A stretch of DNA of 39,102 nucleotides. It comes from Lachnospiraceae bacterium (GTDB taxonomy: Bacteria > Bacillota > Clostridia > Lachnospirales > Lachnospiraceae). The DNA lies in the NCBI GenBank assembly GCA_024698885.1, contig JAILQQ010000029.1, positions 1-39,102 of the forward strand. The letters are read 5' to 3'. A program made the translations under genes and the position numbers. Position 1 is the stretch's first letter; each line of letters begins with the position of its first letter. The notes beneath the pieces were generated by a model. The model was not told the DNA's origin and made no database searches. It saw only the letters and a program-made list of their open reading frames with translations. This document shows positions 1 to 39,102 of this stretch, in pieces.

Positions 1-424
1 GGCATGACTGGGAAAAACGATCGCGCTGCTAAGGAAATGATTCGGTCAGCATGCTGACTGAACCGGCATGAACTGAAGTTCCTGCCTAAGCACACAATTT
101 GCTGCGCAAAATGGTGCGGCAGTGAGGCAAGTCCGGGCTTCACAGGGCAGGATGCCGGATAACGTCCGGTGGAGGCGACTCCAAGGCCAGTGCAACAGAA
201 AGTATACCGCTCAGCAATGAGTAAGGGTGAAATGGCAGTGTAAGAGACTACCGGCCGGCTGGTAACAGCAGGCGCAATGTAAACCCCATCCGAAGCAAGA
301 TCAAATTGAGAGCCATATGGCGGCCCGTCATGCTCTCTGGTAGATCGCTAAAGCTGGCTGGCAACAGTTCAGCGAAGACAGATGATCGTTCTCGACAGAA
401 CCCGGCTTATTGAACAGTCATGTT
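1..424 (+). ncRNA. rnpB: RNase P RNA, bacterial class A, with enlarged P3
   Basis: Catalytic RNA of ribonuclease P, which removes 5' leaders from pre-tRNAs. Visible universal elements are GAGGCAAGTCCGGGCT (125-140), the CACAGGGCAG and AACGTCCGGTGG stretch, CAGTGCAACAGAAAGTA, GTAAGGGTGAAATGG, GGTAACAGCAGGC, GTAAACCCCATCCGAAGCAAG and the 3' CGACAGAACCCGGCTTAT. P1 closes by pairing 2-10 with 415-423, and P2 pairs AACGATC (15-21) with GATCGTT near 383-389, so the RNA appears complete; its true 5' end may lie a base or two outside the window. P3 begins with CGCTGC (24-29) pairing GCAGTG (119-124), but the 89 nt between them is far longer than a usual P3 tip and is a repeat element (separate entry). 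The promoter is outside the window. Confidence 0.96.
33..116 (+). repeat. Three-hairpin repeat copy inside the rnpB P3 arm
   Basis: This 84-nt stretch has three consecutive imperfect hairpins: 39-64 (arms GATTCGGTCAGC and GCTGACTGAACC), 65-86 (GGCATGAAC with GTTCCTGCC) and about 90-117. It aligns almost end to end with 461-544, downstream of the gene, with about 85% identity by eye and differences mainly in loops and as G-U or single mismatches in stems. It sits exactly where the distal P3 helix of RNase P RNA would be, so it is best read as an inserted, slightly decayed copy tolerated as a P3 extension. Confidence 0.85.
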
Positions 425-444
425 ATGTAAACCAAATTAGACAT

Positions 445-556
445 ATCGGCGCAGGAAAGAGGAAATGATTCGGTCAGCGTGCTGACCGAATCGGCATGAA
501 CAGGTTCATGCCTAAGCGCACGATTTGCAAGCAAATCGGCGCAGGAAAGAGGAAAT
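445..556 (+). repeat. Three-hairpin repeat between rnpB and proA, with direct repeats
   Basis: Better preserved copy of the element found in rnpB P3. Three hairpins follow one another: a perfect 12-bp stem at 468-493 (GATTCGGTCAGC with GCTGACCGAATC), a 9-bp stem at 493-512 (GGCATGAAC with GTTCATGCC), and a stem at 517-542 built on CGATTTGC and GCAAATCG. A 22-bp sequence ending GGAAAGAGGAAAT occurs at 445-466 and again, identically, at 535-556, giving a 90-bp period across the element. No open reading frame is involved. The second direct repeat ends just before the proA ribosome binding site, so the element forms the proA leader or the rnpB trailer. Confidence 0.85.
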
Positions 557-572
557 CAAGGGAGAATCATTG

Positions 573-1832
573 ATGGCAGATCTGAATGAAATGGGAAGGA
601 AGGCGAAGGAAGCCTCCGCTTTGCTTTCGCTTTACACGACAGAAGAGAAGAACAGAGGTCTTGAGACGGCGGCCCGCGTGCTGCTTGAAAAAGAGGCCGC
701 GATCCTGGCGGCAAACAGCCTTGATGTGGAGCAGGCGGAGAAAAACGGCGTTTCTCCTGCCATGATCGACCGCCTGCGCCTTAACCACGACAGGATCGCT
801 GCCATGGCGGAGGGGCTTACCCAGATCGTAGCCCTTGCGGATCCCATCGGAGAGGTGCTTGAGAGCTTTTCCCGCCCGAACGGTCTGCAGATCAAAAAAG
901 TCAGGGTTCCCCTCGGCGTGATCGGGATCATCTATGAATCCCGCCCGAACGTAACGGCAGACGCCTTCGGACTCTGCTTTAAGAGTGGCAATGCCGTGAT
1001 CCTGCGGGGCGGAAGCGATGCGCTTTGTTCCAATCAGGCGATCGTCGCTGCTCTCCGGGAAGCGCTGTCTGAGGCAGGACTCTGTCCGGATGCGCTGCAG
1101 CTCATGGAGGATACCTCGCGGGAAGCCGCGGCAGCTTTGATGCGTTTAAACCGGTATGTTGACGTGCTGATCCCCCGGGGCGGGGCCGGCCTGATCCGCA
1201 CCTGTCTGGAAACGACTACTGTACCCTGCATCGAAACAGGGACCGGAAACTGTCATATATATGTGGATGAATCGGCGGATCTGTCCATGGCCGTGGAGAT
1301 CATTGACAATGCCAAGACCCAGAGAATGGGCGTATGCAACGCCTGCGAATCCCTCTTGGTGCATGAGGCGGCGGCGAAAAAAGCGATCCCGCTCATTTAT
1401 GAGAGACTGACCGGTAAGCATGTGGAGATCCGGGCCGGTGAAAGGGTCTTTTCCATCTGCGGCGGCGATTGTCCCGATCTGAAGGCGGCAGTCGAGGAGG
1501 ATTTCGCGACGGAATTTCTCGGCCCCGTGATCTCGCTGCAGATCGTTTCGGATATAGACGAAGCGATCGCGCATATCAACCGCTATTCCACCCACCATTC
1601 CGACGCGATCATTACGGAAAACGCGGAAAACGCGGAAAAATTCTTAAACGGCGTGGATGCGGCCGCTGTATACGTCAACGCCTCCACCCGCTTTACCGAC
1701 GGCTTTGAATTCGGCTTTGGCGCGGAGATCGGTATCAGCACCCAGAAGCTTCATGCCAGGGGGCCCATGGGCTTAAAGGAATTAACAAGCTATAAATACC
1801 AGGTCAGGGGAAACGGTCAGATCAGGGGCTGA
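573..1832 (+). CDS. proA: Gamma-glutamyl phosphate reductase (glutamate-5-semialdehyde dehydrogenase)
   Basis: Second step of proline synthesis: NADPH-dependent reduction of gamma-glutamyl phosphate to glutamate 5-semialdehyde in the cytosol. The 419-residue product matches the usual 410-420 length. It shows the ProA signatures [19 protein letters not shown], the cofactor-loop region [31 protein letters not shown] and the active-site cysteine segment [13 protein letters not shown], ending [22 protein letters not shown] 573 is chosen because AAGGGAG lies 8-9 nt upstream and the protein then starts at the usual place; an in-frame start at 525 would lie inside the repeat element. proB is not adjacent, which is unusual because proBA are commonly paired. 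The 3' end overlaps the convergent kinase gene by 16 bp. Confidence 0.96.
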
Positions 1833-3187
1833 TCACCCCTTTTTTCCAGATCGGGCTTAAGCGGCAGCATGACGTCCGAATAAAATTCGGTTCCTTCATG
1901 AGAGAAGGAAGCCATTCCGCCAAGCAGCTCCGCGATGGAGAGGACAGAGGAGAGACCGACGCCGGTTCCTTTGCTCTGCGTGGAGTAATAATGTCCGTTT
2001 TTCTCCTTCACCTTGCCGTTAAAGCTGTTGGTCGCCACGATATACAGTGAAAAACGGTGCCTTGTCGTGATGGTCAGATCGATGAAACGCTCCGCCTTTT
2101 TCTCTTCCTTCATTTCGTTACAGGCAAAGACCGCGTTCTCAAGGATATTGCCGATGATACTGCAGAGCTCAAGCTCGGGAATGAGCAGATCATCCGGCAG
2201 CTCGATCCGAAACCGGCAGGAGATATGCTCGTCTTCGGCCCACTGATGATAATAATTTAAGACCGCGTTGACGGCGGCATTTTTACAGAACGATTTCACT
2301 TCATTCTGGGGCATCGCATTAAGATACTGCTCAAGATAGTGCCGGATGCCTTCCAGATCATTTGTATCAGCCAGACTTTTTAACGCCCGGATCGTATGCT
2401 TGAAATCATGCCTTTCCCTGGTGATCGATTCCAGATATTTCTGCTGTTTGGCAAACTGCGTTTCCTGCATTTCCAGAATATTTACCCGTTTTTCATTTAA
2501 GGCTGCTTCCAGAAGACCGGAGACGATAAAATAGAAGATGACACAGAGCAACAGCAGCAGACAGAACATAAGCGGCAGTGCGGTCCAGTAGAACAGGGCG
2601 ACATTGTTCACATGCATCGTTTCGTAATGTCTGGGTACCATTAAGAGATTGATGATCAGGAAGAACAGAGAAACCAGAGAGCTGGTATACCAGACCCGCC
2701 GCAGGTGAAACTGATCGATGAGACGGCCGCCGAAGACCCGGAAGGGATAGAGCAGGAGCAGCACGCAGATCACGGAGAGAAATGCCTGCAGGACGGCGGC
2801 CTCCGTACTGAAATGATCGATATCGGAGGTCGGATGGCGCATCGCGTCATAGGCGTTGGCAAAATTCGCGATAAAGCTCATGATGGCACAGACCAGCACA
2901 AGTAAGCAGAAGGTCTTGCAGAAATGAGCATATACGCTGCGCTGAAAGAAGATCAGGCATATGATAAACAGAAACGGGAGCAGTCTGTAATAGGAAAACG
3001 GGGGATACAGCTCTAAAAGACCGGCAGCGGATATGAGAACGGTCAGGAAGAGGAGCGTTTTCAGGATTGTTTTGCCCAGACCGGTCCGCAGTTGGTTCTG
3101 CATCGGAAACAGACACAAAAAAGCGGCCGGCACAAAGGGAAGATGGCAGAGAAAGGAAAATAGAAACTGAGACATCAGGGTATTCAT
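1817..3187 (-). CDS. GHKL-type sensor histidine kinase (partner of LytTR regulator)
   Basis: Membrane sensor kinase of 456 residues. The first ~225 residues are very hydrophobic with about six or seven membrane segments. A helical linker (~228-255) leads into the dimerisation/phosphoacceptor motif [10 protein letters not shown], with the likely phosphorylated His260. The HATPase_c domain follows with N-box [10 protein letters not shown] (around 345-353) and G-box GTGVGLSSV (407-415). This architecture is that of AgrC/NatK-like GHKL kinases rather than classical HisKA kinases. It is translationally coupled to the response regulator: its ATG overlaps the regulator stop codon by 4 nt. No agrB/agrD-like peptide genes lie nearby, so the ligand is unknown. 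Confidence 0.9.
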
Positions 3188-3930
3188 GCTTTTCTTTTAT
3201 GTTCCTTTCTGATCTTGTTGAAGGTGTAATTCTGCCATGTCTGCTCGAGCTTCTTCATATTGCGCAGGTTGATCGGGAGATGGATATTCTCGCGGATATG
3301 GCAGACGCCCTCCGCCGGATCGAAGTGGATGATATAATCCATGTTGACGATCTCACCGCGCAGTACCATGAGAAAACGGCTGTCCTGCAGAAGCAGACCG
3401 CTGATCTCGCCGAAGCTCATGCGGGTTTTATGGATATTCCCGTCTTTATCCTCGATCTCCTGATAGTTTCCCGTAGAGCGGATGATGACAATATCTCCGT
3501 AGGGGAGCTCCTCCTCGACGCGTTTGCTGACAAAATGCAGCGACGCCGTGTTTTCCTCCCCTCGAAGTCTTTTGATGTCGTCCATCAGGCGGAAGACTCT
3601 GTCTTTCTGTACGGGCTTTTCCATATATTCATAGGCGTGCAGCGTAAAGGCCTCGGGCATAAAGTTCATGCTGCTCGTGAGAAAGATGAGCAGCGTTTCG
3701 GCGTCCTGCTCCCTGATCTCCTTTGCCGCGTCGATACCGGTTTTTTTCTTCATATATATATCCAGAAAAACCGCCGTGTAGGTATACGGGCGGTAGTCCT
3801 TCAGCAATTCCTCCGCGCTGTCAAAGCTCTTTATAGTAAGGCTGACGTGGCTTGCTGCAGCGTATTCCCGCAGATACTGCCTGAGGGGCTCGACCTCCTG
3901 AGATATATCATCAACAATTGCAATATTCAT
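3184..3930 (-). CDS. LytTR-family response regulator
   Basis: Transcription regulator of 248 residues. An N-terminal receiver domain (about 1-120) carries the acidic pair DD at 7-8, the phosphoacceptor Asp57 in FLDIYM, and the conserved lysine in MEKPVQ. The C-terminal LytTR DNA-binding domain (about 135-240) shows LPYGDIVIIRSTGNYQEI and the conserved RFLMVLRGEIVNMDYI segment. The gene precedes its kinase with a 4-nt ATGA overlap, so both are co-transcribed. A perfect TATAAT on the minus strand ends only 7 nt before the ATG and no Shine-Dalgarno sequence is visible, which suggests a leaderless or near-leaderless mRNA. The divergently transcribed lipoprotein promoter carries a direct repeat typical of LytTR targets, making it the likely regulated gene. 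Confidence 0.92.
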   Translation of the reverse strand: MNIAIVDDISQEVEPLRQYLREYAAASHVSLTIKSFDSAEELLKDYRPYTYTAVFLDIYMKKKTGIDAAKEIREQDAETLLIFLTSSMNFMPEAFTLHAYEYMEKPVQKDRVFRLMDDIKRLRGEENTASLHFVSKRVEEELPYGDIVIIRSTGNYQEIEDKDGNIHKTRMSFGEISGLLLQDSRFLMVLRGEIVNMDYIIHFDPAEGVCHIRENIHLPINLRNMKKLEQTWQNYTFNKIRKEHKRKA

Positions 3931-3937
3931 AACCCGT

Positions 3938-3943
3938 ATTATA
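3938..3943 (-). promoter_or_regulatory. -10 box of the response regulator/kinase operon
   Basis: Minus-strand TATAAT 7 nt upstream of the regulator ATG. The hexamer 17 nt further upstream (CTGACT) is a weak -35. Transcription would begin at or next to the start codon. Confidence 0.55.
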
Positions 3944-3967
3944 CCATATTAATGTCATGAAGTCAGG

Positions 3968-4083
3968 GTCAAAAGCACTTCGAGCCATGTGATTTTGACG
4001 TCTCGATCATGATATAGTGCCTATGAGCAAGCTCAGGCACTATATCACGTATCTGGAAAGGGGCAAAAGCACCTTTTGCCCCC
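3968..4083. repeat. Run of three intergenic hairpins between divergent operons
   Basis: Three stem-loops lie in the 300-bp divergent intergenic region. The first is 3968-3999 (GTCAAAA with TTTTGAC). The second, 4010-4047, is a perfect 13-bp stem, TGATATAGTGCCT with AGGCACTATATCA. The third, 4060-4082, is a perfect 10-bp stem, GGGGCAAAAG with CTTTTGCCCC around a 3-nt loop. Bases 4041-4083 recur in diverged form on the opposite strand at 10273-10313, so at least part of this is a dispersed repeat. No poly-T tract follows, so these are not obvious terminators. Confidence 0.8.
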
Positions 4084-4090
4084 AATATCT

Positions 4091-4126
4091 TGTCATTTTA
4101 TCCCAGAATCATGTCATCTTATCCCA
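4091..4126 (+). promoter_or_regulatory. Direct repeat, probable LytTR operator
   Basis: TGTCATTTTATCCCA (4091-4105) and TGTCATCTTATCCCA (4112-4126) differ at one base and repeat with a 21-bp period, two helical turns. The downstream copy ends 6 bp before the -35 of the lipoprotein promoter. LytTR regulators characteristically bind two direct repeats about 21 bp apart just upstream of -35, and the core resembles the GGCATTTCAT half-site known for YpdB. Assignment to the adjacent regulator is inference. Confidence 0.7.
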
Positions 4127-4132
4127 ATACGG

Positions 4133-4160
4133 TTGAAAAATGAAAAAGAAGGTGTATATT
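4133..4160 (+). promoter_or_regulatory. Promoter of the lipoprotein/HdeD genes
   Basis: -35 TTGAAA (4133-4138), 16-bp spacer and -10 TATATT (4155-4160), a vegetative-type promoter. It gives a leader of about 60 nt before the ATG at 4231. Confidence 0.65.
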
Positions 4161-4230
4161 ATCTAACGGCGGACAGACAGAGGGGTCTGATCCGCAGAAG
4201 CTAAACGTAAACGAAAGAAGGAGAAAGAAG

Positions 4231-5073
4231 ATGAAAAAGAAATTATTGGCACTGGTATTAAGTATTGCTATGGCGAGCACGCTTTTAGTCGGCTGCGGCG
4301 ATGATGAGGAAGAAGCCGTTGTTGAGACTGAGGTAGAAGAGGTAGAGGAAGAGACCGCTGCCGAAGAGGAAGCTGCGGATGTGGAAGAAGCCGCACCGGA
4401 AGAAGCCGCACCGGAAGAAGCAGGATTTACCTTTGAGGATCTGCAGGACAATTACGCAACCATGGTAGAAGCTTATAATTCTGTAGAAGAGCTGTATATG
4501 AATGAGGGTATTGCGCAGGATGATACGGTAGAAGAGCTTCTTACGCAGTGCAAGGACGTTATGGATCAGATGGGCGAGCTGACCCGCGATGATTTCGAGA
4601 CCGAGGAAGACCTGCTCACCATGAACGACAGCATCGTTACGCTGCTTGATTCTCTGAACGGGATCATCGATCTGATGTCTGAGGCCGATACCAGCGGAGC
4701 AGAAGCAACAGCAGCTGCTGATGATACCGAGGCAGTGTTAAAGGCTGCTTTCCCGGTAGGATATGCCGGAGCTGCCGATGATGGTTCCAAGATCCTGTGG
4801 GCATTATCCGAGGATACGACCAGAGGTATATTTGTTGTTATCAACGCGGATGAGTCTGATGCGGTCGCTATGGTTGGCGATGTGGTCAATAATGGCGACG
4901 AAACCATCACGCTGACGGATGATGAGAGCGGCGCAACTGTAGTACTCGGTGTTTCCGAGGATGTTGATGATGAAGGTACGACTGTTCTTATGCTGGAGAC
5001 GGAGGACGGAGGTCTTTCTGCTCTTTACGAAGTTCCCGGTGAAAACGTTATTGACGCTCTGTTGAGCTACTAA
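4231..5073 (+). CDS. Acidic secreted lipoprotein, function unknown
   Basis: A 280-residue precursor with a type II signal peptide: MKKK, hydrophobic core, then lipobox LLVGC with the lipidated Cys at position 22. Residues ~24-65 are almost entirely Glu, Asp, Ala and Val (repeats of EEAAPEEA), a flexible acidic tether. A helical segment (~66-150, FTFEDLQDNYATMVEAYNSVEELY...) follows, and then a beta-rich C-terminal half. I do not recognise a family with certainty. The start has GAAGGAGAAAG upstream. The HdeD-like gene follows after 36 bp and probably shares the transcript. The LytTR-type direct repeat at the promoter suggests control by the divergent two-component system. The protein would sit on the outer face of the cytoplasmic membrane. 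Confidence 0.85.
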   Translation: MKKKLLALVLSIAMASTLLVGCGDDEEEAVVETEVEEVEEETAAEEEAADVEEAAPEEAAPEEAGFTFEDLQDNYATMVEAYNSVEELYMNEGIAQDDTVEELLTQCKDVMDQMGELTRDDFETEEDLLTMNDSIVTLLDSLNGIIDLMSEADTSGAEATAAADDTEAVLKAAFPVGYAGAADDGSKILWALSEDTTRGIFVVINADESDAVAMVGDVVNNGDETITLTDDESGATVVLGVSEDVDDEGTTVLMLETEDGGLSALYEVPGENVIDALLSY

Positions 5074-5109
5074 AAAAACCGCGCTTTATTTGCGAAAGGA
5101 GATAGCTCC

Positions 5110-5664
5110 GTGACAGCAAAAAAGATATTCATGTTTCTTCTGGGTTTGCTAACGGTGATCGGCGGCATGTACTGCGCCGGAACGCCCGGCATGACTTTCC
5201 TGTCCATGGTATGGGTGATCGGTTTCGTGATGTTTTTCCATGCCATTGAGGAACTCGTCACCTACGGAGAGAAAAAAAGACTGGGACTGGCGGACGGCTG
5301 GAATCTGGCGGGTGCCATTATCGCACTGCTTTGCGGTCTAGCGATCATCATCAGCGGTCAGGCCGAGCTCGTGACAGGAGCGACGCTTCTTTACTTTCTG
5401 TTTGTCTGGCTCATCGCTGCCGGCATTACCGGGATCTTTGCAGCCTTTAAGCTGAAAAAGCATCAGGATACCGGCGTTGCCGCGATCGACAGCTTTACCG
5501 GAAAATGGGGCTGGTTTGTACTGCTTGGCATTATCATGATCATAGCGGGCTGCTTTGGCTTCGCGCATCCGATCCTTTCCATGCTGTCCATCGGCTTCAT
5601 CGTCGGCATCGACATCATGGTGGCAGGCATCAATATGATGGTCCGCGCATTTACGGCAGCATAA
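5110..5664 (+). CDS. HdeD-like (DUF308) integral membrane protein
   Basis: A 184-residue protein with about six membrane segments arranged as the repeated helix pairs typical of DUF308/HdeD proteins, which in enterobacteria are linked to acid and envelope stress. Recognisable are GLLTVIGGMY near the start, HAIEELVTYG between helices, and the final helices IMIIAGCFGFAHPILSM and VGIDIMVAGINMMVRA. Translation starts at GTG 5110, supported by AAAGGAGAT about 9 nt upstream. It lies 36 bp after the lipoprotein with no terminator between. A biochemical function for this family in Firmicutes is not established. Confidence 0.8.
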   Translation: MTAKKIFMFLLGLLTVIGGMYCAGTPGMTFLSMVWVIGFVMFFHAIEELVTYGEKKRLGLADGWNLAGAIIALLCGLAIIISGQAELVTGATLLYFLFVWLIAAGITGIFAAFKLKKHQDTGVAAIDSFTGKWGWFVLLGIIMIIAGCFGFAHPILSMLSIGFIVGIDIMVAGINMMVRAFTAA

Positions 5665-5675
5665 ACAGAAAACGG

Positions 5676-5703
5676 TTGATTTGTCCGCGATTTCTTGTAT
5701 AAT
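5676..5703 (+). promoter_or_regulatory. Promoter of the TM2 gene
   Basis: -35 TTGATT (5676-5681), 16-bp spacer and a perfect -10 TATAAT (5698-5703). The ribosome binding site AGGAGGG (5709-5715) follows almost at once, so the leader is only about 12 nt. Confidence 0.75.
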
Positions 5704-5722
5704 TAATTAGGAGGGTAGCACA

Positions 5723-5923
5723 ATGAGTAAAGCAGGCGCTATATTGATCACATTCTTTTTGGGTGGCCTAGGTGTTCATCGGTTTCTGACCGGAAAGATC
5801 GGGACCGGGATCCTCTGGCTCCTGACCGGCGGAGTTTTTGGCATTGGCTGGCTGGTTGATTTCATCATGGTTTGCATGGGAAAATTCACCACCAAGGATG
5901 GCACTCCCTGGATTACCGAATAA
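5723..5923 (+). CDS. TM2 domain protein
   Basis: A 66-residue membrane protein that is essentially one TM2 domain: a first helix containing the family signature FFLGGLGVHRFLTGK, a glycine-rich turn, and a second helix with GIGWLVDFIMVCMGKF. TM2 proteins are small two-helix membrane proteins of unknown biochemical role. It has its own promoter and an AGGAGG ribosome binding site 7-8 nt before ATG. A strong terminator follows, so it appears to be a single-gene transcript. Confidence 0.92.
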   Translation: MSKAGAILITFFLGGLGVHRFLTGKIGTGILWLLTGGVFGIGWLVDFIMVCMGKFTTKDGTPWITE

Positions 5924-5937
5924 GGGAAAATAATCCC

Positions 5938-5971
5938 CGCGCCGCACGCCTATGTGCGGCGCGATTTTTTT
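5938..5971 (+). terminator. Rho-independent terminator after the TM2 gene
   Basis: Perfect 10-bp stem CGCGCCGCAC with GTGCGGCGCG, 6-nt loop, followed by ATTTTTTT. Confidence 0.93.
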
Positions 5972-5982
5972 GAGAGGATAGT

Positions 5983-7230
5983 ATGAAAACCAAGTGGACG
6001 AATGAACTGAAGATGCTGTTGTTTACTGCACTGTTGGGCGCTTTTGTCGGGGTGGTGCTCTGGTGCTTTCTGAAGGCCGTCGGGATCGTGTCGGCTTTTT
6101 TCTGGGATACCCTTCCCGAAAAGACGGGGATGACCTTTTTATCGGTTCCCTTGTGTGCCGCTGGCGGTCTGGTGCTCGGCATTCTGCATAAAATCGGCGG
6201 AGATTATCCGGACGAGCTGACCGTTGTCATGGATAAAATCAAGAAGGATAAGCATTATGATTACAAGCCGATGATATTTATACTGCTGTGTGCCTTTTTA
6301 CCGTTGGTCCTCGGCGCCAGTGTCGGTCCTGAGGCGGGACTGACAGGCATTATCGCGGGACTGTGCTATTGGATCGGTGATAACGTGAAATATGCCAAAC
6401 AACACGAGACGGCGTACTCCCGGATCGGGGAAGCCGTTATGCTGGGCGAGCTTTTTCATATGCCTTTGTTCGGGATCATTGCCGTAGAGGAGAACGAAGA
6501 GGATCGGGACGGGTTCGACACCGGGATCTCAAAGGGTTCGAAGTTTCTTCTGTACGGTATCGCCGCGGCGGCAGGATATCTGACGGTCCTTGCGTTAAAT
6601 AATCTGCTTGGCGCTGCTTCCGAGGGCTTTCCGATGTTTGAAATGGAGAAGGCAGGCGGCACAGATTTTGCGCTTATGCTTCTTTATATCCCGGTGGGCG
6701 TTCTGCTCTGTCTTTTTTTCCAGGGAGCGGAAAAGCTTTCGGAAAGAGCGGCTCTGAAGGTTCCCTGCATTCTGCGGGAAACGCTGTGCGGTCTTTTGGT
6801 TGGCATTGTGATGCTGTTTGCGCCGATGGCGCTTTTCTCCGGAGAAGAGGAGATGCGCGTTTTTATGACGGACTACGGAACCTATGCGCCTCTTTTTATG
6901 ATAGGGATCTGCTTTTTGAAGCTCTTTATGACTGCTTTCTGCATCCGCTTCGGGTTAAAGGGCGGGCATTTCTTCCCGGTGATCTTTTCCTGTGTGTTAA
7001 TGGGCTTTGCTATTGCCGCTCTGATTTTTCAGGGGGCGGACGGCCATGGCATTTTTGCGGCAGGTATTATTACGGCCGCGGCGCTTGGGGCGCAGTTAAA
7101 GAAACCGGCTGCGGCTTCCGCGCTGCTGTTGTTATGCTTTCCGGTCAGAATGATCCTCTGGCTGTTTATTGCTGCGGCGGTGGGAAGCCGTATCACGCAG
7201 GCGGCCGCGGCAAAGAAGACTGAGCGTTAG
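5983..7230 (+). CDS. CLC-family chloride channel/transporter homologue
   Basis: A 415-residue polytopic membrane protein with about ten hydrophobic segments. Two family signatures are visible: LVLGASVGPEAGLTG (about residues 106-120), corresponding to the GREGP anion-binding loop in the variant form GPEA, and GLKGGHFFPV (about 323-332), matching the GxFxP motif. The N-terminal GSGIP motif is not clearly present, so this belongs to a divergent branch such as the YfeO-like proteins and its transported ion is uncertain. GAGAGGAT lies before the ATG. The start is 12 bp downstream of the TM2 terminator, and the diguanylate cyclase begins 16 bp after the stop, suggesting co-transcription. Confidence 0.8.
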   Translation: MKTKWTNELKMLLFTALLGAFVGVVLWCFLKAVGIVSAFFWDTLPEKTGMTFLSVPLCAAGGLVLGILHKIGGDYPDELTVVMDKIKKDKHYDYKPMIFILLCAFLPLVLGASVGPEAGLTGIIAGLCYWIGDNVKYAKQHETAYSRIGEAVMLGELFHMPLFGIIAVEENEEDRDGFDTGISKGSKFLLYGIAAAAGYLTVLALNNLLGAASEGFPMFEMEKAGGTDFALMLLYIPVGVLLCLFFQGAEKLSERAALKVPCILRETLCGLLVGIVMLFAPMALFSGEEEMRVFMTDYGTYAPLFMIGICFLKLFMTAFCIRFGLKGGHFFPVIFSCVLMGFAIAALIFQGADGHGIFAAGIITAAALGAQLKKPAAASALLLLCFPVRMILWLFIAAAVGSRITQAAAAKKTER

Positions 7231-7246
7231 GAGCATTTGGAAATAT

Positions 7247-9715
7247 ATGTATTATTCTGCAATTGGTATATTGGCAGCCATGGTGCTGCTGATCGAAAAC
7301 CAGGATATCTTTCTGAACCGGAATGGTGCGTTTGAGCAGCCTGCATGGCGGGTATACAGGAGATTTCTGCTCACTGTCCTGCTGTATTATGGCACGGATA
7401 TTCTATGGGGTATCTTCGAAAGCCGTAAACTGTCATTCCTGCTTTTTACCGATACCACGCTGTATTTTGCTGCAATGGCGGCAGGTGTTTTTTTCTGGAC
7501 GCAGTATATTGTGATCTATTTGGAGGAGAAAAACCGGTTCGGCCAGATCCTTCTGCTGTCGGGACGTATCCTGGCGGCTGTGGTGACTGCCCTTGTCGTG
7601 ATCAATATTTTTGTTCCGGTGCTTTTTACGGTGGGTGCAGAATGCGTTTATCACGCGTTAGCTTCCCGATATGTGATCCTTGCCGCGCAGATCCTCTTAC
7701 TTCTGATGATCTCGGTCTACGCGCTTGCTTCCGGGATCAGACAGCGCCGGATGAAGGCTTCCGGAGAGAAAACAGGATTGGAAAAATACCGGACGTTATC
7801 TTTCTTCGGACTGATCATGGCGGTCCTTCTGACGGCTCAGCTCTGGTTTCCGTATTTTCCGATCTACGCCGTTGCGTATATGTTAGGAACCTGCCTTCTG
7901 CGCGCGCTTATCGTCGGTGATGAGAAGGAGAAGTACCGGCTTCGTCTGGCAGAATCCGAGAAGGTCATGGTACTGAAGCAGTCGATTACCGCGCTGCTTA
8001 ACAATATGCCCGCTCTGACGTTTTCCAAGGACGCGGAGACCGGTGTTTATATGGCCTGTAATCAGGCGTTTGCGGAATACGCCCATAAACAGAGTCCGGA
8101 GGAGGTGGTCGGTCTCACCGATGTCCAGATCTTTGACGAGGAAACGGCAAAGCATTTCGTCGAGGACGACCGCATGGCCCTGTCCATGGACCAGCCCTAC
8201 TTCTTTTATGAGGACGTGCCGGATGCCGTCGGGAATCAGCGGCAGTTTCAGACGACAAAGCTGAAATATATCGATACATCCGGGCGGCTGTGTACCCTCG
8301 GCATGAGCCAGGATATGACAGATATGGTACGTGTGCAGCGGGAGAACGCTACTACGAAGGAAGCCTATGAAAAGGCCAGGAGCAACAGCGTGATCTATTC
8401 CCATATCGCGCAGACCCTGGTCCGTGGCTACGCAGATCTATTTTATGTAAACCTGGATACCGAGGATTTTGTGGAATATCATACGGAAAATGACCGTGAC
8501 GAGATAACGGAGGTGAGACGGGGCAAACATTTCTTTGATTCCTGTAAAAAAGAGGCCTGTGCGTTTGTCTATCCCGACGACAGGGAGGCCTTTCTGGCGG
8601 CGCTTGACCGGGATAAGCTTCTTGCCACACTGGAAAAGGACAATACCTTTATGATGACGTACCGTCTTCTCATGAAGGACGAGCCGGTCTATGTCAGTAT
8701 GAAGGTTTCGCGCATGGAGGATGATAAACAGGGGATCATCATTGGGGTCACCAATGTGGACGAGCAGATGAAGCAGCAGAAGGCAGCGGAGCGGATGCAG
8801 GAGGAGCGGATCGCTTATGCAAGGATCAATGCGCTGACCGGTGATTTCCTCTGTATTTATGTGGTTGAGCCGGAGGGCGGAAATTACAGGCTGTACAGCG
8901 CAACTGATGGTATTGAAAGCTTCGGGCTCCCGAAAGAGGGAAGTGATTTCTTTGCAGACTCCCGGGAGAACAGTCATGACGTCGTCTTTCCGGACGATCT
9001 GGAACGCTTTCTGGCCGTATTTACAAAGGAAAACGTACTGGAGGAAATCAGGCGCAGCGGCATCTTTGCGATAAGCTACCGCATGGTGATAGACGGCCGG
9101 GTAATCCATACGCAGCTGAAAGCCGCCATGGTGGAGGAAAAGGACAGCTTAAGCCTTGTAGTCGGCGTAAATGATGTCGATGCGCAGGTAAGGCAGGAGG
9201 AGGAATACCGGAATCGTCTCGCGAAGGCGCAGAGCGAAGCTAACATCGATGCCCTGACGGGGGTAAAGAACAAGCACGCGTACCAGGCGGCGGAGAGCCG
9301 GCTGAACCGCCGGATCGAGGGGCGTATGCACGCGAAATTCGCCATTGTGATGTTGGATGTGAACGATCTGAAGAAGATCAATGATACCGAAGGGCATCAG
9401 GCGGGTGATATCTATCTCTGCAGTGCCTGCGACATCATCTGCCAGATCTTCAAACGCAGTCCCGTATTCCGCGTCGGCGGCGATGAGTTTGTTGTGATCG
9501 CCCAGGGCAAGGATTATGAATGTATCGACGAGCTGATCGCCAGAGTGAACGATCACAATGCAGCAGCCGTCGGGGACGGCGGGATCGTGATCGCCTGCGG
9601 CATGGCAAAATTCGACAATGATCCCGCTGTGGCCGCGGTATTTGAACGGGCGGACCAGAACATGTATGAAAACAAGACCCGTCTGAAGGACGACGAGAGC
9701 CGCGGCTTATTTTAA
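7247..9715 (+). CDS. Membrane-bound PAS-GGDEF diguanylate cyclase
   Basis: Predicted to make the second messenger cyclic di-GMP. Of 822 residues, the first ~215 hold about six membrane helices. They are followed by a PAS-like domain (about 240-360, LNNMPALTFSKDAETG...) and two successive PAS-like modules of similar design, each ending in a VGVNDVD or GVTNVD motif. The GGDEF domain (about 660-815) has NIDALTGVKNKHAY, the metal-binding MLDVNDLKKINDTEGHQAGD and the intact active site RVGGDEFVVI. The RxxD product-inhibition site expected five residues before GGDEF is replaced by FKRS, so feedback inhibition may be absent. ATG 7247 is preferred over an upstream start inside the channel gene. The 3' end overlaps pyrI by 9 bp. 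Confidence 0.92.
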   Translation: MYYSAIGILAAMVLLIENQDIFLNRNGAFEQPAWRVYRRFLLTVLLYYGTDILWGIFESRKLSFLLFTDTTLYFAAMAAGVFFWTQYIVIYLEEKNRFGQILLLSGRILAAVVTALVVINIFVPVLFTVGAECVYHALASRYVILAAQILLLLMISVYALASGIRQRRMKASGEKTGLEKYRTLSFFGLIMAVLLTAQLWFPYFPIYAVAYMLGTCLLRALIVGDEKEKYRLRLAESEKVMVLKQSITALLNNMPALTFSKDAETGVYMACNQAFAEYAHKQSPEEVVGLTDVQIFDEETAKHFVEDDRMALSMDQPYFFYEDVPDAVGNQRQFQTTKLKYIDTSGRLCTLGMSQDMTDMVRVQRENATTKEAYEKARSNSVIYSHIAQTLVRGYADLFYVNLDTEDFVEYHTENDRDEITEVRRGKHFFDSCKKEACAFVYPDDREAFLAALDRDKLLATLEKDNTFMMTYRLLMKDEPVYVSMKVSRMEDDKQGIIIGVTNVDEQMKQQKAAERMQEERIAYARINALTGDFLCIYVVEPEGGNYRLYSATDGIESFGLPKEGSDFFADSRENSHDVVFPDDLERFLAVFTKENVLEEIRRSGIFAISYRMVIDGRVIHTQLKAAMVEEKDSLSLVVGVNDVDAQVRQEEEYRNRLAKAQSEANIDALTGVKNKHAYQAAESRLNRRIEGRMHAKFAIVMLDVNDLKKINDTEGHQAGDIYLCSACDIICQIFKRSPVFRVGGDEFVVIAQGKDYECIDELIARVNDHNAAAVGDGGIVIACGMAKFDNDPAVAAVFERADQNMYENKTRLKDDESRGLF

Positions 9716-10147
9716 ACCGCGGCCCGTATACTGTTCTTCACAATACTTGCAGCGATAGATCTCCTTTTCGGGATCCGTCAGCACGAAGATATGCGGAAGC
9801 TCCTGCTCGATCGACGTGATACAGCGGGGGTTTTTGCATTTAATAACATTTGTGATCTTTTCCGGAAGCTTCAAAGCCTTCTTTTCGACGATCTCGCCGT
9901 CCTTGATCACGTTAACCGTGATATTATGGTCGATAAAGCCGAGAATATCCAGATTCAGCATATCAATGTCGCATTCCACCTTCAGGATATCCTTCTTCCG
10001 CATTTTATTACTGCGCGCATTCTTAATGATCGCAACCGTGATATCCTCCAATTGATCCAGCTTCATATCATGATAAAGCTGCAGACTCATTCCGGCCTGG
10101 ATATGGTCCAAAACAAAGCCTTCTTCGATTTTTCCGACGTTGAGCAT
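9707..10147 (-). CDS. pyrI: Aspartate carbamoyltransferase regulatory subunit
   Basis: Regulatory chain of aspartate transcarbamoylase, which binds allosteric nucleotides and contacts the catalytic PyrB trimers through a zinc domain. The 146 residues fit the family. The N-terminal allosteric domain starts MLNVGKIEEGFVLDHI and contains IIKNARSNKMRKKDILKVE. The C-terminal zinc ribbon has CKNPRC followed by CKYC, supplying four cysteine ligands. ATG 10147 is chosen because AGGAGG lies about 8 nt upstream on the minus strand. It follows pyrB by 166 bp, a gap filled with hairpins instead of the close spacing usual for pyrBI. Confidence 0.95.
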   Translation of the reverse strand: MLNVGKIEEGFVLDHIQAGMSLQLYHDMKLDQLEDITVAIIKNARSNKMRKKDILKVECDIDMLNLDILGFIDHNITVNVIKDGEIVEKKALKLPEKITNVIKCKNPRCITSIEQELPHIFVLTDPEKEIYRCKYCEEQYTGRGLK

Positions 10148-10198
10148 CGTATTTTCCTCCTGTGTTATGATACCTTGCGGTTCCGCGCTAGCGGCCGC

Positions 10199-10246
10199 GT
10201 GGAATTTTCCTGAAAATTCCACATGAGAGAATCGCCTTGCGATTCT
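10199..10246. repeat. Two perfect hairpins between pyrB and pyrI
   Basis: A 10-bp stem GTGGAATTTT with AAAATTCCAC (10199-10222, 4-nt loop) is followed by an 8-bp stem AGAATCGC with GCGATTCT (10228-10246, 3-nt loop). Neither has a U-tract in the pyrBI direction. The chained-hairpin style resembles the element at 445-556. Confidence 0.75.
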
Positions 10247-10272
10247 TCCTTGAACCTGTATAGCATGATGGC

Positions 10273-10313
10273 GGGGTCAAAAGGTGCTTTAACCTTTCCG
10301 GATGCGTGATATA
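10273..10313 (-). repeat. Diverged copy of the 4041-4083 repeat, abutting the pyrB stop
   Basis: Read on the minus strand this runs TATATCACGCATCCGGAAAG and then TTAAAGCACCTTTTGACCCC, matching 4041-4083 at most positions with a 2-nt gap. It folds as a hairpin around a CAC loop. The first bases overlap the pyrB stop context (TGATATATCACG), so the repeat begins directly at the gene end and could act as a processing or stabilising structure in the pyrBI mRNA. Confidence 0.75.
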
Positions 10314-11228
10314 TCAGATCAGCTCCAGTAATGTCAGGATCAGTGCCATCCGTACATATACGCCATACTGCACCTGCTCGAAATATTTCGCGCGGGGATC
10401 CGTGTCTACCTCCACGGAGATCTCGTTCACACGCGGCAGGGGATGCAGAACCATCATGTCCTGCTTCGCCAGTGCCATCTTTTCCCGGTTGAGGATATAG
10501 TAATCCTTCAGTCTGACGTAATCCTCCTCGTTAAAGAAACGCTCCCGCTGGACCCTGGTCATGTAGAGGATATCGAGTTTTGGCATGACATCCTCGAGTC
10601 TGCGGACCTCCTCAAAGGGGATATGTCCTCTTTCCAGGACATCCTCCCGAATGTAGCCCGGAATACGGAGCTCTTCCGGCGAAATAAAGATAAAATGCAC
10701 GTTAGCGTACCGCTTCAGTGCTTCGATCAGAGAGTGCACCGTACGGCCGAATTTCAGATCGCCGCAGAGCCCGATGGTCATATCGCTGAACTGTCCCTTC
10801 AGGGCGTGGATCGTCATCAGATCTGTCAGCGTCTGTGTCGGGTGCTGATGGCCGCCGTCCCCGGCGTTGATCACGGGTATCCGGGATTTCTGCGCCGCCA
10901 CCAGAGCCGCGCCCTCCTTGGGATGCCGGATCGCGCAGATATCGGCGTAGCAGGAGATGATCCGTATCGTATCCGATACGCTTTCTCCCTTGGCGGCGGA
11001 AGAGGAGTCGGCAGACGCGAAGCCGAGCACCTGTCCGCCGAGCTTCAGCATCGCGGATTCAAAGCTGAGTCTGGTCCGGGTGCTTGGCTCGTAAAAACAT
11101 GTTGCCAGGATCTTTCCGTCGCACCGGTGTGCATAGCGTTCTTCGTGCAGAAGAATATCATCCGCGAGACGAAACAGATCATCGAGTTCTTCCGTGGAAA
11201 AATCCAACGGGTTCATAAGATGTCGCAT
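10314..11228 (-). CDS. pyrB: Aspartate carbamoyltransferase catalytic subunit
   Basis: Catalyses carbamoyl phosphate + aspartate to N-carbamoylaspartate, the committed step of pyrimidine synthesis. At 304 residues it matches the family. The carbamoyl-phosphate loop [17 protein letters not shown] and the second-domain motifs [33 protein letters not shown] and HPLPRVNEI are all intact. ATG 11228 has AAGGGGG about 8 nt upstream; an in-frame ATG four codons later is less well placed. pyrI follows on the same strand. Nothing in the short upstream region looks like a PyrR site, and the preceding terminator belongs to the nitroreductase gene. Confidence 0.97.
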
Positions 11229-11250
11229 GAGTAGTTCCCCCTTTAGAAAA

Positions 11251-11288
11251 ATCTAAAAAGAACGCTTTCGAAAGATCGAAAGCGTTCT
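11251..11288 (-). terminator. Terminator after the nitroreductase gene
   Basis: A perfect 12-bp stem AGAACGCTTTCG with CGAAAGCGTTCT (11259-11288) is followed on the minus strand by TTTTTAGATTTTT. It separates the nitroreductase gene from pyrB. Confidence 0.85.
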
Positions 11289-11295
11289 GAAAATC

Positions 11296-11835
11296 CTATC
11301 GATATGAAAGTAAATCCGCCACGGCTTTTCTTTTCGGCACCTCGGGCGCCTCCGCGGGATGACCGATGCAGATCAGGTTCACTAACTCCCGATCGGCGGG
11401 TATCTCCAGTACATCGGAAAGGGTATCGTCAAATATACCCATAATAACCGTTCCCAAACCGAATTCGTGCGCCGCGAGACAGAAAGTCTGGGCAGCAATA
11501 CCGGCATCGAACATCTGCCAGGTATCCTTTCTGCTCGTTGTAAAGGAACCGTCTCTTTCATAGCCGCAGCGGCCCTTGATCACCGTAAGCGCGACGATCA
11601 CGGGCGCCGATTCCATAGTCCCCGCGTTATAGGTAAACCCGGTAGTACATTCCTTCGCGATACGGGCCTTTAATGCCGGATCTTCAACGACGATATAACG
11701 GACGATCTGCGTATTCTTCCAGGAGGGAGAAAACGAGGCCGCGTCCACGATCTTTTCAAGCGTCGCATGATCTACCGGTTCATCCGTAAATTTCCGGATA
11801 CTGCGCCTTGTTTTGATACAATCTATTGTTTGCAT
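11296..11835 (-). CDS. Nitroreductase-family FMN oxidoreductase
   Basis: A 179-residue flavoprotein of the nitroreductase superfamily, expected to bind FMN as a dimer and reduce quinones, nitro compounds or similar substrates with NAD(P)H. The N-terminal FMN contact TRRSIRKF, the SPSWKNTQ loop, the central FDAGIAAQTFCLAAHEFGLGTVIMG helix region and the C-terminal LICIGHPAEAPEVPKRK are typical. The physiological substrate cannot be inferred. GAGAGGTG lies just upstream of the ATG, and the gene has its own promoter and terminator, so it is monocistronic. Confidence 0.92.
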   Translation of the reverse strand: MQTIDCIKTRRSIRKFTDEPVDHATLEKIVDAASFSPSWKNTQIVRYIVVEDPALKARIAKECTTGFTYNAGTMESAPVIVALTVIKGRCGYERDGSFTTSRKDTWQMFDAGIAAQTFCLAAHEFGLGTVIMGIFDDTLSDVLEIPADRELVNLICIGHPAEAPEVPKRKAVADLLSYR

Positions 11836-11873
11836 GTTTCACCTCTCTGTGTTCCGAAAAATCAAACAAATAC

Positions 11874-11902
11874 AGTATAGTATATCCTGCTCCGCTTCGC
11901 AA
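11874..11902 (-). promoter_or_regulatory. Promoter of the nitroreductase gene
   Basis: Minus-strand -35 TTGCGA (11897-11902), 17-bp spacer and -10 TATACT (11874-11879). A short inverted repeat CTCCGC/GCGGAG overlaps the -35 region and could be an operator. Confidence 0.6.
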
Positions 11903-12063
11903 GTAAAAAAGAGCGGAGACTGTTTAAAAATAACCCCGCAGGACCTTCAGTATTCAAAAAATATATACACATAATACAAAAAATATCAATAAATCGCCTT
12001 AACAGTGCGAATAATTTTGCAAAGTCATACATGTATATGGTTTTTCTGAATGGCCTGTTTCCC

Positions 12064-12183
12064 TATAATATTGCACAAATACTTCTCTCACCTGAATTAC
12101 TTCTTTCCGGCCGGTTCCGGCTGCCTTCTGTCTGCCGACGGCAGTTCTTTCGGAAAGCCCTCTTCTGAGGTACTTCAGGTGAG
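12064..12183 (+). promoter_or_regulatory. -10 box and inverted-repeat leader of the XRE gene
   Basis: TATAAT at 12064-12069 has no convincing -35. Between it and the gene, 12087-12100 (CTCACCTGAATTAC) and 12170-12183 (GTACTTCAGGTGAG) form an inverted repeat of 14 bp with one mismatch, enclosing a smaller GCTGCC/GGCAG stem. It could be an RNA leader or a split operator. The rest of the 360-bp gap (11836-12195), apart from the nitroreductase promoter, shows nothing I recognise. Confidence 0.45.
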
Positions 12184-12207
12184 GGAAAACTTCGGGTGGC
12201 GTTTAGG

Positions 12208-12564
12208 ATGCAGATCGATTATGAGATAGATTGCCGGGCAGTCGGAAGGCGCCTGCGGGAAGTACGGAAAAGCAAGAAATATACACAGGAAAAGATGGCG
12301 GAAAAGATGGGGATCTACGCGAAATACCTGAGCAGTCTTGAAAGAGGTGTCTCGAAGCCGTCTCTTCCCTTTATTATGAAATTTTCGGAGATCAACGATG
12401 TTTCCCTTGACTATATCTTAAAGGGAGAAGGGAGTTTTCACGGACTCGGGGAACCGGATCCATACGGAACAGGCAGGAATCTTTCGAAGGAGGATCAGAG
12501 TATCTGCCGGGCTGTGATAGAAACACTGACAGAGAAGTTACGGGAAAAAAACGATAGGAATTAA
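12208..12564 (+). CDS. XRE-family helix-turn-helix regulator
   Basis: A small DNA-binding protein, 118 residues from the chosen ATG. The Cro/CI-type HTH occupies about residues 8-65: VGRRLREVRKSKKYTQEKMAEKMG, then YLSSLERGVSKPSLPFIMKFSEI and the closing VSLDYILKG typical of single-domain clostridial regulators. The remaining ~45 residues form a short helical tail. ATG 12208 fits the family start (M-IDY); GTG 12196 upstream is possible and adds four residues. An inverted repeat just upstream may be an autoregulatory site. A hairpin terminator separates it from the folate operon. Confidence 0.85.
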   Translation: MQIDYEIDCRAVGRRLREVRKSKKYTQEKMAEKMGIYAKYLSSLERGVSKPSLPFIMKFSEINDVSLDYILKGEGSFHGLGEPDPYGTGRNLSKEDQSICRAVIETLTEKLREKNDRN

Positions 12565-12568
12565 CAGC

Positions 12569-12602
12569 GCAAACGCCAAAGGTTTTTTACTTTGGCGTTT
12601 GC
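12569..12602 (+). terminator. Hairpin terminator after the XRE gene; related repeat at 27178
   Basis: Perfect 13-bp stem GCAAACGCCAAAG with CTTTGGCGTTTGC, with a T-rich loop. No T tract follows the stem, so termination is uncertain. The same hairpin sequence, little changed, occurs at 27178-27214, so it is a dispersed repeat. Confidence 0.65.
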
Positions 12603-12604
12603 TA

Positions 12605-12633
12605 TTGTAAACCAAATCAAAAGGGTTTATGCT
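12605..12633 (+). promoter_or_regulatory. Possible promoter of the folate operon
   Basis: -35 TTGTAA (12605-12610), 17-bp spacer and TATGCT (12628-12633). Transcription would begin close to the folC ATG at 12640, leaving little or no leader. Confidence 0.4.
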
Positions 12634-12639
12634 AAGCTT

Positions 12640-13929
12640 ATGGATATTCAGAGGACAGAGATCCGGCTGGGACTTGAGCGGATGGAACCGTTAATGGCGG
12701 CGCTTTCCGATCCGCAGGACAGCCTTCGTTTTATTCAGATAGCGGGAACAAACGGAAAAGGATCGGTATCGGCCTTTCTGTCAGAGATCTTAACGCGCAG
12801 CGGTTACAGGACCGGATGCTATACTTCCCCGGCGGTAGAAAATGTCTGCGAACAGTACCTGATCAACGGAAAGCCGGTTTCAGAGGATACGCTTAAGAGG
12901 TGGATGCACCGGATCAGGGCTGTCACCCGGGAAACGGGCTGGGAAAATGCGGAGATGCCAACGGCCTTCGAAACAGAAACGGCTGCTGCATTCTGTATTT
13001 TTAAAGAGGCGGACTGCGATATCGTGGTGCTTGAGACGGGGCTCGGCGGAAGGGACGACGCGACGAATATCGTCCGCTCGACGATCGTGTCTGTTCTGAC
13101 GTCCATAACCCTGGACCATACGGGGTTCTTAGGTAACACGGTCCGGGAGATCGCGTCCGTGAAGGCGGGCATCATCAAACCGGGAGCGGCTGCCGTCAGC
13201 ACGTACCGGAACAGGGAGGTTTCGGATGTGTTTACGGAAAGATGCGAGGAAACGGGTTCCGAGCTGATCTTTACCGAAGAAGTAAAGCCTGCGGATATCC
13301 GCATGGAAGGGGACAGGCAGTTTTTCTCCTATAAGAACTGGGAGCGGATGGAGACCGGCCTCCGCGGAAGGGCGCAGATCGAAAATGCCGCGCTCGTGCT
13401 GGAAACGGTCGGAATTTTGCGAAGCAGGGGCTTTGAACTGCCGGAGCAGAAGGTTCGGGAAGGACTTCTCAAGACGTTTTTGCCCTGCCGCCTGGAAAAA
13501 ATAGCCGATGATCCGCCTGTTTTTCTGGACGGGGCTCATAATGAGGCTGCGGTTTTGCGGCTCAGAGAGTATTTACGGCAGGAAGCTTCTTCTTTTTGGG
13601 ATATTTTTATCGTCGGTATGTTCCGGGACAAGGATTATATGACCGTCTGCCGCCTGATGGCGGGGGAAGCGGAATGGATCATTACGGTGCAGACAGAGGG
13701 GAACAGCCGCGCCCTGGATAAAGAAGTGTTACGGGATACTTTTATCGCATGCGGTGCCCGTGCGGTCTGTGCGGAAAGCCTGCGGGAGGCGGCGGCACTT
13801 GCTTTGAAAAAGGCGCGGGAGGGCGGCCGCAGGGGACGGATCACGGCGTTTGGATCGTTTTCTTTCCTGGCGGCGCTCAGGAAAGAATTGGAATTAAATA
13901 TACAAGGAAATGGCACGGAGAGGAAATGA
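12640..13929 (+). CDS. folC: Folylpolyglutamate synthase/dihydrofolate synthase
   Basis: Mur-ligase-like enzyme that joins glutamate to dihydropteroate and/or extends the polyglutamate tail of folates using ATP. About 429 residues. Signatures: LGLERMEPLMAAL near the N terminus, the P-loop IAGTNGKGSVSAFL, VVLETGLGGRDDATN, TSITLDHTGFLG, and the C-terminal domain motifs FLDGAHNEAA and FIVGMFRDKDY. The start is uncertain: ATG 12640 is the first in-frame ATG after the upstream hairpin and its SD (AAAAGGG) is about 14 nt away; an upstream TTG at 12592 lies within the hairpin. folE begins 1 nt after the stop, so translation is coupled. Confidence 0.92.
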   Translation: MDIQRTEIRLGLERMEPLMAALSDPQDSLRFIQIAGTNGKGSVSAFLSEILTRSGYRTGCYTSPAVENVCEQYLINGKPVSEDTLKRWMHRIRAVTRETGWENAEMPTAFETETAAAFCIFKEADCDIVVLETGLGGRDDATNIVRSTIVSVLTSITLDHTGFLGNTVREIASVKAGIIKPGAAAVSTYRNREVSDVFTERCEETGSELIFTEEVKPADIRMEGDRQFFSYKNWERMETGLRGRAQIENAALVLETVGILRSRGFELPEQKVREGLLKTFLPCRLEKIADDPPVFLDGAHNEAAVLRLREYLRQEASSFWDIFIVGMFRDKDYMTVCRLMAGEAEWIITVQTEGNSRALDKEVLRDTFIACGARAVCAESLREAAALALKKAREGGRRGRITAFGSFSFLAALRKELELNIQGNGTERK

Positions 13930-13930
13930 A

Positions 13931-14488
13931 ATGGATGCGGATAAAATAAAAGAGGGGGTCCGGCTGATCCTTGAGGGGATCGGAGAGGATCCTGAGAGAG
14001 AAGGCCTGGTGGATACGCCGGATCGTATCGCCAGAATGTGTGAGGAGATTTTCGCGGGTCTTTACACTTCGCCGGATCCTCTCCTGCAATGCACCTTTGA
14101 TGGCACTGCCTATGGCCGTGAAATGATCGTTGAAAAGGATATTACCTTTTATTCCGTCTGCGAGCATCATCTGCTGCCGTTTTACGGAACCGCGCATGTG
14201 GCATATATACCGGACGGCCGCGTGGTCGGGATCAGTAAGCTTGCGAGGGTCGTTGACCTTTTGGCAAAGAGACCGCGGCTGCAGGAGGGGCTGACGGCGG
14301 ACATCGCCGATGCGCTGATGCGCTGCTTAAAGCCAAAGGGCGTGATCGTGATGCTCACGGCCGAGCATACCTGTATGACCATGAGAGGCATCAAAAAACC
14401 GGGCACGAAAACCGTTACGTTAGCAAAAAGAGGTATCTGCAGCGGGGAGCCTTCCCTGCAGGAAGAATTCTTCAGACTGATCGGATGA
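13931..14488 (+). CDS. folE: GTP cyclohydrolase I
   Basis: Converts GTP to 7,8-dihydroneopterin triphosphate, the first step of folate synthesis. The 185 residues match type IA enzymes. Zinc-site residues are visible in SVCEHHLLPFYGTAHVAYIP and the later AEHTCMTMRGIKKPG; VGISKLARVVDLLAKRPRLQE is the conserved core that forms the decamer interface. GGAGAGGA lies 7-8 nt upstream of ATG 13931. It sits in a tight folate operon, with a 1-nt gap to folC and 4 nt to folP. Confidence 0.97.
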   Translation: MDADKIKEGVRLILEGIGEDPEREGLVDTPDRIARMCEEIFAGLYTSPDPLLQCTFDGTAYGREMIVEKDITFYSVCEHHLLPFYGTAHVAYIPDGRVVGISKLARVVDLLAKRPRLQEGLTADIADALMRCLKPKGVIVMLTAEHTCMTMRGIKKPGTKTVTLAKRGICSGEPSLQEEFFRLIG

Positions 14489-14492
14489 AGGA

Positions 14493-15308
14493 ATGAAAAT
14501 CGGCAACAGAATCTTTGATGAAAATAAAACCTATATCATGGGCATTTTAAATGTCACGCCGGATTCCTTTTATGACGGCGGGCGTTTTGTGAAGCGGGAG
14601 GCGTTTATCAGACAGGCGGAGACCATGGCAGAGCAGGGCGCGGATATCATTGATATCGGCGGGGAGTCGACAAGACCCGGCTATACGGAGACAGGGGAAG
14701 CAGAAGAGCTTTCCCGGGTACTGCCCGCGGTGGAGGAGATCCGGAAACGGCTTGATATCCCGATCTCCGTTGATACGGTAAAGCCGAAGGTGGCGGAGGA
14801 GGCCCTGAAGGCCGGCGCTTCCATGATCAATGATACGAGCAGCCTGAAGGACCCGGGGCTTTCTGCCGTGATCGCGGAAAGCGGCGTTCCGGTATGTCTC
14901 ATGCATAACCGCAGGGAGCCGGTAACAGACGAGGGGACAGCGTATCTGAAAGGGTTTACGGGAGAGCTTCAGGACCTGCTTATGAGAGCGCAGGATGCCG
15001 GGATCAGACGGGAACAGATCATTCTGGATCCGGGCATCGGCTTTGCCAAGACTCAGGAACAGAACCTGACGCTCTTAGCGAATCCCGATATTTTAAGCGC
15101 GTTTTCGCTGCCGTTACTTCTCGGGGCTTCCCGAAAATCCGTCATCGATCATGTCTTAAGGCTTCCGGTAGAGGAACGGCTCGAGGGAACGCTTGCGGTC
15201 AGCGCCTTAGCGGCGCTTTCCGGCTATATGTTTGTCCGGGTTCATGATGTTAAGGAGAACAGAAGAGTGATCGATATGATCGCGGGGATCAGAGCTTTTA
15301 AGGTATAG
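14493..15308 (+). CDS. folP: Dihydropteroate synthase
   Basis: Condenses 6-hydroxymethyl-dihydropterin pyrophosphate with p-aminobenzoate; this is the sulfonamide target. The TIM-barrel enzyme of 271 residues shows all usual loops: MGILNVTPDSFYDGG, DIIDIGGESTRPGY, SVDTVKP, MINDTSSLKDP, VCLMHNR, LDPGIGFAKTQEQN, LLGASRKS and the closing VRVHDVKEN. None of the loops looks disrupted. It begins 4 nt after folE, and folBK follows with a good ribosome binding site. Confidence 0.97.
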   Translation: MKIGNRIFDENKTYIMGILNVTPDSFYDGGRFVKREAFIRQAETMAEQGADIIDIGGESTRPGYTETGEAEELSRVLPAVEEIRKRLDIPISVDTVKPKVAEEALKAGASMINDTSSLKDPGLSAVIAESGVPVCLMHNRREPVTDEGTAYLKGFTGELQDLLMRAQDAGIRREQIILDPGIGFAKTQEQNLTLLANPDILSAFSLPLLLGASRKSVIDHVLRLPVEERLEGTLAVSALAALSGYMFVRVHDVKENRRVIDMIAGIRAFKV

Positions 15309-15321
15309 AGGAGGGATGAAT

Positions 15322-16152
15322 ATGGATTTTATATCAATTGATAATCTGGAAGTATTCGGCAACCACGGCGTCTATGAAGAGGAAAAAAAGCTGGGGCAGA
15401 AATTTCTGGTCTCGGCCAGACTGTATCTTGATCTGAAGGCGGCCGGCATTGATGATGATATTAACGAATCCGTTCATTACGGAAAGGTCTGCCATCTGAT
15501 CCATGACCATATGAAGAATCACTCCTATCAGCTGATCGAGGCGGCGGCCGAGCATCTTGCGGAGGAGCTTCTTTTATCCTACGGCAGGGTGAAGAAGGTA
15601 TCCGTCGAGGTGAAGAAGCCCTGGGCGCCGATCGGACTGCCGCTTGAGGCGGTTTCGGTGGCGATCGAGCGGGCGTGGCATGATGTCTATATTTCCCTGG
15701 GCTCCAACATGGGGGACAGGGAAGCGCATATCAACACGGCGCTTCAGGCCTTTGAAGAGAAAAGGGAAATAAAGGTCGGGCTGGTGTCCGAATATGTGGA
15801 ATCCGAGCCTTACGGGGGCGTAGAGCAGGACAACTTCCTGAACGCGGTGGCTAAAATATCTACCTTTCTGTCGCCGGAAGAGCTTCTTCTGTACTTACAG
15901 GAGATCGAACTCAGTGAAAACAGGGAGAGGACCGTGCACTGGGGACCGCGGACGTTGGATCTTGACATTGTCATGTATGACAATCTCGTGCTGGATACCG
16001 AGCAGCTGACGATCCCGCATACGGATATGCAGAACCGCGATTTTGTGCTGGCCCCTCTTGCGGAGATCGCGCCCTGCTTGCGGCACCCGATCTTAAACAA
16101 GACCGTGCGCGAGCTACTTCATGAACTGGACAAAACCTACATCATCAATTAA
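15322..16152 (+). CDS. folBK: Bifunctional dihydroneopterin aldolase/HPPK
   Basis: Fusion of two consecutive folate enzymes. Residues ~1-118 are dihydroneopterin aldolase (FolB: DNLEVFGNHGVYEEEKKLGQ, the catalytic-lysine region VEVKKPWAPIGLPLEAVSV). Residues ~120-276 are 6-hydroxymethyl-7,8-dihydropterin pyrophosphokinase (FolK: YISLGSNMGDREAHI, DNFLNAVAKI, WGPRTLDLDIVMYDNLV, IPHTDMQNRDFVLAPLAEI). Fusion would hand the product of one step to the next. ATG 15322 is preferred over 15316 because GAGGAGGG ends 6 nt before it. It is the last gene of folC-folE-folP-folBK; folA and the pab genes are not in the window. Confidence 0.96.
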   Translation: MDFISIDNLEVFGNHGVYEEEKKLGQKFLVSARLYLDLKAAGIDDDINESVHYGKVCHLIHDHMKNHSYQLIEAAAEHLAEELLLSYGRVKKVSVEVKKPWAPIGLPLEAVSVAIERAWHDVYISLGSNMGDREAHINTALQAFEEKREIKVGLVSEYVESEPYGGVEQDNFLNAVAKISTFLSPEELLLYLQEIELSENRERTVHWGPRTLDLDIVMYDNLVLDTEQLTIPHTDMQNRDFVLAPLAEIAPCLRHPILNKTVRELLHELDKTYIIN

Positions 16153-16171
16153 GGAAATGTCCTAAAGCTTC

Positions 16172-17197
16172 CTACGGGATAAAGCGTTCCGCCATCGAGC
16201 CTTCCCCGTTTGCCACACGGTACATTTTTTCGGGCTCCGTAAAGTCCCTGAAATAGGTATAGTAAGAGGTGGTATTGATATCGGTGAAGTAGCCGTTTGC
16301 CACGATCTCCTTGGCCTCACCGTTTGCGCGCATGCGGATCAGCATGGGTTCCGTCGTGCTGTTTTTCTGATAGTAGATATGATCGCCGTTTATATTAAAG
16401 GTATCCACACGGTCATCGGTCAGCCTTTCTATGGTATTGGCGCTCATATTATAGCGGTAAAGGGCGTAATTATTGTCGACGCTCATATAGTAGATATAGC
16501 CGTTCTGGTAGGTCGGATTATGCACGCGTTCCTTGATATACAGCTGCGAAATGCCGGTCAGCGGGTTAAGAACCGAGAGATAGTGGTTGTTATTGTAATC
16601 GGGAAAATAAATTGTCCCGTTTATGACACAGGCAGGATTGATATAGGCTTCGCACACCATCTGCTTGTCCGACCCGTCAATGCCGGCTCTTTGAAGCGTT
16701 GTGCCAAGCTCCGAATCTCCGGTCTGAAAGACCAGGGTATTGTCGATCAGGACCAGCACGCCGGCTACGGCACGTTCGATACCGTTTGTGATCTTATCAC
16801 CGGTCTTCTTTTTACGGTATACGCCGTGGATGCTGCCGGCCAGGCCGAAGGCTGTTTCACCGCCGGAGTTTTCCTGATTGAAATAGATATAGTCGCCGGC
16901 ACTGTTCAGATAGGACGCGGATACATCCATAAAAAGGGAGGCATCTGTTCCGTCCAGCCTCATTTTATAAATATAATTATGATCGTAGGTGTTGATGAAG
17001 TAGATCTCGTTTCCGTCCTCCACAAAGAGGCCCCGGTTATTCAGGTTGCCGGAGGTATTGCCGACAGTACCCGGCGGATTCGGTTCGATCCTCCTTGACC
17101 ACCACGAGGCGACGGCGGCGAAAACGATGAGTGCCATAACGATTCCGGCGATCAGAAATGCTTTAAGATTTGGTTTCTTTTTTCTTTTGGCTGCCAT
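16172..17197 (-). CDS. Membrane-anchored DUF5050-like beta-propeller protein
   Basis: A 341-residue protein with a basic N terminus (MAAKRKKKPNLKAF), one membrane helix at about 12-35 and a large exported domain. That domain is made of short repeats of the form 'GDxIYYxN...LYRxxxdGt', for example GNEIYFINTYDHNYIYKMRLDGT, GDYIYFNQENSG and GDHIYYQKNSTTEPMLIRMRANG, which resemble the DUF5050/beta-propeller repeats common in clostridial surface proteins. No catalytic motif is visible; a binding or sensing role is inference. ATG 17197 is chosen because GGGGGGAG lies about 8 nt upstream. It converges on folBK and diverges from the DUF815 gene. Confidence 0.82.
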   Translation of the reverse strand: MAAKRKKKPNLKAFLIAGIVMALIVFAAVASWWSRRIEPNPPGTVGNTSGNLNNRGLFVEDGNEIYFINTYDHNYIYKMRLDGTDASLFMDVSASYLNSAGDYIYFNQENSGGETAFGLAGSIHGVYRKKKTGDKITNGIERAVAGVLVLIDNTLVFQTGDSELGTTLQRAGIDGSDKQMVCEAYINPACVINGTIYFPDYNNNHYLSVLNPLTGISQLYIKERVHNPTYQNGYIYYMSVDNNYALYRYNMSANTIERLTDDRVDTFNINGDHIYYQKNSTTEPMLIRMRANGEAKEIVANGYFTDINTTSYYTYFRDFTEPEKMYRVANGEGSMAERFIP

Positions 17198-17328
17198 AAT
17201 GATACTCCCCCCTGAGTCATAATAGTTTTCAAAAGATATTATCATTGTATCATTAACAGCGAAAAAAGTACATCTTTATTCGGGAAACATCCGGTCTGCT
17301 GCGGGCCGGCACGGAAACGGAGGACGGC

Positions 17329-18627
17329 ATGCAGATCGAAGAACTGCGAATATACAGAAATCTACTGAAACAGCCCCTTTTTACGGATATGAACTCGCTG
17401 CTCTCTGCGGTGAAGGACGGAGGCTTTACCGGAGAAATGCCTGACAGACGGAGCTTTGCGGCTAAGCTTGCGGGAGATCTGATGGCCTTTGCCGCGGCAT
17501 ACGGTTTTTCCGGAAATCTCTGGCATGCCTGTCTGGCTTTTCTGCTTGCAGAGGATGAGAATGCCTGGTCCCTGTCAAAGGAGCTCAGACGGGATCCTGT
17601 ATCGGATACGCTGGATCAGGCCGTGCTGTCTGATTTTGAGCTGTTGAGCAGCCTTTTTCACAGCGATATCGGGGTGATCGATCAGGTGCTTCAGATCGAT
17701 TGCTTTGTTATGTTAAAAGATTATGTAAACAGAACGAGCCATGAATCGCTGACACTGCCTATGAGAGAGGCACTGCGGGATTTGGCGACTGATCTGGAAG
17801 AAACAAGCGACGCGGAAGAGTTTCGCGACCGCGTGGCCGAGTTTTATAAGACATATGGCGTGGGTATGTTTGGTTTACATAATGCGTTTCGCGTTTCGTC
17901 TGATGCCGGGAAGGCGGAACTGCTTCCGATCCGCCATATAGCGCAGATACGCCTTGATGATCTGGTGGGGTATGAGCTGCAGAAGCAGAAGCTCCGGGAG
18001 AATACGGAAGCGTTTTTAAAGGGAAGAGCCGCCAACAACTGTCTGCTTTTCGGGCCGGCGGGAACCGGAAAATCAAGCAGCATCAAGGGGATCCTCAACG
18101 AATACGCGGGAAGCGGCCTGCGCATCGTGGAGCTTTTCAGGCATCAGATCAGGCTGCTGCCCGAGATCACGGAACTGCTCAGAAACCGGCGCTATCGCTT
18201 TATCATCTATATGGACGATCTTTCCTTTGAGGATTTTGAAACCGACTATAAATATCTGAAGGCCGTGATCGAGGGCGGTCTTGAAAGCAGGCCGGAGAAT
18301 GTCCTGATCTACGCGACCAGCAACAGACGGCATCTGATCCGGGAAAGCTTTAAGGACAGGGAAGAGGGGGAAAACGACCTGCACCGGAATGATACGGTAC
18401 AGGAAAAGCTTTCTCTGGCGTATCGTTTCGGCGTTTCGATCTATTTCGGCTCGCCGGATAAAAAAGAGTTTAATCATATTGTGAAGGAGCTTGCCGCGCG
18501 GTACAATATCCGTATGAACGAACAGACGCTTTTACTGAAGGCGAATCAATGGGAGCTTTCCCACGGCGGACTGTCCGGACGGACGGCGCAGGCGTTTATT
18601 GATTATTTACGGGGATCTGAGGGATAA
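17329..18627 (+). CDS. DUF815-family AAA-type ATPase
   Basis: A 432-residue P-loop ATPase of the DUF815 family, for which no firm function is known. The first ~200 residues are a helical family-specific region. The ATPase core starts at DLVGYELQKQKLRENTEAFL and shows Walker A LLFGPAGTGKSSS and Walker B FIIYMDDLSFE, then a sensor-like VLIYATSNRRHLI with the conserved basic stretch. GGAGGA is 7-8 nt before the ATG. It is spaced 2 nt from the Ppx/GppA gene, so it is part of a three- or four-gene operon with polyphosphate enzymes. Confidence 0.9.
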   Translation: MQIEELRIYRNLLKQPLFTDMNSLLSAVKDGGFTGEMPDRRSFAAKLAGDLMAFAAAYGFSGNLWHACLAFLLAEDENAWSLSKELRRDPVSDTLDQAVLSDFELLSSLFHSDIGVIDQVLQIDCFVMLKDYVNRTSHESLTLPMREALRDLATDLEETSDAEEFRDRVAEFYKTYGVGMFGLHNAFRVSSDAGKAELLPIRHIAQIRLDDLVGYELQKQKLRENTEAFLKGRAANNCLLFGPAGTGKSSSIKGILNEYAGSGLRIVELFRHQIRLLPEITELLRNRRYRFIIYMDDLSFEDFETDYKYLKAVIEGGLESRPENVLIYATSNRRHLIRESFKDREEGENDLHRNDTVQEKLSLAYRFGVSIYFGSPDKKEFNHIVKELAARYNIRMNEQTLLLKANQWELSHGGLSGRTAQAFIDYLRGSEG

Positions 18628-18629
18628 TT

Positions 18630-20174
18630 ATGGCGAAATTATTTGCGGCAATCGATGTCGGCTCCTACGAGGTCGGCATGAAGATCATGGAAATGTCCCG
18701 GAAAGAGGGCATGAAGGAGATCGATTATATCAGGCACCGGATCGAGCTTGGCACGGATACCTATAATACCGGAAAGATCAGTCTGGAGCGGGCGGATGAG
18801 CTCTGCGAGACACTGTTACGGTTTAAGGCGATCATGGAGGAATACCGGGTGGACGACTATAAGGCCTACGGAACCTCCGCGATCCGTGAAACGGAGAACA
18901 AGCTGATCGTACTCGAACAGATCAAGCTAAGGACCGGGCTCGATGTGGAGATCTTAAGCAACTCCGAGCAGCGCTTTCTGCACTATAAGGCGGTTGCCTC
19001 CAAGTCCGAGATCTTCAGCCGGATCATGGATAAGGTTTCCCTGCTGCTTGACGTGGGGGGCGGCAGTATCCAGCTGTCTCTTTTTGAAAACAACGCTCTT
19101 GTGACGACCCAGAACATCCGCCTCGGAATCCTCAGAATACGGGACAGCATGAGTGATTTCGCTTCCCGTTCGACCGTCTATGAGGAGCTCCTCCTCGAAC
19201 TCATTGATAATCAGCTGGATTCCTTTAAAAGACTGTATCTTGACGACGGCAAAAAAAAGATTGAAAGCATCGTTATCATAGACGACTATGTATCCCATGT
19301 GATACAGCGCTATAATAAGAATCAGCTGGTTATGGCGGAAGAACTGATGCGTTTCGTGGATATCGCGCGGACCAAATCGGATGAATATATTACGCGTCTT
19401 GTGGGCCTGACGGAAGAGAGCGCGTCGTTACTCATCCCGTCGATCGTGCTTTTGGAGAGCGTTTTTCTGATGACGGGCGCGACTTCCCTCTGGGCACCGG
19501 GCGTCAGCCTGGCTGACGGTATCGCCTATGAGTACGCGATGGAGCACCGTTTTGTCACGGCCGGACACGATTTTGAAAATGACGCGCTGGAATGCTCGAA
19601 AAGGATGGCAGAGCGCTATCAGAGCAATATCCCCCGGAACGAGCTTGTGGAGAGAGTGGCGGTGGATATCTTCCGCTGCACCAGGAAGCTGCACGGCATG
19701 GGGAAGAGAGAACTGCTGCTTTTGCGGATCGCCGCGATCTTAAATGACTGCGGGCGTTTCGTGACGCTGGACGGCGCTGCGGAGGCCAGCTACGGCATCA
19801 TCATGGCTTCGGAGATCATCGGTCTGTCCCACGCGGAAAGACTGATCGTGGCCAGCATTGTACGCTATAATAAAGTGGATTTCGAATACTACACGGAGAT
19901 GGTAAAACGGACGCTGATCGAACGGCCGGATTATCTGAGACTGGTCAAGCTCTGCGCCATATTCCGTCTGGCCGACGGACTCTGCAGGAGCTTCCGCGTT
20001 AAGATCCAGGGAATACGCGCTGCGTTAAAGGATCAGAACCTGATCCTTACCGTGGATACGGATGAGAATATCAGCCTGGAACGGCGCTTCTTCAGACGAA
20101 AATCGGATTTCTTTACAGAGGTTTTCAGCGTGGAGGTTACGATCAAGCAGAATAAAAGAAATATAGCGATTTGA
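18630..20174 (+). CDS. ppx: Ppx/GppA-family phosphatase (exopolyphosphatase)
   Basis: ASKHA-fold phosphatase predicted to release phosphate from polyphosphate chain ends and/or hydrolyse pppGpp. The 514 residues have the N-terminal phosphate-binding region FAAIDVGSYEVGMKI, YGTSAIRETEN and the glycine-rich LLLDVGGGSIQLSLF, followed by a C-terminal helical HD-like domain (from ~310). In the HD position the sequence is AAILNDCGRFV, so the expected histidine is Asn and the C-terminal domain is probably a non-catalytic regulatory or binding module. The stop overlaps the region upstream of ppk, and the two genes clearly form a synthesis/degradation pair. Confidence 0.92.
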   Translation: MAKLFAAIDVGSYEVGMKIMEMSRKEGMKEIDYIRHRIELGTDTYNTGKISLERADELCETLLRFKAIMEEYRVDDYKAYGTSAIRETENKLIVLEQIKLRTGLDVEILSNSEQRFLHYKAVASKSEIFSRIMDKVSLLLDVGGGSIQLSLFENNALVTTQNIRLGILRIRDSMSDFASRSTVYEELLLELIDNQLDSFKRLYLDDGKKKIESIVIIDDYVSHVIQRYNKNQLVMAEELMRFVDIARTKSDEYITRLVGLTEESASLLIPSIVLLESVFLMTGATSLWAPGVSLADGIAYEYAMEHRFVTAGHDFENDALECSKRMAERYQSNIPRNELVERVAVDIFRCTRKLHGMGKRELLLLRIAAILNDCGRFVTLDGAAEASYGIIMASEIIGLSHAERLIVASIVRYNKVDFEYYTEMVKRTLIERPDYLRLVKLCAIFRLADGLCRSFRVKIQGIRAALKDQNLILTVDTDENISLERRFFRRKSDFFTEVFSVEVTIKQNKRNIAI

Positions 20175-20185
20175 CGAGGTGGCTT

Positions 20186-22354
20186 ATGGATAAACTGAAC
20201 AATCCCGAATATTATTATAACAGAGAGCTGTCCTGGCTGCTGTTTAACGAAAGGATCCTGGGCGAAGCCAGGGACAGGACGAACCCGCTGTTTGAACGGC
20301 TGAAATTTTTGAGCATCACCGCGTCGAACCTGGACGAATTCTTTATGATCCGCGTCGCCTCTATCCGGGATATGGTGAACGCGGGCTACAGCAGACCCGA
20401 CATCGCCGGACTGACGCCCGTGAAACAGCTGCAGGAACTGACTTCCGCCATTCATAAGCAGGTGGAGCTGCAGTATTCCACGTTAAATAAGGTGCTGTTA
20501 CCGAGGCTTTCGGAGGCGGGCATCCGCCTGATCCTGCAGCATGAGGATCTGACGGACAAGCAGAAGAAATATGTGGATGATTACTTTATGTCAGAGGTCT
20601 ATCCTGTTTTAACGCCGATGGCGGTGGACTCTTCGAGGCCTTTCCCGCTGATCCGGAACAAGGCGTTAAACATCGGCGCTCTTTTGTCAAAAAAGAGCGG
20701 GGCCCGGGGCCTCGTGCAGACAGCGGAAAAAAGAAAAAAGACAAATAAGGACAGCTATGAATTTGTCACGGTGCAGGTTCCGGGCGGTTTGCCGCGGATC
20801 ATCATGCTGCCGTATGAGAAGGATGAGGAGACACAGTCGATCATCCTGCTTGAGGAGATCATCGAGCGGAATATCGGCAAGCTGTTCCTGAATTACAATA
20901 TCGTTTGTGCCTATCCCTTCCGGGTCATGAGAAACGCGGATCTTTCCATTGATGAGGATGAAGCGGCGGATCTCTTAAAGGAGATCGAAAAACAGTTGAA
21001 GCAGCGCCAGTGGGGGGATGTTATCCGGCTGGAGGTTGCGGATGATATTGACGAAAAGATGCTGAAGCTTTTGAAGGAAGAGTTTGACTGCAGCGAGGAG
21101 GAGCTTTACCGGATCCAGGGGCCGCTTGATCTTACGTTTCTGATGAAGCTTTATGGCCTGCCGGGCCATGAGGACCTGAAATGTGCCCCGTTTATTCCAC
21201 AGATAGTTGAAAACCTGACGCCGGAGCGGGATATCTTTGCCGAAATACGAAAGGAGGACATCCTGCTGCATCATCCATATCAGACCTTCCAGCCGGTGGT
21301 GGATTTTATCCGCCAGGCGGCTTCCGACCCCGGTGTACTGGCCATTAAGCAGACGCTTTACCGTGTCAGCGGTAATTCGCCGATCATCCAGGCGCTGGCC
21401 CGGGCGGCGGAAAACGGCAAGCAGGTCACGGTGCTTGTGGAGCTGAAGGCAAGGTTTGATGAAGAAAACAATATCGTCTGGGCCAAGATGCTTGAAAAAG
21501 CCGGCTGTCATGTGATCTACGGCATCGTAGGACTGAAGACCCACTGTAAGATCACGTTAGTGGTACGGCGGGAGGAGGAAGGCATCAGACGTTACGTGCA
21601 TCTGGGTACCGGCAATTACAATGATCAGACGGCCAAGCTCTATACGGACTTAGGGCTGCTTACCTGCGCGGATACCATCGGAGAGGACGCTACCGCGGTC
21701 TTTAACATGCTTTCCGGCTATTCCGAGCCCCTTTCCTGGCACCGCCTGGTTATGGCGCCGTTATGGTTAAAGGACCGCTTCCTGTTCCTAATAAACAGAG
21801 AGCGGGACAATGCGCTGCAGGGGCGTAAGGCGAAGATCACCGCCAAGTTCAATTCGTTAGTGGATCAGGATATCATCCGGGCACTTTACGAGGCTTCGCA
21901 GGCCGGCGTTTCGATAGATCTGATCGTCCGGGGGATCTGCTGTCTGAGGGCCGGTATCCCCGGTGTCAGTGAGACAATAACCGTCCGCTCCATTGTCGGC
22001 ATGTTCTTGGAACACAGCCGGATCTACTATTTTGAGAATGCGGGAAGCCCGGAGATATATCTGAGCTCCGCCGACTGGATGCCGCGGAATCTGGAGCGCC
22101 GCGTGGAGCTTCTTTTCCCCATCGACAGCGTACCGCTGCAGAAGCGGATCATCCATATCCTGGATGTTATGCTGCGGGATAATGTCAAGGCGCAGGTCAT
22201 GCAGAGCGACGGAACCTATAAAAGACCGGACAAGCGCGGAAAGGAAGCAGTGGGCTGCCAGCAGTGCTTCTGCGAGGAATCCGTCAGCACCTCCAAACGC
22301 AGGAAGGTGGAAGCGATGCGGTTATTTATCCCCGAAATGCATGAGGATGAATGA
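20186..22354 (+). CDS. ppk1: Polyphosphate kinase 1
   Basis: Reversibly transfers the ATP gamma-phosphate to a growing polyphosphate chain. At 722 residues it is full length. Domains in order: N-terminal helical domain (YYNRELSWLLFNERILGEA, ITASNLDEFFMIRVA), the PHP-like head, and two phospholipase D-like catalytic domains with IKQTLYRVSGNSPII, the phosphohistidine region KTHCKITLVVRREEEGIRRYVHLGTGNYND and a second basic site LIVRGICCLRAGIPGVSE. ATG 20186 follows GAGGTGG by about 6 nt. The short basic, cysteine-containing C-terminal tail after ~690 is longer than the usual core end. Co-transcribed with DUF815 and ppx. Confidence 0.96.
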   Translation: MDKLNNPEYYYNRELSWLLFNERILGEARDRTNPLFERLKFLSITASNLDEFFMIRVASIRDMVNAGYSRPDIAGLTPVKQLQELTSAIHKQVELQYSTLNKVLLPRLSEAGIRLILQHEDLTDKQKKYVDDYFMSEVYPVLTPMAVDSSRPFPLIRNKALNIGALLSKKSGARGLVQTAEKRKKTNKDSYEFVTVQVPGGLPRIIMLPYEKDEETQSIILLEEIIERNIGKLFLNYNIVCAYPFRVMRNADLSIDEDEAADLLKEIEKQLKQRQWGDVIRLEVADDIDEKMLKLLKEEFDCSEEELYRIQGPLDLTFLMKLYGLPGHEDLKCAPFIPQIVENLTPERDIFAEIRKEDILLHHPYQTFQPVVDFIRQAASDPGVLAIKQTLYRVSGNSPIIQALARAAENGKQVTVLVELKARFDEENNIVWAKMLEKAGCHVIYGIVGLKTHCKITLVVRREEEGIRRYVHLGTGNYNDQTAKLYTDLGLLTCADTIGEDATAVFNMLSGYSEPLSWHRLVMAPLWLKDRFLFLINRERDNALQGRKAKITAKFNSLVDQDIIRALYEASQAGVSIDLIVRGICCLRAGIPGVSETITVRSIVGMFLEHSRIYYFENAGSPEIYLSSADWMPRNLERRVELLFPIDSVPLQKRIIHILDVMLRDNVKAQVMQSDGTYKRPDKRGKEAVGCQQCFCEESVSTSKRRKVEAMRLFIPEMHEDE

Positions 22355-22385
22355 CTGTTCAGAGACCGGAGGGTTTTCAACAGAT
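22353..22385. repeat. Degenerate copy of the 31536-31562 hairpin motif
   Basis: CTGTTCAGAGACCGGAGGG followed by TTTTCAACAGATA resembles TGTTCAGAAGCCAAAGGG plus TTCTGAACAGATA at 31536 onward. Pairing of the CTGTT and AACAG ends is retained. It lies between ppk and the next small gene. Confidence 0.45.
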
Positions 22386-22415
22386 ACAATCGACGCAGGA
22401 ATGGGAGGTTATGGG

Positions 22416-22673
22416 ATGAACGAGTTTGATGATGAGATCCTGCAGTTCTTTTTACAGAAGCAGGGGCAGCTTTTTGACGAGAACGTAGCGGAAACACCGG
22501 AGGAAGCGGCGGAATTTTTAGAGGACTGCATGGCTGTTGTCGTGGATTCCGAGGACGAGGTATTTGAATACCTCGAGGAGAACGGGATGGATATCAGCGA
22601 AACAGCGGATATCGACGATATCTCTGAGGTGTTCAGGCTTCCCGACGGAAGATTTCTCGTTGTGGAAGGCTAG
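22416..22673 (+). CDS. Small acidic conserved-looking protein, function unknown
   Basis: An 85-residue protein rich in Asp and Glu. It contains the string NVAETPEEAAEFLEDCMAVVVDSEDEVFEYLEENGMDIS and ends VFRLPDGRFLVVEG, which looks like a compact soluble alpha/beta fold. From memory, similar short proteins occur in Lachnospiraceae genomes without a demonstrated function; I could not check this. ATG 22416 has GGGAGG 8 nt upstream. The stop codon TAG (22671-22673) is supplied by the first three bases of a large inverted-repeat element, so its C terminus may have been set by that insertion. It may be co-transcribed with ppk, which ends 61 bp upstream. Confidence 0.8.
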   Translation: MNEFDDEILQFFLQKQGQLFDENVAETPEEAAEFLEDCMAVVVDSEDEVFEYLEENGMDISETADIDDISEVFRLPDGRFLVVEG

Positions 22674-22830
22674 TGCACCGAAGAATTAATTTCTGGTACA
22701 TTCACGCAGGATGATTGTTTATACGCAAGGCAGAGGAGGAAGTCGATGCGGGCATCGACGACCGACGATAACGCAGCGTATGAACAATCAGACAAGTGAA
22801 TGTGCCAGTTAATTATTATTCGGTGCACTA
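22671..22830. repeat. 160-bp inverted-repeat element with inner hairpin
   Basis: Arms of about 55 bp pair with each other at roughly 80-85% identity, starting TAGTGCACCGAA at 22671 and ending TTCGGTGCACTA at 22830. Matching inner blocks include ACATTCAC/GTGAATGT and GATTGTTTATACGC/GCGTATGAACAATC. The apical part contains the perfect hairpin GTCGATGC-GG-GCATCGAC. No ORF is present. It lies between convergent genes, where its folded RNA could protect or terminate both transcripts. The terminal palindromic symmetry is MITE-like, but no target-site duplication is evident. Confidence 0.85.
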
Positions 22831-22848
22831 GGGCAGGGGGATCTGTTT

Positions 22849-23712
22849 TTACAGGATAAACCGGTGGATCACCTCGGCGATGCCGTCGTGATCGTTATCG
22901 TTCTCCGTGACGTAACCGGCCCGCTCCTTCATAAAGTCGGTTCCGTTTGCCATCACGACGCCAAGCCCGGCGCTTTCGATCATGGAAAGGTCGTTTTCCT
23001 CATCGCCGCAGCAAATGATATTTTCCTTTTCTATACCGAAGAAGTCTGCCAGAAAGAGGACGCTGTTTCCCTTGGAGGAATCGATATGGCCGTACTCCAA
23101 AAAGGTAGGGTTTGAAAAAGTATAGGAGAGCCGGCCCTGCGAAAAGCTGCTGAGCTTCTGCTGAAAGGCCTGCAGTCTTTCGCGGCCCTGCGTGGAGATC
23201 ACAATAGCCTTGATCGGCTCAACGGACAGATAGTCCCGGATGTCGGGAACCACCTTCCCGGGCATCAGGATCCCTTTCACATATCGCGCAAGCTCCGGCG
23301 TATCATGTTCGGATACGACATAGTGCTTGTCATAGGTATGGGCGTGCAGCCCTTCGGCGTGCGCGCTTTTGAGAATAAAGCTGACGTCGGCGATCTTCAG
23401 ACCGTGTACCAGGATATCCTGTTTCCTTCCGCAGTCATAGACCAGACCGCCGTTAAAGCTCGAAATATAGTACCCATCCGTGTCCCAGCCGTACCGCGCG
23501 GCGATCGTAAGCGCGCTCTGCACGGGACGGCCGGTGGCTATCACAAATTTGTGCCCCGCGTTTACCATGGCAGTGATGGCATCCAGATTGCGCCTGCTGA
23601 CGGACTTGTCAGAGGAGAGCAGGGTTCCGTCCAGATCCGTCGCAAGGAGCATCTGCCCCGGTTTCTTTTCTGTTTTATGCGGGCTTGCCGTTTCGTTTAC
23701 ACTTCCTGTCAT
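22849..23712 (-). CDS. Cof-type HAD hydrolase (sugar-phosphate or nucleotide phosphatase)
   Basis: A 287-residue HAD-superfamily phosphatase with a C2B cap. Motif I is LLATDLDGTLLSSD with the nucleophile Asp and acid/base Asp. Motif II threonine is in FVIATGRPVQSAL, motif III lysine is near DSSKGNSVLFLADFFGI, and motif IV is IICCGDEENDLSMIESAGLGVVMANG. Cof-type enzymes dephosphorylate sugar phosphates, flavin or PLP; the substrate is not predictable here. The start is uncertain: ATG 23712 lies 2 nt after the ABC-F stop and suggests coupling, while an internal ATG just before LLATDLDGT would remove a 20-residue polar extension. Confidence 0.92.
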   Translation of the reverse strand: MTGSVNETASPHKTEKKPGQMLLATDLDGTLLSSDKSVSRRNLDAITAMVNAGHKFVIATGRPVQSALTIAARYGWDTDGYYISSFNGGLVYDCGRKQDILVHGLKIADVSFILKSAHAEGLHAHTYDKHYVVSEHDTPELARYVKGILMPGKVVPDIRDYLSVEPIKAIVISTQGRERLQAFQQKLSSFSQGRLSYTFSNPTFLEYGHIDSSKGNSVLFLADFFGIEKENIICCGDEENDLSMIESAGLGVVMANGTDFMKERAGYVTENDNDHDGIAEVIHRFIL

Positions 23713-23714
23713 AG

Positions 23715-25352
23715 TTACACGTCGTCATCTTCTGTATCTGCTGTATACACAAAGCGCTTTCTGGCCGCTTCATCGGCTGCCAGGTATTCGTCATAGGTCG
23801 TGATCTTGTCGATCATGGTCCCGTCCGGCAGTATCTCCATAATGCGGTTTGCCGTGGTCTCCACAAACTGATGATCTCTGGAAGAAAAAAGGATCACGCC
23901 GGGAAATTTGATCAGGCCGTTGTTCAGCGCAGTAATGCTTTCCATGTCAAGATGATTTGTCGGCTCGTCTAAGATCAGGATATTCGCGCCCGAGATCATC
24001 ATCTTGGAAAGGAGGCAGCGGACCTTTTCACCGCCGGAAAGCACGCGCAGCTTTTTCACGCCATCCTCCCCCGGGAACAGCATCCTTCCGAGATATCCTC
24101 TGACATAGGTGACATCCTTGACCGGAGAGTAGCCCATGAGCCAGTCGGTGATGGTATAGTCGCTGTCAAATTCCTTTGTGGAGTCCTTAGGGAAATAGGC
24201 CTGGGAGGTCGTCACGCCCCACTTGAAGGTTCCCTCGTCCGGCTCCATTTCTTCCATCAGGATCTTGAATAGCGTTGTTTTGGCCAGTTCGTTGCCGCCT
24301 ACGAAGGCTACCTTGTCATCATGGCCGAGGATAAAGGAAATATGGTCGAGGACCTTGACGCCGTCGATGGTTTTGGACAGATTCTCAACGGTCAGGACCT
24401 CGTTTCCGATCTCACGGTCGGGACGGAAATCCACATAGGGATATTTCCGGCTGGACGGCTTGATCTCTTCAAGCTCGATCTTTTCCAGAGCCCGTTTTCG
24501 CGAGGTGGCCTGCTTGGACTTTGAAGCGTTGGCGGAAAAGCGGGAGATGAACTCCTGCAGCTCCTTGATCTTTTCTTCCTTCTTTTTATTGGCTTCCTTC
24601 ATCTGACGTACGAGCAGCTGGCTGGATTCATACCAGAAGTCGTAATTGCCGGCAAACAGCGTGATCTTTCCGTAATCGATATCCGCGGTATGGGTACAGA
24701 CCTTATTTAAGAAGTACCGGTCATGACTGACCACGATCACCGTATTCTCGAAATCGATCAGGAATTCCTCCAGCCAGTTGATGGCGTCCAGATCCAGATG
24801 GTTCGTCGGCTCGTCAAGTAGCAGGATATCCGGATTCCCGAACAGGGCCTTGGCCAACAGGACTTTTACCTTTTCGGAGCCGTTCAGATCCTTCATCATC
24901 TGACCGTGAAGCTCGGTTTCGATCCCGAGACCGTTTAACAGGGAGGCGGCGTTTGATTCCGCTTCCCAACCGTCAAGCTCCGCGAATTCCGCTTCCAGCT
25001 CACTGGCCCGGATGCCGTCCTCGTCGGAAAAATCCTCCTTGGCGTAGATCGCGTCCTTTTCCTTCATGATCTCGTAGAGTCTTTCGTTTCCGAGAATGAC
25101 CGTATCCAAAACGATCTTATCGTCATATTTAAAATGATCCTGCTCCAGTACCGAGATCCGTTCCCCCGGCGTGACGGCGATCTCGCCGTTTGTCGTATCG
25201 AGCTCACCGGAGAGGATTTTTAAGAAGGTAGACTTGCCGGCTCCGTTGGCGCCGATAAGACCATAGCAGTTCCCCTGCGTAAATTTGATGTTCACATCTT
25301 CGAAGAGGGCCTTTTTGCCGACCCGGTAGGTGACATTATTTGCACTGATCAT
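23715..25352 (-). CDS. ABC-F family ATPase (YbiT/Uup-like)
   Basis: Soluble protein of 545 residues with two ABC ATPase domains in tandem and no membrane domain, the ABC-F layout of ribosome-associated factors. NBD1 has Walker A GLIGANGAGKSTF, signature LNGSEKVKV, Walker B ILLLDEPTNHLD and an intact SHD switch. The linker (about 240-300) is charged and helical. NBD2 has an altered Walker A GGNELAKTTLF, an intact signature LSGGEKVR, Walker B ILILDEPTNHLD and SSRDHQF where the histidine switch should be. Head-to-tail pairing would therefore give one intact and one degenerate ATP site. ATG 25352 is chosen over a start five codons upstream because GAAAGGA precedes it. Confidence 0.93.
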   Translation of the reverse strand: MISANNVTYRVGKKALFEDVNIKFTQGNCYGLIGANGAGKSTFLKILSGELDTTNGEIAVTPGERISVLEQDHFKYDDKIVLDTVILGNERLYEIMKEKDAIYAKEDFSDEDGIRASELEAEFAELDGWEAESNAASLLNGLGIETELHGQMMKDLNGSEKVKVLLAKALFGNPDILLLDEPTNHLDLDAINWLEEFLIDFENTVIVVSHDRYFLNKVCTHTADIDYGKITLFAGNYDFWYESSQLLVRQMKEANKKKEEKIKELQEFISRFSANASKSKQATSRKRALEKIELEEIKPSSRKYPYVDFRPDREIGNEVLTVENLSKTIDGVKVLDHISFILGHDDKVAFVGGNELAKTTLFKILMEEMEPDEGTFKWGVTTSQAYFPKDSTKEFDSDYTITDWLMGYSPVKDVTYVRGYLGRMLFPGEDGVKKLRVLSGGEKVRCLLSKMMISGANILILDEPTNHLDMESITALNNGLIKFPGVILFSSRDHQFVETTANRIMEILPDGTMIDKITTYDEYLAADEAARKRFVYTADTEDDDV

Positions 25353-25458
25353 TTTGCTTCCTTTCACGTTCCGTTTTGTTTTGTCGTTTGGGAACCGTCA
25401 CAGGTTATCTTTTGACAGTCCCTTACTGCACTAATACAGGATTTTAAATGATTCTCCT

Positions 25459-25486
25459 TTGTATTTCAAGTTAAAAGTGATATGAT
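25459..25486 (+). promoter_or_regulatory. Promoter of the PilT-like gene
   Basis: -35 TTGTAT (25459-25464), 16-bp spacer and -10 TATGAT (25481-25486). The -10 overlaps the first in-frame ATG codons (25482 onward), so translation must begin further downstream. Confidence 0.55.
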
Positions 25487-25520
25487 GATGTTGATCAGAA
25501 CCACCGGAGGAATACGAAAT

Positions 25521-26525
25521 TTGCGGGAACTGAAGGATATTTTGAAGCAGGCTGCCGACAGGAACGCCTCTGATATTCATATTTCCATGGGAGATCCTGT
25601 CATGTTAAGGACCGACGGAAGGCTCGGGAAGCTGGATGAAACGGTTCCCTCTGCGCAGGACTTCGGGCAGATACTCAAAACGTATCTGTCCGCTGAGCAG
25701 CTCCTTGCGCTGAAGCAGACCGGCGCGGTTTCTCTGGTGATCCCGTTGGGGCAGGAGGGGCGCTTCCGTCTCTTTTTTTACCGGAAAAACGGCGGCTATG
25801 CCATGGCCGGCAGGCACTTTCCGGCAGAAATCCCTTTTTTTGACGAGCTGCGGCTCCCGGAGAGGCTCAGAACGCTGCTTGGAAAACCTTCCGGCCTTAT
25901 TCTTGCCGGGGGAGGCGCCGGCAGCGGGCGGAGTACGACGCTTGCGGCGATTATTAACGAACTGAATATGACGACCGAAAAATATATCGTGGTTCTGTCG
26001 GAACTGGCGGAATTCTGCCACCGGAGCATCCGCTCGTTAGTGGAGCAGAGGAGCATCGGCAGCGACGTCGCTTCGGCAGGCGCGGGGATCCGTGCGGCGG
26101 TTTCGGCGGATGCGGATATTATTGTTCTGGATGAAATACATGACGCGGAAACGCTGGGCGAAGCAATCTTTGCGGCACAGGCCGGGAAGCTTCTGATCGC
26201 CGGGATCAGGGCAGAGGATACGACGGCTGTTTATAAAAGGCTGCTGGAATTCTATGAGCCGGACAGGCGGGCGGAGATAAACGAAAAGCTTTCCGCTTAT
26301 GTGCAGGGGATCCTGGCGCAGAAACTTCTGCCGTTAAAGAAGGGCGGACGCGCCGCTGCCTGTGAGCTTCTGATCTTTGACCAGGCGGTCAGGAATTTAC
26401 TGAAGGAGGAGAAGTACGGGCAGGTCCTGTCGATCATGCAGAATGATAAGAAAAACGGCATGGTGACGTTTGACGACGCCATGGCCGAAATGGAATCGAT
26501 GCGCCTCATTGCCGGGGAAGAATAG
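25521..26525 (+). CDS. Degenerate PilT/GspE-like secretion ATPase
   Basis: A 334-residue relative of the PilT twitching-motility ATPases. The N-terminal LRELKDILKQAADRNASDIHIS is the classic PilT opening. The core keeps a P-loop-like GGGAGSGRSTTL, the region LVEQRSIGSD, Walker B ADIIVLDEIHDAETL and a C-terminal LLPLKKGGRAAACELL. Several catalytic features have decayed: the Walker A lysine is Arg, the acidic EDPIE motif reads LSELAEF, and the LHTN histidine box reads GIRAEDT. Start TTG 25521 is inferred because GGAGGA lies 9 nt upstream and the promoter -10 overlaps the earlier ATGs. No other type IV pilus genes are nearby, so its role is unclear. Confidence 0.83.
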   Translation: MRELKDILKQAADRNASDIHISMGDPVMLRTDGRLGKLDETVPSAQDFGQILKTYLSAEQLLALKQTGAVSLVIPLGQEGRFRLFFYRKNGGYAMAGRHFPAEIPFFDELRLPERLRTLLGKPSGLILAGGGAGSGRSTTLAAIINELNMTTEKYIVVLSELAEFCHRSIRSLVEQRSIGSDVASAGAGIRAAVSADADIIVLDEIHDAETLGEAIFAAQAGKLLIAGIRAEDTTAVYKRLLEFYEPDRRAEINEKLSAYVQGILAQKLLPLKKGGRAAACELLIFDQAVRNLLKEEKYGQVLSIMQNDKKNGMVTFDDAMAEMESMRLIAGEE

Positions 26526-26536
26526 TAATTTGAGAT

Positions 26537-26565
26537 TTGACGGGGGATGCATTTTGGAGTAGAAT
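26537..26565 (+). promoter_or_regulatory. Promoter of the 124-codon unknown gene
   Basis: -35 TTGACG (26537-26542), 17-bp spacer and -10 TAGAAT (26560-26565), a good vegetative-type promoter with about 50 nt of leader. Confidence 0.65.
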
Positions 26566-26622
26566 AAGGGTGAATAAAAAGCGCCCCTGTTATGCGAGCA
26601 TCGGCGCGGAAAGGAGATTAGC

Positions 26623-26997
26623 ATGCAAATAGGTGCTGTTGGCGCCAGCTATTATCAGCCTTATGTGTATAATACCAATTCTCTGAGCCGTTCCAGTATG
26701 AACCCGGTCCAGGGCATCGGTGACGATCTCCTCACTTCAAAGACTGATTTTTCTGCACTTACGGATGATCAAAAGCAGAATGTGAATCCTTTAAAGCGTG
26801 GAGAAACGGCTGATTTTTCCGGTATCTTCGATGAGCAGATGCAGATGAGCAGAATGAATGCCGCAAGGGTTATGCAGCCTGTGCAGCAGGATTTTGCCGC
26901 TGCAGCGCAGAAGGAGAATATCGAAGAGCCACGGACGGATGACAGCCAGTATTCTCAGTCCATCGGCTTCTATCAGCCTATTGATTTATTCGCATAA
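26623..26997 (+). CDS. Unrecognised 124-residue protein
   Basis: I do not recognise this protein. It is hydrophilic, rich in Gln, Ser, Asn and Met, with no signal peptide, membrane helix or cysteine. The N terminus (MQIGAVGASYYQPYVYNTNS) and C terminus (QSIGFYQPIDLFA) both carry a YQP motif; the middle is predicted disordered or helical (IFDEQMQMSRMNAARVMQPV). GAAAGGAG lies about 8 nt before the ATG, and the gene has its own promoter and downstream hairpin, which supports it being real. It follows the PilT-like gene, but a functional link is only suggested by position. Confidence 0.7.
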   Translation: MQIGAVGASYYQPYVYNTNSLSRSSMNPVQGIGDDLLTSKTDFSALTDDQKQNVNPLKRGETADFSGIFDEQMQMSRMNAARVMQPVQQDFAAAAQKENIEEPRTDDSQYSQSIGFYQPIDLFA

Positions 26998-27004
26998 GCT
27001 CAGG

Positions 27005-27051
27005 CAGAAAAGGAACGAAGGCCGTAGCGATGCGGTTTTCGTTCTTTTCTG
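27005..27051 (+). terminator. Hairpin after the unknown gene
   Basis: Stem of about 14 bp with one bulge, CAGAAAAGGAACGAA with TTCGTTCTTTTCTG, 8 nt after the stop. The descending arm is T-rich (TTCTTTTCTGTTT), giving a plausible terminator. Confidence 0.7.
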
Positions 27052-27059
27052 TTTGCGCG

Positions 27060-27120
27060 CCGGAAAAGGCAATTATAGTGAACGACAAAAAAGAGTTGTC
27101 GTTCACTATAATGCCTCCGG
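27060..27120. repeat. Long perfect hairpin, 60 bp
   Basis: Arms ATTATAGTGAACGACAA and TTGTCGTTCACTATAAT pair perfectly and extend outward through AGGC/GCCT and CCGG with a single bulge, around a short loop. No T tract follows. It is the first of three stacked structures ahead of the CPBP gene. Confidence 0.85.
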
Positions 27121-27125
27121 CGGAT

Positions 27126-27177
27126 GCGCACGATTTTTGCAGGGAAATATGCCGCTTAAGCGGCCAAAAATCGGCGC
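27126..27177. repeat. Nested hairpin related to the rnpB-proA element
   Basis: Outer stem GCGCACGATTTTTG (27126-27139) with CAAAAATCGGCGC (27165-27177) encloses the perfect palindrome GCCGCTTAAGCGGC (27151-27164). The outer arm ends GCGCACGATTT and AAATCGGCGCAG also bound the third hairpin of the 445-556 element, showing shared ancestry of this module. Confidence 0.75.
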
Positions 27178-27219
27178 AGCAAACGCCAAAGTAAAATGAA
27201 CTTTGCCGTTTGCTATAAT
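27178..27219 (+). repeat. Repeat hairpin with adjoining TATAAT
   Basis: AGCAAACGCCAAAGT (27178-27192) pairs with ACTTTGCCGTTTGCT (27200-27214), the same motif as 12569-12602. Its last base begins a perfect TATAAT (27214-27219) that may be the -10 of the CPBP gene, although no -35 is visible at the proper distance. Confidence 0.7.
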
Positions 27220-27251
27220 ATGGAAAGAGTCATCCCTTTCCGGAAGGAAGT

Positions 27252-28241
27252 ATGATTATGTTGGAAAGAAAGAAGCTTAAGAAACGTCTGACTCTTTTTC
27301 TTGTGTTCACATTTCTGGTCACGTATCTTTATGAATTTCTGATCCTATTTCCGCAGTGGCGGCAGGTCCGCTCTGTCGGCGCGCTGAAGCTGGCGCCGGT
27401 GATGTTTATTCCCGGTATTGTGGCCCTGCTTGTCAGACTCTTTACGGATGAGGGCTTTCAGAACGCCTGCTTCAATCCGCGCTTTAAGCGGGGAAAGCGA
27501 AAATATTATCTGATGGCCTGGTTCCTTCCGGCCGTTCTCTGCATAGCGGGCGCCCTGCTTTATTTTCTCTTTTTCAGAGGGAATTATTCGCCGGACATGG
27601 CCTTTTATGTCGGCGTTCTGGAAAAAAGGGGCGATACGGTCTCGGTTCCCGCGGTGAAGCAGCAGGTGATCAGCAGTGCGGCAGCAGGCCTTCTGTTAGC
27701 GCCGATCCTGAACATCTTTACGTGCTTTGGCGAGGAGTGGGGCTGGCGGGCCTATCTGCTTCCGAAGCTCAGAGATCTGCTTGGCCTGAAAAAGGCGGTT
27801 ATCCTTTCCGGGATCATATGGGGACTGTGGCATATGCCCTTAACGATCATGGGGCACAATTACGGGCTTGATTATGCCGGATACCCGGTCACGGGAATTT
27901 TAGCCATGTGCCTTTTCTGCGAGGTGATCGGCATTTTCTTTGCCTTCCTTTATGTGAGGACGGGGAGCGTTTTTCCGGCGGTATTTGCGCACGGCGCCTT
28001 AAACGGCTTTGCTTCCGTGGGGATCTATTTTACGAAGGACGGCGGGAATCCCTTCATAGGGCCTTCCGTAACGGGTATTATCGGGGGACTGCCGTTTATC
28101 ATCCTGGCTGTGTTCTGCTTCCGTGCTCTTCAGAAAAACAATCGTGAAGCGCCGGAGCTTGCCGAGAAAAAAAAGCCTAAACCCGTCAGGCAGAAGACAG
28201 AGCGGAGAGAACCGCAGAAAAAGGGGCCTGAAAAAGAATAA
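27252..28241 (+). CDS. CPBP-family intramembrane metalloprotease
   Basis: A 329-residue membrane protein with about eight hydrophobic segments and the CPBP (CAAX protease/Abi) signatures in the second half: FGEEWGWRAYLLPKL supplying the EExxxR motif, IIWGLWHMPLTIMG supplying the first histidine, and VFAHGALNG supplying the last. Family members cleave prenylated or bacteriocin-related peptides, or act as scaffolds; the substrate is unknown. The C terminus is a ~40-residue Lys/Glu/Pro-rich cytoplasmic tail. Starts at 27252 and 27258 are both possible behind GGAAGGA. No bacteriocin genes are seen nearby. Confidence 0.9.
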   Translation: MIMLERKKLKKRLTLFLVFTFLVTYLYEFLILFPQWRQVRSVGALKLAPVMFIPGIVALLVRLFTDEGFQNACFNPRFKRGKRKYYLMAWFLPAVLCIAGALLYFLFFRGNYSPDMAFYVGVLEKRGDTVSVPAVKQQVISSAAAGLLLAPILNIFTCFGEEWGWRAYLLPKLRDLLGLKKAVILSGIIWGLWHMPLTIMGHNYGLDYAGYPVTGILAMCLFCEVIGIFFAFLYVRTGSVFPAVFAHGALNGFASVGIYFTKDGGNPFIGPSVTGIIGGLPFIILAVFCFRALQKNNREAPELAEKKKPKPVRQKTERREPQKKGPEKE

Positions 28242-28299
28242 CGCCGTTATATATTAAAAATGGTTTTTTATGCCGAAAGAGTGTGATACAATTATTGCC

Positions 28300-29148
28300 A
28301 TGAGAAAAAATACAAAACACATATTACGGATCTTAGGGATTATCCTGGTCCTCCTTCCATTTATCAATTCCATTATGCACTATGATGTGGCCTCCGGAGA
28401 GAACGAGCTTTTAACGACGTTAGCGGCTCCGGAAACGAGCACGTATGTCAGGGAAAGCTCCGCCGCCAATCTGGATATTACCGGATTCGCGGGGACGCTT
28501 AATATGACGCCTGCGCCGGTGATCAAGCGGGCCTACCTGACCTTTGACGACGGACCGAGCATCAATACGGATCGTATTCTGAATGTTCTGGCTTTGTACG
28601 GGGTCAAGGCTACGTTTTTTGTGAATAATAAGGCAGGGGAAGCCAACGTTCTTAGGTATCAGCGTATCGTGAATGAAGGGCATACCATCGGTCTGCATTC
28701 CACCAATCATGTCTATAAGCAGATATATCGGGACGACGCGGCCTTTGTGAACGACTATCTGTCGAATCAGGCCTATGTGGCGGCGGTTACCGGCGTGACG
28801 CCGGTCATCTATCGCTTCCCGGGCGGCAGCAATAATTCGGTTTCTCCGAGGGATACGGCAAATTATATCAATATTCTGAATCAGAACGGTATTGCGTATT
28901 ACGACTGGAACGTTTCGATAGGGGACGCGGTGAATCCGCCGCGCAGCAGAGAGCAGTTAATTGCTAATGTACTGAATAATCTGGCCGGGAAAAACGACGT
29001 AATGATCCTGATGCATGATCTGCCGGAGAAAACGACGACGGTGGACGCGCTGCCGGCCATTATCGAAGGATTGATCCAAAACGGTTATATGATCCTGCCG
29101 ATCGACACCTCTGTTCCGTCGACGACACCGGTCTTCCATTTTAAATAA
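28300..29148 (+). CDS. Membrane-anchored polysaccharide deacetylase (NodB domain)
   Basis: A 282-residue extracellular enzyme predicted to remove N-acetyl groups from peptidoglycan or another surface glycan. One N-terminal signal/anchor helix (~8-25) precedes a linker and a NodB domain with the metal-site motifs YLTFDDGPS, the histidine pair HSTNH, YRFPGGSNN and the late histidine in MILMHDLPEKTT. These carry the catalytic base Asp and the metal-binding Asp/His/His. ATG 28300 is preferred because TACAAT (28287-28292) lies 7 nt upstream, implying a nearly leaderless mRNA; an in-frame ATG at 28270 precedes that box. No Shine-Dalgarno sequence is evident at either. Confidence 0.92.
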   Translation: MRKNTKHILRILGIILVLLPFINSIMHYDVASGENELLTTLAAPETSTYVRESSAANLDITGFAGTLNMTPAPVIKRAYLTFDDGPSINTDRILNVLALYGVKATFFVNNKAGEANVLRYQRIVNEGHTIGLHSTNHVYKQIYRDDAAFVNDYLSNQAYVAAVTGVTPVIYRFPGGSNNSVSPRDTANYINILNQNGIAYYDWNVSIGDAVNPPRSREQLIANVLNNLAGKNDVMILMHDLPEKTTTVDALPAIIEGLIQNGYMILPIDTSVPSTTPVFHFK

Positions 29149-29178
29149 AAAGATGTAATTGTTCAGGGAGGTTTGAAG

Positions 29179-30180
29179 ATGAGCTTTTTCAAGGATTTCA
29201 AAGAGGATCTGTCACAGGCAGTCAATGAGCTGATGCCCGACGAGTCGGGCCGCGCTGCCGAGCCGGCTGCCGCCGAACCTGCGACGGATCCCGCTGATGA
29301 TATTGCAAGACTGCTGCAGGAGACTGATGCTCCGGCCATGGCCCCGGCCCCTGCGCCGGCGGAACCGGCACCGGCTCCCGTCCCCGAGAATACGATCGAG
29401 CAGGCACCGCAGCCGGAATCCAATCCCGTGAGTATTGATATCCTGCCGGATGATAATACGCAGGTTATCGGGATGGATCAGCCGGGAATGCAGGTAGAAC
29501 CTGTATATGCACCGGCACCCGAACCGGTTCCGGTTCAACAGACAGCGCCTCCCATGGAAAGCGTACCGGTTCAGGCCGCACCGCCTGTATATGAGAGAAC
29601 ACCGGCCCCTGCGCCGGCACCGGCTCCCGTTCAATATGCGGAAACGGCTGTTCCGAGGAGACCTGTAGAGCCTGTTTTCCGGGAGAACAGTTATCGTGCG
29701 GCACCGATCAATACCACAGGCGTTCGTACCGGGAAGGAAACCGGCGTCATTATTAAGGAAATGTCCGTGACCGGCGATATTATTTCGGAAGGAAACCTGG
29801 AGATCCAGGGTTCTGTAAAGGGAAATATCAAGCTGGCCGGGAAGCTGAAGGTAGGCGGATCCATAGAGGGAAACTCCGATGTGGAGGAGGTTTTTGCCGA
29901 CAGTGCGAAGATCACAGGAGATCTGCGGGCCACGGGAGCAGTGAAGATCGGTCAGGGTACGGTTGTTAAAGGAAATATTAACGCGACCAGCGGCGTGATC
30001 GCCGGCGCGATCAAGGGTGATATCGATATCGTCGGACCGGTGATCTTAGATTCCACTGCCATTATCATGGGAAATATCAAATCCAGAACGCTGCAGATCA
30101 ATAACGGTGCAGTCATTGAGGGACTCTGCTCTCAGTGCTATGCAGAGGTAAATCCTTCGAGCTTCTTTGACAAGGAGTAA
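29179..30180 (+). CDS. Bactofilin with long Pro/Ala-rich N-terminal region
   Basis: Cytoskeletal beta-helix protein that polymerises without nucleotides, often at the membrane to place cell-wall enzymes. Of 333 residues, the first ~25 form an amphipathic helix-like start (MSFFKDFKEDLSQAVNELM). Residues ~26-190 are low-complexity Ala/Pro/Glu-rich linker (APAPAPAPV). The C-terminal ~130 residues are the bactofilin core with the repeating pattern GDIISEGNLEIQGSVKGNI, KLKVGGSIEGN and GDIDIVGPVIL. GGGAGG lies 7 nt before ATG 29179. pyrH begins 2 nt after the stop, so the two are translated from one mRNA. The long linker is unusual for bactofilins, which are mostly core plus short tails. Confidence 0.9.
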   Translation: MSFFKDFKEDLSQAVNELMPDESGRAAEPAAAEPATDPADDIARLLQETDAPAMAPAPAPAEPAPAPVPENTIEQAPQPESNPVSIDILPDDNTQVIGMDQPGMQVEPVYAPAPEPVPVQQTAPPMESVPVQAAPPVYERTPAPAPAPAPVQYAETAVPRRPVEPVFRENSYRAAPINTTGVRTGKETGVIIKEMSVTGDIISEGNLEIQGSVKGNIKLAGKLKVGGSIEGNSDVEEVFADSAKITGDLRATGAVKIGQGTVVKGNINATSGVIAGAIKGDIDIVGPVILDSTAIIMGNIKSRTLQINNGAVIEGLCSQCYAEVNPSSFFDKE

Positions 30181-30182
30181 GC

Positions 30183-30881
30183 ATGAAACGTGTATTACTG
30201 AAGCTGAGCGGGGAAGCGTTAGCGGGAGAAAAGAAGACCGGCTTTGACGATGCGGTCGTGCAGATGGTGGCAGAGCAGGTGAAGGAGATCGTCCGTACCG
30301 GCTGCGAGATCGGTATTGTCATCGGCGGCGGGAACTTCTGGCGGGGCCGGACGAGCGACAGCATCGACAGGACCAAGGCAGATCAGATCGGGATGTTGGC
30401 AACGGTCATGAACTGCATTTACGTTTCGGAAATCTTCCGGTCAGTCGGCCTGATGACCGCTATTCTGACGCCCTTTGAGATCGGTTCCTTTACGAAGCTC
30501 TTTTCGAAGGACCGGGCGAATAAATACTTTTCAAAGGGTATGGTGGTATTTTTCGCCGGCGGGACCGGTCATCCCTATTTTTCGACGGATACCGGCGTGA
30601 TCCTGCGTGCTGTGGAAGTGGAGGCGGACGGCGTACTGCTTGCGAAGGCCGTGGACGGCGTTTATGATGCGGATCCGCGGATCAATCCGGACGCGAAGCG
30701 CTATGATGAGATCTCCATTGATGAGGTGATCGAGAAAAAACTGCAGGTCGTGGATCTGACGGCTTCGATCTTAGCCATGGAGAATAAGATCCCTATGTAT
30801 GTTTTCAGCCTGAATGAGAAGGACAGCATTATTCATACGATAAACGGCAGCTTTAACGGGACCAAGGTGACTGTTTCTTAA
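30183..30881 (+). CDS. pyrH: UMP kinase
   Basis: Phosphorylates UMP to UDP with ATP; a hexameric bacterial enzyme unrelated to eukaryotic UMP/CMP kinases. The 232 residues begin KRVLLKLSGEALAG and show IGIVIGGGNFWRG, DQIGMLATVMN, FFAGGTGHPYFSTDTG and LLAKAVDGVYDADPR, the complete family set. It is followed 22 bp later by frr, the near-universal pyrH-frr pairing. rpsB and tsf, which usually precede pyrH, are replaced here by the bactofilin gene. Confidence 0.97.
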   Translation: MKRVLLKLSGEALAGEKKTGFDDAVVQMVAEQVKEIVRTGCEIGIVIGGGNFWRGRTSDSIDRTKADQIGMLATVMNCIYVSEIFRSVGLMTAILTPFEIGSFTKLFSKDRANKYFSKGMVVFFAGGTGHPYFSTDTGVILRAVEVEADGVLLAKAVDGVYDADPRINPDAKRYDEISIDEVIEKKLQVVDLTASILAMENKIPMYVFSLNEKDSIIHTINGSFNGTKVTVS

Positions 30882-30903
30882 GACAATAATGGGAGGCTAC
30901 GGT

Positions 30904-31455
30904 ATGAACGAGAAACTGAAGGAATATGAGGACAAAATGCAGAAAACGGTCGATCATCTGGCATCGGAATTCAAGACGATCCGGGCGGGAAGAGCGAACC
31001 CTCACGTGCTTGACAATATAAAGGTGGATTATTACGGAACGCCGACACCGATCGCGCAGGTTGGCAATCTTTCGATCCCCGAGGCCAGACTGATGCAGAT
31101 CCAGCCCTGGGACAAGTCGATGCTCAAAGAGATCGAGAAGGCGATCCAGGCTTCTGACCTCGGCATTAATCCGACCAATGACGGGACCATGATCCGGCTG
31201 GTATTTCCGGAGCTGACAGAGGAGAGAAGAAAAGAGCTTGTAAAGGATATCAGGAAAAAGGGAGAGGCCGATAAGGTCGCTGTCCGGAATATCAGACGCG
31301 ACGGGAATGACGCCTTCAAAAAGCTGACCAAATCCGACGTTTCCGAGGACGAGGTCGAGGAGCTGCAGGAGGAGCTGCAGAAGCTTACCGATAAATATAT
31401 CAAAAAGATCGACGAGATGGTTGATGAAAAATCCAAAGATATTCTGACCGTATAA
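30904..31455 (+). CDS. frr: Ribosome recycling factor
   Basis: Splits post-termination ribosomes together with EF-G. The 183 residues match the usual 185. Characteristic segments: FKTIRAGRANPHVLDNIKVDYYGTPTPIAQVGNLSIPE, LMQIQPWDKSMLKEIEKAI, GLxPxNDG-type LGINPTNDGTMIRLVFPELTEERRKELVK, and the C-terminal coiled helix ending KKIDEMVDEKSKDILTV. ATG 30904 has GGGAGG 7-8 nt upstream; the earlier in-frame ATG at 30889 is upstream of that ribosome binding site. Confidence 0.97.
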   Translation: MNEKLKEYEDKMQKTVDHLASEFKTIRAGRANPHVLDNIKVDYYGTPTPIAQVGNLSIPEARLMQIQPWDKSMLKEIEKAIQASDLGINPTNDGTMIRLVFPELTEERRKELVKDIRKKGEADKVAVRNIRRDGNDAFKKLTKSDVSEDEVEELQEELQKLTDKYIKKIDEMVDEKSKDILTV

Positions 31456-31472
31456 ATCGGAGGCATTATACT
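31444..31472 (+). promoter_or_regulatory. Possible internal promoter between frr and uppS
   Basis: -35 CTGACC (31444-31449), 17-bp spacer and -10 TATACT (31467-31472). It would give uppS and downstream genes a separate transcript with a structured ~175-nt leader. Confidence 0.35.
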
Positions 31473-31535
31473 CGTCGGCTCAGTGTTTTGAGGTTTTCCG
31501 TTTTTCGACGGGTATTTTGTAGGGATGCCGATAAG

Positions 31536-31633
31536 TGTTCAGAAGCCAAAGGGTTCTGAACAGATAGGAATGCCGGGGTTAAAGGGCTCATGAATCATTT
31601 TCCATGAGGATCAGAGTAGCTTTGACCCCGGTA
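31536..31633. repeat. Two intergenic stem-loops upstream of uppS
   Basis: First stem TGTTCAGAA with TTCTGAACA (31536-31562). Second stem TGCCGGGGTTAAAG with CTTTGACCCCGGTA (31571-31633), enclosing a smaller CTCATG/CATGAG hairpin. A degenerate relative of the first is at 22353-22385, and the GGGGTTAAAG core recalls the 10273-10313 repeat. The 200-bp gap interrupts an otherwise tightly packed operon. Confidence 0.7.
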
Positions 31634-31655
31634 TCATTATGTGGGGAAAAAACTT

Positions 31656-32354
31656 ATGAACGTACCGAATCATATAGCGATTATTCTCGACGGAAACGGA
31701 CGCTGGGCCAAATCCAAAGGGATGCCCCGGAATTACGGGCATGCGCAGGGCGCCAAAAATGTGGAAGTGATCTGCGACGAGGCCTGGAATCTCGGTGTGA
31801 AATACCTGACGGTTTACGCTTTTTCCACGGAAAACTGGTCACGCCCCGCGGATGAGGTGAGCGCTTTGATGAACCTGCTTCGCAGCTATCTGAAAACCTG
31901 TCTGAAAACGGCGAAGAAAAACAACATGAGCGTTCGCGTGATCGGAGACCTCTCGAAGCTGGATCAGGATCTGCAGGATACGATCGCAAAGCTCACGGAG
32001 GCTACAAAGGATTATGACGGCCTGCATTTTACCGTGGCACTGAACTACGGGAGCCAGGATGAGATCTTAAGGGCGGTGAATCAGATTATTGCGGACCGGG
32101 AAGCAGGTATTCTGAAAAAAGAGCCGGTGACCAGGGAGCTTTTGGAAAGCTATCTGGACACAAAGGACCTGCCGATGCCGGATCTGCTGATCAGGACAAG
32201 CGGCGAACAGCGTCTTTCCAATTTCCTCCTGTGGCAGCTTGCTTACGCGGAGTTTTATTTTACACCGGTACACTGGCCGGCGTTTGACAGGGAAGAGCTT
32301 CGAAAGGCCATAGAGGCATACAGCGCAAGAAGCAGACGGTTCGGGGGCGTTTAG
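31656..32354 (+). CDS. uppS: Undecaprenyl diphosphate synthase (isoprenyl transferase)
   Basis: cis-Prenyltransferase that builds the C55 lipid carrier of peptidoglycan synthesis from farnesyl and isopentenyl diphosphates. About 232 residues. Motifs: HIAIILDGNGRWAKSKGMPRNYGHAQGAKN with the catalytic Asp, LTVYAFSTENWSRP, LNYGSQDEIL and the C-terminal PDLLIRTSGEQRLSNFLLWQLAYAEFYF. The start is uncertain: ATG 31656 has a weak GGGG sequence 9 nt upstream, while GTG 31641 in the same frame would add five residues. The gene follows a structured intergenic region and is 30 bp ahead of cdsA. Confidence 0.96.
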   Translation: MNVPNHIAIILDGNGRWAKSKGMPRNYGHAQGAKNVEVICDEAWNLGVKYLTVYAFSTENWSRPADEVSALMNLLRSYLKTCLKTAKKNNMSVRVIGDLSKLDQDLQDTIAKLTEATKDYDGLHFTVALNYGSQDEILRAVNQIIADREAGILKKEPVTRELLESYLDTKDLPMPDLLIRTSGEQRLSNFLLWQLAYAEFYFTPVHWPAFDREELRKAIEAYSARSRRFGGV

Positions 32355-32384
32355 AAAATTGGCGCGGCGGAGGAATAAGATGAT

Positions 32385-33248
32385 ATGTTTGTGACAAGAC
32401 TGATCAGCGGCATCGCCCTGGTGCTTATCGTGACGATCATGAATATAGCCGGCGGACCGGTCCTTGAAGCAGCGCTGCTTATCATAGCCCTGATCGGCCT
32501 TCGGGAATTCTATCAGGCGACAGGCGTGATAACGGGGGAGAAAAAAGCCGGAAGAAAACCCGGTGCTTTTGAACTGGCAGGGATGATCGGGACGATTCTT
32601 TACTACATTACCGCTCTGGCAGGGTATTATGCTTTTTCCACGCCGGTGTCCATGGACCTTCTGATGCCGGTAATCTTACTGACTTTCTTTGCCATGGTCA
32701 GCATTTATGTATTTGCCTTTCCACGTTTTGAGGGAAAGACAGTTATGCATGCCTTCTTCGGATTTATTTACGTTCCGGTCATGCTTCACTTTATTTTCAT
32801 GACGCGGATGCTTGAACACGGAGAATACCTGGTCTGGCTGATCTATATTGTATCCTGGGTCTGTGATACCTGCGCCTATTGCGTCGGTATGCTGCTTGGC
32901 AGGCACAAACTGGCACCGGTCCTGAGCCCGAAAAAATCGGTGGAGGGAGCGGTAGGCGGTATTCTGGGATCGGCACTCGCCTCTTCGCTGTATGCTTTTA
33001 TCCTTGAGAAGCAGGGGCTGATCACGGGAGAGCTGATCTGGCTTTTTGTTCTTGTCGGCATTTTCGGTTCTCTGATCTCTCAGATCGGAGATCTGACGGC
33101 CTCCGCGTTTAAGCGTAATTGTGATATTAAGGATTACGGCAGCCTGATCCCCGGGCACGGAGGGATCCTGGACCGCTTTGACAGCGTGATCCTTGCGGCG
33201 CCCATGATCTATTTTCTTCTGTTTATGTATGGGAGACTGACATCATGA
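32385..33248 (+). CDS. cdsA: Phosphatidate cytidylyltransferase
   Basis: Integral membrane enzyme making CDP-diacylglycerol from phosphatidate and CTP, the branch point to phosphatidylglycerol and other phospholipids. The 287 residues have about eight membrane helices and the CdsA C-terminal signature SAFKRNCDIKDYGSLIPGHGGILDRFDSV, which carries the metal-binding Asp residues, plus the preceding LSPKKSVEGAVGGI. GGAGGA is about 10 nt before the ATG. Its stop overlaps the dxr start by 4 nt, indicating translational coupling. Confidence 0.97.
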   Translation: MFVTRLISGIALVLIVTIMNIAGGPVLEAALLIIALIGLREFYQATGVITGEKKAGRKPGAFELAGMIGTILYYITALAGYYAFSTPVSMDLLMPVILLTFFAMVSIYVFAFPRFEGKTVMHAFFGFIYVPVMLHFIFMTRMLEHGEYLVWLIYIVSWVCDTCAYCVGMLLGRHKLAPVLSPKKSVEGAVGGILGSALASSLYAFILEKQGLITGELIWLFVLVGIFGSLISQIGDLTASAFKRNCDIKDYGSLIPGHGGILDRFDSVILAAPMIYFLLFMYGRLTS

Positions 33249-34390
33249 AAAACATAGCTGTTCTGGGTTCCACCGGCTCGATCGGGACCCAGACGTTAGA
33301 GATCGTAAGGAATAACCCGGAGCTTCGGGTAACGGCTCTTTGCGCCGGCTCCAATATTGAACTGCTGGAACGGCAGGCAAGAGAGTTTCTGCCGGATCTG
33401 GTTGCGGTTTATGAACCGGATAAGGCCGAAACGCTTTCCCTGCGGCTTAGGGATACGGGGATTTCGGTCCTGAGCGGCATGGAGGGGCTAAAAGAGGCGG
33501 CAGCGCATCCGAAGGCTGAGATCGTGGTGACGGCGGTCGTCGGAATGATCGGGATCCGGCCGACGATAACCGCGATAGAAGCTGGAAAAGATATTGCGTT
33601 AGCCAATAAGGAAACGCTGGTGACGGCCGGGCATATCATCATGCCTTTAGCAAAAAAACACGGCGTCAGGATCCTGCCGGTGGATTCGGAGCACAGCGCG
33701 ATCTTTCAGTCGTTAAACGGAGAGCCGGCGGAGAAGATCGCTTCGATCATCCTGACCGCATCCGGCGGGCCTTTCCGGGGGAAAACATTATCGGAGCTTC
33801 GCCATATGACCGTACAGGATGCCCTGAAGCATCCCAACTGGTCTATGGGCAGAAAGATCACGGTAGATTCGGCAACCATGGTGAACAAAGGCCTGGAGGT
33901 GATGGAAGCGGGCTGGCTTTTTCATGTGCCCACCGACCTGATCCAGGTCGTCGTGCATCCCCAGAGCATTCTCCACAGTGCCGTGGAATTTACGGACGGC
34001 GCCGTGATCGGGCAGATGGGACTGCCGGATATGAAGCTTCCGATCCAGTACGCGCTGTTTTATCCGGATCGAAAACCGCTTCCCGTGAAGCGGCTCCGGC
34101 TGACGGACATCAAATGCCTCACCTTTGAGGAACCGGATCCGAAGACCTTCCGTGGCTTTGCGCTGGCGCTTTCCGCGGCAAAGCAGGGAGGCAGCATGCC
34201 GACCGTGTTCAACGCCGCGAATGAGAAGGCGGTTGCATTGTTTCTGCAGGAAAAGATCGGATTTACACAGATCGCCGAGATCATCGGCTTCTGTATGGAT
34301 AAGCTCCCTGCTCTGCGGGAGCCGTCGGTAGAGGATATTTTACAGACAGAACAGGAGACCATCCGCCTGATCGAGGAAAACTGGCGGTAA
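33245..34390 (+). CDS. dxr: 1-deoxy-D-xylulose 5-phosphate reductoisomerase
   Basis: Converts DXP to 2-C-methyl-D-erythritol 4-phosphate with NADPH, the committed step of the MEP isoprenoid pathway, which feeds uppS. The 381 residues contain the Rossmann start IAVLGSTGSIGTQTLEIV, ALANKETLVTAGHI, the metal/substrate site LPVDSEHSAIFQSL, the flexible-loop segment HPNWSMGRKITVDSATMVNKGLEVMEA and NAANEKAVALFL. All are intact. The ATG overlaps the cdsA stop by 4 nt, and rseP follows after 26 bp. Confidence 0.97.
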   Translation: MKNIAVLGSTGSIGTQTLEIVRNNPELRVTALCAGSNIELLERQAREFLPDLVAVYEPDKAETLSLRLRDTGISVLSGMEGLKEAAAHPKAEIVVTAVVGMIGIRPTITAIEAGKDIALANKETLVTAGHIIMPLAKKHGVRILPVDSEHSAIFQSLNGEPAEKIASIILTASGGPFRGKTLSELRHMTVQDALKHPNWSMGRKITVDSATMVNKGLEVMEAGWLFHVPTDLIQVVVHPQSILHSAVEFTDGAVIGQMGLPDMKLPIQYALFYPDRKPLPVKRLRLTDIKCLTFEEPDPKTFRGFALALSAAKQGGSMPTVFNAANEKAVALFLQEKIGFTQIAEIIGFCMDKLPALREPSVEDILQTEQETIRLIEENWR

Positions 34391-34416
34391 GGGGAAATAA
34401 AGCAGGGGAGAGAAAT

Positions 34417-35460
34417 ATGAGCATCATTATTTCATTACTGATATTCTGCCTGATAGTCGTTTCGCACGAATACGGGCATATGCTGGTCGCCAAGGCATGC
34501 GGCATCAATGTAAAGGAATTCTGGGTTGGCTTCGGGCCGACGCTTTTTTCGTATACGAGAAAGGGGACCAAATACTGTATTAAGATCATCCCGTTAGGAG
34601 GCGCCTGCGTTTTTGAAGACGATAATCCGGACGAGGATTACGTGCCGGGGGAAGGAGCCTTTTTAAACGCCAGCGTCGGTAAACGGATCATGACAGTTCT
34701 GGCGGGACCCTTCTTTAACTTTATTCTGGCATTTCTGCTTTCCATCATTGTTCTGGGGCTTTCCGGCTATACGACAACGGAGCTTGAGAGCGTGAACACG
34801 GGTTCACCGGCAGAGGCGGCGGGCCTTCGGGCAGGGGACCGGATCGTGAAGATGGATCGGGAACGGGTTCATCTTTATGAGGAGATCATTCTGAATACCC
34901 AGTTTTCACAGGGAGAGACCGTGGCCATTACCTATGAGCGCGACGGGGTTCAGAATGTGGTTAACATAACTCCGAAATACAATGAAGAGTACGGCCGCTA
35001 TCTGTTTGGTATTGTAGGTGGTCTGCATGACGAGAACCAGACCGTTTTCTCAACCCTCCGCTACAGCGTATATTATGTAAACTTCTGGATCAAGAATGTA
35101 TTCAAATCACTGAAGGCCATGGTGACCGGACGGGTGAAGCTTGACGAAATGAGCGGTATCGTCGGCGTCGCGGCCGCGGTGGGAGATGTGTATAATGAGA
35201 CCAAGAGCTACGGCGCCCTGATCGTGCTCCTGAATATGCTGAATATTGCCGTGCTGCTTTCGGCGAACCTCGGTGTTGTCAATCTGCTCCCGATCCCGGG
35301 CCTGGATGGCGGCAAGTTTTTACTGTATATCGTGGAGATCATCCGGGGAAAACAGATCGATCCGAAGCTCGAAGGAAAGATCGCCGTGGCCGGCTTTGCG
35401 TTTATCATTTTATTGACAGCGGTAATCATGTATAACGATATTGCAAAACTGTTTCGTTAG
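34417..35460 (+). CDS. rseP: Site-2 zinc metalloprotease (RseP family)
   Basis: Membrane-embedded M50 protease that cleaves regulatory membrane proteins, such as anti-sigma factors or signal-peptide remnants, inside the bilayer. The 347 residues have HEYGH (about 14-18) as the zinc site, one PDZ domain (about 125-195, VNTGSPAEAAGLRAGDRIVKM) and the second metal motif NLLPIPGLDGGKFL near the C terminus. AGGGGAGAG precedes the ATG. It is the last gene of the pyrH-to-rseP block, and a branched terminator follows. Its substrate is not in the window. Confidence 0.95.
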   Translation: MSIIISLLIFCLIVVSHEYGHMLVAKACGINVKEFWVGFGPTLFSYTRKGTKYCIKIIPLGGACVFEDDNPDEDYVPGEGAFLNASVGKRIMTVLAGPFFNFILAFLLSIIVLGLSGYTTTELESVNTGSPAEAAGLRAGDRIVKMDRERVHLYEEIILNTQFSQGETVAITYERDGVQNVVNITPKYNEEYGRYLFGIVGGLHDENQTVFSTLRYSVYYVNFWIKNVFKSLKAMVTGRVKLDEMSGIVGVAAAVGDVYNETKSYGALIVLLNMLNIAVLLSANLGVVNLLPIPGLDGGKFLLYIVEIIRGKQIDPKLEGKIAVAGFAFIILLTAVIMYNDIAKLFR

Positions 35461-35516
35461 GAATCACCTAAAAATCATGCACAACCGTTCAGGACGCATC
35501 CTGACGGAGAAACCGG

Positions 35517-35578
35517 GCGGCGCCGGCTCTGATTGCTTTTGATTTTCAAAAATAACAGGCCTGTGCCGCTCTTTTTTT
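35517..35578 (+). terminator. Branched terminator after rseP
   Basis: GCGGCGCCGG (35517-35526) pairs with CCTGTGCCGC (35560-35569) with one mismatch and one wobble, enclosing a smaller TTTTGA/TCAAAA hairpin and followed by TCTTTTTTT. A further hairpin, CCGTTCAGGA with TCCTGACGG, lies just upstream at 35485-35507. Confidence 0.7.
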
Positions 35579-35603
35579 GTATATTTTTAAAGCCTGTTTC
35601 ACA

Positions 35604-35632
35604 TTGACTTTCCCGTATTTTCGGGGTATATT
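35604..35632 (+). promoter_or_regulatory. Promoter of the Ig-like surface protein operon
   Basis: -35 TTGACT (35604-35609), 17-bp spacer containing the small palindrome CCCG-TATTTT-CGGG, and -10 TATATT (35627-35632). This leaves a ~110-nt AT-rich leader. Confidence 0.7.
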
Positions 35633-35749
35633 TCATATACAGAATTTTCATGTCATGTTTTTTCTGAAGACCGGATAGCTCACATTTATTGATTCTTAAT
35701 TTTTCAGCGAACGCATTAATAATTCATCAGGAGACAGGAGGCAGGTATT

Positions 35750-37978
35750 TTGATTAGAAGGAAGGCGGTGAAGGGTTTATCCCTTTTCCTTATATTACTG
35801 TGGGGTTTTCTGACCCCTTTTGACACAGCCTTTGCGGCAGAAGAGTTAGGCTATATTCTTTACAATGAGGTAACGGCCTATGAGGTTACCGTGAACCTTA
35901 GGGAGGGAAGCTGCTATATGGAGTACGGGTGTACGCTGACAAACCAGGGGACCCGTGCGGAGCTCTGCGATGGCTACCGAAACGGCACGTCATCCTCTCC
36001 CCACGATATGCCCTATTATATCAAGGGGAATGCGCACCTGGTGCTGACGGATCTGACGATCAATAAGAATTATGATCTGATCAACTCCAATAACACGATC
36101 AAGGCCAGGCAGCCCATAGACCCTACCCATCAGTGGGCGGTCTGGATGAAATGCGATCCCGGAGAGGCCACCGTCATATGTCCGGTATGCGGTTATATTA
36201 AAACGCTGAAGGGAACCGCTTCCATGTATTTTCGCTCCTATGGGACGAACCGTGCGACCTTTACCGTACAGCCGACGGAACAGGCGGTAGCGGCAGGCGG
36301 CAATACGGATTTTCAGATCGATGGCTATAATATTTCCTCGATCCAGTGGCAGATGTCAACCGGCAGCGGATACAATGATCTGGTTGACGGGCTTCTTCCG
36401 GACGGCACGACGATCTCCGGCTCAACGCAGAAGAAACTGTCTGTTCTGCGTGCCGGATATCAGATGCATAATGCGCAGTTTCGCTGTATCCTGACAGGGC
36501 CGGATCAGGAACAGGTATCCTCCGATCAGGTGATGCTGCAGATCCAGGATGTCGCGCCGCCGGAGGTGGATGTGGCCATTACCCCGAGGCAGCAGACCGC
36601 GGAAAGGGTTACGATCACCCTGCAGGCCTCAGACAGCGGGATCGGTCTGGCCGAGAAGCCGTTTTCCTTTGACGGCGGCAGGACCTTCGATACGAACAAC
36701 TCCTTTACGGTGGAAGAAAACTGCATCGTGCATATCATCGTAAGGGATCGTGCGGATAACAAATATGATGACCAGATCCTGATCCAGAATATCGTCAAAC
36801 CAACCCCAACGGTTGCACCGACACCAAAACCGACGGCGGCACCGACCGCGACGCCAACGCCAAAACCGACGGCAGTGCCGACCGCGACGCCAACGCCAAA
36901 ACCGACGGCAGTGCCGACCGCGGCACCGACGCCAAAACCAACGGCAACGCCGACCATAGCGCCGACACCGACGCCGACCGCGGCACCAACGCCGAAACCG
37001 ACTGCAGCACCGACCGCGTCACCAACGCCGAAACCGACGGCAGTACCGACTGCGGCACCAACGCCAAAACCAACGGCCGCGCCAACAGCGACACCAACGC
37101 AAAAACCGACAACGACGCCAACGATGACGCCGACAGCGGTGCCGACAAGTGCACCGCAGCCGACAGATGCGCCAACGAGTGTACCGCCTGGTTCCGGCAC
37201 CGGTACGGGCGGCAGCGGAGGGGGCAGCAGCGGAGGTGGCGGCAGCGGAAACGGAAACAGTGGAGGCGGCATTTTGCCTTCAACAGGCGGTATGACAGGA
37301 TTGCCTGCAGGCTCCCCGACTTCCGTTCCGTCCGGCGGGACAGGCTCCTCGCCTAAAGGAACAGGCGGAAACGGCAAATCCGACAGGGAGTCGCAGACAG
37401 AGGACGATTATTATGATTATACCCAGGAAGAGCTTAATCTGCTCCACAGCCGCGCAGACGGAGAGACGCTGCAATCGGAGGAGATACCGGAGGAGGAAGC
37501 AGTGCCGGAAGAAAATATCGAACTGATCGTGGAAGAGGTAGAACCCTCGGAAATGCTTTCGGAGCAGCAGGTGACGGCAGTGCCGGGTGACGTTACGCAA
37601 AAAGAGGGGATGCCCGTCTGGCTGATCACAGTATTGTCTGTGCTTGGATTACTGCTGCTTTGCATCCTGCTGTTTGTTCTGGTGTTTGGTATATTCCTGC
37701 TCTATGAAAAAGAAGCTGCGGAAGAGGATTCCCTGGGTGAACGGAAAAAGAAATTCGGCCTTGCCGGGATCGCCTTTGTCTATTATAAGGATGGGAGCTG
37801 GCGCTTCCGGTTTAAGGAGGATCTGATGGATCTGTCGCCTTTGACAATCCGTTACGGACCGGTCTTTGCGGCTGTTTTCGAGGGATGGGATATTGAGATC
37901 GGTATACGTCCGGAAGATGAGGATGAGCCCGTCCGTTATGAAAAATCGGTGGTATGTCAGAACGCGGTGATCAAATGA
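35750..37978 (+). CDS. Secreted type I membrane protein with Ig-like domains and Thr/Pro repeat stalk
   Basis: A 742-residue predicted surface protein. TTG start 35750 has AGGAGG 8 nt upstream. A signal peptide (cleavage near AFA-AEE, residue ~30) leads into a cysteine-containing domain with CPVCG, an Ig-like domain (about 180-265, FTVQPTEQAVAAGGNTDFQI) and a second beta domain (about 275-350, VTITLQASDSGIGLAEKPFSFDGG). Then come a ~130-residue Thr/Pro/Ala/Lys stalk (PTPKPTAAPT repeats), a Gly/Ser stretch and an acidic region. One membrane helix (~625-655) and a ~90-residue cytoplasmic tail complete it. No LPXTG motif is seen. Adhesion or envelope sensing is inference. The next gene overlaps by 4 nt. 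Confidence 0.85.
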   Translation: MIRRKAVKGLSLFLILLWGFLTPFDTAFAAEELGYILYNEVTAYEVTVNLREGSCYMEYGCTLTNQGTRAELCDGYRNGTSSSPHDMPYYIKGNAHLVLTDLTINKNYDLINSNNTIKARQPIDPTHQWAVWMKCDPGEATVICPVCGYIKTLKGTASMYFRSYGTNRATFTVQPTEQAVAAGGNTDFQIDGYNISSIQWQMSTGSGYNDLVDGLLPDGTTISGSTQKKLSVLRAGYQMHNAQFRCILTGPDQEQVSSDQVMLQIQDVAPPEVDVAITPRQQTAERVTITLQASDSGIGLAEKPFSFDGGRTFDTNNSFTVEENCIVHIIVRDRADNKYDDQILIQNIVKPTPTVAPTPKPTAAPTATPTPKPTAVPTATPTPKPTAVPTAAPTPKPTATPTIAPTPTPTAAPTPKPTAAPTASPTPKPTAVPTAAPTPKPTAAPTATPTQKPTTTPTMTPTAVPTSAPQPTDAPTSVPPGSGTGTGGSGGGSSGGGGSGNGNSGGGILPSTGGMTGLPAGSPTSVPSGGTGSSPKGTGGNGKSDRESQTEDDYYDYTQEELNLLHSRADGETLQSEEIPEEEAVPEENIELIVEEVEPSEMLSEQQVTAVPGDVTQKEGMPVWLITVLSVLGLLLLCILLFVLVFGIFLLYEKEAAEEDSLGERKKKFGLAGIAFVYYKDGSWRFRFKEDLMDLSPLTIRYGPVFAAVFEGWDIEIGIRPEDEDEPVRYEKSVVCQNAVIK
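36797..37190 (+). repeat. Tandem 30-bp-type repeats encoding a Thr/Pro stalk
   Basis: About thirteen degenerate copies of a unit encoding TPKPTAxPTx (30 bp) lie within the preceding gene; some neighbouring copies are identical, for example the TPKPTAVPTA units near 36860-36910. Such arrays change length by slippage, so the stalk length probably varies between strains. Confidence 0.85.
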
Positions 37979-38793
37979 AAAGAAGAAAAACATCATATTT
38001 TATTATAAGCGCAGTATGCTTTTTCCTGAGTCTCTTTTTCCCGATCCGGGCCGGTGCAGAGAGCACCGGCCCGGCGGAAACGCCCGGGGCTTTTCAGGGG
38101 ATTGTCTTAAAACGGGACGAAGGAGCGGGTGTTTTGTTAAAGAGAGATCATGTTCTGGCTGTAAATACCGCTGTTACCTTTCTATCCGGAAGTGAAACGA
38201 CGGAAGACTATGAGTACTGTGTCAGTGCGGATGCCGGAAAAACCTTTTCCGCTTTTGAACCTCTTGCGGACGGGAGCTTTCGTCTCGAGGCCAGGGATAA
38301 TAACCCGGCCGCAGGACTGTGGCTGGTTCGTTTCCGGCGTATCAACTGTGAAAAGGAGCCGGACCCGGATTTCTACGGTGTCTGCTTCGACCTGACCCCG
38401 CCGGATATCGTTGTTTCAGAGAACCGGACCGAGGACGGAAGGATACGCTTTGATATGACTGTCTCGGATGATCGAAGCGGTATGAAGTATCTGGAAATAC
38501 GGGATGGGGAAGAGGTGATTGTAAAGAGCAATTTCCTTCAGAGGAACAAAAGGGAGAGTGGCGGGACATTTTGCGCAGATACGGCTCTCCTCAGACAGCA
38601 GATGGTTTTTGAAGCGGATCCGACCCGTCTGCATGGTGAAACGCTTTCGGTGCTCCTCATGGACCGGGCCGGCAATACGACGCTGCACGAACAGAGTCTT
38701 CCCGACACGCCTCTGTCTGCAGAAGAGAAGCACCTGTCTGCTCTTCTGAAAAAATTAAAAATAGGTCTTGCTTTTATAGGGAAAGTATTATAA
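37975..38793 (+). CDS. Secreted protein with Ig-like fold, partner of the upstream surface protein
   Basis: A 272-residue exported protein. The signal peptide is MKRRKTSYFIISAVCFFLSL followed by FFPIRAGA, with cleavage near residue 28. The mature part has two beta-rich modules: one with DYEYCVSADAGKTFSAFEPL and one with LTPPDIVVSENRTEDGRIRFDMTVSDDRSGMKYLEIRDGEEV. These resemble the DSGIGL...FSFDGGRTF module of the upstream protein, so the pair may share a fold and interact. The C terminus (LKKLKIGLAFIGKVL) is a short amphipathic or hydrophobic helix. ATG 37975 overlaps the upstream stop as ATGA, showing translational coupling. The function is unknown. Confidence 0.82.
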   Translation: MKRRKTSYFIISAVCFFLSLFFPIRAGAESTGPAETPGAFQGIVLKRDEGAGVLLKRDHVLAVNTAVTFLSGSETTEDYEYCVSADAGKTFSAFEPLADGSFRLEARDNNPAAGLWLVRFRRINCEKEPDPDFYGVCFDLTPPDIVVSENRTEDGRIRFDMTVSDDRSGMKYLEIRDGEEVIVKSNFLQRNKRESGGTFCADTALLRQQMVFEADPTRLHGETLSVLLMDRAGNTTLHEQSLPDTPLSAEEKHLSALLKKLKIGLAFIGKVL

Positions 38794-38806
38794 ACTATCT
38801 GAGTAC

Positions 38807-38878
38807 GGCTCGTTGGTCAAGCGGTTAAGACGCCGCCCTCTCACGGCGGAAACAGCGGTTCGATTCCGCTACGAGCTG
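38807..38878 (+). tRNA. tRNA-Glu (anticodon CTC)
   Basis: A 72-nt cloverleaf. Acceptor GGCTCGT pairs with ACGAGCT (first pair G-U) plus discriminator G; the anticodon stem CCGCC/GGCGG has the loop CTCTCAC with anticodon CTC at its centre; the T-arm is AGCGG-TTCGATT-CCGCT. CCA is not encoded. It reads GAG codons. A terminator follows 12 nt downstream. Confidence 0.95.
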
Positions 38879-38880
38879 CG

Positions 38881-39054
38881 CTATGAAATGCCCATAAACA
38901 TTGAGTTTGTGGGTTTTTTTATGCCATGAAAATGTGGTCCAGACGTGGTCCAGCCAAAAGCCATCTGTATTGATTGGACTATCTCAAATTCCTCACTGGA
39001 GATTATACCACAGTCCATCATTTCCTCGAAAGAAGAAAGCTCTGAATATGTCAT
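38881..39054 (-). CDS. Short ORF downstream of tRNA-Glu, uncertain
   Basis: A 57-codon ORF on the minus strand that ends 3 nt past the tRNA. It reads MTYSELSSFEEMMDCGIISS followed by EEFEIVQSIQMAFGW. The segment MMDCGIISSEEFE resembles the short SHOCT-type motif (GxISEEEFE) seen in small proteins of mobile elements. The C-terminal third overlaps the tRNA terminator (38891-38920), so it may not be functional as a whole. No clear ribosome binding site is seen before the ATG at 39054. It could also be the remnant of an integrase or excisionase region at a tRNA attachment site. Confidence 0.35.
   Translation of the reverse strand: MTYSELSSFEEMMDCGIISSEEFEIVQSIQMAFGWTTSGPHFHGIKKPTNSMFMGIS
38891..38920 (+). 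terminator. Terminator after tRNA-Glu
   Basis: 9-bp stem CCCATAAAC with GTTTGTGGG (one wobble), 5-nt loop, then TTTTTTTA. Confidence 0.88.
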
Positions 39055-39102
39055 ATTTCACTACTGCGAATTAATGTGTTTGTTCACTTTAAACAATGAT
39101 TC

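Follow-up and report, generated by a model that had tools for sequence, protein, structure and literature searches.

Probable insertion of a three-hairpin interspersed repeat into the P3 arm of RNase P RNA in a Lachnospiraceae bacterium

The rnpB gene at the start of the window, i.e., of the entire 39,102-nt stretch of Lachnospiraceae DNA that was analyzed, carries in its P3 arm a full copy of a dispersed unit of about 80-90 nt that consists of three hairpins. The explanation that we favor, and regard as probable as a whole, is that this unit represents a lineage-specific, non-coding interspersed family that was amplified in a small clade of one genus, and that the P3 extension is a copy of it which would have moved into rnpB and been tolerated there. 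This would be a clear case of an essential ribozyme absorbing a spreading element as a multi-branched domain, and relatives differ in this respect, with a short P3 in the genome G007, a possible H3-like hairpin in G001, and the full copy in the window's own assembly (G000).

The P3 arm of rnpB and the start of the window

The gene matches the class A RNase P RNA model RF00010 with 260.5 bits (gathering threshold 100) over model positions 1-367 of 367, and in this alignment P3 comprises 87 nt in the window versus 10 in the model. A sequence-only reading had proposed that a hairpin repeat within P3 corresponds to an intergenic element nearby, and this is borne out: positions 33-117 repeat 461-542 with three hairpins in the same order, and direct repeats run collinearly at 32-73/460-501 (93%) and 78-102/504-528 (88%). 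R1, a covariance model built from 36 copies with the rnpB copy excluded, still detects the P3 copy (31-121) with 72.5 bits (E 6.9e-14) when the whole window is searched with filters off. The RNase P model and fold, suggested in the same reading for placing the insert, locate its three hairpins (predicted fold) within a retained P3 base helix that closes around them (Table 1).

A second contig, C83, ends in the same rnpB and overlaps the window over 205 bases (window 1-205 and L134:2819-3023) with 9 substitutions. It carries the P3 insert at the same place, and the flanks of C83 and of the window lie on opposite sides. In the C83 copy H2 and H3 are fully paired, the single A-C mismatch of H1 is present in C83 and window alike, and the predicted folding energy of the P3 copy is -49.9 kcal/mol in C83 versus -41.6 kcal/mol in the window. 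The earlier statement that the rnpB copy pairs less well thus stands for the window copy but not for H2 and H3 of C83, and the idea that the rnpB copy has drifted finds no clear support, since the C83 version pairs better. Because the core motif directly 3' of P3 reads GAGGCAAG in the window and GAGGAAAG in C83 and the relatives compared, the first bases of the window may be a strain variant or hold contig-end errors, and part of the apparent drift of the window copy may be due to either.

The assembly, a bin whose contamination amounts to 4.78%, contains a second, unlike class A rnpB on contig C128 (C128:9944-10300; L031, L133). Near its end, C83 holds a phosphoribulokinase/uridine kinase family gene (assigned by a Pfam match of the G001 protein) that is 89% identical to its G001 counterpart. 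Two true rnpB genes in one organism were considered and rejected, as the corresponding kinase-family gene of C128 is only 64% identical to that of G001. C128 also deviates in its tetranucleotide correlation (r 0.787 versus 0.897-0.941 for six other stretches), gives no R1 match better than E 0.67, and forms a long outgroup branch in the kinase-family tree. Its rnpB most likely comes from a contaminant.

Between the kinase-family gene and rnpB, C83 shows by eye a very long hairpin (L134:2650-2780). An H1 fragment on the same contig (L134 2792-2818; 16.8 bits, E 0.00041 in 424 bases) abuts GGCATGA, the first 7 nt of the P1 5' strand, and this junction resembles the H1-H2 junction of the element. 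With the element remnant ATCGGCGCAG just after rnpB, this leads us to suggest, purely as a suggestion, that P1 might perhaps be partly element-derived too. Elsewhere in the window, an inverted repeat whose arms measure about 25 nt is visible by eye at 27045-27180, beside the possible H3-only remnant, and another hairpin-rich stretch at 10166-10254 gives a weak R1 match (20.7 bits) and is probably unrelated.

Table 1. Positions of rnpB, element copies and adjoining features in the window.
Feature	Position	Strand	Basis or remark
P1 5' strand, GGCATGACTG	1..10	+	pairs with 415-424
rnpB, class A RNase P RNA gene	3..426	+	RF00010; contig begins here
P3 base helix, 5' strand	24..30	+	pairs with 118-124, encloses element; fold and RF00010 alignment
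Full element copy in P3	33..117	+	R1 match, fold, second contig C83
Layout of P3 copy: GGAAAT, then H1, H2, TAA, H3	H1 39-64, H2 65-86, TAA 87-89, H3 90-117	+	
P3 base helix, 3' strand	118..124	+	fold and RF00010 alignment
Core motif directly 3' of P3	124..131	+	GAGGCAAG in window, GAGGAAAG in C83
ATCGGCGCAG, left from the H3 3' arm of a truncated element	445..454	+	repeat match; just after rnpB, beside intergenic copy
Full element copy in the rnpB-proA intergenic space	459..546	+	R1 111.7 bits
ORF which we take to be proA	573..1832	+	ATG at 573 within ORF 525-1832; Pfam Aldedh 2.6e-23; downstream of intergenic copy
Possible H3-only remnant, longer loop	27126..27179	+	R1 15.1 bits, E 0.085, weak

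Structure, placement and spread of the element family

The unit consists, in order, of GGAAAT, H1, H2, TAA, H3 with a bulged A, and AG. In G000 all 150 scored candidates match; as these were 150 of 3894 candidates, the number is a lower bound, and it may include contaminant contigs. Covariation was studied in 115 aligned copies (93 from G000, 13 from G001, 8 from G007, and 1 from RUI134), the alignment being fitted to the model and thus favoring its structure, containing both rnpB copies, and having one place entered via two overlapping loci; 98.4% of its cells are paired, and double-sided changes occur in 25 of 31 pairs. None of 500 shuffles reached the observed covariation, and slid structures drop to 21-41% paired. 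One copy searched against Rfam (window 430-570) gave no match at E up to 1. The terminal inverted repeats of a MITE were not seen by eye, the consensus starting with GGAAATGAT and ending with GGCGCAG, and exact matches in viral contigs amount to 0. The tmRNA of G000, with 349 nt over the whole model, has a length that does not suggest any insert.

The genomic context was analyzed in 728,157 bases of stretches that were picked for holding copies and contain 98 of them, two in rnpB, after removal of one reverse-strand echo. Counting one per tandem array leaves 90 places, for which neighbors are mechanical ORFs rather than curated genes. Copies between codirectional genes are in sense orientation at 42 places and antisense at 5, whereas 19 places are flanked by divergent genes and 11 by convergent ones, and 13 are without a neighbor on one side. 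Among the divergent and convergent places, the orientation follows GC skew in 26 of 29 cases (one of the 30 was dropped for weak skew), and where codirectional genes oppose the skew, copies follow the genes (3/3). Since skew partly reflects gene strand, replication and transcription are not separated by these counts. For 72 of 107 copies, an ORF of 60 amino acids or more has its start codon no further than 60 nt from the 3' end of the copy, versus 26 of 103 on the control side; with copies that have element sequence within the adjoining 60 nt left out, the figures are 64/80 and 10/50, and the spacing is 7-16 nt in 44 of these 64 versus 2 of the 10 controls. On the 5' side, 44/103 copies are preceded by a sense gene whose stop codon is no more than about 60 nt away (control 17/107). 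Among the 82 copies not trailed by another copy, a ribosome-binding-like motif starts at most 16 nt after H3 in 34, compared with 5 for the 40 nt upstream. A structured repeat family for which one copy searched has no Rfam match thus stands just ahead of ribosome-binding sites and start codons, a placement that makes insertion bias versus regulatory function directly testable.

Within the genus, R1 matches were found in 3 of 37 genomes, i.e., G000 (119/119 scored), G001 (65), and G007 (8), so that copy number differs widely among the three carriers. The wider model R2, with 150 candidates scored per genome, yields 76 matches in G001 and 8 in G007, and none in the sister genomes G017, G018, and G019 at the same depth. 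In a draw of 299 genomes from the family G000 is the sole match (0/298 others), although weak relatives may escape this draw because its filters were stricter and few candidates were scored per genome. A pattern scan of named genomes, from which near relatives are possibly absent, returned one contig, from the Lachnospiraceae MAG RUI134. As a carrier RUI134 was rejected, since it has one copy at a contig end, with a cut-off second copy next to it, and an rnpB of normal length; the copy is therefore probably on a stray contig. The tree of the kinase-family gene beside rnpB unites the three carriers as a clade (support 100/97), within which G000 weakly joins G007 (94/68). Besides the window, proA follows rnpB in 2 of the 32 loci examined, namely in G001 and G007, at least 4 of the 32 stopping in rnpB and therefore being unable to reveal proA.

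Origin of the P3 extension

RF00010 matches were obtained in 33 of the 37 genomes of the genus, and 30 other rnpB loci were read, from 29 genus genomes and contig C128, no locus being readable in 7 of the other 36 genomes of the genus. A comparison of P3 among relatives, as the sequence-only reading had advised, finds the region up to GAGGAAAG to be shorter in all 30: measured from 30 nt before the RF00010 match, it spans 41-94 nt, versus 123 nt in the window without the 30-nt lead. G007 has an ordinary short P3 although the element is present in its genome. Among the 30 loci, to 9 of which R1 was applied with filters off, only the P3 of G001 resembles part of the element, its hairpin sharing 25 of 30 positions with an element H3 and scoring 21.6 bits with R1 (E 0.0029). 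This likeness was reached by 0 of 1000 random hairpins in a control with the six best copies only and by 0 of 500 free random hairpins against all 102 distinct H3 sequences, but by 41 of 500 against the same 102 once the random hairpins were constrained to the GCGC base and AG tail, so that it depends mainly on this frame. It is plausible, though not proven, that the P3 of G001 is hairpin 3 alone and of partial element origin. As G000 groups with G007, whose P3 is short, the full copy in G000 and the hairpin in G001 would imply two gains, or one gain and a loss. No exact empty rnpB site was found, because P3 loops differ between species.

In the sister species G018 (L045), P3 is lengthened, by eye, through a different hairpin, so that P3 may gain sequence often here. 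Further rnpB extensions, presumably of P16/P17 and P18, are seen in G001 (L056:1501-1951) and G007 (L055), one region being common to both and an additional one near the 3' end occurring in G001. In several genus genomes (G027, G021, and G025; L059, L060, and L061) contigs stop inside rnpB.

Under the insertion account the element would spread without a gene of its own and land, or survive, chiefly codirectionally with transcription and immediately upstream of a ribosome-binding site, one landing having hit the P3 loop of rnpB. There it would be tolerated since closure of the P3 base helix is retained and the hairpins fold independently, forming a multi-branched P3, and most likely the insert does little in RNase P itself and is nearly neutral. 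The direction from element to rnpB is suggested by the short P3 of G007 and of the other loci read. With regard to movement, solitary copies show no excess of target duplications of at least 4 nt (1/42 versus 0.58 expected), whereas 3-nt duplications number 6 versus 2.72 expected, a value reached in 2 of 300 re-pairings. Over all copies, abutting repeats number 20 versus 8.5, an excess that is gone in solitary copies at 4 nt or more.

That an ordinary P3 arm was instead copied to intergenic space, or that the whole family was born from the P3 of rnpB, might be considered because the nearest intergenic copy is only about 430 nt away. This is exceedingly improbable in view of the matches at 150 or more places in the assembly, i.e., the other genomic copies by which the sequence-only reading had expected a dispersed element to differ from a local duplication, and of the element in G007 next to a short P3; P3 regions are shorter in the other loci read as well, and among the aligned copies the P3 copy of C83 scores best against L005 on another contig (C13), not against the neighboring copy. 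Copy number and shorter P3 elsewhere therefore favor insertion of a dispersed element. A misjoining of repeat reads to a contig end inside rnpB could be argued from the start of the window at rnpB, its 9 differences to C83 in 205 bases, and its altered core motif, yet it is highly unlikely since the second contig bears the same, better-paired insert in the same position, the two contigs having their flanks on different sides of rnpB, and since P3 closes around the insert. Short, mostly extragenic palindromes in more than 100 copies, partly in tandem, might also point to a REP/REPIN-like element moved by a RAYT transposase. REP sequences carry a GT(A/G)G head at the foot of the palindrome (PMC2817692); of 112 copies here, 3 have GTGG and 0 have GTAG at the 5' foot. 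Y1_Tnp (PF01797), the enzyme family searched, gives no match in G000, G001, or G007, bins that are 85-98% complete, versus 18 of 37 genomes overall, and the tandem pairs seen are direct, whereas REP clusters often alternate (PMC2817692). An origin of this kind is thus very unlikely.

Less readily set aside, though still rather doubtful, is a functional mRNA-leader module under selection, acting in processing, stability, or translation control and perhaps binding a shared protein, that was recruited in rnpB. The strong covariation, the sense orientation, the sharp spacing to start codons, and the full pairing of H2 and H3 in the rnpB of C83 would all agree with it. However, covariation is possible in DNA hairpins as well, an orientation along GC skew at divergent and convergent places is obtainable by insertion bias and, as skew partly mirrors gene strand, indecisive, 11 of the 90 places are between convergent genes, and copy number varies widely among the three carriers. 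A further reading, which we consider improbable, is that the element is aimed just 5' of Shine-Dalgarno-like GAGGA motifs and struck rnpB since GAGGAAAG after P3 mimics one. The P3 copy ends 6-7 nt ahead of GAGGAAAG, with the same spacing in G001, and this distance from H3 resembles that from H3 to the ribosome-binding-like motif in mRNA copies, which fits such aiming, although an element entering the P3 loop for whatever reason would stop about there too. If it were true, the same RNA module would be present in at least 100 mRNA leaders and in RNase P RNA, there at P3 in G000, perhaps as H3 alone in G001 and perhaps in P1, and one RNA-binding or processing factor could serve both.

Relation to known repeat families

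The family that we propose to have inserted into rnpB resembles REP/BIME sequences with their RAYTs in being extragenic palindromes with more than 100 copies, and differs from them by the missing GTAG head, the lack of a Y1 transposase match in the carriers, three different hairpins per unit, the sense bias, and the adjoining start codons (PMC2817692). Searches of open-licence papers did not turn up a complete multi-hairpin unit in P3, this family, or its placement ahead of ribosome-binding sites. A repeat within rnpB is not without precedent: judging by its title, a 1997 work by Vioque reportedly concerns STRR sequences within the rnpB of heterocyst-forming cyanobacteria. Both cases have a repeat family inside an RNase P RNA gene; STRRs, by the title, are short tandem repeats, whereas the present case involves a different bacterial group and a single, complete three-hairpin unit of some 85 nt that shows covariation. 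Rickettsia palindromic elements are repeats found inserted in both coding and RNA genes, and from that description they share with the present element the location inside an RNA gene. The BOX elements of pneumococcus, modular intergenic elements of several stems, are by their description similar to it in this modular, several-stem, intergenic organization.
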